Shown piece by piece: positions 1-64,000 of a stretch of 64,000 nt of DNA. The stretch comes from Candidatus Bathyarchaeota archaeon (GTDB lineage: Archaea; Thermoproteota; Bathyarchaeia; Bathyarchaeales; Bathycorpusculaceae), in NCBI GenBank assembly GCA_026014745.1, contig JAOZHS010000001.1, positions 62,001-126,000 of the forward strand, in the 5' to 3' direction. The notes beneath the pieces are model-generated. The model was not told where the DNA came from. It saw only the letters and a program-made list of their open reading frames with translations, and searched no databases. A program made the position numbers and the translations under genes. The stretch's first letter is position 1. Each line of letters begins with the position of its first letter.

Positions 1-817
1 CCACAGCGATGCTGAAGAAAACGCCTAAGCCGTAGTTCCACAGAAAAGTGCCCACAAAAAAGTAAGAGGGAACAATGCCACTGTAATTGGGGTCGCTAAA
101 ATCGCTATGACCGAAAACGGAAAACACGCTTTGACCCAACACAGCTTCAAACCAAAATAAAAAAGATAACAACACTGGCAAGAGGAAGAGGACGAGTTGA
201 GTCAGGATGTGTTTGTAGTTTTTTGGTTTAGAATATATGTAGAAAAGCAGCAGGGGTATAATGATGAAGATTGCGAAGGCTTTTGTGAAAAGTGCGGCTG
301 CAAAGAAGATGCCAGTTAAAAAGAAGTATTTGTCTGAGTTTTTATGGATGGCTAGAATTCCGATGTAGAGGCAGAGTAGGCTCAAAAATAGGCATTGGAC
401 ATCTATGAGGAAGCTTCGGGAAAACACTAGTTCCCAAGGACTCAGAGCAAATAGGGAAGCTGCAAGTAGCCCAGTTGGTTTGCCATAAAAATGTGTGCCG
501 ATTAGACAAACTATCAGAGTACTTCCGAGCGCTAACAGGGTTATTAGTATAACGCCTACGTTTGGGGTTTGACCGAAGAGGCTTAAAAACACAGCCTCAA
601 AGTAGAAGCCTAAAGGCATTTGGTTGATGAGAGTGCCGAAGCTGTTGGTGTAGGGCATGCCCCATTTTAGTACGCCTACCGCGGCTTGGAATTCCCATTG
701 GGTGTCGCCGTTGTAGAGGGGTCCGATGGAGAGGTAGATAAGCACAGTTCCGACTAGAAGGCTTAGGAGGGGGTAGTCTTCGATTAGCAGTTTTTTTAGG
801 TTGGCTCTGCTAAACAT
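1..817 (-). CDS. GT-C type membrane glycosyltransferase (PMT/ArnT-like), C-terminus beyond the window
   Basis: The first ~272 residues are visible, starting at ATG 817, and the frame is open to the window edge. After a short cytoplasmic N-terminus there are repeated hydrophobic segments (first TM about residues 14-32). The first outer loop contains an Asp in the context YNGDTQWEF, in the place where GT-C enzymes keep their catalytic acidic residue. Family knowledge: such enzymes transfer sugars from dolichyl-phosphate carriers to proteins or lipids on the outer membrane face. A second GT-C gene at 17852-19663, a Dol-P-mannose synthase at 19736-20479 and wecB at 6448-7536 give a matching surface-glycosylation context. 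The substrate cannot be read from sequence. Confidence 0.7.
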   Translation of the reverse strand, partial: MFSRANLKKLLIEDYPLLSLLVGTVLIYLSIGPLYNGDTQWEFQAAVGVLKWGMPYTNSFGTLINQMPLGFYFEAVFLSLFGQTPNVGVILITLLALGSTLIVCLIGTHFYGKPTGLLAASLFALSPWELVFSRSFLIDVQCLFLSLLCLYIGILAIHKNSDKYFFLTGIFFAAALFTKAFAIFIIIPLLLFYIYSKPKNYKHILTQLVLFLLPVLLSFLFWFEAVLGQSVFSVFGHSDFSDPNYSGIVPSYFFVGTFLWNYGLGVFFSIAV

Positions 818-993
818 AGAGACCCATAACTAGCTTTTGATACGGTTAGGTGGATAAAACTTTTCGTTAAAAACCGCCCAAATGATTCAGCACAGGGCAT
901 CCGTATACAAAAGCATCAACCAAACCCACAAAACTATAAAAACAAAGACTTGCCGTGTAGAGTAGAATAAAAAAGAAGGTAAGGAAAGGGTCC

Positions 994-1761
994 TTACATG
1001 TTGGCTGCAACTGTTGTTAAGTCTGCCAAATCAATCTTTGCGTCATTGTTGTAGTCTAGTTCAGGGTTGTAGTTGCCCAAGCCTGGGAAAGACCGGAAAC
1101 AACCAAAGACATGCATTAAATCAGCGAGGGTTGGGTGTGGAGACGCGGTGAAACTGAAGGGACTAATTTGGTTAGTGGATGTTGTCATAGAGGTTTCAAC
1201 CCCCTGCAACACATCGACGCCGTCAATGGTTAATGTGAATTGTTTCCAATCGGGGGTTATGCATAGTTGACCGTTGGCTCTTGTTACTATTGGTGTGACT
1301 TCTCGAACGGTGTTTATTGGAGCGCCGTTTTGGTTAAATTCGGTTGTGATTTCGACTTTTTTGATGTTCCAAAGCCCAGTAACATTTACAATGGCATCAT
1401 CTTGCCGTCTAATGGAAAGCAACATTACAAGCCGTGCATTGTAGCTGACAAAGCTATATTGTCCTTCTCCGGTGGGTTTGGTAGCTGGAAACGGCGGCTG
1501 GTTTGACCAGGTTGCATCAACGGTAACCCAGGGTTTAAACACGGGAGGGGGCACGTTAGCGGTTTTTGCGTTAACAGTTATAGAACCTCTATAATTGTCA
1601 GTTCCCCATTGGGTAACTGCACCATGATACCGCATCCAACGTACGATAAGTGGCGGGGGAGTGGAAGTCTCAGTATTTTGTGCAAGCGCTTGAGAAATTA
1701 GTGTCGAAAAACAGCTGGCGGCCAAAATCGTGATAATTATTGTAGCTAACATTTTTCGCAT
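994..1761 (-). CDS. Secreted protein with C-terminal dockerin-like domain
   Basis: An open frame extends to 1818, but ATG 1761 (MRKML...) gives a clean signal peptide ending near ...SQALAQ, so I use it (255 aa). The middle (~30-205) is a probable beta-rich extracellular domain of unknown function. The last ~45 residues look like a dockerin: a leading half (TLADLMHVFG) and then a complete 12-residue calcium loop with D, N, D, D and D at positions 1, 3, 5, 9 and 12 (DYNNDAKIDLAD). There is no C-terminal membrane anchor, so the protein should be free outside the cell unless held by a cohesin. A membrane-anchored cohesin protein is encoded 1.1 kb away at 2884-3678. Confidence 0.72.
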   Translation of the reverse strand: MRKMLATIIITILAASCFSTLISQALAQNTETSTPPPLIVRWMRYHGAVTQWGTDNYRGSITVNAKTANVPPPVFKPWVTVDATWSNQPPFPATKPTGEGQYSFVSYNARLVMLLSIRRQDDAIVNVTGLWNIKKVEITTEFNQNGAPINTVREVTPIVTRANGQLCITPDWKQFTLTIDGVDVLQGVETSMTTSTNQISPFSFTASPHPTLADLMHVFGCFRSFPGLGNYNPELDYNNDAKIDLADLTTVAANM

Positions 1762-1945
1762 TTCATTTCGCCTGCCCCTCTGTAGTCGATTCATCAATAA
1801 AGCATTAACTACCGCCAAAACTTCAGTAAAACCTCAATTTATGTTTATTTTGTCATATTATTGTTTAGTTTTGTTTATTTTTCATTTTTAACATCGATTC
1901 AAGCCGCTTAAAATGGCGAAAAAGAGTTTTTTGATTTTCATAAAA

Positions 1946-1957
1946 GTCTTAAATAAC
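1946..1957 (+). promoter_or_regulatory. TATA-like box for the wHTH/cohesin pair
   Basis: A CTTAAATAA-type sequence lies about 30 bp before ATG 1986, which is the expected archaeal distance to a short-leader start. The 168-bp gap between the divergent dockerin gene (start 1761) and this gene is AT-rich and probably holds both promoters. Confidence 0.4.
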
Positions 1958-1985
1958 CAAATCAAGCAACCTATAACGGAACAAA

Positions 1986-2879
1986 ATGAATCAAGTGCTT
2001 GCTTGCGTCATGGTATTGGCTATTTTGATTCTCCCAGCCCAAACGCACAACGCCTCGGACCACCTTGAATACAACATCCGGTTATATGGTGACGGTTCAG
2101 CAACGTGGAAAATAATCCAAGTAACCGACATAAACACCTCCATCGACGGCATAGACCAGTTCCAGCAAAGACTTCTCGACATCGTTGACTCATCAAAAGA
2201 GGTCACCGCCCGAAGTATGAGTTTAGATTTATCTTCACTAGAGATGAAAACAGACTTACATTGGGAGACCTCTTCCCAAACAGTGCAGTACATTTTCCGA
2301 TGGGTAAACTTTAGCATCATCAAAGAAAACAAAATTATATTCGGCGATGTCCTTACGGACGACTTCTTTTTGGGCTTGTATGGAAACGGCGAATTATACA
2401 TAACCTACCCACAAGAGTACAGCGTTTACGCTACATCATCGCCTCCCGACGAAGAAAACAATGCAATCCAAACATTGCATTGGTACCGAACTCAAGACCT
2501 TCCAACCACGGAGCCAAACATCGAACTTGCAAAAAACAACCCAAGCATCAGTCTATCCATAACAGCCCTGTGGGGAGTCATTGGTGTAACGTCTGCTGCT
2601 ATAGCAGTAGGCGCTTTTACATTTAATTATAGAAAACAAAGAAAAGCAGTCAATCAAAAAGTTGAGCCAGTATGGAAGGAAACACCAAGCAACCAAGAAC
2701 AAATTCTACGACTTCTAAAAACGTCAGGCGGCAGAATTAAACAGTCACAAATCTGCACTGAACTCAAGTTTTCAAGAGCCAAAACAAGTTTACTCTTAAC
2801 AGAGATGGAAAAGAATAACCAAATTAAAAGAGACAAAAAAGGAAAAAACAAACTAGTTTACCTTCAAAATAAAGGGTGA
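1986..2879 (+). CDS. Membrane-anchored winged-helix regulator with an extracellular sensor region
   Basis: 297 aa. Residues 1-20 form a signal peptide or first TM. Residues ~20-190 form an extracellular domain with no recognised family. A single TM lies at ~192-213, followed by basic residues (YRKQRK), so the C-terminus is cytoplasmic. Residues ~232-297 read as a MarR/ArsR-like winged helix (NQEQILRLLKTSGG..., RAKTSLLLTEMEKNN). This layout suggests a one-component sensor that reads an outside signal and binds DNA from the membrane. It ends 4 bp before the cohesin gene, so the two are very likely cotranscribed and may be functionally linked. The sensor ligand and DNA target are unknown. Confidence 0.7.
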   Translation: MNQVLACVMVLAILILPAQTHNASDHLEYNIRLYGDGSATWKIIQVTDINTSIDGIDQFQQRLLDIVDSSKEVTARSMSLDLSSLEMKTDLHWETSSQTVQYIFRWVNFSIIKENKIIFGDVLTDDFFLGLYGNGELYITYPQEYSVYATSSPPDEENNAIQTLHWYRTQDLPTTEPNIELAKNNPSISLSITALWGVIGVTSAAIAVGAFTFNYRKQRKAVNQKVEPVWKETPSNQEQILRLLKTSGGRIKQSQICTELKFSRAKTSLLLTEMEKNNQIKRDKKGKNKLVYLQNKG

Positions 2880-2883
2880 GCTA

Positions 2884-3678
2884 ATGAAAAAAACTATGGT
2901 ACGTTTAATGTTTCTAATACTTCTAACATCAAGCTTCTTCATCCAGGTTGGATTCTCCCAGCCCGCCACGGTTGTAAAAGTTGAACCTTCAACCACATCG
3001 CCGACACTAGGACAACCCTTCACAGTCACCATAACCCTAAACAACGTGCAGAACCTCTACGGGCTAGAGATAAATCTCAACTGGGATTCCAGCGTTTTAG
3101 AAGCAACAAACGTTGAAGCCCACGTTGGCGTAGAATCTTTTGCAGACGGCGTTTTACATGAATCCTCAAATTCGCCGCCAATATTCATCGCCCAAAACAA
3201 CCTCACCCAAAGCGAAGGCGAATACAGATTGGTTGTCACTTCCACCGCACCTGCACAAGCCTTCAGCGGAAGCGGCACCATCGCCAAAATAACCTTCAAA
3301 CCAATTAGCTTAGGAAGTTCAAACCTTGACGTGCAAAGCGAACTCTACGATTATCCCCCCTCAGACAGAGACCCCCGAATATCGATGGCGATTGACCACA
3401 CCCATCAAGACTCAGCTGTGACCGTAACAGAAAACAATGGCGTTACCCAAACAAACGCACCCACATCAGCCGCTAACACCCCATCGCCGACTAATGCATC
3501 TCCAACATCAACTGCACCAACGCCTACAAGCAGCAATCCGATGACAACTGTTGAGCCCCAAAATCAAGACAGCATAAAAATTGGCACTCCAGAAGTCATG
3601 TTGGTGTTGATTGTTTTGGTTGTGCTGTTAATCGTCGTTGGCGTGTTTTTGATGCACAGAAGGAACAGGGCGCATTAG
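2884..3678 (+). CDS. Membrane-anchored cohesin-domain protein
   Basis: 264 aa with a signal peptide at 1-26. Residues ~28-165 match the cohesin pattern: a V-x-V-x-P start, LGQPFTVTITL, then NLYGLEINLNWDSSVLE, and a late GTIAKITFKP strand typical of the cohesin jelly roll. Next comes a Thr/Ser/Pro-rich linker (~178-225), probably O-glycosylated, then one TM (~238-258) and a basic tail (HRRNRAH). The cohesin is therefore displayed on the cell surface. Its start overlaps a GGGTGAG ribosome site formed by the end of the preceding wHTH gene. The dockerin protein encoded at 994-1761 is the obvious candidate partner. That pairing is inferred from position and domain type only. Confidence 0.82.
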   Translation: MKKTMVRLMFLILLTSSFFIQVGFSQPATVVKVEPSTTSPTLGQPFTVTITLNNVQNLYGLEINLNWDSSVLEATNVEAHVGVESFADGVLHESSNSPPIFIAQNNLTQSEGEYRLVVTSTAPAQAFSGSGTIAKITFKPISLGSSNLDVQSELYDYPPSDRDPRISMAIDHTHQDSAVTVTENNGVTQTNAPTSAANTPSPTNASPTSTAPTPTSSNPMTTVEPQNQDSIKIGTPEVMLVLIVLVVLLIVVGVFLMHRRNRAH

Positions 3679-3837
3679 TCGTGTTGCTTGAAGGTCGCAA
3701 AAGGGGCAAGTCTCAGGTATATTTAGGGTATGGTTGAGGGCTCTTTCGTTGGGTTATCACTAGCAAACCCTAAAAAAGCTCTTCTGCTATACTTGTTGAA
3801 CCCCACAAAAAGAAAAGGGATTGGGAGGGAGCAAGCG

Positions 3838-4404
3838 TTGGCAACAAAAATTAGCACTCTGGACTTCTGCTACGAGAACAGCATGGTTAAAATTGTCGCT
3901 AACCGCAACTGCCCCGAAATAAAACTTGCCGGCTTAAACGTTGGACCCTATGACGAAGGCAACGAATACGAAGCCTACTTCTGGATAGCCAAAATCCTCG
4001 CCGAAGCAGGCATGGTGCATTTCCGCGAAGAAGACATCCTCGACGCCACCAAACTCTTTAAGGCACAATGGAAAGAAGGTGTCCAAATCCCCGGGCAAAT
4101 CAACGAGTTACCAGAAGACTTCTACCCTAAACTCCGCCGATTCCTCCGAGACCTAAAAGAGCAAGCTGCCCAATCTCAGCAGTCAGAGAAATACCAAGAA
4201 TATGACCGAGCCAAACAACTCGCTCGCGACATCACTAACTCGCGGCTTAAAAAAATCGTCTCACTCTCCGCAGCGCCAGCCCAAACCGATCAATTCCTCA
4301 AAAGGATGACCCACGAAGAAAAAATCGTCTATGAACAACTTGTCAAAATCATAGCTGAGTGGAAAGCTAAAATCTTAGAAAACGGGGAGAAACAACTTGG
4401 CTAA
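3838..4404 (+). CDS. gins23: GINS complex subunit Gins23 (Psf2/Psf3 type)
   Basis: Component of the CMG-like replicative helicase (Cdc45/RecJ-MCM-GINS). The order is the small B domain first, then the alpha-helical A domain, which is the Gins23 arrangement. The signature stretch NVGPYDEGNEYEAYFW lies at the A-domain entry. The open frame reaches back to ATG 3730, but the TTG at 3838 has a strong GGGAGGGA ribosome site 7 nt upstream and gives 188 aa, close to the family size, so I choose TTG. Its end overlaps the mcm start by 8 bp, so the two helicase components are translationally coupled. The partner Gins51 is at 15902-16543. Confidence 0.85.
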   Translation: MATKISTLDFCYENSMVKIVANRNCPEIKLAGLNVGPYDEGNEYEAYFWIAKILAEAGMVHFREEDILDATKLFKAQWKEGVQIPGQINELPEDFYPKLRRFLRDLKEQAAQSQQSEKYQEYDRAKQLARDITNSRLKKIVSLSAAPAQTDQFLKRMTHEEKIVYEQLVKIIAEWKAKILENGEKQLG

Positions 4405-6433
4405 CGCTCAGCTAACTATTGACCCTCAACAACGGTTTCAGGAATTTTTCAAAAAAGAGAAGTACCGCCAACGCATCGCCCAGTTAGCCATCACAGGCAA
4501 GGGTTCCGTGACTATTGATTTTGAGGAGCTCTACGGGTTTGACCAAGCCTTAGCTGAACAACTCCTAAACAAACCCGAAGAATACCTCTTGCATGCAGGT
4601 AAAGGCGCCTATGAGCAGCTACGCATTGAAGATGTTGAGTACGCGGAGAAAATCGAGAAAGTCATCGTCCGCATTGTGGCGTTACTGGGTAAAGAGCAAC
4701 TACGCAGACTCGGCTCCAAAAACATGGCTAAACTCGTCATGGTTGAAGGCATCGTGGTCCGCGCCACACCCGTGCGGCCCATGGTGCAGATTGCAGCCTT
4801 CAAATGCAAGCGCTGCGGCACCATGAACCAAGTTGAACAAACAGGTCAGTTCCTCAAAGCTCCCGCAATATGCATGGCACCCGACTGCGGCAGAGACGGC
4901 CCGTTTGAGTTTGCTCAAGAAGAATCCACCTTCATCGACAGCCAAGATTTGCGTTTGCAGGAAAAACCCGAAGACCTCCCCCCAGGACAACTTCCCCGAA
5001 CACTAGCGGTGAAGCTGATAGGAGACGAAATTGTGGATCAAGCCCGCCCCGGCGACCACGTGTCGCTTGTTGGCATCGTCCGCGCGTTTGCGCCGTCAAT
5101 GATGGGGCTAGGCAAACTCCGAACATTCATCCTACAACTCGACGCTAACTCCATCGAGGTTTTAGGCAAAGAACCCGAAACCTCTCCGCCTACACCTGAA
5201 GAAGAAGCAAAGATCCTCGAATTAGCCCGAGACCCCGAAGTGCACAAGAAAATCCGAAACTCCATTGCACCATCTATCTTTGGTAATGAACACCTAAAAG
5301 AAGCCGTCATGTACCTGCTGTTCGGCGGCGTCTCAAGAAGTCTACCCGACATGACTATCAGAGGCGAAATGAACGCCCTTATCATCGGTGACCCAGGTAC
5401 CGCCAAATCACAGATGCTTCAATACGTTTCCCGTATTGCACCCCGAGGGCTCTACACCTCAGGCAGAGGAACCACCGCCGCAGGCTTAACCGCCGCCGTT
5501 GTCCGCGAAAAAGGCGGCTCAATGTCACTGGAAGCAGGCGCACTCGTCTTAGCCGACAAGGGAATCGCCTGCATCGACGAAATGGACAAAATGCGTCCCG
5601 AAGACCGAGTTGCCATCCACGAAGCCATGGAACAGCACACAGTCTCCGTCGCCAAAGGAGGCATCGTCGCAACCCTCAACGCCCGCACCGCCGTGCTGGC
5701 AGCCGCCAACCCCTCACTGGGCAGATATGAGCCTAACCGTACCGTAGCAGAGAACGTTCCCTTACCCGTCACAATCCTCTCCCGTTTTGACCTCATATTC
5801 GTCTTACGAGACGTGCCCAACAAGGAAGCAGACGGCAAAATGTCACGGCACATACTAGAAATCCACCGCCGAGGCATAACACCCACTGAAGCACCCGTAG
5901 ACGCCGAGTTACTGCGCAAATACGTCAGCTACGCCAAAATGGTTAAACCTGAACTAAGCGAAGAATCCCTCAAGGCACTTAGCGACTTTTACTTAGCTAT
6001 GCGTTCAGCCAGCGAAACCGAGGGCTCACCCGTCGCCATCACCGCCCGACAGTTAGAATCGCTTGTGCGTATTGCGGAGGCACGTGCACGGGTAGCTTTG
6101 CGCCCCACTGTAACTGCAGAAGACGCCGCCGCAGCTATCACTATCATGAAGCGATCGCTTGAAGAAGTCGGCATCGACTTGTCATCTTACAAGATGGATA
6201 TTGACTTAATCATGACGGGTCGCCCCAAGAGCATCCGCGACCGCTTAGGCGTTGTCATCTCAACGATTATGGAGATGGAGAAAGTCACCGGCATCGTGGA
6301 GAAAGATAAGCTAGTTGCCGAGTTAGAGACTAAGCATAAGATTCCAAGGGGCGAAGTGGAACGTATGGTCAGCCAGTTGCTGCGTGAAGGCACCATTTAT
6401 GAGCCGCGTGAAGGATGCCTAAAGAAAACTTAA
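4397..6433 (+). CDS. mcm: Replicative DNA helicase MCM
   Basis: 678 aa from a TTG start with GGGGAG 7 nt upstream. Domains: N-terminal helical region (1-~110); OB fold with a zinc finger (two CxxC-type pairs, CKRC and CMAPDC, ~137-165); AAA+ domain with Walker A GDPGTAKS (~330), Walker B CIDEMDK (~391) and arginine-finger motif SRFDLIF (~461); and a C-terminal winged helix (~600-678). The length is normal and there is no intein. It unwinds DNA 3' to 5' as a hexamer at the fork. It overlaps gins23 upstream, and its 3' end runs close to wecB. Confidence 0.97.
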   Translation: MANAQLTIDPQQRFQEFFKKEKYRQRIAQLAITGKGSVTIDFEELYGFDQALAEQLLNKPEEYLLHAGKGAYEQLRIEDVEYAEKIEKVIVRIVALLGKEQLRRLGSKNMAKLVMVEGIVVRATPVRPMVQIAAFKCKRCGTMNQVEQTGQFLKAPAICMAPDCGRDGPFEFAQEESTFIDSQDLRLQEKPEDLPPGQLPRTLAVKLIGDEIVDQARPGDHVSLVGIVRAFAPSMMGLGKLRTFILQLDANSIEVLGKEPETSPPTPEEEAKILELARDPEVHKKIRNSIAPSIFGNEHLKEAVMYLLFGGVSRSLPDMTIRGEMNALIIGDPGTAKSQMLQYVSRIAPRGLYTSGRGTTAAGLTAAVVREKGGSMSLEAGALVLADKGIACIDEMDKMRPEDRVAIHEAMEQHTVSVAKGGIVATLNARTAVLAAANPSLGRYEPNRTVAENVPLPVTILSRFDLIFVLRDVPNKEADGKMSRHILEIHRRGITPTEAPVDAELLRKYVSYAKMVKPELSEESLKALSDFYLAMRSASETEGSPVAITARQLESLVRIAEARARVALRPTVTAEDAAAAITIMKRSLEEVGIDLSSYKMDIDLIMTGRPKSIRDRLGVVISTIMEMEKVTGIVEKDKLVAELETKHKIPRGEVERMVSQLLREGTIYEPREGCLKKT

Positions 6434-6447
6434 AAGAGGAAAACAAT

Positions 6448-7536
6448 GTGAAGCCTATTGTAGTTGTCACGGGAACCAGACCAGAAATCATAAAGATGGC
6501 ACCAATCCTGCGCGCCCTTAAAACTGCAGGGTTACCCAGCGTGTTTGTTCATTGTGGGCAACATTACGACTACAGTATGGCGCAGCAATTTATAGAAAAC
6601 CTTGAACTAACTGCCCCTGATTGCTGGATAAAAATTGAAGGTTCCTCGCCTGGAGCTCAAACGTCAGAAATAATGGCCAAAATGGATGAGCTTATAGGAA
6701 AAGTTGATCCTGCAATTGTGCTTGTGGAAGGCGACACCAACACCGTCTTGGCCGCTGCATTAGCTGCCAACAAGCGCAGCATACCTATTGGGCATATAGA
6801 AGCGGGTCTGCGCAGTTTTGATTTGCGTATGCCCGAGGAACATAACCGCCGCTTAACCGACCATATCTCTGAGTTTTTATTTGCGCCAACGGAGAGAGCA
6901 AAGTCAAATTTGGTTTCAGAGAATGTTTGGGGCAAAATTCACCTTACAGGAAACACCGCCATCGACGCTGTAACCCAACACCTCCCCCTAGCAGAAAAAA
7001 AATCAACTATGATGCAGCAGATCCCATTCAGAACTTACGCGTTGGCAACGGCGCATCGAGCAGAAAACGTCGATGACCTCAACGTATTGGAGTCATTTAT
7101 GGAAGTATTTGAGAAGTCCCCGCTTCCAATCGTTTACCCCATGCATCCACGTACCCGAAAACGCCTCCAAGAAAATAACCTGCTTGCTAAAATCACAGCA
7201 ATGAAGAACGTGCTGATTTTGCCGCCGCTGGGCTACTTGGATTTTCTGGTTTTAATGAAACACAGCCGTTTGATCATTACGGATTCTGGCGGCATTCAAG
7301 AGGAAGCCACCGCGCCAAGCATTAGAAAACCTGTGTTGGTAATTCGGTTGTCTACGGAGCGTCAGGAAGCCGTGGAAGCAGGGTTTGCTCGGGTGGTTGG
7401 AACAGATAAAGCCAAGATTTTAGAGGCAATACAGCAAACCATAGAAACTAAAGAGATGCTGTCCTCTACTTCGCCATTTGGGGACGGCAAAGCCGCCGAA
7501 AAAACTGTTGCGATAATAAAGGAAAGTTTGGTTTAA
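6448..7536 (+). CDS. wecB: UDP-N-acetylglucosamine 2-epimerase (non-hydrolysing)
   Basis: Interconverts UDP-GlcNAc and UDP-ManNAc for surface polysaccharides or N-glycans. Family motifs are in order: GTRPEIIKMAP near the N-terminus, CGQHYDYSMA, EGDTNTVLAA, GHIEAGLRSFD with MPEEHNRRLTD, TAHRAENVD, and the nucleotide-binding ITDSGGIQEEA near 290. The open frame begins at ATG 6415 inside mcm, but GTG 6448 has a GAGG site 8 nt upstream and starts right at the first beta strand (VKPIVVVTGTRP), so it is preferred (362 aa). It probably belongs to the same transcript as mcm, though the functional link is with the glycosyltransferases elsewhere in the window. Confidence 0.93.
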   Translation: MKPIVVVTGTRPEIIKMAPILRALKTAGLPSVFVHCGQHYDYSMAQQFIENLELTAPDCWIKIEGSSPGAQTSEIMAKMDELIGKVDPAIVLVEGDTNTVLAAALAANKRSIPIGHIEAGLRSFDLRMPEEHNRRLTDHISEFLFAPTERAKSNLVSENVWGKIHLTGNTAIDAVTQHLPLAEKKSTMMQQIPFRTYALATAHRAENVDDLNVLESFMEVFEKSPLPIVYPMHPRTRKRLQENNLLAKITAMKNVLILPPLGYLDFLVLMKHSRLIITDSGGIQEEATAPSIRKPVLVIRLSTERQEAVEAGFARVVGTDKAKILEAIQQTIETKEMLSSTSPFGDGKAAEKTVAIIKESLV

Positions 7537-8303
7537 GAAATATAGGTAGTTTTCTTGTCTTCCTGTTTGCGGGTTTCTTCAGCTTGTACGGCACGTTTCT
7601 CTTCGATTTGCTGAAGGCGTGCGACCATGGATTCGGCGCGGGATATTTCGTCATTGAGTCCTGTCAGGTCTAAGTCAAAGTTAAAGGTTGACGCGAGGAC
7701 TTCTAGCACACTTTTGGCTGCTAAGGGGTCAGGTAAGTAGCCGCGTGTTTCGCCAAGCAGACAGAGAGCTTCGACTTTTTTGAATTTCGCCAATCCAAGG
7801 ATTAAGCCTGCTGTGCCAACGATGGGACTGCCTGATGCGCTTAGTGTTGCGCCTGCGTCGAGGGCTTTGTGGATTATGTCTTGGTTGGTTGCGGCTATGT
7901 AGACTTTGGGTTTTTCTTTGGGTTCCATACGGTAGCCACCAATGGTGGCGATGGTTTTGACACTGTGCTTTTCAGAAAAGTCTAGCATACAATCGGCAAT
8001 TTCGTATTGACCCTCAATGGTTTGACTTTGGCTATCGCCGGTGAAAAGGATTATGTCGTTTCCTTTGGGGTTCTGGTAATAGTAGAAGGAGCCGCGGAGA
8101 AGCCGCACGTTGCCTTTCTTGTTAACGAGTACGAAGTAGGGGAAGTGAGGCGAGTAAAGGTAAGCGAATTTTTTGGCTTTGAGTTGTTTAACGAGGTAGC
8201 GTAAAGCTATTTTGCCGACTAACCCCAAGCCAGGGAGACCTTCAATGAGAACAGGATTGTTAGGTTGGATTTGAGCGAATTCTTTGATGTAAGTTTCTTT
8301 CAT
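7533..8303 (-). CDS. PAC2-family protein (proteasome-assembly-chaperone fold)
   Basis: 256 aa. The N-terminal NPVLIEGLPGLGLVGKIA and the later TIGGY and SGSPIVGTAGLILGLA segments are typical of archaeal PAC2 proteins. The C-terminal ~45 residues are a charged coiled coil. Eukaryotic PAC2 helps assemble the proteasome alpha ring, but the archaeal role is not established. Its ATG overlaps the nop10 stop as ATGA, so it is the last gene of the rpl44e-rps27e-eIF2alpha-nop10-PAC2 operon, an arrangement seen in many archaea. It meets wecB tail to tail with a 4-bp overlap. Confidence 0.88.
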   Translation of the reverse strand: MKETYIKEFAQIQPNNPVLIEGLPGLGLVGKIALRYLVKQLKAKKFAYLYSPHFPYFVLVNKKGNVRLLRGSFYYYQNPKGNDIILFTGDSQSQTIEGQYEIADCMLDFSEKHSVKTIATIGGYRMEPKEKPKVYIAATNQDIIHKALDAGATLSASGSPIVGTAGLILGLAKFKKVEALCLLGETRGYLPDPLAAKSVLEVLASTFNFDLDLTGLNDEISRAESMVARLQQIEEKRAVQAEETRKQEDKKTTYIS

Positions 8304-8467
8304 TGTTCTTGGCTCCTTTTCATAGCCATGCGGTATTTGAGGTATTTATCATCAGGAGAAAACTTTGCTGGATGAGGAATATGCACGGCGCCTCCGCATG
8401 TTGGGCACGTGCTCTTGTTAAGAGTGTACCGCTCGCATTTTACGCATTTGCGCAGTTGCCAAACCAA
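8300..8467 (-). CDS. nop10: H/ACA RNP protein Nop10
   Basis: 55 aa. Reading the complement from TTG 8467 gives MVWQLRKCVKCERYTL, then CPTCGG, then HPAKFSPDDKYLKYR: the Nop10 zinc-binding pairs (CxxC...CxxC) followed by the conserved C-terminal helix. Nop10 supports Cbf5 in guide-RNA-directed pseudouridylation. The start TTG follows the eIF2alpha stop without any gap (stop 8468-8470), with AAGGGA upstream inside eIF2alpha. Its stop overlaps the PAC2 start, so translation through the operon is tightly coupled. Confidence 0.93.
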   Translation of the reverse strand: MVWQLRKCVKCERYTLNKSTCPTCGGAVHIPHPAKFSPDDKYLKYRMAMKRSQEQ

Positions 8468-9265
8468 CTATTTTTCCCTTCTAAAACTGCCTTGCCCGCC
8501 CGCTTTAGTAATTGCGGTCACAACATTGTCGGCGGTTTTCTGCAAGACATCCTCGGCGCGTTTCCAGTTTTCCGCTTGGACTTCGATGCTGTATTTTGGT
8601 GCGGCAATAACGTAGAAGGAGACGTTTGCGTCTTTGATTTTTTCTGATTTGGCTTTATGGAAGACTTCTTTGATGACTTTGACGCCGTTGGGTTTCATAC
8701 AGCGGATTTCGAGTACGCCGCGGACTTTAACCATCTTTACGTGGATGCGCTCTTGGGCAACTTCAGAGAACGCTTTGGCGAATTCTTCGGGTATGCCGAT
8801 TTCGGTTAAGGCGTCGGGGCCTTCAATAGCTGCTTTTTCGAACCCGTCATATAAGCCGTATTTTTCTTCTACCTGAGCGCCAGCTTTCTGGTAGACTTCA
8901 TCGCTTGTTAAGCCAAGTTTCTCTGCGACACCACGCAAAAGAGCTTCGGCTTTGCGTTCTTTTTTCCACGAAAGAACTTTTTCGATGCGTTCCCGTTTAG
9001 TGACACGGCGTAATGAGAGGTCGATGTGGCCTTTTTCAAGGTCGACGCGGAGAACCTTGAGGACAACTTTTTGGCCTTCCCGTACAAAGTCACGTATGTT
9101 ACGTATCCATGAGGAAGAAATCTCAGAAACGTGAAGTAAGCCACGCTTATCGAATTCATCGAGCTTAGCGTAAGCGCCATAGTCGGTAACGGTTTCGATT
9201 GTGGCAATGACTAGGTCGCCAGCTTCGGGCCATTGGGGCTTACGCTCAGCCATTTGGTTAGTCAT
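8468..9265 (-). CDS. eif2a: Translation initiation factor aIF2 subunit alpha
   Basis: 265 aa. Part of the aIF2 heterotrimer that brings initiator Met-tRNA to the small ribosomal subunit. An N-terminal S1/OB domain (~15-88) carries the clear motifs DYGAYAKLDEF and GLLHVSEIS. It is followed by a helical domain (~90-175) and an alpha-beta C-terminal domain (~180-265) ending in KAGGQGSFRREK. A second ATG four codons in (9253) is as likely a start, because the AAGGGG ribosome site touches the first ATG but is well spaced from the second. It lies 4 bp downstream of rps27e. Confidence 0.95.
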   Translation of the reverse strand: MTNQMAERKPQWPEAGDLVIATIETVTDYGAYAKLDEFDKRGLLHVSEISSSWIRNIRDFVREGQKVVLKVLRVDLEKGHIDLSLRRVTKRERIEKVLSWKKERKAEALLRGVAEKLGLTSDEVYQKAGAQVEEKYGLYDGFEKAAIEGPDALTEIGIPEEFAKAFSEVAQERIHVKMVKVRGVLEIRCMKPNGVKVIKEVFHKAKSEKIKDANVSFYVIAAPKYSIEVQAENWKRAEDVLQKTADNVVTAITKAGGQGSFRREK

Positions 9266-9269
9266 CCCC

Positions 9270-9467
9270 TTACTCGAGGACCGCTATAACTTCGCCGTTG
9301 ATTTCTGCTCTTCCGCCAGTGGGTTGAGCCAACGTTTCGCCGCATACGTTGCAGGTGATTTTGTTGACTGCATTGCTGAAGATGAGCTGTTCGTTGCCGC
9401 ATTTCTGGCATTTAACGCGTAGAAATACGCTTCGGGGTTTAGGGATGAGTTTATTCCATTCAGACAT
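9270..9467 (-). CDS. rps27e: Ribosomal protein eS27 (S27e)
   Basis: 65 aa small-subunit protein with one zinc ribbon, CQKCGNEQ then CNVCGE, and the family's GGRAEINGEVI end. The length is typical for archaea. It sits between rpl44e (gap 21 bp) and eIF2alpha (gap 4 bp), the usual archaeal order. Confidence 0.96.
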   Translation of the reverse strand: MSEWNKLIPKPRSVFLRVKCQKCGNEQLIFSNAVNKITCNVCGETLAQPTGGRAEINGEVIAVLE

Positions 9468-9488
9468 TTCTCTATTCTCCTAATTTGA

Positions 9489-9764
9489 TTATTGTATGAC
9501 TAATTTTCTTAGCCGTATACCATCTTTATGGTACATGTAGTTGCATTTTTTGCATTTTAAGCGCAGAGTTTGCTTTTTGGTTGTTTTAGCAAATTCATGC
9601 TGCAGAGGATATTTTTGTCCACCGTAACCTTCCTTTTCGCGTTCGTGGTGGCGTTCACCGCGTGCGAGTGCTCGGCGTTTGCCGGCTTTGTATAAGGTTA
9701 CCGCATGCGCAGTGTGAGCTTTACATTTTGGACAGTATGTATTGATTTCTTTGGGAACGTTCAC
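9489..9764 (-). CDS. rpl44e: Ribosomal protein eL42 (L44e)
   Basis: Large-subunit zinc-ribbon protein: CPKCKAHTAH near the N-terminus, a basic middle (GKRRALARGERHHEREKEGYGG) and CKKCNYMYHKDG near the end. An upstream GTG at 9797 is in frame, but a TATA-like CTTTATAAG at about 9816-9825 would start the RNA near that codon. The GTG at 9764 gives the usual family N-terminus (V-N-V-P-K-E-I-N-T-Y-C), so I prefer it (91 aa). First gene of the translation operon. Confidence 0.92.
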   Translation of the reverse strand: MNVPKEINTYCPKCKAHTAHAVTLYKAGKRRALARGERHHEREKEGYGGQKYPLQHEFAKTTKKQTLRLKCKKCNYMYHKDGIRLRKLVIQ

Positions 9765-9815
9765 TTTGACTACCAGCTTTGCATTAAAGAAACACACAGC
9801 TTCTTATACTTTATG

Positions 9816-9825
9816 ACTTATAAAG
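9816..9825 (-). promoter_or_regulatory. TATA box of the rpl44e translation operon
   Basis: CTTTATAAG on the minus strand places transcription start near 9795, leaving a leader of about 30 nt before GTG 9764. Confidence 0.5.
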
Positions 9826-9884
9826 CAAAAACAAGCGACTAACAGTGGATTAGGAACTTCTTTTTAGACAAATCTTCAGCCATG

Positions 9885-9894
9885 CTTATAAAAA
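9885..9894 (+). promoter_or_regulatory. TATA box in front of a candidate structured RNA
   Basis: CTTATAAAAA centred near 9889 predicts a start at about 9912-9915, exactly where the first hairpin of the RNA candidate begins. No protein-coding gene lies downstream on this strand. Confidence 0.45.
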
Positions 9895-9911
9895 AGCGAT
9901 AAAACGGAAAA

Positions 9912-10085
9912 GGGTACTACCATATGATACCCCATCACGAGCGTCCAACGGAAACAATCATACCGCCTCGTGCCACAAAGTAGGGTTTGCTGAGGCTCCA
10001 GTGCTTTATGGAGATAAGGGGTAATCTCCGGGCTACGCTAATCACAGTTAGTATCCAGAGCCTTCTCAGCCCCTTCTTTGCTTTT
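9912..10085 (+). ncRNA. Candidate structured noncoding RNA, class unknown
   Basis: Three consecutive helices can be drawn by eye: GGGTA/TACCC (9912-9916 with 9928-9932); CACGAG/CTCGTG (9936-9941 with 9967-9972); and a long stem GCTGAG+GCTC with GAGC+CTCAGC (9989-9998 with 10058-10070, 3-nt bulge). The long stem encloses two hairpins, GGAGAT/ATCTCC (10010-10029) and CTAA/TTAG (10038-10051), forming a three-way junction. A TATA box lies 25 bp upstream and a T-rich tract follows. It does not show the conserved cores of SRP RNA, RNase P RNA, 5S rRNA or tRNA. A TATA-like GGTTATAAAC on the other strand (10088-10097) leaves strand choice open. No coding frame of note lies in 9798-10131. Confidence 0.4.
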
Positions 10086-10131
10086 ACGTTTATAACCAAA
10101 AAAAGGGAAAGGGAAGTTTTGTTTTATGTTC

Positions 10132-12636
10132 TTACGGTCGCTTCCTTAACAGCAATACCACTAATAGAGCAAGCACAATGATGATTAGAACGAATATGCC
10201 TGCGATTGAGGGTACAAAGTACAGGTCAGCGACAGATTGCGGAGCAGCAGTCGGAGTTTCTGTTGGCGTTACTTCTTGCACAACGAACGCGGTTTCTGCA
10301 TGGGAGGGGTAGTATGATTCTGTGCCGTCAAAGTTTGCGATAACTGTGTATTTTCCAGGTATATCAGGTTGCCAATCGTAGCTATAGAAGCCATCAGCAT
10401 CCGTGGTTGTTTCTCCGATGGGTCGATAGTTGCCATTAGCATCTATAACGGACAGAGAAACTGTGACTCCAGTGACGTCTGTTGGTTGGGGTTGTTGCAT
10501 GTAAACGTATTCCATCCAGTCGCTCATGCTTGCGTCAGAGACCACTGGTACACCGTTTGGAAAACGTGCTGCCTGTTCATCTTGTTTAGTACCTGCTGCA
10601 ATGTCGGTTACGGTGCCTTTGATTAGTACTTTGTTGCCGTCTGTTATTACGTCATTTTGGTTTGTAACAGTTGTTGCGCTTGCACCTTTGCCATAACAGT
10701 AGATTTGCATGTCATAGAGGTTTAATGAAACCAGATAGCCGTCTGCGACGAACATGCTGTTGTATGCTGACCAGCCATCGATAGTCCAGATTTCTTCTCC
10801 TGTTGTTGCGTTTATGCATCGAGTTTTTGAATTCTTCCAGTGGGGTGCATCGGCGGAGTGTTCATAGCTGTACATGTATACTTTGTCATCAGCGATTGCG
10901 CCTATCAAAGTGGAGTAAACGCCAGCAGGAGCATCAAGACCTGCATATGCAGTGTAATTCCATAGTAAGTCGCCGGTTTCTTGGCTGTAGCAGTAGAGTA
11001 TACCGGAGTAGCCAGTTGAGTAGAGATTACCGTAGGCCACTGAATATGAGCCGACACCAAATGCGCCTGTTGTGAGTGCGTAGAAGTTTAAGGCTTCTTC
11101 AGAGTCTGTTGGACCCCACAGCAAAGAACCATCATCCATACTGAATCCTCGCCACTGCATTGTTTCTTGGTCATATGTGATAAAGATGCGGGTTTCTGGG
11201 TCGATGACTCGTATGCTTCTGCTCAGGTTTCCTGCGGGCGCGTCATAGTTTTTCATCCACAAGAGTTGGCCTCTTGATTCAGGCTTTAAACTCATAGCCC
11301 ACACCGTATATGGCGAAGAGCTGGTTAAGCTGGGCATTGAACCGTTTCTGCCGAGAAGCAGGTCTTCTTGAATTACGCCGACAATTGTTGCGCCAGCGGG
11401 AATCCAAGGTACTGAGATGTTCCAGGAGAATGCTTTTGAAGCGTCAAGGGTTTTTCCTACGGGTCGCCATTGGTTATAGCTGCTGCTTGTGTAATCAGTG
11501 GCTGATGTTGAACCGGTTAAATCATGGACTGCAGTGTTGTTCCATAAACCGATGTATTTCCCCGTTGCGTTGATTACGTAGCGGACTATTTCGCCTTTTT
11601 CGGTGTAAGCTTCAGTGCCGGAAGGTACGTTGGTTAAGCTAAATATCCAGTCACCTGATATGGGGTCGTATGCATTTGCGAAGTTGCTTGCCCACAGGTA
11701 GCCGTTTGGAACCACACCGTGCTGGTTCATTGAGTCATACCAGTATAGTTGTCCAAATGAGGGGAAAGTCATATTTTGCCAGAACAGTGTCTCGCCAGTA
11801 AGTAAGTCAACACAGACATATCCTTCTCCAGAGGGGCTATCGCTTTTTGGTAAAGCATAGTAGAGTCTGCCCTGCATTATTACTGCGCTGCCCATTTTGC
11901 CTTCATAAGCAGTTCCTGAATAGTAGGTCATGCCGTCTCTGCCAGTGTTTGTTCCGCCGACAACGCCGCCAAACGAGAATTCTTTGGACCACATTACGTG
12001 GGCACTATTGGGTGCGCTGCCATCGGCTTGATACCTGTTTAGGATTTGTGCGCCGGCAAGCCAGTTAGAGGAGATACTGTACCATTCGTTGTTTTGTCCG
12101 TTGATGGGTCTTGTCCAGTACTCTGTTGGCAAGGGGTTTTCGGCTTCATGTACAATTGGTTCTTCTTGGACGGTAAGAGTGGTGGTTGCAGAACTTTCTA
12201 AATAAGTGTCGTTAATGTAGGCATTGTAATTGTATATGCCTGTACCTGCGCTTCCAGTTAATGTTTGATTAGGGAATCGGCAGGTGATAGTGTATGTGCC
12301 TGTTTGTTCGGGTGAGAATTGTAGGTATGAACCGCCTACAGGGTCAGATGTCAAGGGACCTTGAGAGGTTGTTTTTCCGTCGGGATCAGTTATGTCTATG
12401 TAGAATGTCCATCGGTCGCCAGCGGATCCTGCTGCAGATGGCGGGTATATGTTGATCCAAAAGATTACTGAGGCAGTTTGTCCAACGCCGACAGGATTTG
12501 GTCCAACATGGACATAGCAGTAGGTTGGGATTTGCCATTTGGGGTCGTGTGCATCGCTGGTTGGTAACGCAAATAATGAAACAGAAATCAACAGAATAGC
12601 AATGATTGTCAAATATTGGTTTATTTTTTTAGTCAA
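10132..12636 (-). CDS. Surface PQQ-like beta-propeller protein with C-terminal membrane anchor (paralogue 1)
   Basis: About 834 aa. A signal peptide (~1-28, ending ...SDAHDPKW) leads to an Ig-like N-terminal domain. A long PQQ/WD40-like beta-propeller follows (~150-650), with repeated blades such as GYVCVDLLTGETLFW, GILYCYSQETGDLLW and TRCINATTGEEIW. Then come an Ig/carboxypeptidase-regulatory-like domain (~690-780), a Thr/Pro linker, one TM and the basic tail LLLRKRP. The frame opens at TTG 12657, but TTG 12636 has AAGGTGA 4 nt upstream and is preferred. It is closely related along its whole length to the protein at 40798-43347. The ligand is unknown; PQQ itself need not bind. It is divergent from a TrmB-type regulator. 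Confidence 0.82.
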   Translation of the reverse strand: MTKKINQYLTIIAILLISVSLFALPTSDAHDPKWQIPTYCYVHVGPNPVGVGQTASVIFWINIYPPSAAGSAGDRWTFYIDITDPDGKTTSQGPLTSDPVGGSYLQFSPEQTGTYTITCRFPNQTLTGSAGTGIYNYNAYINDTYLESSATTTLTVQEEPIVHEAENPLPTEYWTRPINGQNNEWYSISSNWLAGAQILNRYQADGSAPNSAHVMWSKEFSFGGVVGGTNTGRDGMTYYSGTAYEGKMGSAVIMQGRLYYALPKSDSPSGEGYVCVDLLTGETLFWQNMTFPSFGQLYWYDSMNQHGVVPNGYLWASNFANAYDPISGDWIFSLTNVPSGTEAYTEKGEIVRYVINATGKYIGLWNNTAVHDLTGSTSATDYTSSSYNQWRPVGKTLDASKAFSWNISVPWIPAGATIVGVIQEDLLLGRNGSMPSLTSSSPYTVWAMSLKPESRGQLLWMKNYDAPAGNLSRSIRVIDPETRIFITYDQETMQWRGFSMDDGSLLWGPTDSEEALNFYALTTGAFGVGSYSVAYGNLYSTGYSGILYCYSQETGDLLWNYTAYAGLDAPAGVYSTLIGAIADDKVYMYSYEHSADAPHWKNSKTRCINATTGEEIWTIDGWSAYNSMFVADGYLVSLNLYDMQIYCYGKGASATTVTNQNDVITDGNKVLIKGTVTDIAAGTKQDEQAARFPNGVPVVSDASMSDWMEYVYMQQPQPTDVTGVTVSLSVIDANGNYRPIGETTTDADGFYSYDWQPDIPGKYTVIANFDGTESYYPSHAETAFVVQEVTPTETPTAAPQSVADLYFVPSIAGIFVLIIIVLALLVVLLLRKRP

Positions 12637-12683
12637 TTTTTCACCTTGTACTCGCAACTGTCCAGTATACAGTTAATTAATAA

Positions 12684-12708
12684 TGGTGAGTACTCCTCAT
12701 CCTCACAG
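12684..12708. promoter_or_regulatory. Inverted repeat between propeller 1 and the TrmB regulator
   Basis: GTGAG (12686-12690) and CTCAC (12702-12706) form a dyad with an 11-bp spacer that contains GAGTACTC-like inner symmetry. It lies in the divergent promoter region between start 12636 and ATG 12767, so it could be the operator for the neighbouring TrmB protein. A related GTGAG palindrome precedes the second propeller gene (43402-43420). Confidence 0.35.
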
Positions 12709-12766
12709 TTTACGCGCATGTTAACATGGAAAAAGTTAAAAGCACAATTTGTTAAAGCTTTTAAAA

Positions 12767-13639
12767 ATGTCCACGGACAAATGCCTCAATCCAAAAAATG
12801 TCGATCTGGGCATATTTACTAAGCTAGGCCTAACCACGCGACAAGCACAAGTTTACTTAGCCGTCGCCGACTGGAAAAAGGGGCAAACAGTTAAAACAAT
12901 CGCAAAAAACATCCCCGCAGATCGAGCAGAAATTTATCGGGCACTAATCAAACTTGAAAAAATTGGTTTAGTCCAACGGTACGTTACAAACCCCATAACG
13001 TTTAAGGCGACGCCAATTAATGAGGCGGTCGCTATCTTGTTACAGCAAAACGCTGAAAAAAATAAGCAACTTCAAGCCGAAGCAGAACAGTTCATTAAAG
13101 AATTTAAAGAGCTCATTCGAGAAGAACTAAGCGTAGAAGAGACGCGTTATCGTCTCACTGTTGGGACAATAGGCGAAGCGCGTGAATTTGATAAAGAAAT
13201 GTCCAAAATTAAAACGAGTTCAGATGTGATTCTCAGTTGGAGAGTCCGATTGGTTGGAATTAATAGGCATTTTGAAAGGTTTAAGGACGCCTTAGAGAGA
13301 GGCGTAAAAATGCGATGCATCACCTATATACCGGAAGGCGAAGAAATCCCAACAATCATCCAAGTTCTTAAGCAAACAGGCCATTTTGAAATAAAAACCG
13401 TTTCAGAAGAACCCGAAGCAGGCATAGAGATACTGGATAAGAAAACCGCCCACATAATTACTTTTGCAAGCGGTGATTTGAGTGGAATTGAGGTTTTACG
13501 GTCAGATAACCCTGCCTTAGTGAAGTTACTACAGGACTATTTTGACCTAAAATGGCGATCTGCAACGCCTTGCTGGCGAAAGAATACAACCAAACCAAAC
13601 AAAAATAGGCAGCAATTAGCTCCGACCAATGTTAACTAA
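12767..13639 (+). CDS. TrmB-family sugar-responsive transcriptional regulator
   Basis: 290 aa from ATG 12767; an in-frame TTG at 12749 is less likely. The N-terminal winged helix (~12-85: GLTTRQAQVYLAV..., RAEIYRALIKLEKIGLV) is followed by a coiled-coil dimerisation helix (~90-125) and a C-terminal phospholipase-D-like effector domain (~130-275), the TrmB layout. Family members sense sugars and control transport or carbon-metabolism genes. It is transcribed divergently from beta-propeller gene 1, which makes that gene a plausible target. GTTAAAAG at about 12735 lies ~28 bp before the ATG, compatible with a leaderless mRNA. Confidence 0.87.
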   Translation: MSTDKCLNPKNVDLGIFTKLGLTTRQAQVYLAVADWKKGQTVKTIAKNIPADRAEIYRALIKLEKIGLVQRYVTNPITFKATPINEAVAILLQQNAEKNKQLQAEAEQFIKEFKELIREELSVEETRYRLTVGTIGEAREFDKEMSKIKTSSDVILSWRVRLVGINRHFERFKDALERGVKMRCITYIPEGEEIPTIIQVLKQTGHFEIKTVSEEPEAGIEILDKKTAHIITFASGDLSGIEVLRSDNPALVKLLQDYFDLKWRSATPCWRKNTTKPNKNRQQLAPTNVN

Positions 13640-13694
13640 ATAGAAGAAGCAAGTTACGATTATTTTTTAAAATGGATGAATAGTTATTTAGTAT

Positions 13695-14747
13695 ATGCTG
13701 AGTTTGCCGAAAATTGAGGAAGCCGTCTTCAAGCTGCTACCGCTACTAGCGTTTGTGGTGCCCTTGGCGTTGCTGTACCTGCTAAACCCCGCCGACCCCT
13801 ACCTCAACCTCTCAGGGCAAGACTCCTTTAACTTCATGTGGAAAGGCCGCACATTTCTGCTATTCTTCGTGTGGCTCATCGCGTTAGAGTACATTTTGAG
13901 TTGGGAAACCATCACGCCCCAGTTAAGCAAACAGAACAAGTTACGGCTCCTATCGGCTGCGGTAGCTTTGGCGCTGCCCACAGTGTATGTTCTTTTGGAG
14001 AATTACGCGGGGCTTAACGGCGCCGTTGCCGGTTGGTCACAGAGCAGCGGAGTTGCATTTTATGATTCAATGCCGCTTGCGATAGAATATCTTGTGTTTG
14101 CTTTGCTGTTTGCTTTGACGGCGGTGCTGTTTTTTGGCAAAAAAGGCATCGTTGGATTTGCCCTACCCACGTTGTTTGTGGCTTTGGTCGGCGTCCTCTA
14201 CACCATTGACAACGTGTTCCCCTATGGCACGTTTACCCCCTTTGAATTGTTGGTGCCGACTACTGCGTCGCTTGCTGCGGGCGTGTTGACGTTGATGGGG
14301 TATGGTGTTGTTTCAGGCACCGATGCCGCGTCCGCCATGCCTACTCTTGAAGTAACGGGTCCTTTGGGAACTGCTAAGTTTGCTATTGCTTGGCCCTGTG
14401 CAGGCATCGAGAGCCTACTCATATTCACCGCCGTCGCGTTGCTTTTCTTAAAACGAATGCATATTGACTGGAAAGCCAAAGTCGGCTTATTCATCTTTGG
14501 CGCTGGCGTAACCTACTTCATCAACGTTCTTCGTATCGCCAACATCTTCATAATTGGCATGCAGTACGGCGTCAATAGCCACGAAGTCGACATGTTCCAC
14601 TTCATCTACGGACCCCTCTACGCCATGACATGGATAGTCGCCTATCCCCTCGTACTGTTAGCGATACAGGCGCTTTGGCAAAAAATCAAAACTAAAAAAG
14701 CAGCAGAAGCTATGAAAACTAATCCAGAACTGCCAGACGCGGCTTGA
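13695..14747 (+). CDS. Archaeosortase/exosortase-family transpeptidase
   Basis: 350 aa multi-pass membrane protein with about eight TMs. The exosortase/archaeosortase catalytic triad is visible: Cys235 in WPCAGIESLL, Arg280 in NVLRIAN and His302 in FHFIYGP. Family enzymes cut a short C-terminal tripartite signal (motif, TM, basic tail) and join the protein to a lipid or glycolipid. A possible substrate in the window is the protein at 22778-23416, which ends in PEF + TM + basic residues. The two beta-propeller proteins have TM + basic tails but no clear recognition motif. A hydrophilic tail of ~20 residues follows the last TM. It converges with the beta-helix gene, overlapping by 29 bp. Confidence 0.85.
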   Translation: MLSLPKIEEAVFKLLPLLAFVVPLALLYLLNPADPYLNLSGQDSFNFMWKGRTFLLFFVWLIALEYILSWETITPQLSKQNKLRLLSAAVALALPTVYVLLENYAGLNGAVAGWSQSSGVAFYDSMPLAIEYLVFALLFALTAVLFFGKKGIVGFALPTLFVALVGVLYTIDNVFPYGTFTPFELLVPTTASLAAGVLTLMGYGVVSGTDAASAMPTLEVTGPLGTAKFAIAWPCAGIESLLIFTAVALLFLKRMHIDWKAKVGLFIFGAGVTYFINVLRIANIFIIGMQYGVNSHEVDMFHFIYGPLYAMTWIVAYPLVLLAIQALWQKIKTKKAAEAMKTNPELPDAA

Positions 14748-15822
14748 CTGATAGGATAAAACTGCTCTGTTTTTGCTTTGTAGGGTGTATACTTTTTTTT
14801 AATATAAATGCAGAAACAGCAACAGCTATGATTACTACAGCAAAAGTCCCAATAACCAATGTTGCTGGAAAAGGTTCTTGTGAACTGCTGTCTGCGATTT
14901 CTGGAAAGAATAGAGAAGGGTCAAATGAGAGGGTAATGGGTTCGGCGAGTGGCGACTGGTCCATGCCGCTGACAGTATCAGTCGTAGAATTGTCTATCTG
15001 CAGTCCATAGTTATCCCAATAATTGTTAAACACAGTATTGTTGTTGTGGGAACAAAACCTGTTGTAGAAGAGGCCAATCTCGTTTTTCATGATATTATTC
15101 GCATAAATGCGATTCGATTCGGCAACGAAAAGATAAATGCCCGATTGTTCATTATCAAAAAAATTATTTCTACTGATATTTGAGTAGCTAAGGTAATAGC
15201 CCTGTAATCCATCATACTGGTTTTTTGAAAAATTATTATATTGAATATTTAGGAATTTTGAATGCTGTACCTCTATTCCACTTTGTAAATTCTCGGATAG
15301 CTTATTGCCCACAATACTGCAATTATAACTTGAGACGACCAAAATACCCGAGCGTCCATCCCGTAAGGTATTTTCAAGAAGCACAATATTTGAAGAGCCA
15401 ATTATGCGGATGCCTACAAAGTAATTGTTAGAGGTTACATTCATGATGGTTATGCTGGTTCTGTTTGATATTTGGAGTAAGGGGTCTCCACTTTTTAGGC
15501 TGTCCATTAATGGAGTTATTTTAATGCTTGGAGGTAGAGTTAAGGAAAAACCGTTTCCGTCAAGCGTTACATTGTCCTTTTGGATTTCGATGCTACAATT
15601 TACAATGTTATCCGTAAAGAAGTAAGTGTCGCCTTCCCTTTGGATAGGCATCGATGGCGGGTCAACCTCACCGTTACTTCTAATATAGGCATGCTCAATC
15701 GGCACCATTTCAACCCGATACATCATATTTGGATTCGCTAAACAAAATTCCGGCATAGACAATGCTATTATTACAAGCCATGAGACAAGTAACAAAGCCG
15801 GTACAACTTTCACGGTAACCAT
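14719..15822 (-). CDS. Secreted right-handed beta-helix (NosD-like) protein with C-terminal anchor
   Basis: 367 aa from ATG 15822. Residues 1-~30 form a signal peptide. The region ~55-290 contains short repeats of the parallel beta-helix type, with Asn ladders (IVGNKLSENLQSGIEV, NISRNNFFDNEQSGIYL, RIYANNIMKNEIGL). The C-terminal part has one TM (~328-350) and a basic Lys-rich tail. Beta-helix proteins commonly bind or cleave polysaccharides, but no catalytic residues can be assigned here. It shares layout with the protein at 23474-24676, and both genes have a GTCAA-N6-TTGAC dyad shortly upstream of the start. Confidence 0.78.
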   Translation of the reverse strand: MVTVKVVPALLLVSWLVIIALSMPEFCLANPNMMYRVEMVPIEHAYIRSNGEVDPPSMPIQREGDTYFFTDNIVNCSIEIQKDNVTLDGNGFSLTLPPSIKITPLMDSLKSGDPLLQISNRTSITIMNVTSNNYFVGIRIIGSSNIVLLENTLRDGRSGILVVSSYNCSIVGNKLSENLQSGIEVQHSKFLNIQYNNFSKNQYDGLQGYYLSYSNISRNNFFDNEQSGIYLFVAESNRIYANNIMKNEIGLFYNRFCSHNNNTVFNNYWDNYGLQIDNSTTDTVSGMDQSPLAEPITLSFDPSLFFPEIADSSSQEPFPATLVIGTFAVVIIAVAVSAFILKKSIHPTKQKQSSFILSVKPRLAVLD

Positions 15823-15860
15823 CAACTTTCAGTCACAGTCAAGCGGATAAAAGGATTATC

Positions 15861-15876
15861 GTCAAAATTTCTTGAC
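15861..15876. repeat. GTCAA-N6-TTGAC palindromic element upstream of beta-helix gene 1
   Basis: GTCAAAATTTCTTGAC is followed by TAAACTG. It is one of four close copies in the window (others at 23423-23438, 24723-24738 and 24758-24773), with a decayed fifth at 23459-23474. It sits 39 bp upstream of ATG 15822 and would suit an operator site. Confidence 0.65.
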
Positions 15877-15901
15877 TAAACTGTTTTGCAGAATTCAAGA
15901 G

Positions 15902-16543
15902 TTAAGAAACTTCAACCAACACCGCCAACCCCTGCTTAACCAAAATCTTGGCATTCAACTCAGGTAGCGATGCGACATCTTCGGGTTGGAAGGGACCGTA
16001 GGATTTCATGTCGGCGCCCATAATGGCTGGGATAGCCTTGGTGAAGCGCAGGGTGAGGCGTTTGTGGGTTACATGCACTTGGGGAGTAACCAGTGAAGCT
16101 TGCGTTTGGGGCGGCGTTGTTGTGGCTGGGGGAGTTTCGGTTCGGATTACTACTTTGAGGGGTTCAATAGGTGCCGCGATTTTGGTGGTTTCCCCTTGGA
16201 GGAGGTTCTGGGAAAATTTCTGGTAAGCCTCGGCGAACCCGACAAAGGATTCAGCCATTTTGGCTTCTTCAGTGGTTAGGAGCTCTGTTGGGATGCGTTG
16301 GGTTTTGGTGGTTGCTTTGATGATTTTTCGGTACCGCAAGGAGAGGAGCTCTTGGAGCATGGCGTCCACGTTTTCGGCTTCCCGTACCAGAAGGTTTAGT
16401 TTTATGGATTTTTGGTCGGGACGATTCTCTTCTTTGATACGTTTAAGGTACGCCCCAATTTTAGTGTAAAAGTCTGGGGGCAACGCTCCAAGGGAGGAAT
16501 CAGTGACTTCTCTGCGCCAAGCCTCAAAGAGTTCACTATACAT
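15902..16543 (-). CDS. gins51: GINS complex subunit Gins51 (Psf1/Sld5 type)
   Basis: 213 aa. The helical A domain comes first (~1-110, including LPPDFYTKIGAYLKRI). A Thr/Pro/Gln linker follows (~130-155), then a small C-terminal B domain (~158-212: RFTKAIPAIMGADMKSYGPF...EDVASLP...NAKILVKQGLA). This A-then-B order defines Gins51, the partner of Gins23 at 3838-4404. Its ATG overlaps the last base of priS, so primase and GINS are cotranscribed, an arrangement also seen in other archaea. Confidence 0.92.
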   Translation of the reverse strand: MYSELFEAWRREVTDSSLGALPPDFYTKIGAYLKRIKEENRPDQKSIKLNLLVREAENVDAMLQELLSLRYRKIIKATTKTQRIPTELLTTEEAKMAESFVGFAEAYQKFSQNLLQGETTKIAAPIEPLKVVIRTETPPATTTPPQTQASLVTPQVHVTHKRLTLRFTKAIPAIMGADMKSYGPFQPEDVASLPELNAKILVKQGLAVLVEVS

Positions 16544-17772
16544 TACACAAGCACCGCCCGCTTCTTACAGATAAGCAATACTGCCGCAGCAACTGGCAAC
16601 TCCAAGGTCTGATTCTTATATGGCCCCAATGTTTTGCCACCCAATCGGAACTCTGGCGCATCCGACACCAACACTTTAACTTCGCCCTTTTTAAAAGCTA
16701 CCGCTCCCACAAACGGGTCAAACGACAACAATTCATGACTGGGAAACTCTACTTTTAGCAGACCTGTTTTACCATGTAAGGTGCCGTTCATGCGGATGAG
16801 ACGGTGCACATCAGTAGTGACGACAGTGTCGATTTTAGCAGCCTCGGCTTCACGCACGGATTCAGCGAGTTTAAGCCAAGTTGCAACGCTAACGCCGTTG
16901 ACGCTGTCCCATCGACCCTCATTTATGGCGCGTCGAATCACGGTGTCTTTGCTGTCTAGGAGCGCTTTGTTTCGTATGCCAGCCTCTTTTAGGATTTCTG
17001 GGGTGGCGGTTTGGAGAAACCGTTCCATGCCCACTTTTAGGCGGCGGTTCCAGCCGAAATCATTTAGGCTAAACCGCTTGGTCTTAGATTCGCGACGTTT
17101 ACTTCGCTTCTCTGATTTTTCAGTATCTAAAACTGATAAACCTAATCCCGTGACGTAATCCACAATCTCTTTACGTGCCATCGCGTCCAGCGACCGCACC
17201 GCTTCAGCTTCAAGGTGAACGTGATAGCCGCGGTGACCCGAAAAAAACACCCGCACCTCACGCGGGGAGAAACCAAAATCGTTCTCCAACATATCCAGCA
17301 GCTTAACCACTTCATCACGGGCGGATTGAATGCATAAATCGCAAGCCCAGATTTTGGTTTCAAACTTTGAAGCTTCACAACAAGGACACACATCGGGAGT
17401 GATGCCGCGTCCTTCGAAGCCGCATTTGACGCATCGAAATTCGTCGTGGATTTTGTTGCAGCTGGTGGGGATGTGGTCGGCGTCTATGTCAAAGACTACG
17501 TCGCTGCCTACCCAGCCCTTTTTGTCCATATCATAATCGGGGTTATCATAGTAGGCGCAAGAGTGGTAAACATCAGAGGGCACCACGTCGGCTAGGACGG
17601 CGTGGAAGTTTTCTATGTTGTTGAAGCGGCGGTGGCGGACCATGAAACGTTCTTTAAACATGAGGTAACCGAATTCACGCTGTTCAGGATGTATGGGCGA
17701 AGGGAGTTTGGTGGCTGGGTCGCGATAGTATTCGCTGAATTTTTGGTAAACAAACTCTCTAGAAGCCTCCAT
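16543..17772 (-). CDS. priS: DNA primase catalytic subunit PriS
   Basis: Makes RNA/DNA primers together with PriL. The frame is open to TTG 17832, but ATG 17772 begins at the conserved EASREFVYQKFSEYY helix with GGTGG 5 nt upstream and gives 409 aa. Catalytic acidic residues D95 and D97 lie in VVFDIDADH. A cysteine-rich zinc knob follows (CVKCGF...CPCCEAS...ACDLC). FSGHRGYHVHLEAEAV carries the conserved S-G-x-R-G-x-H motif, and a later Asp region surrounds VTTDVHRLIRM. Upstream gene of the priS-gins51 pair. Confidence 0.96.
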   Translation of the reverse strand: MEASREFVYQKFSEYYRDPATKLPSPIHPEQREFGYLMFKERFMVRHRRFNNIENFHAVLADVVPSDVYHSCAYYDNPDYDMDKKGWVGSDVVFDIDADHIPTSCNKIHDEFRCVKCGFEGRGITPDVCPCCEASKFETKIWACDLCIQSARDEVVKLLDMLENDFGFSPREVRVFFSGHRGYHVHLEAEAVRSLDAMARKEIVDYVTGLGLSVLDTEKSEKRSKRRESKTKRFSLNDFGWNRRLKVGMERFLQTATPEILKEAGIRNKALLDSKDTVIRRAINEGRWDSVNGVSVATWLKLAESVREAEAAKIDTVVTTDVHRLIRMNGTLHGKTGLLKVEFPSHELLSFDPFVGAVAFKKGEVKVLVSDAPEFRLGGKTLGPYKNQTLELPVAAAVLLICKKRAVLV

Positions 17773-17851
17773 GCATGCCACCGCCATTTTGAGTGGATAT
17801 TGTTTTTTCTGGCTTTTAACTATAACCGACAAAACAGCCGCATAGCCATCA

Positions 17852-19663
17852 TTACCCGTTAATCAGAATTTTAAAGTTGTTAGATATCACCATCGGATTA
17901 AACGCTGAACCGCCAAATGAAAGCATAACCATCAAGAAAATCAGCCAAACAATCGTCGCCACCGTCTCGTCGCGTCGCTGAGGGACCAAAGCGTAGAGGA
18001 AAAGGAAGGGCAAGTACCAGTTTTGGAAGTAAGGCAACATGAAACTGGGCACTAACAAAAACAACGCAGACAGCGAGAGAAAACGGTTCCGGCCAATCAT
18101 GTAGGTCGCATACACCAGAGTCGCCGTTAAAGTCAGCAGCACCGAGAAAGTTTGGAGATTCCACGATATTTGGGCATGCGGCGTAAACGCGTTGATACCA
18201 TTCATTACTAGCTCAGGTCGAGTCGCCATAAGGTAGCGTGCACTAAGAACCGCAGTGAAGAAACTTAGAACAATGAAGCACAATGCCAGAATTATTTTCC
18301 AGTTGCTCACCAACCGGCGCAGTTTGTTCTGCGACAGCAGACTCGCTATGGCAGCGACCACAAATGGCAATAGGAAAATGCCTGTTTGATACTTAAAAAA
18401 CAGGGCTACCCCAAAAAACAAAAAGAACAGGTCATAGCGTTTAGTTAAAAACGCAGTTAACCCTAACAGCGAAAACAGCAATGCGACAGAGTCGAACATG
18501 CCGTCAGCGGCAAAAAATATCAGTGTCGTATAAATTACGTAGACGCCGATGATTTTTAGAAACAGATAGCCGTGTGCTTCAAAAAGCGGCTTCTTTTGGT
18601 TCCAGTTGCCCCAGCCGAATAGTTGTACCATGTCTTGTTTCCATTGTTGGAAGTTTTGGGGACGCGAAAGCGGCTGCCGACAATATAGGCATAAGAACAG
18701 GTAGAGGCAGGCGTGGGCGAATACCAAAAACACTGCAATCTCGAGCTTATACACCAGCAGAGGACCAAAGCCGTTTTGAAGCAGCACTCCGAAGGGCAAA
18801 AACAGCAGAATGCTCCCCAAGGGATAGAGGTGGGGCATTTCAGGCCACGTAACAAACTGGTAACGTGAACTATCCTGTGACGCTAACGTATCGAGGGGTT
18901 GACTAAACACGTTAAAGCCGTCTTTTAGAAAGAGGCTCGCGGTGTAGGGGTGGCGTGCGTGGTCGGTGTACCAGTTCTCAAAAGTTCCCAAAGGATTAGT
19001 GTTTAAGGCTAAGAGGAGCAACCAAAAAATCAAAGACAAAACTATAAGCGCCTGCAGGATGCGGCGGCTTTTTTTGCTCAGACGCGATAAAGAATCGCCA
19101 TCGGTTGGGGGCTGTTTGGTTAGTTGATGTTTTATGAGCAGCACCATACCTAAGCCGATGCTGGTTAAGAATAGAATTCTGGCTGGCAGAGTCAAGGCGG
19201 CAAGCGGTTGGGTTGCGGCGGGTTTTTGTTCTAAAACTTCGAAGTGGACTACGCTAGAACGGGGGCTGCTGGAGTTAAAGATGGCTTCGTAGTAGTCTGC
19301 GCCTGCGGTAAAGTTGCAGGTGACATGATTGGTGGATTTCCAAGCGTAGAGGGTTTCATTGGAGCTCAGCGTCCCATTGTAGGTGACGATGCTGAATTCT
19401 TCGATAACTGCATCTTGGGCATTAACCTGCAAAGTAATGTTCTCGCCCAGTCGCCCCGTAGTGTTGTCGCTTCCGTGGAAGGCTCCTAAACCTTGGCGGC
19501 GAATTTCACCTGGATGCAGTGTGAAGGTGTCGTTGATGAGCAAACTTGACTGGGTACCAGCTACGGGTTGGGAGTAGAGGCTTGTTACCGCTAAAACAAC
19601 ACTTAGCACTAAGAGAACAACAACCGCTAAGAATGCTAAGTTACCTCTACCAAACCTATGCAT
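17852..19663 (-). CDS. Polytopic membrane protein, GT-C glycosyltransferase-like
   Basis: 603 aa. TM1 (~8-30) is followed by an extracellular beta domain (~35-155) with several N-glycosylation sequons (NDT, NTT, NET). About ten further TMs run to the end. An outer loop after TM3 has acidic/aromatic residues (WYTDHARHPYTAS), and PEMPHLYPLGSILLF resembles the GT-C mannosyltransferase family (PIG-M/GT87-like). It is encoded 72 bp downstream of the Dol-P-mannose synthase gene, which could supply its donor. Exact family and acceptor are not certain. It ends in a short Asn/Ile-rich tail. Confidence 0.65.
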   Translation of the reverse strand: MHRFGRGNLAFLAVVVLLVLSVVLAVTSLYSQPVAGTQSSLLINDTFTLHPGEIRRQGLGAFHGSDNTTGRLGENITLQVNAQDAVIEEFSIVTYNGTLSSNETLYAWKSTNHVTCNFTAGADYYEAIFNSSSPRSSVVHFEVLEQKPAATQPLAALTLPARILFLTSIGLGMVLLIKHQLTKQPPTDGDSLSRLSKKSRRILQALIVLSLIFWLLLLALNTNPLGTFENWYTDHARHPYTASLFLKDGFNVFSQPLDTLASQDSSRYQFVTWPEMPHLYPLGSILLFLPFGVLLQNGFGPLLVYKLEIAVFLVFAHACLYLFLCLYCRQPLSRPQNFQQWKQDMVQLFGWGNWNQKKPLFEAHGYLFLKIIGVYVIYTTLIFFAADGMFDSVALLFSLLGLTAFLTKRYDLFFLFFGVALFFKYQTGIFLLPFVVAAIASLLSQNKLRRLVSNWKIILALCFIVLSFFTAVLSARYLMATRPELVMNGINAFTPHAQISWNLQTFSVLLTLTATLVYATYMIGRNRFLSLSALFLLVPSFMLPYFQNWYLPFLFLYALVPQRRDETVATIVWLIFLMVMLSFGGSAFNPMVISNNFKILING

Positions 19664-19735
19664 GAAGCCTGCCCTTTCTCAGATAAAAATAAGTTGTACA
19701 AATATTTATCGTGCCGCGAATTCCAACGCAGACGC

Positions 19736-20479
19736 CTATGAACGGCAAATTGCCTTGAGGGTGTAGGAGAGGTAACTTTTGATTTCGCCCCAAGAAAGCT
19801 TGGATTTTCCACGTTTGCGATTAACAAACAGCACCGGAGACTCTTTGACCACAAACTTCCTCAACGACGCCTGCCGCACGGTTTCAATCTGGATTTCGTA
19901 GGTGTGGCTATGCAGGTTGCCGATGACTTCCCGCAGAAAATTCATAGAGTAACATCGATAGCCGCTGGTGCAGTCCTTGAGTTTAAGCCCTAGCGAGGCG
20001 CGGGCGATGAAGTTGGCGGTTTTGCTGATTATTTTTCGGGTAAACGGCCAGCCAGAGGTTTGTCCGCCTTTAACGTATCGGCTGCCTATGACGATGCCGC
20101 ATTCGGTTTCCTTCATGGAGGACAATAATTGGGGAATGTCTTGGGGGTTGTGGGAATAATCGGCGTCCATGGTGAAAACATACTTCGGCGGCTCTTTGGC
20201 GGCTAGAAAAATCTTGAAGCCATCAGTAATGGCTGTGCCTAACCCCGATTTTTTTGGACGCACAAAAAGCGTAATGTTTGCGTATTTGCCCTGTTTTTCC
20301 GTCACTATCTCTGCGGTTTGGTCAGGGCTGGAATCGTCGATAACAAGAATAGATGCGTCTAAATTGAGGTTTTCTATATCGTCGATTAAGTGGCCAATGT
20401 TGTCGGCTTCGCCATAAGTTGGCAGAATAACTCCGACCTCAGAAGAACCGAGACTATTTGCCACAGACTGGTAGCTCAT
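19736..20479 (-). CDS. Dolichol-phosphate mannosyltransferase (DPM1-like, GT2)
   Basis: 247 aa soluble GT-A fold: GVILPTYGEADNIG at the N-terminus, VIDDSSPDQTAEI, GLGTAITDGF, the metal-binding DADYSHNP (~107), and GSRYVKGG...WPFTRKIIS with GYRCY. These are hallmarks of DPM1-like enzymes that move mannose from GDP-Man to dolichyl phosphate. It lacks the C-terminal TM pair of some homologues. It lies between priL (56 bp upstream) and the GT-C gene. Confidence 0.9.
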   Translation of the reverse strand: MSYQSVANSLGSSEVGVILPTYGEADNIGHLIDDIENLNLDASILVIDDSSPDQTAEIVTEKQGKYANITLFVRPKKSGLGTAITDGFKIFLAAKEPPKYVFTMDADYSHNPQDIPQLLSSMKETECGIVIGSRYVKGGQTSGWPFTRKIISKTANFIARASLGLKLKDCTSGYRCYSMNFLREVIGNLHSHTYEIQIETVRQASLRKFVVKESPVLFVNRKRGKSKLSWGEIKSYLSYTLKAICRS

Positions 20480-20534
20480 AAAAGATGCTCACCTACATAG
20501 CTGTGTAGAAAACTAATAAATCTTAACATGAGTG

Positions 20535-21563
20535 TCAGCCTGTATTCACCGATGCCTGTTTTAGCTTATAATACTTAAGGGGATGATAGATACGTCGGCA
20601 GAGGTTGTCGCGGTTTTTACATACACCATGGGTTTGAAGCACAGAGCATTGGGGGCAAGTGTAGCGGGTTCCAGAGCCGCGTTCGCCAGCGATGTGTTCG
20701 ATTTGGTAGCGGGTTAAGCGTTCGTTGTAGTCGGAGAAGCTTTTGAAGAGGTCATTAACCTTCTCGGGAGTCATACCAATGTTAACCATAAAAGAAGTGA
20801 GGGTGAATCGTCCAATGTGGGAGAGGTGGCGGCTCTGAGCGGCATCTGCGTACAGCGCGTTTATGCAGGGTGGAAAAGCAGCTTGAACAACCACTTTGGG
20901 CATGTCATCCATTTCTTCCCCGATTTGGTCTTGAGCTAACTGAATGAAGCCGCTGGCGATTATGTTAATTTCCTCAGGCAAATTCTTAAGCTCCGCAACC
21001 TCAAGTCGCTTCTCAACTCGGTTCTTAACCTCCTCTTCTAGTAAGCGGACCGCTTTGTCCTTGTTTAGATAAACCATGCCATGGTCAAGGAGCTGGTTGA
21101 CAAGTTTCCATTCTGAACCATGGAAGTGTGCCGCGTTATTTAGATAAACGGTGAAGCTCACTTGAAAGTCCTTGTAAGGTGCTCCCTCAGTGATGTCCCA
21201 GCCGAAATCCCGCGCGATGGCAACGACTTTTTCTTTCGACGTGGCAGGCGAGAGCATTTGGGCATGCGCGGTTTTGGCGACTGCTAGGGCGTATCGTTTT
21301 TTTATCCAAGAGTTTTTGGTAGCTATAACTAAAATGAGGGCGGCGGCAAAAGAAGAAATCTCTGCCCGATTGTCACGCAGCATCTCGCCAGTGTTTAGTT
21401 CAGATATTGCTTTTTCGACGCGGTTTTTGGCGCGGTCAAAAATGGTCTTCTCAGACGTTAAGCTGCTTATGGTGAACTGGAGGTCCTCGATTTGTTTGGA
21501 GGCCTGTTTCAAGAAGGGGTATTTGGCAAAATCTTCAGAAGATAATGCCGATTCTAACTGCAA
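20535..21563 (-). CDS. priL: DNA primase regulatory subunit PriL
   Basis: 342 aa. The N-terminal helical domain (1-~200) contacts PriS. The C-terminal half shows the iron-sulfur cluster cysteines: one in FPPCINALYADA (~237), then CPQC and CKNRDNLCRRIYHPLKYY near the end. RHLSHIGRFTLTSFM is the conserved PriL helical motif. It lies 11 bp downstream of the PCNA gene, so clamp and primase subunit are probably made from one mRNA. Confidence 0.95.
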   Translation of the reverse strand: MQLESALSSEDFAKYPFLKQASKQIEDLQFTISSLTSEKTIFDRAKNRVEKAISELNTGEMLRDNRAEISSFAAALILVIATKNSWIKKRYALAVAKTAHAQMLSPATSKEKVVAIARDFGWDITEGAPYKDFQVSFTVYLNNAAHFHGSEWKLVNQLLDHGMVYLNKDKAVRLLEEEVKNRVEKRLEVAELKNLPEEINIIASGFIQLAQDQIGEEMDDMPKVVVQAAFPPCINALYADAAQSRHLSHIGRFTLTSFMVNIGMTPEKVNDLFKSFSDYNERLTRYQIEHIAGERGSGTRYTCPQCSVLQTHGVCKNRDNLCRRIYHPLKYYKLKQASVNTG

Positions 21564-21574
21564 AGCCCCTCACT

Positions 21575-22330
21575 TTATTCAGTTTCAATCCTTGGCGCCA
21601 GGAAGAAGGTTAGTTTTCCCTCTTTGGTTTGCTGGAAATCAATCTTGACAGGCATGTCACTGGAGAATTCTAAGGTGGCGATTTCGCTGGTGGCGGAGGC
21701 GGCTTTGATGATTTCGGCAAGGTAGCTGAGGCTGAAGGTGGCTTTGGCGTTTTCTTTAACTTCCAAATCCAAGAGTGCATCGCTGCCCTTTAGCAGTGTG
21801 ATGGTTGCACCCATAAGGTCACCTGAAGCGCTTAGCGTCATTTTTTCTGGTTCCGCTTCTATACGAACGTGGTCGCTGACTAGTTGTGCATCCTCGATTG
21901 CTTGGCTTAATCCAGAGGTGGTGGTTTTGGCTTTGACGTTGAAGGTAATCTTGGGGGTGGGGACTTCTTCGTCGGAGGCTTCGAGTGTGGGCATGGTGAA
22001 GTGGCGGCTGTATTTGCCGGTTATGGTTACTTGGAGGCGTCCGGTTTTTTCGTCGGTGGCTAATTCGACGGCTTCGTCTTTGCCGGCGCGTTTTAAGAGT
22101 TTGAGGAGTTCGCTTATGTTTAAGCAGATCTTGACGGGTTCGTTGGCGACGTATTCTGCAAATACGGTTTTTGGCCATTCAAAATCTATCATGGCTACGC
22201 GGGAGGGATCCATGGCGCGGAGTTTTAAGCCTTCGGGGTCAATTTTGAAGGTGGCTTCGTCAACTAGGATGGATATGGCGGTTGCCATGTCACGTAAGAG
22301 TTTAGCATCAGACACTTTAAGCTTAAACAT
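21575..22330 (-). CDS. pcn: DNA sliding clamp PCNA
   Basis: 251 aa, normal for an archaeal PCNA. Conserved parts: FKLKVSDAKLLRDMATAI at the start, GLKLRAMDPSRVAMIDFEW, LNISELLKLLKRA, an interdomain connecting loop around TPKITFNVKAKT, and a C-terminal LTFFLAPRIE that binds PIP-box partners. It forms a trimeric ring that tethers PolD and other enzymes. TATA-like GCTAATATAAC at about 22355-22365 on the minus strand and GAGGAAGAG before the ATG are plausible expression signals. Confidence 0.97.
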   Translation of the reverse strand: MFKLKVSDAKLLRDMATAISILVDEATFKIDPEGLKLRAMDPSRVAMIDFEWPKTVFAEYVANEPVKICLNISELLKLLKRAGKDEAVELATDEKTGRLQVTITGKYSRHFTMPTLEASDEEVPTPKITFNVKAKTTTSGLSQAIEDAQLVSDHVRIEAEPEKMTLSASGDLMGATITLLKGSDALLDLEVKENAKATFSLSYLAEIIKAASATSEIATLEFSSDMPVKIDFQQTKEGKLTFFLAPRIETE

Positions 22331-22777
22331 TCTCTCTTCCTCGCACTAAGCATACGCTAGGAGTTATATTAGCTTACTCATTAACCCCTAACTAAATAAA
22401 AGAATTGCGCTATCCAATAGAGATTGAGCGTTGATAGTGTGTCAACACACTTTTATCTTTGGGTACCCGAGAAAGTGTAGGTTTACTGCTAAAAATTACG
22501 TTAAGAAGAGAGAAAAAAGCGGAAAAGAGCTTTACACTAGCATTAATTTGGTTTGAGATATTGACCCAAACAAGTCTGCTTGTTGTCAGCAGGAACTCGT
22601 GTTGTTGAGAAGAGCTACATTCAATGATAACGCCCATTCAATGTTAATTCAAATAACTAATTTTTAACTTCCATAATATGATATTTAACCAACTAAACAC
22701 CAAAAAATAATATAATTATCAAATTTCAATAAAAAAAATAATAGCTAGTAAAGAGATTAATTATCCGAGGCTCAAGA
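22331..22777. other. 447-bp divergent intergenic region
   Basis: It separates the PCNA start from the PEF-tailed protein and contains the PCNA promoter at its left end. A short hairpin GTGTG-TCAA-CACAC (22437-22450) is followed by T-rich sequence. The last 120 bp are very AT-rich. No convincing gene or RNA was seen. Confidence 0.5.
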
Positions 22778-23416
22778 ATGCGCAAGTCTTTGATGCTGCT
22801 ATTGGTTCTCACTCTCGCCGGATCAATCTTCACCCCTGTATCGGCTGACCCTTTTTTCATAGGTGTACCTGCCCCCAACAATGTCGATCTAATTATTGAA
22901 ATCCAGTCGCCCATAGAAGGCAAAATCTACCCCAGGGATACAATTAACTTGTGTTTTAACGTGACAGTTGGCACCCCTGATTCAGTATTAATGGATCTCA
23001 AAGCCTCTGCATACAAAGGCGATTGGATGAATCAAACCAGATACTGCCTCGCAAATCAATCCATTGCACCACGCGTCTTGCAATTCAACCTTGAGCTTAG
23101 CGAAATACCTGATGGGTGGCATACCCTAAACATCACAGGGCGCGCTGACGGTTATTACACAAATAAAACCAGTGATTACCCAAGATACGTGTTTACTTAC
23201 AATAAAACCGTGTCAATTAATTTCGCGGTAGGCTCAGGTTCAACCACTTATGTGCCAAGTCCAACTACTGATGTGCCAACAACTCCAGAGTTTTCTTCAT
23301 CCAGCAGCATCGTCCTTTTAGCTTTAATTACCTTAGCCGTTGCCCTTGCGGGCGTCAAAGTTTTGAAAGAAAAAGAACACAAGCATAGTTGCAATTCGTT
23401 ATTCACGAGTTCATAA
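22778..23416 (+). CDS. Secreted protein with PEF-type C-terminal sorting signal
   Basis: 212 aa. A signal peptide (1-~23, ...TPVSA) leads to an extracellular domain (~30-155) with N-glycosylation sequons and an Ig-like PIEGKIYPRDTINLCFNV segment. A short Pro/Thr linker is followed by TPEFSSSSS, one TM (~180-198) and a basic tail (KVLKEKEHKH). The PEF + TM + basic tail layout resembles archaeosortase substrates of methanogens and related archaea. The archaeosortase at 13695-14747 could process it. CCGAGG lies 10 nt before the ATG. Function of the extracellular part unknown. Confidence 0.7.
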   Translation: MRKSLMLLLVLTLAGSIFTPVSADPFFIGVPAPNNVDLIIEIQSPIEGKIYPRDTINLCFNVTVGTPDSVLMDLKASAYKGDWMNQTRYCLANQSIAPRVLQFNLELSEIPDGWHTLNITGRADGYYTNKTSDYPRYVFTYNKTVSINFAVGSGSTTYVPSPTTDVPTTPEFSSSSSIVLLALITLAVALAGVKVLKEKEHKHSCNSLFTSS

Positions 23417-23422
23417 TCGTTT

Positions 23423-23478
23423 GTCAAGCTTTCTTGACTAAAACACTCCCAAAGCGCAATCGAGGTTTCTTGACTAAA
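23423..23478. repeat. Paired GTCAA-N6-TTGAC element, right of the PEF gene
   Basis: The palindrome GTCAAGCTTTCTTGAC (23423-23438) plus TAAA is followed 36 bp on by a decayed copy ending TTTCTTGACTAAAC (23459-23478). The same two-copy arrangement with 35-bp spacing occurs at 24723-24779, so the beta-helix gene 23474-24676 is flanked on both sides by matching ~57-bp elements. The right copy overlaps the stop codon of that gene. Confidence 0.65.
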
Positions 23479-24676
23479 CCGATGGGTAAGCACGACGTTT
23501 TCTGTAATAAAACAGGCACACAGCAACTCCCACAATTGATATGAAAGAAACCGCTATTACCCAAGCGACTGGAAAAGGCTCAATGACAGTGAAGAAAACC
23601 GTTTGTGATGCACCATCAACACCGTAAATATCAGTGGCATAGACCACCAAATTGTGCAAACCCGGCGCTAAACCAGCCAGAGTTGTGTTGCCAGTCAGTG
23701 TTACGTTTGTTTCCCCGTCTAAACTATAACCCATCCACAGCGATGGTTTATCTATTGTAAAGTTCAAAGGATAATCCTGCGTATTCGTTGTGTTTTCCGC
23801 TTCAAGAACCATCAAATTGGGTGTTCCCCAAGGATAAAGCATTGGAAAGTGATCAACGATACCTTTTACAGCATATGGTGTGTTGCCTATGCCTGTATTA
23901 CCGACTTCCGAAGCGTTTGGACATTTTGCTGAATAGTCACTCCAATAGTTCCCATACAAACCATTATCCCAAATTTGATTGTCATAAATCTCACGAAATG
24001 CAGATTCACCACCCAAAAAGTTGTTCTGAATAAACATATTTGAACCTGAATTTAGTGAGTACAGGCTGGATATGTTATTTCTTTTTATCAAATTGCCGCT
24101 TGGACCAATATAGCTGGTGGATTGTATTACATGCATTCCGCGGAAGCCTGAAAATGAAACCCCACTTTTGGGGCTGCCCCATAACGACCCTTCTAAATTG
24201 ATAGATACTTCAGAGTCAGTGATGATATTGTTATGGCTATAAGCGCCGTTTATGTTGATCCAGTGGTCGGCTTTTAAATTAGTGATTACGCAGTTAGAAC
24301 AGTCCATTTTAACGCTGCTGGTATAACCCCCGAATATTTTGAGGTTCTTAACGGTAACGCTCCGAACACCTTCCATAGTCAAACCAGAATTTGAGCCCTG
24401 GGTAATGTTTATGGAGTGTCCTGCACCGTCGAATACGATGTTGTTGCAGGCAATTACAAGGGCGTATTTGATATCTGCGGTCAGGGTGTAGGTGCGTCCG
24501 TTGCGGATTATGGGTGCGGTTGGAGGCGTTACGCTTCCGTCGGCGGCAATAATGATTGTGGGAAAAACGATGAAATGAATGGGGGGGTTGGCTGCTACCA
24601 AATCAACAGGAATTGCTAAAAACAAGAAGGAAAACAAAAGCGATAAAACAAAAGGTAGCATGAAGGTTTTTTTCAT
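23474..24676 (-). CDS. Secreted beta-helix protein with Ig-like domain and C-terminal anchor
   Basis: 400 aa. A signal peptide is at 1-29. Residues ~85-260 form parallel beta-helix coils (NIVFDGAGHSINI, VKNLKIFGG, NNIITDSEVSINLEGS) with a NYWSDYS motif common in NosD-like proteins. Residues ~285-360 form an Ig-like domain ending in the typical PGLHNLVVYATD...GASQTVFFTV. One TM (~368-390) and the basic end YYRKRRAYPSV follow. Probably a surface protein that binds sugars, function unknown. It is related in design to 14719-15822. Confidence 0.76.
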   Translation of the reverse strand: MKKTFMLPFVLSLLFSFLFLAIPVDLVAANPPIHFIVFPTIIIAADGSVTPPTAPIIRNGRTYTLTADIKYALVIACNNIVFDGAGHSINITQGSNSGLTMEGVRSVTVKNLKIFGGYTSSVKMDCSNCVITNLKADHWININGAYSHNNIITDSEVSINLEGSLWGSPKSGVSFSGFRGMHVIQSTSYIGPSGNLIKRNNISSLYSLNSGSNMFIQNNFLGGESAFREIYDNQIWDNGLYGNYWSDYSAKCPNASEVGNTGIGNTPYAVKGIVDHFPMLYPWGTPNLMVLEAENTTNTQDYPLNFTIDKPSLWMGYSLDGETNVTLTGNTTLAGLAPGLHNLVVYATDIYGVDGASQTVFFTVIEPFPVAWVIAVSFISIVGVAVCLFYYRKRRAYPSV

Positions 24677-24722
24677 TTAGTTCTCCGAATTAGGTTTATT
24701 GTTTCAGATAAAATTTCTTTTC

Positions 24723-24779
24723 GTCAAACTTTCTTGACTAAATGCTTCTCTGCGATAGTCAAGATTTCTTGACTAACCG
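24723..24779. repeat. Paired GTCAA-N6-TTGAC element upstream of beta-helix gene 2
   Basis: Two intact palindromes 35 bp apart: GTCAAACTTTCTTGAC (24723-24738) and GTCAAGATTTCTTGAC (24758-24773), each followed by TAA. They lie 47-100 bp before ATG 24676, where operator sites would be expected. Confidence 0.68.
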
Positions 24780-24844
24780 AATTTGCCTTCATATAAGGAG
24801 ATGGGGGTCGCTTCAAAGAGACCCCTTCTATCTAATTGGGTGGT

Positions 24845-25198
24845 TTAGCTGTATTCTCGGAAGGTGTAGTTGCATTTTGTGCAGCGCATGAATTGGGTGG
24901 AGGATTCATCTGCGCCACGGGTTTGCACCTGCCATACATACGCTGTGTTATTGCCGCATTTGGGACATTCAATCCTAGCAGTCGGCAAAGTGTTTAGTTT
25001 CTGTTCTTCTTTTCCGATTACGGCTACAAACTGCTGCGGATTATGCTGGATTACTTTTGCCACTTTGGGCTCGACATTCTCTTCAGCTTCCGGTTTCTTG
25101 TAACCGCATTTGGGGCAAGCAAGAACAAGGGTTGCTTCTTTACCATTCTTGGATTTTTTTGGCTCAAGACGAGAACCGCATTTTGGGCAGAATTCCAT
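24845..25198 (-). CDS. tfs: Transcription factor S (TFIIS-like RNA cleavage factor)
   Basis: 117 aa. An N-terminal zinc ribbon (FCPKCGSRL...ACPKCGY) and a C-terminal zinc ribbon (CPKCGNNTAYVWQVQTRGADES...CTKCNYTFREY) are present. The acidic DE pair in RGADES enters the RNA polymerase active site to stimulate cleavage of backtracked RNA. The length equals other archaeal TFS proteins. It is the last gene of the informational cluster that starts with dph2. Confidence 0.95.
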   Translation of the reverse strand: MEFCPKCGSRLEPKKSKNGKEATLVLACPKCGYKKPEAEENVEPKVAKVIQHNPQQFVAVIGKEEQKLNTLPTARIECPKCGNNTAYVWQVQTRGADESSTQFMRCTKCNYTFREYS

Positions 25199-25271
25199 AC
25201 TTTGTTACTCCACGCGTTTGGGGGAAACCCTTAGCATCAAACCATTTAAAGTTTTTCTATATCCACTTCTG

Positions 25272-25853
25272 CTAAGGCGTGATTCCCGAAGCCACAAGAT
25301 GTGCAACCCGAAGCGGTTCAGGAAAACAACTCCTAGTTGAAGTCAACTCCACAATCTGCTGAGCCTCGGCTAAGCCGATTCCGGCGAGTTCAAGGTAGAG
25401 TTTACAACCCCGACACGTCAACTCATGGATTTCTCCAGCGGAAAGCACAATACGCCAGCGCTCTTCGAAGTCAGGTAGATTTTTTAGGGCTTCACGGATT
25501 GAGGCTAAATCGGGTTTATCACGGGTCAAAGCCACTACAGGGAGCCCAGTCAAATCATGCAGCCGCCCAATATCGACAAGGTTAAACCCGCCTAACGTCA
25601 CGCCGTTTAACATAACCAAACGCAGTTGCCGACGATGCGGGGAAGCCTTAATCATTTCAGCCAATTTTTGGGTGGCATCCAACCCGTCAATAGCCACTTT
25701 GGTATGCATGACGCCATCAAGAAAGCTGCCTCCACGAAACACCACACCCACCACAATGACTGAGCCTGTGGTGTGGGGGATGAATTGGCCGTCGTCTATG
25801 CCTAGCACGCGTATTTCGGGTTTGATGACTCGGAAAACTTTTTTGGAGCTCAC
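25272..25853 (-). CDS. DUF99 family protein (COG1628, endonuclease-V-like fold)
   Basis: 193 aa. FRVIKPEIRVLGIDDGQF, VVFRGGSFLDGVMHTKVAIDGLDAT and RLVMLNGVTLGGFNLVDI are the characteristic DUF99 blocks, and D-D near residue 21 could be metal ligands as in the RNase-H-like fold. No proven role is known to me; homologues are widespread in archaea beside tfs, rpoL or csl4, which suggests RNA or DNA maintenance. The dispersed repeat at 25892-26064 lies immediately upstream. Confidence 0.85.
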   Translation of the reverse strand: MSSKKVFRVIKPEIRVLGIDDGQFIPHTTGSVIVVGVVFRGGSFLDGVMHTKVAIDGLDATQKLAEMIKASPHRRQLRLVMLNGVTLGGFNLVDIGRLHDLTGLPVVALTRDKPDLASIREALKNLPDFEERWRIVLSAGEIHELTCRGCKLYLELAGIGLAEAQQIVELTSTRSCFPEPLRVAHLVASGITP

Positions 25854-25891
25854 AAAACCGCCTAATGTTACTACGAGGGGGTTGATTTAAA

Positions 25892-26064
25892 ACCTATTTG
25901 CAGCCTATTTGGATCCTAATAGCCAAGGTATGCTGAAACGATAGAGGGGGAGGGGCTAGGCGGGCATATTTGGATCCTATTAGTGGTTCTATGCAGAAAC
26001 CTAAGAGGGGTAGGTCACTATTGACCCAAAACCAGCCCATTAACATGTTGAAAACCAGTAGAAA
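25892..26064 (+). repeat. Dispersed intergenic repeat, copy A (two units)
   Basis: A ~173-bp element nearly identical to the reverse complement of 62036-62210. It contains two related units beginning TTTGGATCCTA (25908 and 25969), each continuing with TATGC(A/T)GAAAC and then a G-rich GATAGAGGGGG or CTAAGAGGGG block. No open frame of note lies inside. It lies in the promoter-side gap of the DUF99 gene. Confidence 0.85.
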
Positions 26065-26134
26065 TCCCCATGCCTATTCTACTTAACAATTAAGGGACAT
26101 CTCAACTGCAAAAGAAAAAACACAAAAAAGAAAA

Positions 26135-26416
26135 TTAAGCGTTTAAAACGGCTTCAAGCTCGGTACCGAAAGCATCGTTTACTTCCCGAACCTTCGCCAC
26201 CGCCCGCAACAACGCATCAACTGGATTTGCGTCGCCTTTCATGCGAACATAAATTATGGGGCTAGACGCTAAGGGGTGCGGTACATCGTAGCCTGCAAAA
26301 TCAACTTCTTCATCTTCAAGCAGCCTCTTCTGAATCAAGTTGCAAAGGCCGTGGCTGGAACCTTGAAGTTCAATTTTGAGTTCGTTTCCGGATTTTTTGA
26401 GGACGTTAACTTTCAT
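26135..26416 (-). CDS. rpoL: RNA polymerase subunit Rpo11 (RpoL)
   Basis: 93 aa. The core motif HGLCNLIQKRLLED...DFAGYDVPHPLASSPIIYVRM matches archaeal Rpo11, which dimerises with Rpo3 as the eukaryotic Rpb11 does with Rpb3. It follows csl4 by 11 bp. Confidence 0.96.
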   Translation of the reverse strand: MKVNVLKKSGNELKIELQGSSHGLCNLIQKRLLEDEEVDFAGYDVPHPLASSPIIYVRMKGDANPVDALLRAVAKVREVNDAFGTELEAVLNA

Positions 26417-26427
26417 AACAATCTTTC

Positions 26428-27009
26428 CTATACGTTTTCTTTGCCGTAATCAGGAGCCATCTTTCGACGTTCAATGCTACCGCATTTGGGGCACTTAAGA
26501 TCATAGCGGTCTTGGTTGAGCAGGGTACCATCGTTTGAACAGAACGCGTAGAGGATACCCAGGTTTTTGTCATTGGTGGATAAGTGGAAGATCTGGTTTT
26601 TTTCGCTGATAACTTTAGCTCGGACAATATCGCCAGGTTTGCAAACATCAGCCATGGAGTTCACGTAGCGGTCAGAGACATCTGAAACGTGAAGGATGCC
26701 GCCGAAGTTGCCGCTGACCTGTTTTTTGCCAACTTTAAAGATGCGCACCAAAACGTTGTCGGATTGGGCATTTCCGATTTGTCCAATGATGACGGTTCCA
26801 AGCTTAGGAAAAACAACTCCTTCCTGAACTGGATAAACAGAGACACGCCTGTTCTGTAAGTCGACAAGTGCGCGTCCAACAATTTTTGAGTAGATGCTAC
26901 CGTCTTTAACGTAGGTGCCTGAGTCTGGAATAAATTCTTCAATTACGCCCAAGCGTTCACCAGGCAAGACTAAATGACCGCTTTTTTGTTCAGGAGCTTT
27001 TAGAGTCAT
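26428..27009 (-). CDS. csl4: Exosome subunit Csl4
   Basis: 193 aa. An N-terminal beta domain (LVLPGERLGVIEEF), a central S1 domain (~70-150; GTVIIGQIGNAQSDNVLVRIF) and a C-terminal zinc-ribbon region make up the cap subunit that recruits RNA to the exosome. Oddity: the first zinc knuckle reads FCSND rather than CxxC, so only three of the usual four cysteines remain (C in FCSN, then CPKC). An Asp may take the fourth place, or zinc binding may be weak. It sits between the METTL5-like gene and rpoL. Confidence 0.93.
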   Translation of the reverse strand: MTLKAPEQKSGHLVLPGERLGVIEEFIPDSGTYVKDGSIYSKIVGRALVDLQNRRVSVYPVQEGVVFPKLGTVIIGQIGNAQSDNVLVRIFKVGKKQVSGNFGGILHVSDVSDRYVNSMADVCKPGDIVRAKVISEKNQIFHLSTNDKNLGILYAFCSNDGTLLNQDRYDLKCPKCGSIERRKMAPDYGKENV

Positions 27010-27132
27010 GCGTTTTTTCCCTTATACACGTAAATATAAGCTTGAATTAGACAAATGCATATGCTTAGTTTCCACTCACCGCAATAAACCTTTTGTTAAC
27101 CAAACCAAATAAACCCTTCAGCAAAACAACCC

Positions 27133-27834
27133 TCAGGGAGCCACCTTTTTGATGACATAGAGATCAATAACGAAGTCATGACGAAGCTTGGTGTGGAACT
27201 CAAACATACGCGGAATCGTCATAAGCATCGCATAAACAGCTGATACAGAACCGCCATATTTGTTGATGAAACGTTCCAGAAAGGGCGAGGGATGTACCTG
27301 TACAAAGCCTTGGCTGGATTTTAATAATTTAATCAGCCGCTCATCAACCTCAGGGTGATTATGAAACGAATAGACGTTATCGGCGACTTCAAGCGCTTTA
27401 ACCAAAAAAGCTCGGTCAGCCTCACGGTTCTGGACCCCAAACGGCGGATTCATTACCACCGTGTCAAACGCACCCCCCACAGCGGAAACGTCAGCTAACA
27501 CCCACTGCACCTTATCGGCTAAACCAGTTTGCAGAGTGTTTTGTTGGGCGGTTTTGATGGCTAAACGGTCCACATCTACCCCCACAACGTAATCAGCACC
27601 CAAAAAAGCCGCACCCAACCCCAACCGCCCCGTGCCGCAACCCAAGTCCAACACGGATTTGCCCACTATGTCGCCGTATGTGTAGGCAGCGAGGTAGAGC
27701 AAATTTGCAGCTATCGCCTCAGAGGAAGTGTACTGTTCCAGACGCGCTTGGGGCGTGGGCTGAGGCGCAACCCCAGACAGGAGGCGCTCCAGCTCTAGTT
27801 TTCGAATAAGCCGCCTTTGAGTAAATTCTCCCAT
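27133..27834 (-). CDS. METTL5-like N6-adenine RNA methyltransferase
   Basis: 233 aa Rossmann methyltransferase. SAM motif VLDLGCGTGRLGLGA (~68), acidic loop VGVDVD, and catalytic NPPF (~130) followed by GVQNREADRAFL. NPPF plus this N-terminus (RRLIRKLELERLLSGV...YTSSEAIAANLLY) is typical of METTL5 and archaeal homologues; METTL5 methylates an adenine in small-subunit rRNA. The RNA target here is inferred. Its start overlaps the end of dph2 by 40 bp. Confidence 0.85.
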   Translation of the reverse strand: MGEFTQRRLIRKLELERLLSGVAPQPTPQARLEQYTSSEAIAANLLYLAAYTYGDIVGKSVLDLGCGTGRLGLGAAFLGADYVVGVDVDRLAIKTAQQNTLQTGLADKVQWVLADVSAVGGAFDTVVMNPPFGVQNREADRAFLVKALEVADNVYSFHNHPEVDERLIKLLKSSQGFVQVHPSPFLERFINKYGGSVSAVYAMLMTIPRMFEFHTKLRHDFVIDLYVIKKVAP

Positions 27835-28796
27835 GACAACTCGCCGAGGACAACCCTAAACTCATTAACCGTCAACACGGGCTTTTGAAACTTTCCAGGC
27901 GCATCCAACGAAATGCGGGGACACGCCGTATTCACATAGGCATCCACACTGGGAAACTCCAAAAGCACCTCAGGAGTCAATTCCCTGCCCGCTAACAAAA
28001 ACGCTGCCAACCCATGCTTCTCCGCCAGCAACTTGACGTTTAACGCGGCGTCAAGATGTTTTTGCCCAGGTTTTAACCCAAGCAGGATACCAATGGTTTT
28101 GGCGGTTTTGGCTTGCTGGATGCTGGCGAAGCGTTGTTTTATGATGCGTTGAGCGTCGTTTGCGATGTTGTAGGCGCGGTTGTCGTAGGGGTCAGCTATA
28201 ATGGTTGGTTTACCTGTGCTCAGAGCGATGCCGAGCGCGTGGAATATGCCGCCGCCGACAAACAAAAACGCCTCCACCTTGTCCGCTATGGCTTGGGCGT
28301 TGCTGTAGTTGCAGCCCGTAACCTGACCCGCATACCCCAAATTCGCTGCATCGCCAATCAGCACGGTTTTGCCTGCTGAGGTTAAGAGTTCTTTGGCGTG
28401 GCTTAAGGTTTGGAGATGCTGCACAGACGTGGTTAACCCAATTTTTCGGTAACCCTGCAAAAGCGAAAGGGCACTGTTGACTGCGGCGTCGATGTCTATG
28501 TCGGCGTGGGTCTCCACATAAAGTGTCGGAATGCGTGTTTGGTTTACCATTTTTGCGTGCCCAAAATGCACAATCAAATCCACAGCCAAACTCTCCGCCT
28601 CTGATAATGCCAAGTCACAGGCACCATAGCAGGGGTCAACCGAAATAATCGGCAACACACCCACATCTGATAAGGAGTGGGCGATGGTGGTGGCGTAGGG
28701 TTTTAGACCTTGAGGCATCTGCAGCAGAACACGTTTAGCATGGAGCCGTGCAATTTCTTGTTTGATTTTTTCTATTTCAAAATCAAAACTATCCAT
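27795..28796 (-). CDS. dph2: Diphthamide synthesis enzyme Dph2 (radical SAM-type)
   Basis: 333 aa. It makes the first step of diphthamide on elongation factor 2 by transferring 3-amino-3-carboxypropyl from SAM. The three cluster cysteines are visible in VDPCYGACD, VTGCNYSNA and NTACPRIS, each in one of three similar domains as expected for the archaeal homodimer. VHFGHAKM and LFVGGGIFHALG are further family motifs. First gene of the run dph2, METTL5-like, csl4, rpoL. Confidence 0.94.
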   Translation of the reverse strand: MDSFDFEIEKIKQEIARLHAKRVLLQMPQGLKPYATTIAHSLSDVGVLPIISVDPCYGACDLALSEAESLAVDLIVHFGHAKMVNQTRIPTLYVETHADIDIDAAVNSALSLLQGYRKIGLTTSVQHLQTLSHAKELLTSAGKTVLIGDAANLGYAGQVTGCNYSNAQAIADKVEAFLFVGGGIFHALGIALSTGKPTIIADPYDNRAYNIANDAQRIIKQRFASIQQAKTAKTIGILLGLKPGQKHLDAALNVKLLAEKHGLAAFLLAGRELTPEVLLEFPSVDAYVNTACPRISLDAPGKFQKPVLTVNEFRVVLGELSWENLLKGGLFEN

Positions 28797-28853
28797 GGGG
28801 TATCCACTAACAAGTAAAGATAAACAAAAAAGGAAAGCACAAAAGTGCTTAGA

Positions 28854-31283
28854 CTACCATTCCCAGTCGGGGGTTGGCTTCTTGAGGGGTCGACCCGCTG
28901 CGAGGGCTGCCTGCTCGGCTAGGCGTTCAAGAATGATTTTTTGCTCAACGCTTGCGACGAGTTTGCGGGTGTTGACGACGGCGTCGTTGTTGACGGATAA
29001 GCTGTCGATGCCTACGCGTATGAGGAATTCTGCGAAGTCAGGTAGATTGCTGGGTCCTTCACCGCATATACTAACAGTGCAGCCGTTTTCGTGGGCAACT
29101 GTTATGAGGTGAGCGATTATGCGTTTGACTGCGGGGTCGCGTTCGTCAAAGTAGCCCATTTGGCCTAAACGTTCAGAATCGCGATCAATCATAAGGACGC
29201 CTTGGGTCATGTCGTTGCTGCCGATGCTAAAGCCGTCGACTAGTTTGCTGAATTCGTCTGCCATGATTGCAATTGAGGGGGTTTCTGCCATGAACCAGAT
29301 TTTGAAGTCTTTGTTGCGCTCCAGACCTTCTTCTTTCATGATTTGAAGTACTGCTTTGGCTTCCCAGAGTGTTCGAACCATCGGGAGCATTACGTAGACG
29401 TTTTTGAGCGCCCATTCGCTTCGGCATTTCTTGATGGCTTGACATTCCAATCGGAAGGCTTTGTCGTACCATTTGCTTATGTAGCGGCTACAGCCTCTCC
29501 AGCCTAACATTGGGTTTTCTTCTACGATTTCGTATTTTTCGCCGCCTTTGAGTCCGCGGTACTCATTGGTCTTAAAGTCACTTAAACGCACGACAACAGG
29601 TTTAGGTTGGATAGCCCTTGCAACTGTTGCTACACCCTCAGCGAGTTTGTCAACGAATTCTTGGCTTTTACCTTCCTCAACAAACGCCATAGGGTGCTTA
29701 CCGATTGCGCTGGCTAAGATGAATTCGGTGCGCATCAAACCTATGCCTTCAAACGGCAGGTTCTTGTATCGCTCAATCATCTCGGGTGTGCCGAGGTTCA
29801 TGTAGATTTTTGTAGCGGTAATTGGAGTTGCTTCAGCGGTTTGGACTGCTGCTCCGCCGTTATTGGCTGTGATGGGTTGAACTGCTTGGGCGAGGATACC
29901 TTCGTAGATGATGCCGTTTCGGCTGTCCACGGTGTAGTCTTGCCCAGTCTTCATGATTTGTGTTCCAACTTCGGTTCCTACAACGCAGGGGATGTTGAGT
30001 TCGCGGCTCACGATTGCTGCATGGCTGGTGATTCCACCTTTGTCAGTGACGATGGCGCTTGCCATTTTCATAAAGGGAACAAAGTCAGGGTCAGTCATGC
30101 CGGTTACGAGGATATCTCCTTTCTTCATGTCGCGGTTCGCGTCTTCAGGTTTGAGAACTACTGTGGCTTTACCTACACCGTAGCCTCTGCGACCAGCGGA
30201 GATTCCTCGAACGACTACTTTTAGGTCTTGAGCTGTACTTTCTGCCATTTTTGCCTCATCCGTTGATGATTTGGAACCGAAAACAGTTTCAGGTCTTGCT
30301 TGAACCAAGTTGATGTTCTCGGGGAATTTCAGGTCTTGATCGATTGCCCACTCAATATCCATTGGTTTACCGTAGTGCTTCTCGATGCGTTTTGCGAGTT
30401 CGCCTAAGGCGTGTATTTCTTGGTCGCTAACGCAGACGATTTTTTGTTCCGCTTCGGGGATGTCAAGGTGGATTGTTTTTCCTGTTTTGGGGTCCCGTAT
30501 GTACTTGACGGTTTTGCGGGCAATACGGCGCTCCTTAATGATTAGAGAGCCTTTGTCTAAGACGAAGTCATCAGGATTAACTGCGCCTGATACCACGGTT
30601 TCGCCTAAGCCAAAGTTGCCTTCGATGACAATTTCGTCACGGTTACCTGTAACGGGGTTTATCGTGAACATGACACCTGCAGCGCGGCTGTTAACCATTT
30701 TCTGCACGCCAACGCTGATGAAGACTTTCTCGTGGGGGAAACCTTTTTCATTTCGGTAAAAGATTGCGCGGGGAGTAAAGAGGCTGCTCCAGCATTTGAC
30801 AACTTTCTCGATGAGATCGTCGGCACCTTTTACGTTGAGGTAGGTTTCTTGTTGCCCCGCAAAGGATGCGTCTGGGAGGTCTTCGGCGGTTGCGCTTGAA
30901 CGTACCGCTACGAAGGTGTCTTTTAAGCTGAAACGTTTGTTTAATTTCTCATAAGCTTCTCGGATGGCGGTTTCGATGTCTTGAGGCATAGGAGTTTTTT
31001 CCATGAGTTCACGGATTTTCTTGGATGCCGCATCATACTGTTTGGGATCATTGGGGTTTGTGACGGTTTCTTTGATGATTTTGTAGATTTGTTCGGCAAT
31101 TTTTTTCTCTACAATAAAACGTTCGTAGGAATACGCCGAAACTGCGAAACCGAAAGGAACAGGTAACCCCGCATGAATCATTTCGCCGAGGCTGGCGTTT
31201 TTGCCGCCAACGATCGACACATCATTATTTCTTAAAACATCAAACCATAAAACAAGCGCTTGCTCTTTTGCATTTACACTCAA
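28854..31283 (-). CDS. ppsA: Phosphoenolpyruvate synthase
   Basis: Converts pyruvate, ATP and water to PEP, AMP and phosphate; key for gluconeogenesis from acetate or other C2/C3 sources. The frame extends to 31358, but TTG 31283 overlaps the rpl10e stop and has GGAGA 5 nt upstream, giving ~809 aa, the normal size. Domains: N-terminal ATP-grasp/pyruvate-binding (GGKNASLGEM..., RSSATAEDLPDASFAGQQETYLNV); central phosphohistidine domain (GGITSHAAIVSREL, catalytic His); C-terminal TIM barrel (MRTEFIL, GSNDMTQ, catalytic Cys in SICGEGPS). Confidence 0.96.
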   Translation of the reverse strand: MSVNAKEQALVLWFDVLRNNDVSIVGGKNASLGEMIHAGLPVPFGFAVSAYSYERFIVEKKIAEQIYKIIKETVTNPNDPKQYDAASKKIRELMEKTPMPQDIETAIREAYEKLNKRFSLKDTFVAVRSSATAEDLPDASFAGQQETYLNVKGADDLIEKVVKCWSSLFTPRAIFYRNEKGFPHEKVFISVGVQKMVNSRAAGVMFTINPVTGNRDEIVIEGNFGLGETVVSGAVNPDDFVLDKGSLIIKERRIARKTVKYIRDPKTGKTIHLDIPEAEQKIVCVSDQEIHALGELAKRIEKHYGKPMDIEWAIDQDLKFPENINLVQARPETVFGSKSSTDEAKMAESTAQDLKVVVRGISAGRRGYGVGKATVVLKPEDANRDMKKGDILVTGMTDPDFVPFMKMASAIVTDKGGITSHAAIVSRELNIPCVVGTEVGTQIMKTGQDYTVDSRNGIIYEGILAQAVQPITANNGGAAVQTAEATPITATKIYMNLGTPEMIERYKNLPFEGIGLMRTEFILASAIGKHPMAFVEEGKSQEFVDKLAEGVATVARAIQPKPVVVRLSDFKTNEYRGLKGGEKYEIVEENPMLGWRGCSRYISKWYDKAFRLECQAIKKCRSEWALKNVYVMLPMVRTLWEAKAVLQIMKEEGLERNKDFKIWFMAETPSIAIMADEFSKLVDGFSIGSNDMTQGVLMIDRDSERLGQMGYFDERDPAVKRIIAHLITVAHENGCTVSICGEGPSNLPDFAEFLIRVGIDSLSVNNDAVVNTRKLVASVEQKIILERLAEQAALAAGRPLKKPTPDWEW

Positions 31284-31822
31284 GCTGTCTCCGTCTCCGG
31301 TTGGGCCTTCTCTGCTTGGGTAGAAGGAGTGCTGATCTTGGAGATAACTATTTTGCAAGCGATTGGGAGTTTTGCGCTGCCGCGTTTGAGAGATTCTTTA
31401 GCGGTTTCAGCTGCGGCTGCCTTGACTTTAACGGTCATTATGGGTTGGTCTACTTCGACTTTTGCAGCGGTTCCGATAGCTGCGCCAAAGCTGCGCCTCA
31501 TGCCTTGTTGAAGTCGGTCAGCGTGAGCACCGAAGATCATCTTGTTCTCTCGAAGGATGATATGTGGGTAGGGGTGAACAACCATGAGATAATCGTTTAT
31601 GAGTTTATCCATGAGAACACGGTTGGTGGCGACACGTGCAGCTTCAAGGGCACTGTGGCGTATCTGAACACGTTCAGTAGCTAAAAGTTGAGCTTCCACA
31701 TCGAAGGTTCCTTTGGTATCGCCCATTGTGAATTTGACTATTTTTGGTGGCGGAAAACCTCTAGCGTATTCTTTCCTTGTGTACGCTCGGTTTTTCACGG
31801 GTCTGTAGTTTCTCGCGTGCAT
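31280..31822 (-). CDS. rpl10e: Ribosomal protein uL16 (L10e)
   Basis: 180 aa from the ATG at 31822 (MHARNYR), which matches the family start; an in-frame codon at 31852 adds an atypical leader. YTRKEYARGFPPPKIVKF, VVHPYPHIILRENKM and DRLQQGMRRSFG are conserved at the P-site tRNA contact. Its stop overlaps the ppsA start, so a ribosomal and a gluconeogenic gene share one mRNA. Confidence 0.95.
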   Translation of the reverse strand: MHARNYRPVKNRAYTRKEYARGFPPPKIVKFTMGDTKGTFDVEAQLLATERVQIRHSALEAARVATNRVLMDKLINDYLMVVHPYPHIILRENKMIFGAHADRLQQGMRRSFGAAIGTAAKVEVDQPIMTVKVKAAAAETAKESLKRGSAKLPIACKIVISKISTPSTQAEKAQPETETA

Positions 31823-31959
31823 ACAACGTCCCTGCGTAGCATACTCACACAATTAGCGATATTTAAACGATTTGTCAAGAATCGACAATGCGTCCCTGCA
31901 AAGTCGAAGTTGGACTTCTTTACGCTAAGTCCCGAATTTATACTGAATAACAATCAATT

Positions 31960-31972
31960 ACTTATATACTTA
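31960..31972 (+). promoter_or_regulatory. TATA box for the Trm11-like gene
   Basis: CTTATATACTTAG is centred ~27 bp before ATG 31993, which would give a leaderless mRNA. Confidence 0.5.
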
Positions 31973-31992
31973 GTTTACTTTGTTTCTGCGCA

Positions 31993-33288
31993 ATGCCTAC
32001 TTCACTATTCATCTCGGGAAAAAACTGGATACTTTCTCTAGCAGAGCTCACAGCGTACTTCAAAACCAGAAACATAAACTGTAAAGTTGAGTACTTCTGC
32101 CGAGAATTCTTCGCAATAAACACAGAACAGACACTTGACGCCGAAACCATCAAAGATTTAGGCGGCACCATAAAAATCGGCAACCCAAAAACAATCATCC
32201 CCACCCAAACCATCAAAGAAGCCTTCTTAGAAAAAAACAAGTCCGCCCAAAAACAAATCAGCCAAATCTTAGCCCAAAGCGGCATCGCCCAAGGCATAAC
32301 TGGCGCATCCGGAAAACTGCTGTTTGGCGTAAGCGTATACTTCACCGACAACGCTTTTCACCCCTTTGCTGGACGTATGCAGCGGTTTATCGGTAGCGCC
32401 CTAAAAGATGAGTTGGCGGAGCAGGGTAAAAAGTCAAGTTTTATGGGTTATTCAGACGACCGCAAACAAGCCCAACTAAGCCATGTTGAAGTTCTAAAAA
32501 AGAACCTCGTAGAGAACCACGCTGAAATCCTCTTCTGCATCGGCAAAACTCAAACCTGGGTCGCAACCACAATAGCGGTGCATAACCCATTTGAATTCCA
32601 AAAAAGAGACGTCTACAAACCTAACCAACGCGTAATCTTTGCCATGCCACCCCGCTTAGCACGTATGATGGTAAATTTATCCGCATGCAAAAAAGGCAAA
32701 GTTTTGCTGGACCCCTTCTGCGGCGTCGGCACCATACTACAAGAGGCTCTTTTAGAGCAAGCAGTAGTTGTGGGAATGGATGTCAATTCTTGGTGTGTGA
32801 AAGCTTCAGAAGAAAATCTTCAGTGGCTAGCTGAAGAATATGAACTTGGAAGCATGGATTTTCGGGTTATCCAAGGCGACGTAGACCAAATGACGCAAAA
32901 GATCGGTGTGGATTCAGTGGATTGTGTGGTTTGTGAACCAGATCTAGGCCCCGCTCTAAGAGAGGTGCCCACAGGTCCTTATGCCCAAAAGATCATCGAG
33001 AAGCTTGAGCCGCTATTCTTTGATTTTGTTGAGCAAGCCTATCAGGTACTCAAGCCGCAAGGACGATTGGTGCTGGTTACGCCCTACATTAAAACGCGAT
33101 CCAACGAGGCAGTTACTATGCCAATCGCGGATAGGTTCCAAGAAGTTGGGTTCAAACGCATACACGCCTTTAGCAGGGATATGTTTTTGGAGAACCTAGA
33201 CGTTGCCCGGTTGGTGGCGTCTCCAACCCTAATTGAGATGGATGAGAGACATAAAATCGGAAGAGAAATTCACATACTCGAAAAGTAG
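31993..33288 (+). CDS. Trm11/TrmG10-like (COG1041) RNA methyltransferase with altered motif IV
   Basis: 431 aa. The N-terminal ~180 residues look like a THUMP/ferredoxin-like RNA-binding part. The C-terminal Rossmann domain has LLDPFCGVGTILQEAL (~236) and VVGMDVN. The closest well-known family makes N2-methylguanosine at tRNA position 10 and carries D-P-P-Y as catalytic motif IV; here the matching position reads CEPDLGP (~313). The fold assignment is firm. Substrate and even activity are less so because of this change. Confidence 0.72.
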   Translation: MPTSLFISGKNWILSLAELTAYFKTRNINCKVEYFCREFFAINTEQTLDAETIKDLGGTIKIGNPKTIIPTQTIKEAFLEKNKSAQKQISQILAQSGIAQGITGASGKLLFGVSVYFTDNAFHPFAGRMQRFIGSALKDELAEQGKKSSFMGYSDDRKQAQLSHVEVLKKNLVENHAEILFCIGKTQTWVATTIAVHNPFEFQKRDVYKPNQRVIFAMPPRLARMMVNLSACKKGKVLLDPFCGVGTILQEALLEQAVVVGMDVNSWCVKASEENLQWLAEEYELGSMDFRVIQGDVDQMTQKIGVDSVDCVVCEPDLGPALREVPTGPYAQKIIEKLEPLFFDFVEQAYQVLKPQGRLVLVTPYIKTRSNEAVTMPIADRFQEVGFKRIHAFSRDMFLENLDVARLVASPTLIEMDERHKIGREIHILEK

Positions 33289-33352
33289 CAGCCGAGCCCC
33301 AAAACAATTAATTAATTCCTTGACGTCTGTTTCTAATCTGAGGCGGAGAAAC

Positions 33353-33847
33353 TTGTCAACTGACACTAATCATTCAAGACCTAATTGGGACCGATACTTC
33401 CTTGACCTATGTGAAGCAGTAGCCGCACGTGCAACATGTGACCGAGGAAAATGCGGCGCCGTTATCGTTAAAGACAAACGCATCATGACCACAGGTTACG
33501 TCGGTGCCCCCGCGGGTTTGCCCCACTGCGACGAAGCAGGACACGACCTACGCAAAGTCACCAACGGCAACGGTGAAGTCACCCAACACTGCGTCCGGAC
33601 ATTACATGCAGAACAAAACGCCATCCTTCAAGCAGCCCGATTTGGCATACCACTAGAAGGCGCCACCCTCTTTTGCAAAATGACGCCCTGCCGCACCTGC
33701 GCCATGATGATAATAAACGCGGGCATTAAACGGGTGGTCTGCGAGAAACGGTACCATGCCGACGTCGACACCATCGAGATGTTTAAGCAGGCAGGTATTG
33801 AACTCACAATAATGAACAACGAAGTCATGAAATACGACAAACAGTAA
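33353..33847 (+). CDS. dCMP deaminase
   Basis: 164 aa zinc cytidine/deoxycytidylate deaminase that supplies dUMP for dTTP synthesis. Zinc and proton-shuttle residues are in TLHAEQNAI and MTPCRTCAMMI; CDRGKCGAVIVKDKRIMTTGYVGAPAG is the family N-terminal core. The open frame overlaps the preceding gene, but TTG 33353 has a GGCGGAG site 4 nt upstream and starts just before NWDRYFLDLCEAVA, so I use it. Confidence 0.92.
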   Translation: MSTDTNHSRPNWDRYFLDLCEAVAARATCDRGKCGAVIVKDKRIMTTGYVGAPAGLPHCDEAGHDLRKVTNGNGEVTQHCVRTLHAEQNAILQAARFGIPLEGATLFCKMTPCRTCAMMIINAGIKRVVCEKRYHADVDTIEMFKQAGIELTIMNNEVMKYDKQ

Positions 33848-33930
33848 GTTCAGTTGGTAACTGTAAAGAAGTACTACCCCTTCCTTATTTAAAAATGGAA
33901 TATTAGCGGATTTTTGATAAGCTATTTACA

Positions 33931-34260
33931 CTATTTTTTGGGGGAAACCACAATCCACTTCACATTATCAAACCCATACTTGGTTATGAGCGGGTCTAAG
34001 AAGTCGGGAGCTAAGTCATCATCAATTTCGGCAAAAACAACCGTGTCGCCAATCCGATAAACAATCCCGATTTCTGTTAGGTCTTTTAACTTTGCATATT
34101 TGCCACGGATTTCCCAGTACCCCGGTTCATCACGGCCCACCTGCATTATCCAAGAGTACTCGTCGCCGGGATGCTTGCCCTCAGTGTAGTTATAGGCGCA
34201 AACGACGTCGCCAACCACTTTAGGGTCATCATTAGTCTTAACGTAAAACCATATTGTCAT
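33931..34260 (-). CDS. Small protein of unknown function
   Basis: 109 aa from ATG 34260 (MTIWFYVKTND); an earlier in-frame start at 34272 is possible. Mixed alpha/beta composition, rich in Asp, Tyr and Trp, with no cysteines besides one near residue 21 and no membrane segment. I recognise no family. It stands alone between dCMP deaminase (convergent) and the hemK2-ksgA group. Confidence 0.6.
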   Translation of the reverse strand: MTIWFYVKTNDDPKVVGDVVCAYNYTEGKHPGDEYSWIMQVGRDEPGYWEIRGKYAKLKDLTEIGIVYRIGDTVVFAEIDDDLAPDFLDPLITKYGFDNVKWIVVSPKK

Positions 34261-34308
34261 AACAAACGCCAAATAGATATGGCGCGTTAGTGCCTTAAAT
34301 CGTTTCGT

Positions 34309-34926
34309 TTAACCATATTTTGCTTCTATGAGCGTGAGAGTTTCAAAGAATGGCAACTGCTGCGTCGCATTCACCTCAGCATGTAACCCTGCAATTTTGA
34401 ATTTGCTAATGGTCGCCTCAACACCTGTTAAGGTGGATTGCATCAACAGCACCCTACCAGCCTCCTTTAGATGTTTGGGTACCTCGGAGATGAAGCGGTC
34501 TACCACTTGGCGACCATCCACGCCGCCTGCCCAAGCACGCCCAATCCATGACGCCTCTTCTCCGGCTTCAGAGGGCAAATACGGCGCATTAAACAGCACC
34601 AAATCAAAGGCAGCATCAGGGTTTAAGGCGGTGAAGAGGTCAGCTTGGATAAAATCCATTTTATGACGAAGGCCGTTACGTTTAGCGTTTAGTTGTGCAC
34701 AGCGGATGGCGTAGGGGTTTAGGTCCACTGCAATAACGCGGCTAGCTATCTTTGCTGAGGATACCGCAAGGATACCACAACCGGTACCTAAATCTAACAC
34801 TGTTGCCCCAATGGGTACGTTTAGGTTTTCTGCAAACAGAAAAGAGTCCTCAGCAGGCTCATACACAGCCTCAAAAACATCAAAAGTGCAGTCGCCGAAG
34901 CGGATGCGTTTAGTTGGGTAGCCCAT
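34309..34926 (-). CDS. HemK2/Mtq2-like glutamine methyltransferase for release factor aRF1
   Basis: 205 aa with EPAEDSFLFAENL, SAM motif VLDLGTGCGILAV (~42), AVDLNPYAI and the catalytic-loop equivalent FNAPYLPS (~111; NPPY in most relatives), then GVDGRQVVDRFI. This short form without the N-terminal domain of bacterial PrmC is the archaeal/eukaryotic HemK2 type, which methylates the GGQ glutamine of the release factor. The Pro-to-Ala change in N-x-P-Y is noted. Its start overlaps ksgA by 17 bp. Confidence 0.86.
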   Translation of the reverse strand: MGYPTKRIRFGDCTFDVFEAVYEPAEDSFLFAENLNVPIGATVLDLGTGCGILAVSSAKIASRVIAVDLNPYAIRCAQLNAKRNGLRHKMDFIQADLFTALNPDAAFDLVLFNAPYLPSEAGEEASWIGRAWAGGVDGRQVVDRFISEVPKHLKEAGRVLLMQSTLTGVEATISKFKIAGLHAEVNATQQLPFFETLTLIEAKYG

Positions 34927-35728
34927 TGGTTAGGTCTCCGAAGTCTTTGGGAGAAAGCTCGCGGACTCGCCGCTCTGGGTTGGGGAGGGTTTGCGCAAGT
35001 TTTTCTGCGTCAGGTTTGCTTAGTTTGTAGTGGCTGCGCAAGAAGGGTGCGAGGGCTTTGGCTATTTTTTTGTTGCGTTGGGTAAAGAGCCACTTTGTTA
35101 GTTGCACAAATAATGCGTGATCTTTAACAATAAAAGGCGGCGAACACCAAGGTTTGAGTCGCAGAATAACTGAGTCTACTTCGGGTTCAGGGTAAAACAT
35201 GTTTTTAGGCACCGAATCCAAGAGCGCAGCTGCCGCACACTGATATGTGACAACTGTTAACCAACTATAGTCTTCGCTTCCGACTTCTGCGATTAAACGC
35301 TGAGCAAACTCTTTTTGCACAATCATGGTTGCGCAATCGATTTTTTGCGCCAAAAGCCACAGGACCAGATGAGAGGACAAATAGTAGGGCGGAATCGCGA
35401 CCACTTTGTTAAAAGAAGGCAAATCAGCTTTTAAAACGTCGCCTTCAATCACAACCAAATTGCTCAAGCCACGCAGTTGATGGCGCAAAGCGTCTGCAAC
35501 TTGGGGGTCTTTTTCCACGGCTATCACTGAGCGGCATTTGTCTGCTAAAAAGCGGGTGAGAAAGCCAAAGCCTGCACCTGCATCCAATACAACATCGGAG
35601 TCACCTACTTCAGCATAGGCAGCAAGTTTGGGGTAAAATGCGGGTTCAATCATGAAGTTTTGGCCTAGCACCTTGTTGGGTGCGATGTGATTGCTTCGGA
35701 GTAGCTGCTGGATTTGCTCAAGGCTCAT
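34910..35728 (-). CDS. ksgA: Ribosomal RNA small subunit dimethyladenosine transferase (KsgA/Dim1)
   Basis: 272 aa. NKVLGQNFMI near the start, VLDAGAGFGFLTRFL (SAM), AVEKDPQVAD, GDVLKADLP and the C-terminal RNKKIAKAL...PERRVRELSP region identify KsgA/Dim1, which dimethylates two adjacent adenines of 16S rRNA. Motif IV, usually N-L-P-Y, reads AIPPYYLSS, so the conserved Asn is replaced by Ile. It is part of the operon rpl21e-rpoF-DUF655-ksgA-hemK2. Confidence 0.94.
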   Translation of the reverse strand: MSLEQIQQLLRSNHIAPNKVLGQNFMIEPAFYPKLAAYAEVGDSDVVLDAGAGFGFLTRFLADKCRSVIAVEKDPQVADALRHQLRGLSNLVVIEGDVLKADLPSFNKVVAIPPYYLSSHLVLWLLAQKIDCATMIVQKEFAQRLIAEVGSEDYSWLTVVTYQCAAAALLDSVPKNMFYPEPEVDSVILRLKPWCSPPFIVKDHALFVQLTKWLFTQRNKKIAKALAPFLRSHYKLSKPDAEKLAQTLPNPERRVRELSPKDFGDLTNGLPN

Positions 35729-35740
35729 GCGTCATATGCC

Positions 35741-36307
35741 TTACTGTGCCCGCGTGAACAGCCTGTACTTGCTGTCCCCTTCCAACTCTTCCATCACACG
35801 TTTGGTGATGAGTTTAGTGGGGTTGGGGAGTTCGGTGCGTTTTTGGAGGTCTTCGAAGCTTTCGAAAGGTTTGCGTTGGCGTTCATTGATTACTTGCCAC
35901 ATGTATTTTTTGCCAATGCCAGGCACCAACTCAAGCGCGTGCATGCGGGGCGTGATGGCTTGGGCGGTGTTGAAGAAGTGAACAAACCATTTCTCGCGGT
36001 TAGCAACTATTTTGTTAACTACAGTAGACAACTCTGCTTTTGCGGCGGCAGTCAATTCCTCAAAGCCGATGCGGCCGATTATGTAGGTGACTTCTTCGCG
36101 GCTGTCTTTGCCCACATAGACGCGGTCGCCGGGTTTAAGCATTAAGCCTTCCTTAACTAAAGCCTCTAAAACGGTGAAAAATTCTTCACCGACACACTGA
36201 ATCAAAGCTCCCGCTCGGTATCCCGCGCGTCCCGTAGGACGAAATCCTGGTTTACCGTGGGGCAAGAAGTCTATTACGTAAGCATACTCTTCGTACCGCT
36301 TTTCCAT
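35741..36307 (-). CDS. DUF655 protein with helix-hairpin-helix motif
   Basis: 188 aa from ATG 36307, which has GGTGA 5 nt upstream; GTG 36316 is the alternative. An N-terminal OB-like region (YAYVIDFLPHG...GDRVYVG) is followed by a C-terminal double HhH (LELVPGIGKKYMWQVINER, F-E-S-F-E-D-L), suggesting nucleic-acid binding. It is found in many archaea between rpoF and ksgA; role in ribosome or RNA maturation is inferred from this position. Confidence 0.87.
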   Translation of the reverse strand: MEKRYEEYAYVIDFLPHGKPGFRPTGRAGYRAGALIQCVGEEFFTVLEALVKEGLMLKPGDRVYVGKDSREEVTYIIGRIGFEELTAAAKAELSTVVNKIVANREKWFVHFFNTAQAITPRMHALELVPGIGKKYMWQVINERQRKPFESFEDLQKRTELPNPTKLITKRVMEELEGDSKYRLFTRAQ

Positions 36308-36384
36308 AACAATCACCGAGTCCTCTACTGTATTCTGTCTAGTGTATTCGCGCTCTCTGCTTAAAAATACTTAGCCGTTTCCCG

Positions 36385-36723
36385 CTACTTGAGCGTTCGA
36401 TTTTCATTCAAAAGCTCAACAATGGTGTTGAGTTTTTGTGTTTCGATAATTTTGCGACCACCAGCCAAGAAGACTCTTAACTCATCCACGGTTTCGGGCA
36501 TGCAATTGATAATCTGTACGGCTTCGGCTTCGTCGATTTCGTATTCTTTGATTAGCCGTTGAAGAAGCTCTTCAGCTTTATCAGCTTCTGTTTTAGAGAA
36601 TTTATTGACGTAGTCTAGTGTACGACGTTGGAATTGGTCGAGGTTTTCTTCGCCGATGCTTTCCAGTACCTTTTTGACTTCTGGGAGGGTTAAGCGGTGC
36701 TCGCTAATTTCATGCTCACTCAT
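36385..36723 (-). CDS. rpoF: RNA polymerase subunit Rpo4 (RpoF)
   Basis: 112 aa. RLTLPEVKKVLESIG...RTLDYVNKFSKTEADKAEELL and EAVQIINCMPETVDELR match archaeal Rpo4, which pairs with Rpo7 to form the stalk. It follows rpl21e by 8 bp. Confidence 0.93.
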   Translation of the reverse strand: MSEHEISEHRLTLPEVKKVLESIGEENLDQFQRRTLDYVNKFSKTEADKAEELLQRLIKEYEIDEAEAVQIINCMPETVDELRVFLAGGRKIIETQKLNTIVELLNENRTLK

Positions 36724-36731
36724 TTTCTATC

Positions 36732-37028
36732 TCAGCTACCCGTGTAAGGCTCAAGATGATCAGAGCGGACGGTTATTGCTTTTACGCTTTCGCCTTGAGG
36801 AACACTAACAACATAGGCGCGTCCACGTTTCTCTTGGACGGTACCGATTTTGCCGTGGAACCGTTTATGAGGCATGCTTTTCTGTACGCTGGAATCCATC
36901 TTGATAATTACCTGTGAACCGGGAGCGTATTCTTGAAGTAGCTTTCCAATGTGGGGCTTGCCTTTTGCACGAGTGGTTTTACGCAGTAAACTGCGAGTAC
37001 CCGAGTAATAGCCTTTTGAACCTCTCAT
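36732..37028 (-). CDS. rpl21e: Ribosomal protein eL21 (L21e)
   Basis: 98 aa with the family start MRGSKGYYSGTRSLLRK, then YAPGSQVIIKMDSSVQKSMPHKRFHGKIGTV and a GRAYVV strand. It lies 15 bp downstream of pus10. Confidence 0.96.
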   Translation of the reverse strand: MRGSKGYYSGTRSLLRKTTRAKGKPHIGKLLQEYAPGSQVIIKMDSSVQKSMPHKRFHGKIGTVQEKRGRAYVVSVPQGESVKAITVRSDHLEPYTGS

Positions 37029-37043
37029 TCTATTTTCACCTGT

Positions 37044-38375
37044 TTATTCCATTATCACGTTGAGAACGTCAAGCTTAAGCGTCTTCGCTGGGTTTCCAAG
37101 CAAATCCGACACGTTAGGTACTGTACGTCCTTCATCTCCAGACACCAATTCTTTCACGTAGAGCCCACCTTGGCAACGAATTTCCAGGAGAGCTCTCTTA
37201 AGCGACACCTTCTTAACTTTAACCTTATATATGTACCTTTCTCGAACAAGATCGGCCCTTCGATGCAAAACGCGCTGCGGAGTCTGCTGTTTTATTGTAA
37301 CTTCAGAAAAGTTTTCTTCAATTAAGCGCAGATCAGAATCCGAGAGTTCATGCTCAAATTCAGCCAATAACGCATATTCCTTTTGGGCATTTTCGCCCTT
37401 CTTGAGGTGACGCACGACATCTTTGGTTGTGAACGCTAAATCAGAAATTTCAACCTTACCTGCAGCGGCACTGTTAACGGCAACTTGAATCTGCGCCAAA
37501 TCAATGTTGCGCCGCTTAGGCTTAGAAATCTCAACCACAAACGGCCGCCCAGACCCTAACATGCGGGCGTCAACGTCTTCGCGTCCTGAAGCATGAAAGA
37601 ATTCAGCTTCGCCACCGGCGGCTTCAAGCATTTGTGTTGCTGATAGTTCCTCGACAGATTCGGGATACATTTTGCCTGTTCCGCCACATTTGGGGCAGCC
37701 TTTGCCGTGGCAGTTGCGGCAGAACCATTTTGACTGAGGAATATCACGAGCGAGTTTTCGGTATCTGCCAGAGATAAACAAGGGGTTAGGCTGAATGCGT
37801 ACCTGCTCGAGAAAAGGGTTAAACACCACGACCATTTCAGGCGTAAGATACTCTGCTTCTTTTTCTGTGCGAAGTGCGAGGGCTTTGCCTAGTACGCGAC
37901 CGAATTCGTGCCGTAGGTTTTCGCCATAGGTGATGCTGTTGGCGGCTTTAAACTCGTCCTCACGCTCCTCCACGGGCAGAGGTAACTCTATGCCTACCAA
38001 AAAAGTGGAAAACTCATAACCATCCAGCGCTTGCAAGGCTTTCTCGATTAAGCCCTCAACAAGGGTGAATTTGCCTTCGCACAGGTAACATTTCTGTTCA
38101 GAGTCGGTTTTGGGGGGACGCTTCTTTAGGTGCCCTAATGTTTCTTGTGCTTGATGTGAAAAACCATTGGAGGCTAAAACTTTGAGTCGATCGATGCCGT
38201 CGAGGTTTTTCTCGTTGACAGCGTCGTTGGCTTGCAGGGTTAAAGCCACTTTTAGGGCTTGCCCGCGGATGTTGTTTTCCATGCTGTAGCCTAAAAGCGC
38301 AAACTGCCTACCTAAACAGTGGTCGCAAAGCGGGTATTTACTAAGAACTTCAAAAGCTTTCTCCAGTACATCCAT
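37044..38375 (-). CDS. pus10: tRNA pseudouridine synthase Pus10
   Basis: 443 aa. The N-terminal THUMP-containing domain has zinc cysteines (CDHCLGRQF, CYLCEGKF, CRNCHGKGCPKCGG). The C-terminal catalytic domain carries GSGRPFVVEISKPKRR, with the catalytic Asp near GREDVDARMLGSG, and CQGGLYVKELVSGDEGRTVP. It makes pseudouridine 54 and/or 55 in archaeal tRNA. Cotranscribed with srp54 upstream and rpl21e downstream. Confidence 0.94.
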   Translation of the reverse strand: MDVLEKAFEVLSKYPLCDHCLGRQFALLGYSMENNIRGQALKVALTLQANDAVNEKNLDGIDRLKVLASNGFSHQAQETLGHLKKRPPKTDSEQKCYLCEGKFTLVEGLIEKALQALDGYEFSTFLVGIELPLPVEEREDEFKAANSITYGENLRHEFGRVLGKALALRTEKEAEYLTPEMVVVFNPFLEQVRIQPNPLFISGRYRKLARDIPQSKWFCRNCHGKGCPKCGGTGKMYPESVEELSATQMLEAAGGEAEFFHASGREDVDARMLGSGRPFVVEISKPKRRNIDLAQIQVAVNSAAAGKVEISDLAFTTKDVVRHLKKGENAQKEYALLAEFEHELSDSDLRLIEENFSEVTIKQQTPQRVLHRRADLVRERYIYKVKVKKVSLKRALLEIRCQGGLYVKELVSGDEGRTVPNVSDLLGNPAKTLKLDVLNVIME

Positions 38376-38387
38376 CGTTGATTCCCA

Positions 38388-39740
38388 CTACATGCCAGGC
38401 ATACCCATGCCCATATTACCCTTTCCGCCTAAACCAAAGGGCAACTTCTTTTTGCGCTTAAACATCTTGAGCATCTTTCGCATCATAAAGTACTGCTTGA
38501 CGAGTTCTTTAACGTCTTTTTCGGTTGTTCCAGACCCGCGAGCGATGCGTCGAGCACGCGAGGAGTTGAGCAGTTTGGGGTTTTCTTTTTCAGCAGGCGT
38601 CATAGACTGAATGATTACGCCCCATTTATCTAGCCGCCCTTCTGCGGTGTTTAGCATTTCGTCGGGCACATTAGCCGATGAGAGCCCCGGAATCATCTTC
38701 ATTACTTTGCCAAAGGGACCCATCTTCTTGACGGCTTGGAACTGCTCATACATGTCAGTTAAGGTAAAGTTGCCACTCATGATTTCCTTTGCTTTCTTCT
38801 GGGGCACCTTGATTTCTGCGTCATGAACCTTCTCAAGGAGCGTTTCAAGGTCACCCATACCCAGCAGGCGGCCTACGAAGCGGGAAGGAATAAACGCCTC
38901 GATGTCCTCGATTTTTTCGCCTGTGCCAATGAATTTGATGGGCGCACCAGTAGCTGCAACTGCGGAGAGGGCGCCGCCGCCTCGAGAGGAACCGTCGAGT
39001 TTGGTTACGATGATGGCGCCGATGGGGGTGGCTTCATGGAACGTTTTTGCTTGAATCAGGGCTTGTTGACCGATGGTGCCGTCAATTACCATGATGACTT
39101 CGTCGGGGTGAAGATTTTTTTCTAAGTCTTTCATTTCTTTGATGAGGTCTTTTTCTTCCTTATGACGCCCCGCGGTGTCCACAATGATGAGGTCGCGGTC
39201 GCCGAATTGTTTGAAGCCTTCCTTTGCCACCTTCACAGGGTCCTTAGCGTTGGCTTGTCCATAGATCGGGACGTTAATTCTTGTGGCTAACTGCTGAAGT
39301 TGGGCGAAGGCTCCTGGACGATAAGTGTCTGCCGCGATTAAACCGACTTTAATGCCACGTTTCTGAAAGTATCGAGAAAGTTTAGCTGCGTGGGTGGTTT
39401 TGCCTGAGCCTTGAATTCCAACTAGCATTATGGTTTTCTTTTTGCCCGGCTCAACTCTTAGCGGGACGGGTTGGTCACCGACGAATCGCGTTAATTCCTC
39501 ATAAACCACTTTGATGACGTGTTCACGTCTGGAGATTCCGGGGGGCACTTTTTCTTTGAGGGCGCGTTCTTCGATGCGTTTAGAAATTTCGAGCACAAGC
39601 TGCACGTTGACGTCGGCTTGGAGCAGGGCGCGTTGGATGTCGCGTACGAGTTCCTTCACTGCTGCTTCGTCGACTACGCCGGCTTTGAAGAGTTTCTTTA
39701 TTGCATCGGTTAATGAAGAACTGAGTTTGTCAAGTGCCAT
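38388..39740 (-). CDS. srp54: Signal recognition particle GTPase SRP54
   Basis: 450 aa. An N-terminal four-helix bundle is followed by a G domain with [13 protein letters not shown] (G1, ~108), VDTAGRH (G3) and [10 protein letters not shown] (G4). A methionine-rich M domain ends in [23 protein letters not shown] and binds signal peptides and SRP RNA. GGAG lies 5 nt before the ATG. First gene of the srp54-pus10-rpl21e-rpoF-DUF655-ksgA-hemK2 run. Confidence 0.97.
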
Positions 39741-39812
39741 GAGTCTCCAACCTAAACAGTATGAGTTTCCTTTTCTGTCAGATAAAGATTACACAAATAA
39801 AGAGTTGTCTCA

Positions 39813-39841
39813 CCCTAAAAACTCCAGATTTTAGGGCTTTT
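39813..39841. other. Stem-loop with T-run
   Basis: An 8-bp perfect stem (39813-39820 with 39829-39836), then CTTTTT. It has the shape of an intrinsic terminator on the plus strand, but no plus-strand gene precedes it. On the minus strand it would lie in the srp54 leader or promoter region. Confidence 0.35.
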
Positions 39842-39999
39842 TGTGGGTGAAGCCTCAGTAAATAATTCCCCATTTAAGCATTCTTCACAATTCAGACGGC
39901 TCTTCATGCATCATTGGCTTCAAGGCAAAAACGCCAAGCTAGAATAATAACCTTAACAAAAAACTAAACAAAACCAGACAGGTAAAGTCTGTTGTTTCT

Positions 40000-40059
40000 T
40001 TGCCCCATAGACCCCCCTCTATCGTTTCTGCATAGATTAACTAATAGGATCCAAATATG
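40000..40059 (-). repeat. Dispersed intergenic repeat, copy C (single unit)
   Basis: On the minus strand it reads TTTGGATCCTATTAG, then CTATGCAGAAACGATAGAG and a G-run. It matches the unit present twice in copy A (25892-26064) and copy B (62036-62210). It shows that the ~60-bp unit can occur alone. Confidence 0.78.
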
Positions 40060-40223
40060 AAATCCAAACTATTGAATTACTTTGCAAACAAGGAGCAGCA
40101 ATAACAACGCTAGTGGTTTCTCGCAGACTTAAGCAGCCAAGCGCAACCAGAACTCACTCTTAGACAGAATCAGCTTAGCAAATAAACAGGTGAGGAAAAG
40201 AAAATAAAAGAAAGAGCGTTACG

Positions 40224-40616
40224 TTACTTTGCTCGTACAATCTTGATTTTACCAAGAATCTTCCAGTACTCGATTTCTACGCCAGCAACTAGCTTAGCTT
40301 TGAGGTCTTCTTCCTCTGGGAAAGGAGCATCGAGATACTCGTAAGTTTCAAGGTCCATAATTTGGACGCCGGTTGGGCTCACTGCGAAGACTTGACCGGG
40401 TCGTTTGTCAATAATGGGAACTTCTGCGCCAGCATCGACGGGTTTGACAAATTGACGTTTCTGGTTGTCAAAGATGCCGATTGCTACGATTCTTGCTTTG
40501 GCTGCACCGTGTTTTCCAGGTTTAGATTTTGCGATGTCGACGATTCGGCAAGGTTCGCCTTCGATCATCATGTAGCCGCCAACGCGTAATTCTCCGACAT
40601 CAACTGGTTTGCTCAT
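40224..40616 (-). CDS. eif5a: Translation factor aIF5A
   Basis: 130 aa. The loop SKPGKHGAAK carries the lysine that is changed to hypusine or deoxyhypusine; the second half is an OB fold. It relieves ribosome stalling. AAGGTG precedes the ATG by 8 nt and a TATA box lies at 40660-40670. Confidence 0.96.
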   Translation of the reverse strand: MSKPVDVGELRVGGYMMIEGEPCRIVDIAKSKPGKHGAAKARIVAIGIFDNQKRQFVKPVDAGAEVPIIDKRPGQVFAVSPTGVQIMDLETYEYLDAPFPEEEDLKAKLVAGVEIEYWKILGKIKIVRAK

Positions 40617-40659
40617 ACATTAACACCTTATATTCTACTCAAGCATTCACAACAACACC

Positions 40660-40670
40660 CATATATAGAT
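40660..40670 (-). promoter_or_regulatory. TATA box of aIF5A
   Basis: CTATATATGG on the minus strand lies ~45 bp before the ATG, leaving a short leader that contains the AAGGTG ribosome site. Confidence 0.5.
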
Positions 40671-40797
40671 TAAGGTTGAAGTACCGCCGTCAAACAAAGG
40701 GTATAGCAAGTTAACGCAGTTGAGGGTTTGACATTAAGCCTTTGTAAACATAGTTAAACTTCAAAATTTGGAGACAAAAAAGGAAAGGAAGAGAGGT

Positions 40798-43347
40798 TTA
40801 TGGTCTTTTACGAAGCACCAATATTGTTACCGCAAATCCAATTGCGATGGCAACTATGATTGCTGAACTGGCTGCTAAAATGTATGTTTCAGTAGGCGGG
40901 AAGGTCACTTGGGGGTATGGTGACGGAGTTGCAGATGCTTCATCAACCGCAAAAGAGGTTACAGCATGTGATGGCCAATACGAGTCGCTTCCTTCAAAGG
41001 ATGCCGTGACTGTGTAGAGTCCTGGAATGTCAGGAGTATAGTTTAGCGTAAAGAATCCGTCGTCATCGCTTGTTACTGTTCCTAGGTCCCTGTAATTGCC
41101 GTTGGAGTCTATAGCTGTTAATTTTACCTGCACGCCAGTTGTGTTTGTTGGTCTCGGTTTTTGCTGGTAAACGTATTGCATCCAAGTGCTCATGCTATCG
41201 TCAGAAACTGCTGCCACGCCGTTTGGAAAACGCGAAGCCTGTTCAGATTGCACTGTACCCGCAGCAATGTCGGTCACGGAGCCTTTAATGACAAGGGATC
41301 TTCCCAGTTCAATTGAAGTATCGGGTGCATTTATGTTGGTGGCTGTTGGACCCTTACCGAAGCAGTATAATTGTTCGTCAAAGAGGTTGAGACCTACAAG
41401 GTAACCGTCTGCAACAACGTAGCCCCAAGGCACATAACCTGATGAACCATGGAAGGGTATGGTCCATAGTTCTTCTCCTGTGGTGGCATTGAGGCAAATC
41501 ATGGGTGACCCTTTCCAGTAAGGTGCGTTTGAGGAATGCTCATTGGTGTGGAAATAGATTTTTCCATCAGCTACAGCGCATATGCCGAGAGGATAGCCAC
41601 CGTAGGGGGTAGCAAGCCCTGCCATAGTCGCGGTACTATAGTTCCATAGTTGTTCGCCGGTTTTAGTGTCGTAGCAGTAGACTACGCCTGAGTAGCCAGT
41701 TGAGTAAAGTTTCCCATAAGCAACGGTTTGTGTCCAGATAGAACCACCGCCGCCTGCATAGATATTCCATGGATTTTCTGAGGATGTAGTCCACAAGTAG
41801 TTGCCATTATCTAAGTCGTACGCTGAATAAGATATTGTTTCTTTATCCCAGAATATGAAAACCCTGTTTGAAGTATCGATGAATCGAAAACTTCTTGTGA
41901 CGTTTCCTTCTGGCGCTGCATATGTCTTTGTCCAAAGCAAAGTTCCTCTTGATTCCGGTTTTAGGCTTATCGCATACATGGTGTAGCCGGCGTTGAGTTC
42001 GTTGACTCCGCCGAACGTGCCTGAACTACATAGTAATACATCGTCATAGATGGCTTGGCGAACTGTCGTTGTTGACGAGAGAGTGGGTATTGAGACGTTC
42101 CACGAGTAAGCATCACTCATATTAACGTTTTTGCCTATTGGTCGCCATTGATTATAGCTTGTGCTTGTGAAGTCAGTGGCATTTGTCGAACCGGTCAGAC
42201 TATGGCCTGCCGTGTTGTTCCACATAGCCAACCATTTACCTGAAACGTTTAGTACATATCTTAGGATTTCTCCGTTGGGACCGTATACTTCAGTGCCTGT
42301 AGGGACGCTGGTCATATTGAACAGTAATTTTCCTGTCAACGGATCGTATGCATTAGCGAAGTTTGCTGTCCAGAGGTATCCGTTAGGGATCACTCCATGT
42401 TGGTTCATGGAATCGTATGCGTAAAGTTGTCCGAATGTGGGGGCAGTAACAGTGCTACCTAAAGTATCGCTTGACCATATTGTTTTGCCAGTTCGAATAT
42501 CAACACAGACGTATCCACCGCTTGCGGAAGCGCTACCGAGGGGAACTGTATAGTAAAGTCTCCCGTACATTGCAACGGGATTCTGTAGTTGCGTCTCGTA
42601 TTGTGTTCCGTCATAGTAAGTGGTGCCATTTTCGCGTGTGTTTGTACCTCCAACAACACCGCCGTCCCTCATGGGTCTTGTCCACATAATGTGTGCCGTA
42701 TTTGGTGCTGTACCGACCGGTTGGACCTTCTGAACTATATGCGCACCAGCTAACCAATTTGATGCAACCTGATACCAGCCGTTGTTCTGTCCTTCTATAG
42801 GTCGACACCAGTATTCTTGAGGAAGCGGATAGTTAGGCGGCTGCGATATTGCATCTGCTTGTACGGTAAATGTTGCTGTTGCATTGCTGGACAGATATGT
42901 ATCGTTCTCATAATCACTTGCGCTTCCAGTTATCCCTGTTGCGCCAGTTCTGGAGAGCACTTGTCCGGGGAAGGTAAAGAGAAGTGTGTAATTGCCAATT
43001 TCTGTTGGAGTATACAGCGTATAGCCGCAGCCAACGGAGTCAGAGTCAACGGGACCGATTACGTCTACGGAACCGCCGGGTTTAGTAATCTCTACTTTGA
43101 AATCTTGCCATCTGTCACCAGCATTGCCAGCGGCTGTGGGAGGAAGTTTATCGAGCCAATAAGCCAAAGTAACCTGTTGACCAACGCCAACGAGGCTAGG
43201 GGTTGCAGTGATGTATGCATAGGTGGGTATTTTCCAGGGCGGAACATGTGCATTGGAACTTGGTATAGCGAGAATTGAAGCAGACATTGTCAGAATAAGA
43301 AACAACACAATTAATACGTGATAGCTTTTAATTTTTAGTGATTTCAT
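40798..43347 (-). CDS. Surface PQQ-like beta-propeller protein with C-terminal membrane anchor (paralogue 2)
   Basis: 849 aa with the same plan as 10132-12636: signal peptide, ...AHVPPWKIPTYAY start, Ig-like domain, propeller blades (GYVCVDIRTGKTIW, VVYCYDTKTGEQLW, MICLNATTGEELW), an Ig-like domain (~695-790), a Pro/Thr linker, TM and VLRKRP tail. The shared GGVVGGTNT and MNQHGVIPNGYLW blocks show they are recent paralogues. A 19-bp palindrome lies 55 bp upstream. Function unknown; it could be part of the cell envelope or bind a polymer or metal. Confidence 0.82.
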   Translation of the reverse strand: MKSLKIKSYHVLIVLFLILTMSASILAIPSSNAHVPPWKIPTYAYITATPSLVGVGQQVTLAYWLDKLPPTAAGNAGDRWQDFKVEITKPGGSVDVIGPVDSDSVGCGYTLYTPTEIGNYTLLFTFPGQVLSRTGATGITGSASDYENDTYLSSNATATFTVQADAISQPPNYPLPQEYWCRPIEGQNNGWYQVASNWLAGAHIVQKVQPVGTAPNTAHIMWTRPMRDGGVVGGTNTRENGTTYYDGTQYETQLQNPVAMYGRLYYTVPLGSASASGGYVCVDIRTGKTIWSSDTLGSTVTAPTFGQLYAYDSMNQHGVIPNGYLWTANFANAYDPLTGKLLFNMTSVPTGTEVYGPNGEILRYVLNVSGKWLAMWNNTAGHSLTGSTNATDFTSTSYNQWRPIGKNVNMSDAYSWNVSIPTLSSTTTVRQAIYDDVLLCSSGTFGGVNELNAGYTMYAISLKPESRGTLLWTKTYAAPEGNVTRSFRFIDTSNRVFIFWDKETISYSAYDLDNGNYLWTTSSENPWNIYAGGGGSIWTQTVAYGKLYSTGYSGVVYCYDTKTGEQLWNYSTATMAGLATPYGGYPLGICAVADGKIYFHTNEHSSNAPYWKGSPMICLNATTGEELWTIPFHGSSGYVPWGYVVADGYLVGLNLFDEQLYCFGKGPTATNINAPDTSIELGRSLVIKGSVTDIAAGTVQSEQASRFPNGVAAVSDDSMSTWMQYVYQQKPRPTNTTGVQVKLTAIDSNGNYRDLGTVTSDDDGFFTLNYTPDIPGLYTVTASFEGSDSYWPSHAVTSFAVDEASATPSPYPQVTFPPTETYILAASSAIIVAIAIGFAVTILVLRKRP

Positions 43348-43401
43348 ATTTTTTCGCCTTTAATGGTAGCAAGCAATCAAAAAGATAGTGCTAATAAGAC
43401 T

Positions 43402-43420
43402 CACTCACCTATCGTGAGTG
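43402..43420. promoter_or_regulatory. 19-bp perfect inverted repeat upstream of propeller 2
   Basis: CACTCAC-CTATC-GTGAGTG lies 55 bp before the ATG at 43347 in a 257-bp gap. Its half-site GTGAG also occurs as a dyad in the propeller 1/TrmB promoter region (12686-12706), suggesting a common regulator. Confidence 0.5.
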
Positions 43421-43604
43421 CAAAAAACCCATGGCACATACGTTTCATTCAATCAACTAAACAGGAAAAACATAGATAATCAAAAAGCTAATGAAAAAGG
43501 AACCTTTTTTTCTTGCCCATAGCAGGCGGCTCAACAGCCCAAGAAACGCAGCTAACTCACCACTAACGTTAATATAGATTAAGTTAACCCATCATTACTT
43601 AGCG

Positions 43605-44453
43605 GTGGATTTAGTGTTCAAAACGGTAGGTTTAGTGTCCCGTTACGACAAAAAAGCAGCTCTAGCACTCACCGAAGAATTAACCTTCTACCTCCAAAAC
43701 AAAGGCATAGAGGTTTACATCGAAGAGTCCCTATCCGACAAAATCACCGCTAAAGCAACCTTCGTTCCGCTCGCCAAAATGAAGGTAGATTTCATCATAA
43801 CCATTGGCGGCGACGGCACCATCCTCCGCACATGCATCAACGTGCCTAAACCTGAACCGCCCATCTTATCCATCAACATGGGCTTAAGAGGCTTCTTGAC
43901 GGAAGTCGAACCCAAAGACGCCTGCACCGCTGTTGAACGCGTCCTTGGAGGCGAATACAAACTAGAAAAATGCGGCAAACTCGCCGTGTCCGCAGGCGGC
44001 CAAGAACTTCCCGACGCCCTAAACGATGTTGTTATCTCCACTGGAGAACCCGCCAAAATCCTTTATACCCAAATATGCAAAAACGGCAAACCCATCCTCA
44101 AATGCCAAGCCGACGGCTTAATCGTGGCAACCCAAACGGGCTCCACGGGCTATTCGCTATCTGCAGGCGGTCCCGTTCTTGACAGCGACGCAGATGCTTT
44201 CCTGTTGACGCCGATTTGCCCCTTATCCGTGTTTCATTCGTTGGTTTTCCCCACGGATTCCACAATAACCTTTGAGGTTATCATGCCTCGTGAAGTGCTG
44301 ATTCTGATTGATGGTAACTTCCGAAAAATCATCAGCGCCGACCAACCCAAACTCAAAATCACCAAATCAAATAACGTCACCTCCTTTATTCGGTTTGAAA
44401 CCGAATTCTATGATAGACTGCGAAACCGATTGCTCTTTAAGGGAACAGAATGA
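43605..44453 (+). CDS. nadK: NAD kinase
   Basis: 282 aa from GTG 43605 (GTG 43614 with GGTGGA before it is an alternative). FIITIGGDGTILR (~64) is the catalytic GGDG motif, followed by the DAL-N-D-V substrate loop and LIVATQTGSTGYSLSAGGPV. It phosphorylates NAD to NADP. The stop overlaps the nob1 ATG. The gene for NAD synthetase is at 52964. Confidence 0.95.
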   Translation: MDLVFKTVGLVSRYDKKAALALTEELTFYLQNKGIEVYIEESLSDKITAKATFVPLAKMKVDFIITIGGDGTILRTCINVPKPEPPILSINMGLRGFLTEVEPKDACTAVERVLGGEYKLEKCGKLAVSAGGQELPDALNDVVISTGEPAKILYTQICKNGKPILKCQADGLIVATQTGSTGYSLSAGGPVLDSDADAFLLTPICPLSVFHSLVFPTDSTITFEVIMPREVLILIDGNFRKIISADQPKLKITKSNNVTSFIRFETEFYDRLRNRLLFKGTE

Positions 44454-44992
44454 ATCCCCAAGACAACTCCAAAGGCAAACGCGTAATCGTTTTAGATACC
44501 TCCGCGTTTGTAGCGGGATTTGACCCTTTTGCGATGCCCGAACAGCAAGTCACAGTACCTAAGGTTGAGGAAGAAATTAGGCGCAGCTCCATGACCAAGA
44601 CCCGACTCGAAGCAGCCATTGAAAGCGGCAAACTAAAAGTACAGGCACCCTCCCCAGACGCAACCAGCAAAGTCAACGCGTTTGCTAGCCAAGCAGGCGA
44701 CGTATTCAAACTCTCAGAAACAGATCTACAGCTATTATCGGTAGCTTTAGAACTCAAAGAAGCTGGTTATGCTCCGCAGATTATGACAGATGACTACTCA
44801 ATTCAAAACGTTGCAAAACGGATGGGTGTGGAGTTTGTGGCTTTGGCAACGTTTGGAATTAAACGGGTACTGGAATGGGTTAGGTATTGTCCAGCGTGCC
44901 ACCGCGAATATCCTGCGAACGCCAAATTTGGGGATTGCCAAGTTTGCGGCACCGAACTCAAACGTAAACCCCGCCGACAACCCCAAAAATAG
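44450..44992 (+). CDS. nob1: Ribosome-maturation endonuclease Nob1 (PIN domain)
   Basis: 180 aa. The PIN domain starts at VIVLDTSAFVAGFD with further acidic positions in SETDLQLLSVALEL and MTDDYSIQNVAKRMG; the C-terminal zinc ribbon is CPACHREY...CQVCGTELK. It cuts the 3' end of small-subunit rRNA. Overlaps nadK by 4 bp. Confidence 0.94.
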   Translation: MNPQDNSKGKRVIVLDTSAFVAGFDPFAMPEQQVTVPKVEEEIRRSSMTKTRLEAAIESGKLKVQAPSPDATSKVNAFASQAGDVFKLSETDLQLLSVALELKEAGYAPQIMTDDYSIQNVAKRMGVEFVALATFGIKRVLEWVRYCPACHREYPANAKFGDCQVCGTELKRKPRRQPQK

Positions 44993-44993
44993 G

Positions 44994-46814
44994 TTAGAGC
45001 AGCAGCAAAAGCAAGAGCAGCAGCAAACCTTCGCCGCCAAAAAGAGGCAACACCAAACGTTTTGCTAACACAATAGCCTTGTCAACAAGCGTTGTAACGG
45101 ATTTTAAGTGCTCTTCACCGATGACTCTAATGTCTGGCACAACTATGTGGCGGCAAGCGGCTGCGCAAACTTCAAGATTCTCCAAAGCTTTCTTCGCAAC
45201 TTCAGTGATGTATTGGATTAGGAGTGTTTGGTCCATGACCTCTCCCACTGGATGATAACCCCGCTCGCCTGTGACCAAGGCACTTACAGCATGTGTGTCT
45301 GTTGTGAAGACCTCACTAACATCAAAGCCTAAGCCAGAGAGGGAAGCAAGAATTTTTTCTCGCAGCCCTGGAACCATATTGTTGCCGTCAATGACTATGT
45401 ATGCGGTTTTTTGTTTTTCCACTTCCACCGCTATAGCAGTTATGCCGCCAGTGCCCATGCCTGCTTTGAGGCTGAATTCTGTAGGATAAACCGTTGCGGA
45501 GCCCACCTTAAACGGCTTTGTAGGTTGGGCAACTGCTTTCTGGAGACATTTGGAGGCAGCACGCTGCAACTCATCCAGATGCTCTGCAGTATCAATTACG
45601 TCGGTTAGACTGTTATGGGTGTTAACGACTAAGGCGTTTTTCAACCCGTATTTTTTGGCTTCCTCACTTACCGCTTGACCTAGCTCTTGAGGGAGGTCTT
45701 CGGTTGTTTGAGGCGCTAAAGAAAAAGACAAAAACGCGGTATCGCCAAAGATTTGGCAGGAAGCAATTGCTGCGCCATCTATTTCTCGAACCAAGGGAGA
45801 CGCCAAAGATTGCTGTGCTGTAAACTTTGCGGATGCAATGATTTCGGCGATAATTTTGTGGTTTTGGGGTTGGGAGGCTAAATCCAGTTCATGCCCCAAT
45901 ATACCTAAGGGTATGCAGGAGTTACAGCCAAATTCGCTGTCAAATCGGAATTTGAGCAAAGAGGGCAGGAGGCTGCTGCCGATGTTTTTGAAGGGACCCG
46001 GATGCACTTGGGGCACAATTATTGCGGCTTTGGTTTTTTGGGCATCGAACTTGATGTATGTGACGTCTATGTTTGAATTTTGGCCCATGGTTTCTAAGTA
46101 TTTTTCTAAAGGTTCGTTTAGGTTTGTTACCCAGTTGAGTAGAAACGCCCTAAAGAGAGGCATCGCAGGGAGGGAGTAGCTTTTTTGGCCTAAATGGTCA
46201 ATTGCGGAGAGCAAGAGGTGTACGGCTACATACCCTATTACGGGGGATATTATTATGAAGACCAAAATTTGCAGAAGGGTGATTCCTGTTAAGGTGACCC
46301 AAAAGGTGGTAAAGAGGGCTATACAGAGAAGGGGTCCAAGTAAAGTAGATACCAATCGTCGCCAAAGGGCGGCAGAGGACACCGCATTAAACACAAGCAG
46401 CCTTAGGGTTATTATTGCTGCGAAGCCCAAGAGACAAAGTTTAACCCAGAGTAGCCAGCCAAAGGCTACACTTAAGCCAACGCCGATAATTATGAAGAGG
46501 AGCCAGATTATCCAGCATACAAACGACAACGCGAGGGTTCGGCGTATAAGGAAGATGGGGTCGTCACGTAAGAGAACTTTGCTGATTAGGGTGTCACCGG
46601 TGAGGGTTGCGGCGAATAGGGCGATTCCGAGGAAGAAGCTGTTTATGGATGGAAATATGGCGTAGGTGCAAAGGGTGATTGCGGCTATGCAAATGACTGC
46701 GACGGCGAGGAGCGCTTTTTTGAGTGAGGGAAGGAGGAACATGGATGAATAGTGTTTTGTGGCGCTGTCCATTGAGTGATTAAGAGAAGAGTTAGGCTCC
46801 ATTTCTATCCGCAT
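44994..46814 (-). CDS. DUF2070 integral membrane protein with poly-leucine end
   Basis: 606 aa. Six to seven TMs are in the first ~230 residues, followed by a large soluble domain (~240-595) with IVPQVHPGPFKNIGSSLLPSLL, VVNTHNSLTD and DTHAVSALV; the His/Asp residues may bind metal. This is the archaeal DUF2070 family, function unknown. Oddity: the last ten residues are all Leu, made by two 12-bp direct repeats (44997-45008 and 45015-45026), directly before the stop. It ends 1 bp from nob1, convergent. Confidence 0.87.
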   Translation of the reverse strand: MRIEMEPNSSLNHSMDSATKHYSSMFLLPSLKKALLAVAVICIAAITLCTYAIFPSINSFFLGIALFAATLTGDTLISKVLLRDDPIFLIRRTLALSFVCWIIWLLFIIIGVGLSVAFGWLLWVKLCLLGFAAIITLRLLVFNAVSSAALWRRLVSTLLGPLLCIALFTTFWVTLTGITLLQILVFIIISPVIGYVAVHLLLSAIDHLGQKSYSLPAMPLFRAFLLNWVTNLNEPLEKYLETMGQNSNIDVTYIKFDAQKTKAAIIVPQVHPGPFKNIGSSLLPSLLKFRFDSEFGCNSCIPLGILGHELDLASQPQNHKIIAEIIASAKFTAQQSLASPLVREIDGAAIASCQIFGDTAFLSFSLAPQTTEDLPQELGQAVSEEAKKYGLKNALVVNTHNSLTDVIDTAEHLDELQRAASKCLQKAVAQPTKPFKVGSATVYPTEFSLKAGMGTGGITAIAVEVEKQKTAYIVIDGNNMVPGLREKILASLSGLGFDVSEVFTTDTHAVSALVTGERGYHPVGEVMDQTLLIQYITEVAKKALENLEVCAAACRHIVVPDIRVIGEEHLKSVTTLVDKAIVLAKRLVLPLFGGEGLLLLLLLLLL

Positions 46815-46961
46815 TTAGGAATTGGTTAGCCCTATTAATATTTAGCTAACTTTTGGGCAGGGTTTGCTAGACACGAATTACATTTTTTTCTATAACAACC
46901 AGCCATCGCAAGCTTGTTTTGACAGTTACATGTTTAAGTCAAAGGGTTAAAAAGGGCTATT

Positions 46962-47348
46962 TTGCCAATTCAACAGCCAAAAACAACATGCCGCAGAGGA
47001 GATACCGTTTTATGTTTAAACTCACAATCATATCAGTTTGCGAAGTATATGCCAGAGCAAGATTTGCCCCCCTCCATCTTCCTGATGCTGGAAAGAAACG
47101 TGGGCAAAAAAATCAGAATAATCATCGACCCCGCCTATGGGTTTGAGGGAACCCTAGCCGCAGTAACACGGGAACCCTCAGCCATCTGGCTATCCGACGC
47201 AGACGCCATAGTTCTAAGATCCACAATCGCCCAGCCAATTCCACAGGTGGCAAGTCGAGAAGAAAGAGGCGACTTATACCTCAATCTGGCATCCATTCAA
47301 CGATTAGAAATCCTGCCGCCTACCCAACCAAGAAGCAGTAGCCGATAA
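46962..47348 (+). CDS. Small protein with possible Sm-like fold
   Basis: 128 aa from TTG 46962 with AAAGGG 5 nt upstream; ATG 47049 would give a shorter 99-residue protein. The segment FLMLERNVGKKIRIIIDP, GFEGTLAAV and a final YLNLASIQRLEIL strand resemble the spacing of an Sm/LSm barrel, but the signature Sm motifs are weak. I cannot assign a function. It is followed by the convergent Sec61beta gene. Confidence 0.55.
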   Translation: MPIQQPKTTCRRGDTVLCLNSQSYQFAKYMPEQDLPPSIFLMLERNVGKKIRIIIDPAYGFEGTLAAVTREPSAIWLSDADAIVLRSTIAQPIPQVASREERGDLYLNLASIQRLEILPPTQPRSSSR

Positions 47349-47373
47349 AAACCTAAAAAATAATAATTGAAAG

Positions 47374-47544
47374 TTTAGAAGAAGATTTTTGCTAGAACCG
47401 AAACAACAATCAAAGTAATAGAAAGAGCCACAAGCAGTTCTGGGCGGACTTTGATGCCTTCCGTTTCTTCCTCAAAGAACCTAAGCAAACCTGCACTAGC
47501 AGCAGGCATTGGACCTGACTCTTTCTTTCTTCTGCGTCCACTCA
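47374..47544 (-). CDS. secG: Preprotein translocase subunit Sec61 beta (archaeal SecG)
   Basis: 56 aa. The complement reads MSGRRRKKESGPMPAASAGL, then RFFEEETEGIKVRPELLV and one C-terminal TM ending LAKIFF. The basic start, the G-L-x-R-F-F-x-E-E motif and a single tail TM are typical of archaeal Sec61beta. It is divergent from mazG. Confidence 0.93.
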
Positions 47545-47736
47545 TCAAACATCACTTTTTTGAGATTGTAGGGTCTAGTCTTTTTTTGACCTAATTAATC
47601 TATCGCCGAACTTCGCGGCTTCAGAGAATCCAACAAACCAGACGGATGCATCAACCCTGCGCGGTATACAAAAGCATCAACAAAACACAGCCAAAGCAAA
47701 TTAATAATGCCCAAAACAAGAAGAACAGGGAACTTT

Positions 47737-48024
47737 ATGCATATCCGTGAATTCCAAGAAATGATGAAACAACTCTACTTCAAAAGAGACAACGAAAGAG
47801 GCATCGAGGGCACGTTTAACTGGTTAGTGGATGAAGTGCAAGAGTTAGGCGCGGAACTCAAAGGGTCCGACAGAGAAGCAACAGAAAAAGAATTCGCCGA
47901 CGTCATCGCCTGGCTAGCATCTCTTGCCAACATAATGGGCATCGACCTTGAAGCTGCCGCGTTGGCTAAGTATCCGCACAAGTGCCCCAAATGTCAAAGC
48001 GCACCCTGCCAATGCACCTTTTAA
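47737..48024 (+). CDS. MazG-like nucleoside triphosphate pyrophosphohydrolase
   Basis: 95 aa from ATG 47737 (an in-frame ATG at 47707 adds ten basic residues). The metal-binding pattern is EVQE in WLVDEVQELGAEL and EFAD in EKEFADVIAWL. The C-terminus adds a small Cys cluster, CPKCQSAPCQC, which could bind a metal. The substrate is unknown; family members remove non-canonical or excess NTPs. It ends overlapping the minus-strand wHTH gene. Confidence 0.88.
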   Translation: MHIREFQEMMKQLYFKRDNERGIEGTFNWLVDEVQELGAELKGSDREATEKEFADVIAWLASLANIMGIDLEAAALAKYPHKCPKCQSAPCQCTF

Positions 48025-48284
48025 CCAAGACGCTTCTGCCCCAACCCCGTCGCTAACCAAACATAGCGACGGACACCTTTACGTTCCACGGTACCCTCAG
48101 CCTTGAGCAGACGCAGATGATACATCACGACATTATAGGATAATCCCGCTTGGGTGGCAAGTTTGGCGGCGCTAAACCCTTGCTTATCAAGTTCCAAGAG
48201 TATTTTGGTTCGTGCAGCTAGCCCGTTGTGTACGTTTTTGATTTTTTTAAGGTAAGCATTGGGATGCCAGGAATCCTTGATGAT
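48021..48284 (-). CDS. Small winged-helix DNA-binding protein without a standard start codon
   Basis: The complement is open from just after a TAA (48285-48287) and encodes ~87 residues: WHPNAYLKKIKNVHNGL, then TKILLELDKQGFSAAKLATQ, GLSYNVVMYHLRLLKAEG and GVRRYVWLAT. This reads as an ArsR-like winged helix. There is no ATG, GTG or TTG before the domain; the first codons are ATC ATC, with GGTGA a few bases upstream. It may start at ATC, or be a 5'-damaged gene. It lies 46 bp downstream of the DP2 gene on the same strand. Confidence 0.6.
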   Translation of the reverse strand: MIKDSWHPNAYLKKIKNVHNGLAARTKILLELDKQGFSAAKLATQAGLSYNVVMYHLRLLKAEGTVERKGVRRYVWLATGLGQKRLG

Positions 48285-48330
48285 TTATCACCAAACAATC
48301 AAGGGGCAGTTTTGGTTCAAAAGCTTTCGC

Positions 48331-51300
48331 TTACTTGAAGTCAAAGAGAGTGGCTTGTTTGGGTTTTTTGTTATCAAACATAACGGCGAGTTCTTCTTTA
48401 ATTAAATCCATCCGCTGCGTGTAATAGGCGGGTAAACCGTATTTGTCAACCAACTGTTGGGCTGCCACCAGATACTTCTCGATTCCGCCTCGGTAAACGG
48501 TGAGGGTTAGTTTTCCGCCGCATGAGGGGCAGTTACCTTTGAGGGGTAAACGTCGGAATTTACGATTGCAGGATTTACATCGGAACCCCTGCGTGGAGAA
48601 AGCGCGCATGTTCCCAGCGATGTCACGCATGAAGTGAGTGTTAAGCACCTTGAGAGCTACCCGGCGGGCGTCGACAGCATCGATTTTCTCACCAAGCTCT
48701 AGCTGCATGTGAAGCTTGTCTATCATGGATTTGAATTCTTTGTAGCTGCTGTTGGCGTTACCAAGGTTGATGCTTGTGCAGGGTGTGGTGAATTGGAAGC
48801 CTTCAAACTGGGCTTCGGTACCGAGACGATGGCTGATGACATCCATTATAGCGCTGGCGGGCCGGGCATCAAATTTTTCTTGAGTTTTCTTGTAGAACTC
48901 TAGTGGATAGGTGGAGCTGACGTCGAAATCATGGAATTGCCGCTGCACCTCTTTGGTATTAACGAAGGGGATGAGCAGGATGGGGGCGTCCATGATACCG
49001 CCGATTTGTGCGGGAAGATACACACGCGAAAAATTAAGCAGCGTATCGAGACCAAGCATTATGGCGTCTTCGTCGCCGTCGCAGTCACGTCGTTTCGCGC
49101 TGTGCCAAACTGGATGGGCATAAATTACGTTACGATCAGTGAAGCCGACAACCCGACCCAAGATACAAGCGCAAGTGTGCGGCGCCAAGCCAAAGATTAG
49201 CTGCCCGACCATATCCTCGGCTTTCTTGACGTTATAGTAGGGGTGCAGCTTGTAGACGCGAGTAAGCATATCGTCGATAAAGTTAGCGATTTGCACAAAG
49301 TACTCCCCAGCCGTCCAGGGAATAACGACATCTTGGAGTTTCAGTTCACAGACTTGATTAGGGTCGGTTAAGGGCAAACCATGCGTATCGGCTAGATAAC
49401 CCATTTGATGCATCTTCTCAATGGAGACTCCGATTTCGGCTGGTGTGATATGGGTTAGGGGGGCATTGGTAGCGTCAAAGCGGATGGTGCCATCCTTATA
49501 CACAGATAAGCCATGCTTAGCGCGCAAGATGCCTTTTTCAATGATTTCTGGGGTCTTGTCAAGGTTTGTGAGACCTTTGACGCCGCGGAGCATCTTGGGA
49601 GCCTGATAACCTAGTGTAGCGCAGGCGTTGTTGACAAGGTCGCGGAAGTTTAAAGATTGACGCTGATAGAGAACCCCATCGGTTTTGCAGGTTGCGCAGC
49701 CAGCATCCTTAACGGCTCTACCGCAACGGGGGCAACTCTTCTCAGGGACTGTTTCGCAACCGCATGTATCGCATCTGATTTTTAGCGTGTAGGTTTTGCA
49801 GGTGGGGCATTTGCGTCGGGCTAGCTCTACGAAGACGTGGTCTTGTTTGGCGGCTTCCATAAGGTCTCGATGTGAACCGCCTGCTAAGCTGACGGGGAAA
49901 AGTACGTGGACGAGGGGTTTCATTTCACGGTGCTTTGCCTTCTCGGGGCGACCCATACGTCCACCCACATAGGTTGGGGCTTTATCTTTAATCTGCACAC
50001 CTGAGAGCAGGCTTAACAATTCAAGAACCGACGCCGCCTGCAAAGAAGCCGTCTGCCGCGAAGTACCATAGCCCAAGGTGAAGGCAAACGCAGCCGCCTC
50101 CTCGCCGCTTAACACGACTTTACCTTCAATCATTCGGTGGGGCGCAAAGATTTTTCGAAGTGCCTTAATTGCGTCCTCAGTTGGGGGTCCTGTGATTTTT
50201 GATGCAACACCATCCGTCAAGGTTACTTCACTGCTTGCCAGCCATTTTCGCAGGGACTCGACTTCTTGAACGGTACACAAGCCCGTCCAATAGAAGATGC
50301 AGTTAGCGGCTAGCGGCACATCCAAAAGGTGGCTGAGTGCGATTGCTTCTTGGGTGGTGGGTTTGTTTTTGAAGGGGTCAAGTATGAAGTCGTCAATTTT
50401 CTGGGGGGTTAGGTTGCAGGCTTCGGCGGCTTTTTTGGTGTCGGCGCCAAATTTTGAGAGGATTGCGTTCTGAAGGTCTTTGGACCACCATTCCTCCACG
50501 TAGCCTGAGGGCGGCAGAGCTTTGTTGCTGTAGAGGAAATCACCGAAGTCAATGAGCATGTCGCCTAAGAATAGGATTTTTTGGATTTTCCCCTGTACGT
50601 CGGGGAAGTTCTGAAGCGAGACCCTAACCACGGAGTTATCCTTAAGCAAAACCACAGGCTGCTCAATACTATCCACAGGCAGAGTCACACCGCCCTTGCC
50701 GGGCAACTCTAAACGCATCTGGGTACCTGCAGCAAGAAAACTCTCCACGACAAGCATAGTGGCAGGATGGATACCTACAGCTGAGAGCCCGGTGTTTCGT
50801 GAGCGACCGTAACGCAGTCTAAAGCCGCCTTTTGTGGAGGGGAAAGCAAAGATGGGCCGTCCAGCGATGACGTCGTCCATGAAGCCGCCCGATTTCTTCT
50901 CCGATTTCTTCTTAAAGTTTTTGAGCCACTCCCAACCCGAAAAACCCAATTTATCAATGATAACATAGACTTTTTGGGCACGCCCTACAATGCCGTCATT
51001 AACCACACGAAGTGCTCCACCGCGGACACGGTTGGTTTCGACGCGTTCCAAGTTGCGGTAAGAGGAGACCTCCACAGGATCAGACTCGGTCCCCGTGCAT
51101 TCAACGGGAATAAGATTTAGCGCTTTCCGAAGCTCCTCGTCGGGAATGTGATATTGGAAGCGCCCAACGGAGCGTTCATAGAGCCGCAACTCCTCTACAA
51201 ACCGCGATACTTCTTCTTCAGTGGGCTTGTACGTGTCTAAGTTTAGTTCGCGGCGTACATAGTCGCCTACGACTAAGGTTAGGGCTTGGTCGGTGCCGCC

Positions 51301-51753
51301 GGCAGAACGGATGGGTCCTGCGAAGTAAACGGCGAGGTAGCGGGTTTGGTCTGCGTTCTTTTTTATTTTAACCTGAGCGATGCCCTGGATGGGAGCGGCA
51401 GTTAACCCTTCTGTGAAGATGGCAAGCGCTGTTCGAATCGCCTGCTCAGCTAGCTGCTCGGGTCCCTGTTCTTCGTCGGGTTTGAGGAATTTACCTTGAG
51501 CAACCTGCTGTGCTACTTTGAAGGCAACTTCTTCGCGGGGTATCTTAGCGCTTAGGTCGCGGATGCTAAGTGCAACGCCTTTGGGTCCAACGAGACCTTC
51601 CACTAGGTCGGCGATGTCTTGGGCTACGATGCATTCAGTTTTGAGGGCGGGGTCGAGTCCTCTAGAGCGAGCGCTGTCGCTAATCTCGTAGAGGTGTTTA
51701 AGTTCGTTTTCCATGGAGTCAACGTAGTTTTGGTAGCCCTGGCTAATTTTCAA
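48331..51753 (-). CDS. polD2: DNA polymerase D large subunit DP2
   Basis: 1140 aa, no intein, from TTG 51753 with GAGCGG upstream. It is the catalytic subunit of the archaeal replicative polymerase PolD. The catalytic double-psi-barrel motif RRDCDGDEDAIMLG lies at ~892. Zinc sites: CPTCKTYTLKIRCDTCGCET...CPRCGR...CATC (~650-690) and CKSCNRKF...CPSCGG near the C-terminus. The last residues KKPKQATLFDFK form a PIP box (Q-A-T-L-F-D-F) for PCNA. The small subunit DP1 is at 59173-60756. Confidence 0.97.
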   Translation of the reverse strand: MKISQGYQNYVDSMENELKHLYEISDSARSRGLDPALKTECIVAQDIADLVEGLVGPKGVALSIRDLSAKIPREEVAFKVAQQVAQGKFLKPDEEQGPEQLAEQAIRTALAIFTEGLTAAPIQGIAQVKIKKNADQTRYLAVYFAGPIRSAGGTDQALTLVVGDYVRRELNLDTYKPTEEEVSRFVEELRLYERSVGRFQYHIPDEELRKALNLIPVECTGTESDPVEVSSYRNLERVETNRVRGGALRVVNDGIVGRAQKVYVIIDKLGFSGWEWLKNFKKKSEKKSGGFMDDVIAGRPIFAFPSTKGGFRLRYGRSRNTGLSAVGIHPATMLVVESFLAAGTQMRLELPGKGGVTLPVDSIEQPVVLLKDNSVVRVSLQNFPDVQGKIQKILFLGDMLIDFGDFLYSNKALPPSGYVEEWWSKDLQNAILSKFGADTKKAAEACNLTPQKIDDFILDPFKNKPTTQEAIALSHLLDVPLAANCIFYWTGLCTVQEVESLRKWLASSEVTLTDGVASKITGPPTEDAIKALRKIFAPHRMIEGKVVLSGEEAAAFAFTLGYGTSRQTASLQAASVLELLSLLSGVQIKDKAPTYVGGRMGRPEKAKHREMKPLVHVLFPVSLAGGSHRDLMEAAKQDHVFVELARRKCPTCKTYTLKIRCDTCGCETVPEKSCPRCGRAVKDAGCATCKTDGVLYQRQSLNFRDLVNNACATLGYQAPKMLRGVKGLTNLDKTPEIIEKGILRAKHGLSVYKDGTIRFDATNAPLTHITPAEIGVSIEKMHQMGYLADTHGLPLTDPNQVCELKLQDVVIPWTAGEYFVQIANFIDDMLTRVYKLHPYYNVKKAEDMVGQLIFGLAPHTCACILGRVVGFTDRNVIYAHPVWHSAKRRDCDGDEDAIMLGLDTLLNFSRVYLPAQIGGIMDAPILLIPFVNTKEVQRQFHDFDVSSTYPLEFYKKTQEKFDARPASAIMDVISHRLGTEAQFEGFQFTTPCTSINLGNANSSYKEFKSMIDKLHMQLELGEKIDAVDARRVALKVLNTHFMRDIAGNMRAFSTQGFRCKSCNRKFRRLPLKGNCPSCGGKLTLTVYRGGIEKYLVAAQQLVDKYGLPAYYTQRMDLIKEELAVMFDNKKPKQATLFDFK

Positions 51754-51831
51754 GATAACCGCTCACTGGCAAGATATGAAGCAAGGGTTATTTTGGCTTT
51801 CTAAAAGAAAACCTAAAGGCAACAAGAAAAA

Positions 51832-52584
51832 TTAGGACTTAACTGTTTTTATGGCACAGATTATGTCGGATATGCGTTGTTTGGAGTCGCTGGATTCGGT
51901 AATGTTGCCGGTGACTATGATGTCTGCGCCTGCAGAAGCAGCTGCTAGGGCTTGCTCTTTGGTTCGGATACCTCCTCCTACTATGAGGGGTATGTCGATG
52001 TAGTGTTTAACGGCACGTATCATCTCGGGGGGAACGGGATGGGCTGCGCCTGAGCCTCCTTCAAGGTAGATGAAACGCATACCGAGATATTGGCCAGCTA
52101 GGGCATGGGCGGCTGCAAGTTCAGGTTTATTATAAGGCACCGCAATGGCTTTGCCCACAATGCCAGCAGTTCCACCTTCGCCTACGATGATATAGCCCAT
52201 GGAGATGGGTTCGAGCTTGAATTTCTTAACAAGAGGAGCCCCAAGGATTTGGACGCCCATCAAAAAGTAGGGGTCTACCGAATTCAGCAGGGACATAAAC
52301 CAGATGGCGTCTGCATGCGAGGTTATGCCAGATACGTTGTTTGGAAAAAGAATCGTTGGTACCTTTACTGCGGTTTTTATGGCTTTAGTCACGTTATCAA
52401 GATGCTCTTGGGAAGCAAAGGTCGAGCCGCCAATCATTATAGCTGCTGTTCCGCTGTTGTAAGAATTCTCTGCGATTCGAGAAGCGTCGGCAGAGGTGAC
52501 TTTTTCGGGGTCAATCAAAGTAAGGTGGATGGAGCCTTCGGCTGCTATTTTGTCCAGCAAGTACTTTTCTATGGGACCAACCAT
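51832..52584 (-). CDS. Geranylgeranylglyceryl phosphate synthase
   Basis: First committed step of archaeal ether lipids: joins geranylgeranyl-PP to sn-glycerol-1-phosphate. A TIM barrel of 250 aa with IHLTLIDPEK at the start, TAAIMIGGST, YIIVGEGGTAG, YLEGGSGA and LIVGGGIRTKEQA. ATG 52584 with AAGGA 7 nt upstream is preferred over the open frame from 52590. Between DP2 and elf1. Confidence 0.94.
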   Translation of the reverse strand: MVGPIEKYLLDKIAAEGSIHLTLIDPEKVTSADASRIAENSYNSGTAAIMIGGSTFASQEHLDNVTKAIKTAVKVPTILFPNNVSGITSHADAIWFMSLLNSVDPYFLMGVQILGAPLVKKFKLEPISMGYIIVGEGGTAGIVGKAIAVPYNKPELAAAHALAGQYLGMRFIYLEGGSGAAHPVPPEMIRAVKHYIDIPLIVGGGIRTKEQALAAASAGADIIVTGNITESSDSKQRISDIICAIKTVKS

Positions 52585-52598
52585 TAGCAATCCTTCAG

Positions 52599-52865
52599 TT
52601 ACTCATTCTTTGCGTTTGTTATAGAGGTTCTTTTCTGGGTGCCGTATATGCGGTCGGTTAACATGCAGTAAACGTCAACTTCGCTTTGTGCGGATTTAAT
52701 TGGGAATTCTTCTTTAAGACCACAACTGCTGCATTGGGCTAAGGCATGGCTGTCTTCGCGGAAGATTTCTACACGCACAGTTTCTTTCCCACATTTAGGG
52801 CAAGAGAAGAACTTTGGTAATCGTTTCTTTGGAATATGAACAACCTTTTTCCTTCTTCGCCCCAT
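52599..52865 (-). CDS. elf1: Elf1-like zinc-ribbon transcription elongation factor
   Basis: 88 aa. A basic N-terminus (MGRRRKKVVHIPKKRLPKFF) is followed by a zinc ribbon CPKCGKETV...CSSCGLKEEF, then a helix DVYCMLTDRIYG. Matches archaeal Elf1, which assists RNA polymerase on chromatin-like templates. It precedes GGGPS by 14 bp. Confidence 0.85.
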   Translation of the reverse strand: MGRRRKKVVHIPKKRLPKFFSCPKCGKETVRVEIFREDSHALAQCSSCGLKEEFPIKSAQSEVDVYCMLTDRIYGTQKRTSITNAKNE

Positions 52866-52963
52866 ACAATTAACCTTCTTTTCGTTTGGTGATGTGCATT
52901 AATATTTATGCTTGTCCTTAAATACTTGCCTACTAACCATCAAGAGGAGGCAGTGGAAAAACA

Positions 52964-53806
52964 GTGAACCTAACGCCGTCTGTTTTAGAAATGGATTTTT
53001 CCGAGACCCAAAAAAGAATCTGCCGCTTCATCAAAGAATACGTCGAAAGCACTGGCGCCAAAGGAATTGTGCTGGGGCTATCTGGCGGAATTGACAGCAC
53101 AACCATCGCTGCACTTTCAAGCATAGCTATCGGTGGCGAAAACGTTTTGGGTTTAATGCTTCCCGAAAAAGAGAATTTTAACCAAAAAGACATCGATGAC
53201 GCCAAAACCATCGCAAATCAATTCAACATTTCTACCCAAATCTGCGATATGACCCAAACCCTAAACGGCTTCTACAACGAAATTCCAATCTTTGACCCAG
53301 CGGATCGGCTCTGCAAAGGAAACATCAAAGCCCGAACCCGCATGATATATCTATACTATTATGCTAACAAGCAAAACCGCATCGTCTGCGGCAGCTCCGA
53401 TAAATCAGAAACTATGATGGGTTATTTCACCAAATGGGGCGATGCAGCAGCAGACATAGCACCAATTCTGGACCTTTACAAGACTCAGGTCCGCAAACTT
53501 GCCTTTCATATGGGGATTTCAAAGGAACTGGCACTCAAACCATCCACCCCAGGTTTGTGGCCCAACCAGCTTGCAGAAACAGAATTAGAAATAAAATATG
53601 AAACCCTCGACTTAATTCTGTATGGGCTGGAACGATTTATGACTCCACAGGAAATTGCTCAACAACTAAGCGTGGACCAAACCCTTGTTGAGAAGGTTAA
53701 AACGCGGTGGCTTCTTAATGAACATAAACGTCGATTACCCTTAGCACCTAAAGTGGGTTATCGAACTGTGGGAAACGATTTTAGGCTTCCAAGACACAAC
53801 TATTAA
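52964..53806 (+). CDS. nadE: NAD synthetase (ammonia-type domain)
   Basis: 280 aa from GTG 52964. The ATP-pyrophosphatase loop LGLSGGIDSTTIAAL (~35), GNIKARTRMIYLYYYAN and GSSDKSETMMGYFTKWGDAAADIAPI define NadE. It lacks the N-terminal glutaminase domain of glutamine-dependent enzymes, so it needs free ammonia or a partner. The next gene, 10 bp downstream, is a nitrilase-superfamily protein, the fold from which such glutaminase domains derive. Confidence 0.94.
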   Translation: MNLTPSVLEMDFSETQKRICRFIKEYVESTGAKGIVLGLSGGIDSTTIAALSSIAIGGENVLGLMLPEKENFNQKDIDDAKTIANQFNISTQICDMTQTLNGFYNEIPIFDPADRLCKGNIKARTRMIYLYYYANKQNRIVCGSSDKSETMMGYFTKWGDAAADIAPILDLYKTQVRKLAFHMGISKELALKPSTPGLWPNQLAETELEIKYETLDLILYGLERFMTPQEIAQQLSVDQTLVEKVKTRWLLNEHKRRLPLAPKVGYRTVGNDFRLPRHNY

Positions 53807-53816
53807 GGAATAGCCG

Positions 53817-54650
53817 ATGAAGGATAAATTCAAACTTGCCCTCTGCCAGATCAGCAGCAAAAGAGAAGACAAACAGGGCAACCTCCAAAAAATAGAAGAG
53901 TTAACCCGCAAAGCCAAAGCAGAAGGCGCTGAACTCGCAGTTTTCCCCGAAATGTGCCTTACTGGTTACGTGTTGCATGACCAAATCTACGAGCTAGCCG
54001 AAACCATCCCCGGACCCTCTATCAAAAAGGTAGAGGCTTTAGCTAAAGAGACGGGTATGCATATTATATTTGGGATGCCTGAAAGAAGCGAAAAAGCCAA
54101 GCTAACGCTCTATAATACTGCCGTCTGCATTGGACCTGATGGAGTAATCGGGAAATATCGAAAAATGTATCTGCCCACGCATAGCGTGTTTGAGGAGAAA
54201 CGTTATTTTCGTCTCGGCTATGAACCTGTGGCATTGCAAACCAGCCTCGGTAACATCGGCTTAACGATCTGTTACGACGTATTCTTCCCAGAAGTCTTTA
54301 GGCTGCCACGGCTTATGGGTGCGCAGCTTATAGTCTGCATTTCTGCCTCGCCTGCGGTTCGTCGAAGCTACTTTGAAGTTTTGACTTCTGCAAGGGCATT
54401 GGAAAACACGGCTTTTTTGGCTTATGTAAACCTCGCAGGGGTTCAGGAGGGTTTGCAGTTTTGGGGTGGAAGCCGCCTTGTAAGCCCTACAGGAGATGTT
54501 TTAGCTAAAGCGAAGTATGATGAAGAGGACTTTGTAATAGCAGAGGTCGATTTTACGGATTTGCGTGCAGCGGAAACATTCATCCCTACCATGCGGGATC
54601 TGCGTCCGGAGCTTTTTGAGAAGCTTAAGGATTTTTGTGAGCGTTTCTAG
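53817..54650 (+). CDS. Nitrilase-superfamily carbon-nitrogen hydrolase
   Basis: 277 aa. The Glu-Lys-Cys triad is visible: E in VFPEMCLTG (~45), K in YRKMYLP (~117) and C in TICYDVFFPE (~152). The substrate is not deducible. Close coupling to nadE (10 bp) suggests either a glutaminase-like ammonia donor for NAD synthesis or an omega-amidase/agmatinase-type role. The C-terminus reads DLRPELFEKLKDF. Confidence 0.87.
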   Translation: MKDKFKLALCQISSKREDKQGNLQKIEELTRKAKAEGAELAVFPEMCLTGYVLHDQIYELAETIPGPSIKKVEALAKETGMHIIFGMPERSEKAKLTLYNTAVCIGPDGVIGKYRKMYLPTHSVFEEKRYFRLGYEPVALQTSLGNIGLTICYDVFFPEVFRLPRLMGAQLIVCISASPAVRRSYFEVLTSARALENTAFLAYVNLAGVQEGLQFWGGSRLVSPTGDVLAKAKYDEEDFVIAEVDFTDLRAAETFIPTMRDLRPELFEKLKDFCERF

Positions 54651-54685
54651 CAGGTCACGTTTCGTGTTTTTTGATGTTGTTTAGA

Positions 54686-54787
54686 ATCACAGGTGCATCA
54701 CAGCACGTGATGTCAAGGGTTGTATGGTAAAATCACGGTGATTTTGGCGTGATGGATTGATATCACGGGGTTTTTTGTTTAAATCAC
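54686..54787. repeat. ATCAC/GTGAT array, left part (8 copies)
   Basis: ATCAC or its complement GTGAT occurs at 54686, 54697, 54707, 54732, 54738, 54749, 54762 and 54783. Several steps are 10 or 11 bp, one helical turn. The pair at 54732-54742 forms the palindrome ATCAC-G-GTGAT. It lies in the 488-bp gap after the nitrilase gene. Confidence 0.8.
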
Positions 54788-54987
54788 GTGTGAGACTATG
54801 GAAAAACAAGGTTGTTTTGAGAGGAGATTAATTGTAAAAAGTGTGTCTTATTCGATGTGTATCCGTTAATTTTGTGTAGTATCGCAGTTTGTAGCATTTG
54901 CAAAAGTGCATTTTTTATGTAAAGTTCAGGGTAAAAGGTTGTTTGAATCTTTGAGAATTTAGCCTTTTTAATGTTAACTGGTCAGAA

Positions 54988-55007
54988 TTCGACGGGAAAC
55001 CGTCGAG
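54988..55007. other. Hairpin with GAAA tetraloop
   Basis: CGACGG-GAAA-CCGTCG is a perfect 6-bp GC-rich stem with a GNRA loop, extended by one T-A and one T-G pair, in otherwise AT-rich noncoding DNA. It could be part of an RNA leader for the gene at 55139 or a protein site. Confidence 0.45.
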
Positions 55008-55138
55008 AACGTTTGTAATTTCCTTGTTTTTTAATTTAGGCTGTAATTTAGCTTTTTATTTTGTGGATACATGGAGTTTAGCGCTTGGAGAAAGGATAAA
55101 AACGCGAGTAGGTATACAAAACTGTATCCATTACAGAG

Positions 55139-55636
55139 ATGGAGATAAACGATAAAATGAAGCTAAAAGAAGGAGTACAAGCATGGTTAAATGGGGCTTT
55201 AAACGACCCCATTGTACAAATACTGGCAAAAAACAGCCAATTAACTAAAACACAGCTCGAGACGTTCTTAATTGACGTTTTAGCCGAAAATATATCAGGC
55301 AAACAACTAAAATACGACGATAAAGCCGCCTTACGGCTAACAAGGGCAAAAATAAGTCGCGGAAGCTTTAATAGGACATTAAAACAGTCCAAAGAAAACG
55401 TCATAAAATCCATCTACACGGTCCTACTTTTAGGTTATTTAGGTGTGTTTGAGAGCACAACTCTTGACCCGTACCTCGAAATAGCCAATAAACTGCACAA
55501 TTATGTGGAGGCTCACCAGGACGTACCTACCAAGGAAGAGGAGCTAAAAGACCATCTAAAAGTCATAGAAATCATCCGAGAAGAGCTAGAAACAAGCCTA
55601 AAACGGCTTTCTAGCCCATCAGAACAGCCTCTGTGA
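55139..55636 (+). CDS. Unknown protein between the two ATCAC/GTGAT arrays
   Basis: 165 aa, start ATG 55139 (55157 is an in-frame alternative). Predicted all-helical and basic in the middle: LRLTRAKISRGSFNRTLKQ followed by NVIKSIYTVLLLGYLGVF could be a helix-turn-helix-like DNA-binding segment. Then comes a charged coiled-coil-like C-terminus (~120-155). There are no cysteines, signal peptide or clear TM. I recognise no family. Its position between dense short repeats and 2.3 kb from the likely origin suggests a DNA-binding or chromosome-maintenance role, which is inference. Confidence 0.65.
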   Translation: MEINDKMKLKEGVQAWLNGALNDPIVQILAKNSQLTKTQLETFLIDVLAENISGKQLKYDDKAALRLTRAKISRGSFNRTLKQSKENVIKSIYTVLLLGYLGVFESTTLDPYLEIANKLHNYVEAHQDVPTKEEELKDHLKVIEIIREELETSLKRLSSPSEQPL

Positions 55637-55936
55637 TGTCACAAATCACAACAAATCACCATTTTTTGGCTATAAAATGAAGTTATTAACCCAGGAGAAT
55701 AGACCTTAAATCACTATTAAATTCTGAAAATAAGCTTAAAATAAAGCTATTTTTTAGGCAACATTGTTAAGGAACTATCTAGAGGAAAATATGTGATGTG
55801 TGATATCATGTATAACTGTGATAAAAAGACCGTAAACCTTAAAAAAGCCCATGGAAATAAGTGTGATGTGTGATGTAACCGTTTGAATCACGGCAAAATC
55901 ACCGAAAAATCACAAGCATCATGAGGCATGATATCA
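55633..55936. repeat. ATCAC/GTGAT array, right part (12 copies)
   Basis: Copies at 55633, 55645, 55655, 55793, 55800, 55818, 55863, 55870, 55887, 55898, 55909 and 55932. The run 55887-55898-55909 has exact 11-bp steps, and GTGATGTGTGAT doublets occur twice (55793 and 55863). The last copies enter the first codons of the next gene (ATG 55921), so they overlap its likely leaderless promoter. Confidence 0.82.
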
Positions 55937-56694
55937 CGGTTGACTTAACCATAATACTTGTTGGCGTGCTGCTTGCTGCTACAACGGGAGCTTCCATAGA
56001 GTACTACAGGCAAATACGTAAGGCACAAAAAGAGTATGAGAAAGCGCGAGACTTCGTGGAAGATATAGTGTTAAGTTTCAACCGGGAACTTAAGCGCGAA
56101 TCAGATCGTTTTGAATCTATAGCATTTAAGGTTGATGGAAGCGCATCGAAGTCTGAGAGTAACCAAAACAAAATTGAAAACTTTGAAAAAAAGTTAGCCT
56201 TCCTCGAGGAACAACTTGGCAGCGTCGGCCTAAGTATTCAGCAATTACTAACACAAGACACACAAAACAACACTAGTCTGCTTTCAAGTTTAGAGGGGCT
56301 CGAATTAAAAATCCAAGACATCGAAGCCTCTCAAGAAACCCTTCGAAATAAAATCATCGAGGTTGAAACCCAAATACAAAAAATACCAACAACGCCACCT
56401 GAAGTCAAAACCGAACCACTCATGCCTGTTATACCCATCAAACGAGACAAAGCCATGGCTGCCCTCACTGACACCGAAATTGCAGTTTTAGAAATGCTCT
56501 CCAAAGAGGGAGCAAAAACGGCGCCTGAAATCAAAGAGCGCCTCCAGCTTAGCAGAGAGCATACGGCGCGGTTGATGAAGAAGCTCTATGAGGAAGGGTA
56601 TCTTGAGCGTGAAGCGGGCAAAATCCCGTTCAGATACAGCATCAAAAAAGAGATGGAAACCTTGATGCAGAAAGCTGAAAGTACCTCTACGTAG
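55921..56694 (+). CDS. Membrane-anchored coiled-coil protein with C-terminal winged helix
   Basis: 257 aa. One N-terminal TM (~8-25) is followed by basic residues (RQIRKAQK), placing the rest in the cytoplasm. A long coiled coil spans ~30-155, a Pro-rich linker ~157-178, and a MarR/TrmB-like winged helix ~183-250 (LTDTEIAVLEMLSKEG, APEIKERLQLSREHTARLMKKLYEEGYLERE). This could hold DNA at the membrane. No ribosome site is seen before ATG 55921, fitting a leaderless mRNA. It lies between the repeat arrays and the origin. Confidence 0.72.
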   Translation: MRHDITVDLTIILVGVLLAATTGASIEYYRQIRKAQKEYEKARDFVEDIVLSFNRELKRESDRFESIAFKVDGSASKSESNQNKIENFEKKLAFLEEQLGSVGLSIQQLLTQDTQNNTSLLSSLEGLELKIQDIEASQETLRNKIIEVETQIQKIPTTPPEVKTEPLMPVIPIKRDKAMAALTDTEIAVLEMLSKEGAKTAPEIKERLQLSREHTARLMKKLYEEGYLEREAGKIPFRYSIKKEMETLMQKAESTST

Positions 56695-56705
56695 ACGAGA
56701 TTTTT

Positions 56706-57137
56706 TTATTTTATATGTTGCTTTATTGCTGCCTGAGCAATGTTGGGTGCTGTTTTGTATTTGAGGTTGTTGGGTCCTCCAGTTCGCTGCAGCATACCTT
56801 TATTGGCCATACGAGAAAGATAAGTGGAGATAGTGCTTAAGCTGACGGGTTCTTTGAGTTCCTGCTCATAGACAGATTGGATCTCTTTGGACGAGAACCA
56901 GATCAGGGGGAAGTTCTTTTGGATAACAAGCTGCACCTTCTCAAAACGTGACAAAGATTTGTTTGTAATTGCGGTGGTAGCGTTGGCTGTTGGGTTTTCG
57001 CTTGGTGCACCACCTAACAGCTCTACAAGGTCAAGTAGCCGCATAGCTTTGTCACGGGTCACTTGACCCTCAAAACCAATGGTATATCGATTACCATCGC
57101 TATCGAACAGCTCTACGCGGATCTTGCGAGCCGGCAC
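56706..57137 (-). CDS. Winged-helix protein next to the origin
   Basis: 143 aa from GTG 57137. The N-terminal ~40 residues form a small beta domain (RKIRVELFDSDGNRYTIGF), then a short linker. The C-terminal winged helix (~70-140) includes FSSKEIQSVYEQEL, SLSTISTYLSRMANKGML and the wing RTGGPNNLKYKT. Family not recognised. Its ribosome site AAGGTG is inside a perfect palindrome (57143-57156), and a second palindrome lies at 57174-57188, suggesting tight, perhaps self-made, control. It is convergent with the membrane wHTH gene (11 bp gap). Confidence 0.68.
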   Translation of the reverse strand: MPARKIRVELFDSDGNRYTIGFEGQVTRDKAMRLLDLVELLGGAPSENPTANATTAITNKSLSRFEKVQLVIQKNFPLIWFSSKEIQSVYEQELKEPVSLSTISTYLSRMANKGMLQRTGGPNNLKYKTAPNIAQAAIKQHIK

Positions 57138-57142
57138 TTGTT

Positions 57143-57156
57143 ACACCTTAAGGTGT
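57143..57156 (-). promoter_or_regulatory. Palindrome that covers the ribosome-binding site
   Basis: ACACCTTAAGGTGT is perfectly symmetric. On the minus strand its right half AAGGTG is the Shine-Dalgarno sequence for GTG 57137 (6-nt spacer). As RNA the two halves could pair and hide the site; as DNA it could be an operator. Confidence 0.5.
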
Positions 57157-57173
57157 TCACAAGTTTACGCTTC

Positions 57174-57188
57174 ACAGCTTATAGCTGT
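57174..57188. promoter_or_regulatory. 15-bp palindrome upstream of the wHTH gene
   Basis: ACAGCT-TAT-AGCTGT, nested inside a wider CTTCAC/GTGAAG inverted repeat (57170-57175 with 57193-57198). A natural candidate operator for the wHTH protein encoded at 56706-57137. Confidence 0.5.
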
Positions 57189-57328
57189 TATGGTGAAGTA
57201 GGGTAATTAGAAAAGACCATTTCAGGCTCATAATTGGAATTAATGATTTTTTTGTGGTTTGTTTGGAATTACCAGCTTCACATGAAAAGGTTAAGTTAAA
57301 AATAATCCAGTTATTGATTGGTTTTGAT

Positions 57329-57352
57329 TTTGCAGTGGAAGCGCAGGGGTGC
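57329..57352 (+). other. ORB-like box 1
   Basis: TTTGCAGTGGAAGCGCAGGG followed by GTG. It keeps the CAGTGGAA core and the G-string of the known archaeal origin recognition box (TTCCAGTGGAAAC...GGGG). Confidence 0.6.
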
Positions 57353-57576
57353 CTTCTTCACTTGTTAACGGTAGAATAAGGGTATTTTAGGGGGAACGGA
57401 GTGCGGGGGAAAGCTGTTCACATTGCATCTTTACTGTTATTCACAGTTTTGTGAAAGCTAAAATTGTTGTGAATAGCTTTGAACAGAAAACTTGAGAGTT
57501 AAAATCAAGGATTGTAAGGAATCCAAGGAATGCACTTGCCAGGTAATGATTTTTTCCATGGAAAAAACGTATGCAC

Positions 57577-57600
57577 AGACACCCCTCTGTTTCCGATCGA
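57577..57600 (-). other. ORB-like box 2 (inverted)
   Basis: On the minus strand: TCGATCGGAAACAGAGGGG then TG. The GGAAAC core and G-string are intact. It points away from the AT-rich region. Confidence 0.6.
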
Positions 57601-57675
57601 AGTTTTTTTAGGAAAAAGAAGTTTAGGAAGCTTCAAAAAATATTCGCAGAGAGTTTGTCTAAACTCTTAGATAGC

Positions 57676-57755
57676 AACAATTAATATATGAAAACACAAT
57701 TTACCACTCAGAGTATATTCTTATATATAGTATATTATGATTTAATTTTATAATC
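57676..57755. other. AT-rich candidate duplex-unwinding element
   Basis: Dense in TATATA/TTAATA steps with only isolated G/C, located between inverted ORB-like boxes 2 and 3. Confidence 0.6.
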
Positions 57756-57764
57756 CAGACTTCT

Positions 57765-57790
57765 TTTCCAGTAGAAACGTTGGGGTGTGT
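57765..57790 (+). other. ORB-like box 3
   Basis: TTTCCAGTAGAAACGTTGGG followed by GTGTGT: the best match to the ORB consensus, with a single change in the CAGTGGAAAC core. Its G-string points away from the AT-rich region, toward cdc6. Confidence 0.68.
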
Positions 57791-57936
57791 CTTTTTCTAG
57801 GGTTACTTGGTTCTTAGCTACTATACGGTTCTTTTTTTAGGAATGTGTTGTTCTAAAACCAGATTTTTGTACTGTATCCTTTATCTGTTCCACAAGAAAT
57901 AACGGTTGTACCACTGAAAAGATAGGGGCTGAAAAA

Positions 57937-59178
57937 ATGGGCAATTCAAGCGTACTTGATGACGTATTTGACAATTTCGTTAACGGCATTAAACTGTTCA
58001 GAGATCGCGAAGTTCTAAGACATGATTATATCCCTGAAAAATTGCCTCATCGTGAAGACCAAATTCGCCTTTTAGGCGTTACAGTAGCCCCTGTCCTGCG
58101 AGATGCACGATGTTCAAACATTTTTATCTACGGCAAAACTGGTACAGGTAAAACAGCTGTGACCAAATATGTCCTGAGTCACTTAGAATCTAAGGCTAAG
58201 GAATTTGGCGCCCAAGTCAAGTTTTGCTACATTAATTGTCGTATGGTGGGCTCTGAATATCGTGTGTTTGCCAGCTTAAGCCAAAGCGTTGGTTTATCTA
58301 TCCCCTTCACAGGCTTATCCGTTGGAGAAGTTTTTGATCGCTTCCGCCAAGGCCTTGATCAATCTCGAATAATATTCATAATCGTTCTCGACGAGGTTGA
58401 TGCTCTCATTAAGGACCGCGGCGACTCCTTTATGTATGAACTCACCCGCATAAACGAAACTCTCCACAATAGCAAAGTCTCCATCATTGGCATATCTAAC
58501 GATCTTCGCCTCAAAGAATTTCTCGACCCCCGCGTCTTTAGTTCCCTTAGTGAAGAAGAACTTGTCTTTAGACCCTACGACGCGGCTGAACTCCGCAACA
58601 TCCTCTCGGAACGTTCCAAGCTGTCTTTTCAAGATGGTGTGCTTTCTGATTCAGCTCTAAGCATATGCTCTGCTTTGGCGGCTGCAGAACACGGCGATGC
58701 TCGGCGAGCTCTTGATTTGCTGCGGGTCGCTGGTGAAGTCGCAGAACGTCAAGGTTCAAAAGCTATAACTGAGGAGCATGTGCGCCAAGCCGAAAAACAC
58801 ATAGAACACAACAGAGTAATTGACGCGCTCAAAAATTTGACTCTGCACTCAAAACTGGTGCTTCTAAGCGTCTATCATTTAAACAAATCTAACGCTTCAA
58901 CTGGGGAAATATATGACGTTTATAATGAACTGTGCGGCGAATTTGGTGCAGGGTTGTTGACGCAGCGTAGATTGGGCACATTGATTAACGAGTTGGATTC
59001 GATGGGACTGGTGAACGCTAAGGTTGTGAGTATGGGGCGTTACGGTAGAACTAAAAAAATCCGCTTGGAAATTTCTCGCAGTCTAATTCGAGATGTGCTT
59101 AGCGGCGATGACATGGTTGGGCGCCTAATCGGTTATTCGCCTCAAGCTCTTCACAAAAACGTCGACAAGACTCTATAA
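57937..59178 (+). CDS. cdc6: Origin-binding protein Orc1/Cdc6
   Basis: 413 aa. AAA+ ATPase with Walker A IYGKTGTGKTAVTKY (~66), Walker B IIVLDEVDALIKD (~148), sensor 1 GISNDL and sensor 2 region HGDARRALDLLRVAGE. The C-terminal winged helix (~300-400) includes STGEIYDVYNELC and GRYGRTKKIRLEI. It binds origin boxes and loads MCM. It is transcribed away from the ORB/AT-rich region and overlaps the convergent DP1 gene by 6 bp. Confidence 0.96.
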   Translation: MGNSSVLDDVFDNFVNGIKLFRDREVLRHDYIPEKLPHREDQIRLLGVTVAPVLRDARCSNIFIYGKTGTGKTAVTKYVLSHLESKAKEFGAQVKFCYINCRMVGSEYRVFASLSQSVGLSIPFTGLSVGEVFDRFRQGLDQSRIIFIIVLDEVDALIKDRGDSFMYELTRINETLHNSKVSIIGISNDLRLKEFLDPRVFSSLSEEELVFRPYDAAELRNILSERSKLSFQDGVLSDSALSICSALAAAEHGDARRALDLLRVAGEVAERQGSKAITEEHVRQAEKHIEHNRVIDALKNLTLHSKLVLLSVYHLNKSNASTGEIYDVYNELCGEFGAGLLTQRRLGTLINELDSMGLVNAKVVSMGRYGRTKKIRLEISRSLIRDVLSGDDMVGRLIGYSPQALHKNVDKTL

Positions 59179-60756
59179 GAACGACAAAATGGTCGTTTCG
59201 AGAGTTTGCAGGTTCACTACTGGCACTTTGCCTGGCGTAGGAACTAGCCCTAATTTTTCCATGTAATCCGTTTGGGCTTGCCAGCCGCCTGAATTAATTA
59301 CGAGTACTCCGCGGTAATTGCATAAGCCGTTTACGTGTATGTGCCCTGCGTGGAATATGTCTGGAACTTTGTCAATCACTAGGTAGTCTTTGTTTTCTGG
59401 GGAGAGCATGGTTTTGCCGCCGTAGACTGGTGCTAGATGACGACTCTGGATTAGTAGCCGCATAGCTTTTTCGGGGTGATCATGATCCATGCCGGGAACT
59501 ACGCCGATTATGTCATCTAAGCTTCTGCCATGATACATCAAAACATCTACGCCGTGCAGGTTTAGCAGGCAGGGGCTTCCTACTGAGTGTATGTTGGCTT
59601 TGTCTTTAATGGCTGTGAGATATCCTTCTGGTATGGCGGGTTGGGGGAGTGATTTGCGGGCTGCATCATGGTTACCTGGTGAAATGAAGATGTCGATGTA
59701 GCTGGGAATTTTTTCAAAGTATTTGATGGCAAAGTCGTATTGCTTGTGCACGTTGCGGATTGTTAACTCATGCTGCTGTCCGGGATAGATGCCGATGCCA
59801 TCCACGACATCGCCAGCGATTAGAAGATATTTTACTCGGCCTGCAATTTCACGCATTTCTGGTGTGCCATATTTGCCTCGGAGCCACTGTATGAACCGTT
59901 TGAAGGCTTCTTTCTCGAATTTTGTGCTGCCGATGTGAATGTCTGAGGTGAGTACTGCATAGATGGGTTCAGGGGCGCGTTGGATGGCTTTTCTGCCGAT
60001 TTCGGGGAAAATTATGTCCTCGGCTAGGAACAGGTTGGTTCGGGTTTTGATTACGGCTAGACAGATTATTTGGTCGGGTAAGAGCATGAGTGCTTTTTTG
60101 CGTACCTCTTGCTGGGCTTTTTGGGGGACCATTACTGTGGCGCTGGCGTTGAGGTCCTCAACTGTGAGTATGGTGTTGTTTTTTGAATCCCGCTTCTCAG
60201 TAAGCATGCATATGATTTTTAGTTTGGTTTTCGGCTGAGACTTCAGCGCCTCCGCGATGGGGGTGGCGCCTCTTACGTCAATTCTTTGCCGAAACAGTTT
60301 TTCTATACGTTTGAAGCGGTCTTGGAAATACCCTACATATTCCTCGAGGGTGCCGTTGGATGTGAGTTGGCCAGTGGCGTCGTCGAGGATTTTAAAGTCG
60401 GAGGGGATGCTTTTTGCATAGGGGTAGAAAAACTCGTTTACTTCGTATTGTTCGGATAGAGCGGGTTCTGGTGAACTTGCGGGTGGCAAAGTGGGCTCTA
60501 GTGTGGGTTCAGACTGGGGCTCAACTACTGCGCTGGTTATGGTTGGCTGATGCATCAAGGTCTCCAGAAAGGCTTTTTCAATAAACATTGGCTTCTCTTG
60601 AAGCTCCTCGATTTTTTGGAGCGCCAAATTCATGAGGCAAACGGGGTCGTTGGTTTCGCAGGTTTGGCTTAGGAACTCGAAGGCTTCACTGTTTAGCATA
60701 TACCCTGCAGTGATTGTTGCCTCAATCGCCTTCTGAAGTCTCTCTTGCCCACTCAT
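59173..60756 (-). CDS. polD1: DNA polymerase D small subunit DP1 (proofreading exonuclease)
   Basis: 527 aa. A variable N-terminus contains a Pro/Glu-rich linker (~85-110). An OB fold (~165-245) is followed by a calcineurin-like phosphoesterase domain with SDIHIGS (~273), AGDVVDG, SPGNHDAAR, MYHGRS and HAGHIH, the Mre11-like active site of the 3'-5' exonuclease. Partner of DP2 at 48331-51753. It is divergent from the PhoU-like gene. Confidence 0.96.
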   Translation of the reverse strand: MSGQERLQKAIEATITAGYMLNSEAFEFLSQTCETNDPVCLMNLALQKIEELQEKPMFIEKAFLETLMHQPTITSAVVEPQSEPTLEPTLPPASSPEPALSEQYEVNEFFYPYAKSIPSDFKILDDATGQLTSNGTLEEYVGYFQDRFKRIEKLFRQRIDVRGATPIAEALKSQPKTKLKIICMLTEKRDSKNNTILTVEDLNASATVMVPQKAQQEVRKKALMLLPDQIICLAVIKTRTNLFLAEDIIFPEIGRKAIQRAPEPIYAVLTSDIHIGSTKFEKEAFKRFIQWLRGKYGTPEMREIAGRVKYLLIAGDVVDGIGIYPGQQHELTIRNVHKQYDFAIKYFEKIPSYIDIFISPGNHDAARKSLPQPAIPEGYLTAIKDKANIHSVGSPCLLNLHGVDVLMYHGRSLDDIIGVVPGMDHDHPEKAMRLLIQSRHLAPVYGGKTMLSPENKDYLVIDKVPDIFHAGHIHVNGLCNYRGVLVINSGGWQAQTDYMEKLGLVPTPGKVPVVNLQTLETTILSFL

Positions 60757-60948
60757 CAGTTGTGCCTTAACCTTTGATTGCCTTATTTTTAATTAGCCAC
60801 TTATGTTTTTGAGTTATTTACTGTTTGTTGTTTTATAAGAAAAATCTTGGTGTGGCTGAGTGATCAAAATATATTTCTTCGGTTTCACCTCTTAGAGCCT
60901 GTTGGGCTTGTCTATGCGCTTTTTGTTGGCTATTCAAAATCTACTTAA

Positions 60949-60960
60949 TTTATATAAGCA
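60949..60960 (+). promoter_or_regulatory. TATA box of the PhoU-like gene
   Basis: ATTTATATAAGC lies 46-57 bp before ATG 61006. The resulting leader carries AAGGTG 9 nt before the start. Confidence 0.55.
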
Positions 60961-61005
60961 AACAAGAGTTTAGATGTGTTATAACCTGTTTAAGGTGAAT
61001 CATCG

Positions 61006-61977
61006 ATGAGTGAATCACGCAAAATCCAGCAGACCCCAACCGGTACCTTCTTTGTTTGCTTACCCCGCGGCTGGGCAAAAGAGAACGGCTTACAAAAAGG
61101 CACCTTAGTCAATTTGGAAGTAACAAGCGACGGCAAACTCTTAGTCGAGCCTCACTCAGATGCTGAACCCGCCGTCAAAGTTGCCACACTGGGCGTTGGC
61201 CCATATTTGAGTCGAGAAATCGTTGGACGTTACCTGCTAGGTTATGATACTATAAATATTGAAGCCAAGGACCGCATAGACGCCATCGCACGTAACATCG
61301 TAAAATCCACGGCTAGCTCACTTGCGGGGTTAGAGATAGTGGAGGAAACAAGTTGTCGGATTTCACTTCAGAGCATTGCGCAGCAGCCATTTGGGTTTTT
61401 GCCTCAGAAAATTTTGCAAAGAAACCACGGCTTAGTCGCAGGCATGATTCGCGATGTTTCTACCTCTTTTATTACGGGTGATTTGGAGCTTGCCCGAAGT
61501 GTGGTTTCCCGCGACAACGAAAGTAACCGTCTCTACTTCCTACTTGTGCGAACGCTGCGTACCATCATTCAGAATCCGCGATTAAGCGATAAACTAGGCA
61601 TAACCCCCATTGAATGTCTCGACTACCGTTTAGCCGCAAGCCTAATCGAAGGTATAGGTGATGCTTGTGTTCAAGTTGCCTCCAACACTATAGCACTCAA
61701 CGGCACCAAACTCTCTGAGGACTTGCGCAAATTGCTCTTTGAGTTGCAAGCTGTTTGCTGTGAAGCCAATGAACAAGCCCTCAAAGCATTTCTCACCAAA
61801 GACATTGGGATAGCCGAAAACGTGCGCAACCTTCATAGAAAAATCGATTCTACATACTGTAACATTGAACAGGCAGCTAAGGAGTCTGTGGATTTGATGC
61901 CGCAGATTTTGGCGGCGGTTTCGTTTTTGCGCCAGATTTATGAGCGTAGTGTAGACATGGCGGATCTCGTTGTTTAA
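61006..61977 (+). CDS. AbrB-PhoU fusion protein (phosphate-signalling regulator-like)
   Basis: 323 aa. The N-terminal SpoVT/AbrB-type DNA-binding domain (~1-48; RKIQQTPTGTFFVCLPRGWAKENGLQKGTLV) is followed by two PhoU-like three-helix bundles (~110-210 and ~215-320). Archaeal proteins with this layout are thought to regulate phosphate uptake. No phosphate transporter genes are in the window, so targets are unknown. The gene is monocistronic. Confidence 0.85.
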   Translation: MSESRKIQQTPTGTFFVCLPRGWAKENGLQKGTLVNLEVTSDGKLLVEPHSDAEPAVKVATLGVGPYLSREIVGRYLLGYDTINIEAKDRIDAIARNIVKSTASSLAGLEIVEETSCRISLQSIAQQPFGFLPQKILQRNHGLVAGMIRDVSTSFITGDLELARSVVSRDNESNRLYFLLVRTLRTIIQNPRLSDKLGITPIECLDYRLAASLIEGIGDACVQVASNTIALNGTKLSEDLRKLLFELQAVCCEANEQALKAFLTKDIGIAENVRNLHRKIDSTYCNIEQAAKESVDLMPQILAAVSFLRQIYERSVDMADLVV

Positions 61978-62035
61978 TCCTGTTGCGAACATTGGCTGTT
62001 AGTGCCCCTATGCTCTCCCTCATTTAGGGAGCAGC

Positions 62036-62210
62036 TTTCTACTGGTTTTTAACATGTTAATGCGCTTGTTTTGCGTCAATAGTGACCTACCCCTCTTAGG
62101 TTTCTGCATAGAACCTCTAATAGGCTCCAAATATGCCCGCTTAGCCCCTCCCCCTCTATCGTTTTCTGCATAGCTTGAATATTAGCATCCAAAAAGACTG
62201 CAAATAGGTC
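62036..62210 (-). repeat. Dispersed intergenic repeat, copy B (two units)
   Basis: A ~175-bp element whose reverse complement aligns almost without gaps to 25892-26064, including the ends ACCTATTTGCAG and TTAACATGTT...CCAGTAGAAA. It lies between the PhoU-like gene and pyrE. Differences are mostly single-base changes, so the copies are either recent or under constraint. Confidence 0.85.
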
Positions 62211-62252
62211 TGTTGGCTTGGTAAAGGTTTTAATCGGCATAAAGATATTCAC

Positions 62253-62882
62253 ATGGTAGAAACCGCTATGTCCAGCTTAATTGACCAAGTTGCAGATGCC
62301 CTCTACTTCTCTGAGTGCTTAAAGTTTGGCAGCTTCAAAATCAAATCGGGCGCAATAAGCCCCTACTACATTGACCTCTCTCGCGTGCTATCCGCGCCAA
62401 CTCAACTGTGCACACTAGCCGAGGCCGCAGCAGAAAAAATCCGCCAAATAATGGCAACCAGCAAAATCGACAAATTATCCTCCATAGAACTCAAAGGCGC
62501 CTTAATTGTACCCAGCATCGCTTGTAAACTAAACCTCCCCTGCGTTATCGTACGCAAAGAAGCCAAAGCATATGGGGTTACAGGTCGAATCGCTGGTGCA
62601 GACGTTAACAAAGGCGACAAGATACTCTTCTTTGATGATGTAGTGAGTGAGGGTCTCTCAAAGGTGGAAGGTGTTAAGCCGCTTCAGGAACTTGGTGCCT
62701 CTGTTGAGCATATTTTGGTTGTGGTTAATCGTGAGCAGGGCGGTAAGGAAAAACTAGAAAACCTCGGTTACCACGTTCATGCATTAGCAAAAGTTTCTGA
62801 GTTGGTGGCTTCACTACAGCGGAATGGACGAATATCCCAAGCACAAGCTGACCAAGTTTTAGATTTCATCAAAAAGTTTTAA
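62253..62882 (+). CDS. pyrE: Orotate phosphoribosyltransferase
   Basis: 209 aa. KFGSFKIKSGAISPYYIDL at the N-terminus, PCVIVRKEAKAYGVTG and the PRPP-binding loop KILFFDDVVSEG identify OPRTase, which makes OMP from orotate and PRPP. The usual T-T-G at the end of the PRPP loop is S-E-G here. GTTTTAATC about 25 bp before the ATG fits a leaderless start. ATG 62268 is an alternative start. Confidence 0.92.
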   Translation: MVETAMSSLIDQVADALYFSECLKFGSFKIKSGAISPYYIDLSRVLSAPTQLCTLAEAAAEKIRQIMATSKIDKLSSIELKGALIVPSIACKLNLPCVIVRKEAKAYGVTGRIAGADVNKGDKILFFDDVVSEGLSKVEGVKPLQELGASVEHILVVVNREQGGKEKLENLGYHVHALAKVSELVASLQRNGRISQAQADQVLDFIKKF

Positions 62883-62983
62883 GATGCATTTTGTAGCCAA
62901 TCAACAATTCTTTCTGTAATCTGCTTGGAGTAACCCATTTCCTGTAACGCCTTCTTTAGTTCTTGTGGTTTTTCTTTCTCCAT
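62879..62983 (-). CDS. Candidate 34-residue small protein
   Basis: The complement from ATG 62983 encodes MEKEKPQELKKALQEMGYSK then QITERIVDWLQNAS, an amphipathic two-helix-like peptide that ends overlapping the pyrE stop. A TATA-like CTTTATAAG lies ~40 bp upstream on the same strand and GGGA precedes the start. No family recognised; expression is unproven. Confidence 0.4.
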   Translation of the reverse strand: MEKEKPQELKKALQEMGYSKQITERIVDWLQNAS

Positions 62984-63132
62984 GTTGATTCCCAATTTAT
63001 TATGACTGACTCGAACTGCTTATAAAGTTAATCAAATCCCTAAAAATTGAGGGTTAGGTACAACAAAAAGACAGATAGCCCTATATTCATTAACCCCCCA
63101 TTGTGAGTAAACTGCAAAAACGGGTTTAAGTG

Positions 63133-64000
63133 ATGTCCCAAAATCAAGTGGTTCAGGCTCTGCTTACGCCGCAAGCGTACCCTGAAGAAACAGGCAAAAT
63201 CGAGCTTATCCAAACACACATATCCTTTGTGTTCATAACCCAAAACTACGTTTACAAAGTTAAGAAAGCCGTAAATTTTGGATTTCTCGACTTCTCTACC
63301 CTAGAGAAGAGGGGTTTGTACTGCCAAAAAGAACTTGAACTCAACAGACGACTCTGCCCCCAAATCTATCTCGAAGTTGACGCAATTACACAAACCGGCG
63401 AGGGTCTAAAAATCAATGGGGCGGGACAAATCGTGGAATACGCTCTAAAAATGCGTAGGCTGCCCCAAGAGAAAATCATGACTCTGCTCTTAAAAGAGGA
63501 TAAAATCAACAAAAAAACAATCGGCAACATTGCTAAAATCGTCGCTGACTTTCACTCAAAAGCTCAAACCAACCCAGAAATCAACGAGTTCGGCTCGCTT
63601 AAAATCGTCAAAACCAACTGGGATGAAAACTTTTCTCAAACAACAAAATACATCAACCAAACAATCCCCGAAAGCGAATTCGGTTTTATTGAAACCAAAA
63701 TCAACAGCTTCATGAAAAACAACGGGGAACTCTTTGCTAGCCGCATAGCTAACAATCGCATTCGTGACTGCCACGGTGACCTGCACTCTGGCAACATATT
63801 TGTAACTCCTGAAGTCTGCATATTTGACGCCATAGAATTTAACGACCGTTTCCGCTATTCCGATGTTGCTTCGGATGTGGCTTTTCTGGCGATGGATTTG
63901 GATTTCCAACAGAAAACCGATTTAGCCGAATACTTCATCACGCAATATATCGCGTACTCCAAAGATTCTCAGCTAACCCAGTTGTTGCCCTTTTACAAGT
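63133..64000 (+). CDS. Aminoglycoside-phosphotransferase-fold protein, cut by the window end
   Basis: 289 residues are visible from ATG 63133. An N-terminal segment with FVFITQNYVYKVKKAVNFGFLDFSTLEKRG supplies the ATP-binding Lys of the APH/kinase fold. The catalytic loop is CHGDLHSGNIFV (~213-224) and the metal-binding Asp is in IFDAIEFNDRFRY (~230-240). This is the COG2187-type protein often fused to a P-loop kinase domain; whether that domain follows lies outside the window. Substrate unknown. Confidence 0.82.
   Translation, partial: MSQNQVVQALLTPQAYPEETGKIELIQTHISFVFITQNYVYKVKKAVNFGFLDFSTLEKRGLYCQKELELNRRLCPQIYLEVDAITQTGEGLKINGAGQIVEYALKMRRLPQEKIMTLLLKEDKINKKTIGNIAKIVADFHSKAQTNPEINEFGSLKIVKTNWDENFSQTTKYINQTIPESEFGFIETKINSFMKNNGELFASRIANNRIRDCHGDLHSGNIFVTPEVCIFDAIEFNDRFRYSDVASDVAFLAMDLDFQQKTDLAEYFITQYIAYSKDSQLTQLLPFYK

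Follow-up and report, generated by a model that had tools for sequence, protein, structure and literature searches.

A conserved ATCAC array beside the probable replication origin of a Bathyarchaeon and its putative membrane-anchored reader: a candidate centromere-like system

We identified a dense array of the short word ATCAC beside the probable replication origin in the 64,000-nt stretch of a Bathyarchaeota genome that we analyzed (the window). We propose that the array is read by a neighboring membrane-anchored winged-helix protein, P257, and that it would serve as a centromere-like site that tethers the origin region, while also regulating its own genes. We place the probability of this reading at a little under one half (about 0.47). 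The array, the selection acting on it, its association with P257 and with that protein's recognition helix, and the predicted transmembrane segment and winged helix were each obtained by computation and are set out below.

The word was counted as the 5-mer ATCAC/GTGAT in both orientations. It occurs 100 times in the window, and 21 of these copies make up the array, which has two strandless halves of short, non-palindromic repeats in both orientations. The left half (54686–54787) holds 8 words directly 3' of the CN-hydrolase gene, all confined to the initial 102 bp; no copy lies in the 350 bp upstream of the P165 gene. The right half (55633–55937) holds 13 sites between the P165 stop codon and the first P257 codons, including two copies of GTGATGTGTGAT (7-bp step) and ATCAC at 55887, 55898, and 55909 (11-bp steps), and it spans the likely P257 promoter. 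Array sites precede both genes, and some extend over the P257 start. A first-pass annotation of this DNA had reported 20 copies in two noncoding stretches (54651–55138 and 55637–55936); exactly 20 lie there, and the whole array has 21. Pattern searches of the full 2.7-Mb genome and a density scan of 464 kb were used to assess how unusual the locus is. The word averages 0.99 copies per 800 bp in the sampled 464 kb, with 13 in the densest 800 bp, at the array, and 6 in the next best segment, so the equally dense clusters elsewhere that would have spoken against a special role did not appear in that sample. The triple pattern ATCAC-N0-30-ATCAC-N0-30-ATCAC occurs nine times in the genome, seven of them in the array (a control pattern occurs three times), and all four genomic instances of ATCAC-N6-ATCAC lie inside it. 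The array is a single-copy, multi-site locus found once in this genome. An Rfam scan of positions 54500–58000 found no RNA.

The two protein genes and the array are conserved as one block, which usually adjoins cdc6 and the PolD genes. Of 101 relatives, 88 have a P165 match and 87 a P257 match, and the conserved order is DP2-GGGPS-Elf1-NadE-CN hydrolase-[array]-P165-[array]-P257-P143-oriC-Cdc6-DP1. Orc1/Cdc6 lies at 57937–59178 on the forward strand of the window, and the PolD small subunit DP1, a conserved neighbor, at 59173–60756 on the reverse strand. Other classes of the phylum have remoter homologs of P165 and P257, and these are mostly neighbors again. Many relatives also carry a 2.6-kb insert between P257 and P143 that encodes a HerA ATPase/NurA nuclease-like pair, named by eye from sequence motifs (about 5693–8030 of locus L063, and at L084, L107, and L121); the window is without it.

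Conservation of the array next to these genes extends through the order and to distant families in the phylum, which answers the check on relatives proposed in the first-pass annotation. Among 24 congeners, site identity is 87% in the left half and 83% in the right half, the figures for noncoding bases within 25 bp being 45% and 53%. ATCAC is intact on average in 16–17 of the 24 congeners versus 3–4 for other noncoding 5-mers (p about 4e-7, a nominal value because the genomes are related), and this difference indicates that the word is under selection. Across the phylum, ATCAC is the top enriched 5-mer 3' of P165 in eleven families (f1, f2, f4, f5, f6, f9, f10, f17, f22, f45, and f48 in our numbering), of which f17, f45, and f48 are probably Nitrososphaeria. 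Pooling the relatives extended the word to A-n-ATCAC-R. Two same-strand steps are preferred in the pooled set, one of 11 bp with 83 pairs and one of 7 bp with 80, and this preference is seen in every Bathyarchaeia group examined. The 10–11 bp steps that had suggested helical phasing do exist, but the description of sites on one face of the helix is incomplete; pure phasing is out as a full account, with 7-bp steps as common as 11-bp ones. A functionless cluster arising by chance or low complexity would find some footing in the AT-rich noncoding DNA. We give it a negligible probability: the rarity of the pattern, the retention of sites, the 5-mer enrichment, and the in-gene excess described below are each strongly above chance, and within-genus conservation together with enrichment in eleven families refutes it.

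P257 (55921–56694, forward strand) is the proposed reader of the array. As originally described, it is predicted to have one transmembrane segment (residues 5–23), a long helix or coiled coil, and a cytoplasmic winged helix (residues 182–255), which we found to be MarR-like; the length of the linker is highly variable among homologs. The winged helix matches PF01047 (E=6e-8, 32.8 bits against a cut-off of 24.6), is modeled by AlphaFold with a pLDDT of about 90, and contains the recognition helix REHTARLMKKL (56554–56586). As for helices of a MarR dimer interface, the N-terminal part forms a long transmembrane/coiled-coil helix in a model of low pTM. The C-terminal flank of the transmembrane segment is positive in all 28 P257 homologs examined, which by the positive-inside rule places the winged helix inside the cell. 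Foldseek matched this domain to MarR regulators and to AspA of pNOB8 (4rs8/5k5q; TM-scores on the target of 0.64–0.71), and many ordinary MarR regulators are as close to P257 as AspA is. Two loci (L237 and L241, in f20/f28) have a P257 homolog that apparently lacks the transmembrane segment, about 650 bp from P165, and few ATCAC words.

P165 is predicted to be a soluble, all-helical protein (mean model pLDDT 82.6). Its open reading frame starts at 55139, which gives 165 aa, and the gene (55157–55636, forward strand) probably begins at Met7 (55157), giving 159 aa, because sequence conservation starts there. Most relatives have TTG at the position corresponding to 55157. Searches of Pfam and NCBIfam returned no family, in line with its initial description as a protein of no known family, and neither a PDB sequence search nor Foldseek gave a solid match or a PDB fold. 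A weak helix-turn-helix signal (sigma-70-region-4/HTH_10-like, about residues 29–85) was matched only in divergent homologs. P165 is the better conserved member of the pair.

We compared the density of the word with the proteins present at each locus. Eleven loci that encode P165 but have no P257 match average 0.8 words per 550 bp, over a background of 0.7. Genomes whose P257 carries the helix REHT[AS]R[LM][LM]K have 8.6 words per 550 bp (background 1.1), and those with other recognition helices have 2–3. Within f22 alone, the first helix class goes with 4–8 words and the others with 0–4 (p=3e-4, nominal, with helix classes set after looking at the data and related genomes). The rule does not hold cleanly in G144, in f20/f28, or in some f26 and f17 genomes. 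In one genome (G121) with divergent P165 and P257, the ATCAC cluster lies at the P257 start. P257 is thus most likely the reader of the array, since the array tracks P257 and its helix and is absent where P165 occurs alone. On the same counts, P165 alone is insufficient for an array.

Five loci (L224, L225, and L255–L257) carry the helix REHVSRILK and no ATCAC, and most of these have several ACGTCA words at the P257 start. Among genomes with altered helices, there are hints that the word shifts to ACGTCA or GTCAC. We keep a switch of specificity with the altered P257 helix as a suggestive lead; it is not part of our main evidence because it comes from few close relatives chosen post hoc.

The reverse division of labor, in which P165 is the specific ATCAC reader and P257 merely a membrane adaptor, would be in keeping with the stronger conservation of P165 and with the helix-turn-helix signal of its divergent homologs. 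We consider it improbable: P165 without P257 comes without an array, array content goes with the P257 recognition helix, and genomes with P257-like proteins and no detected P165 are still weakly enriched in ATCAC. We favor P257 as the putative reader and P165, its obligate neighbor, as probably a co-binder or bridge.

The likely origin had been placed further on from the array, and the spacer at 57138–57936 (strandless) is indeed the probable oriC. It contains ORB-like elements with GGGGTG tails around 57332–57356, 57548–57592, and 57759–57792, and the cumulative GC skew turns nearby, a noisy and merely suggestive signal. A scan of this spacer for ATCAC found none. Seven TTCACA/TGTGAA words at 57156–57473, in the spacer between P143 and cdc6, resemble ATCAC yet are distinct from it, and TTCACAA occurs in the spacers of 66 of 67 relatives. 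These words are possibly sites of P143 or part of oriC. P143 (56706–57137, reverse strand) is a conserved winged-helix protein adjoining the origin; it is also kept where P257 is absent and is not clearly part of the system. The array lies about 1.2–3.3 kb from the ORB-like elements and cdc6, and it could on that account be imagined to control initiation, for example as an element of oriC that titrates the initiator or unwinds. We regard this as very unlikely, given that the oriC spacer lacks ATCAC and the motif does not resemble ORB. The P165–P257 pair of f22 and f26 is separated from cdc6 by 15–150 kb, and the array remains with P257. The array therefore follows P257 and not the origin itself.

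We asked how the word is distributed inside coding sequences. In three families (f17, f45, and f48), the array extends into the 3' end of the P165 coding sequence, where valine before a codon starting with AT is encoded by GTG in 38 of 44 cases; the figure for the rest of these loci is 55 of 281. Outside the order, the word exceeds its codon-usage expectation 2.9-fold in P165 and 3.5-fold in P257; within Bathyarchaeia, the excess is 1.8-fold in P257 and 2.5-fold (z=11) in an unrelated aminotransferase gene. This gene lies between the CN hydrolase and P165 genes in other genera, divergent from P165, and its sites fall at fixed places about 500–640 nt from the gene start. The word is conserved in the aminotransferase coding sequence upstream of P165 at five loci (L093, L094, L107, L114, and L126). 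Cdc6, DP2, NadE, CN hydrolase, and P143, which served as controls with the same phylogeny, showed no excess of ATCAC/GTGAT in the codon-usage test, and GGGPS outside the order showed a smaller one (1.7-fold). P165 of Bathyarchaeia is depleted in the word relative to codon-usage expectation (0.61-fold), as is the PolD small subunit gene (0.73-fold, z=-4.1).

The in-gene sites are hard to account for as promoter operators. We weighed the simpler idea, also raised in the first-pass annotation, that P257 or P165 represses or activates only its own genes from a large set of operator sites, with the membrane anchor serving to sense a signal. The positions of the sites ahead of both genes and over the P257 start suit this idea, as do the MarR-like fold of P257 and the fact that the array stays with P257 at loci remote from cdc6. 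Regulators anchored in the membrane are known. Sites are, however, kept far from promoters, in the aminotransferase coding sequence, the P165 3' end, and P257 itself; the left half of the array lies 350–450 bp upstream of P165; and about 21 sites is far above the number in usual operators. Autoregulation may well be true in addition to tethering, but the selected in-gene sites argue against autoregulation alone, which we judge unlikely though still the main competitor.

We return to the centromere-like tether, which the first-pass annotation had put forward and which is the best-fitting candidate. We infer that P257 would bind the array directly, that DNA would thereby be tethered to the membrane, and that the complex may have a role in partition or positioning. 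In this model, the cytoplasmic winged helix of membrane-anchored P257 would bind the array, with P165 as a possible co-binder or bridge beside it. Many P257 molecules on about 21 sites could then keep the origin region in place at the cytoplasmic membrane, and an origin kept there might help to position or sort sister chromosomes, with no ParA-type ATPase encoded in the locus. The array very likely autoregulates its own genes as well; parS-like and SegB sites often do so.

A search of the conserved block found no gene for a ParA-type Walker ATPase and no parAB. ParA-family ATPases are encoded elsewhere in the same genome, outside the block. Three f17 genomes that keep the system have no full-length ParA/SegA-type match, only short partial PF13614 matches in longer open reading frames, PF13614 being an indirect proxy for SegA. 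These genomes are compatible with a motor-free tether. A broader proposal is that an ancient chromosomal centromere-like system is shared by Bathyarchaeia with further families of the phylum, ammonia-oxidizing archaea probably among them. Its ATCAC array, present once per genome beside oriC, would be bound directly by an integral-membrane winged-helix reader with P165 as partner; the system would anchor and sort sister origins without a ParA/SegA ATPase, and the word would co-evolve with the recognition helix. We hold this extension more tentatively than the tether itself.

The form that centromeres take on archaeal chromosomes is listed among open questions (PMC5120986), and SegAB is a described archaeal chromosome system (PMC12284271). 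Our analysis offers a conserved cis-acting site beside the origin, a named protein that is a candidate to read it, and a predicted anchor in the membrane. These cells may use the array to hold or sort their chromosomes. If so, it would become directly testable how Bathyarchaeia, and probably ammonia-oxidizing archaea, position their origins and segregate their chromosomes, with one DNA mark and two proteins to follow.

We compared the array and its proteins with known systems, and no previously described system combining these parts turned up in literature searches. Noc links DNA to the membrane. Bacterial ParABS/Noc systems have origin-proximal site clusters like those here, but we matched neither a ParB/Noc or CTPase fold nor the RHH fold of SegB; P257 is a MarR-like winged helix, P165 is all-helical with no known fold, and the putative reader is an integral membrane protein. 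The SegAB system of Sulfolobales also acts on an archaeal chromosome and has sites clustered at its own genes, mostly inside coding sequence, and its motif, the 13-bp palindrome TCTAGASTCTAGA, occurs at scattered chromosomal positions (PMC12284271). SegB is an RHH protein that works with a ParA-type ATPase, whereas the system described here has a winged helix with a transmembrane segment, the word ATCAC in place of TCTAGASTCTAGA, and one locus. The system falls outside both ParABS and SegAB: the block has no ATPase, the folds differ, and the word differs. The array is likewise not an ORB dyad with its G-string, the ORB-like elements being in the separate spacer. P257 shares its C-terminal winged helix with MarR regulators but has no evident MarR dimerization helices, and it adds a transmembrane segment, a variable coiled-coil linker, and a very large array at a single locus.

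Two plasmid systems are closer. AspA of pNOB8 is a winged-helix centromere-binding protein with a site upstream of its own gene (PMC5120986), and its structures are among the better Foldseek matches of P257. AspA spreads from one 23-bp palindrome and works with ParB and ParA, whereas the array has about 21 short non-palindromic sites, P257 has a transmembrane segment, and the locus has no ParA or ParB. StbA of R388 provides motor-free plasmid stability through stbDRs, 9-bp repeats spaced by 2 bp (an 11-bp period) around its own promoter (PMC3098194). Both systems place an array of short direct repeats at the genes of the reader, here a putative one and with same-strand steps of 7 and 11 bp. 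They differ in that StbA is plasmid-borne, belongs by description to another protein family, and recognizes another motif, whereas this array is chromosomal and enters coding genes. We know of no transmembrane segment in StbA. With these differences, the proposed system would appear to work most like StbA-stbDRs and AspA.
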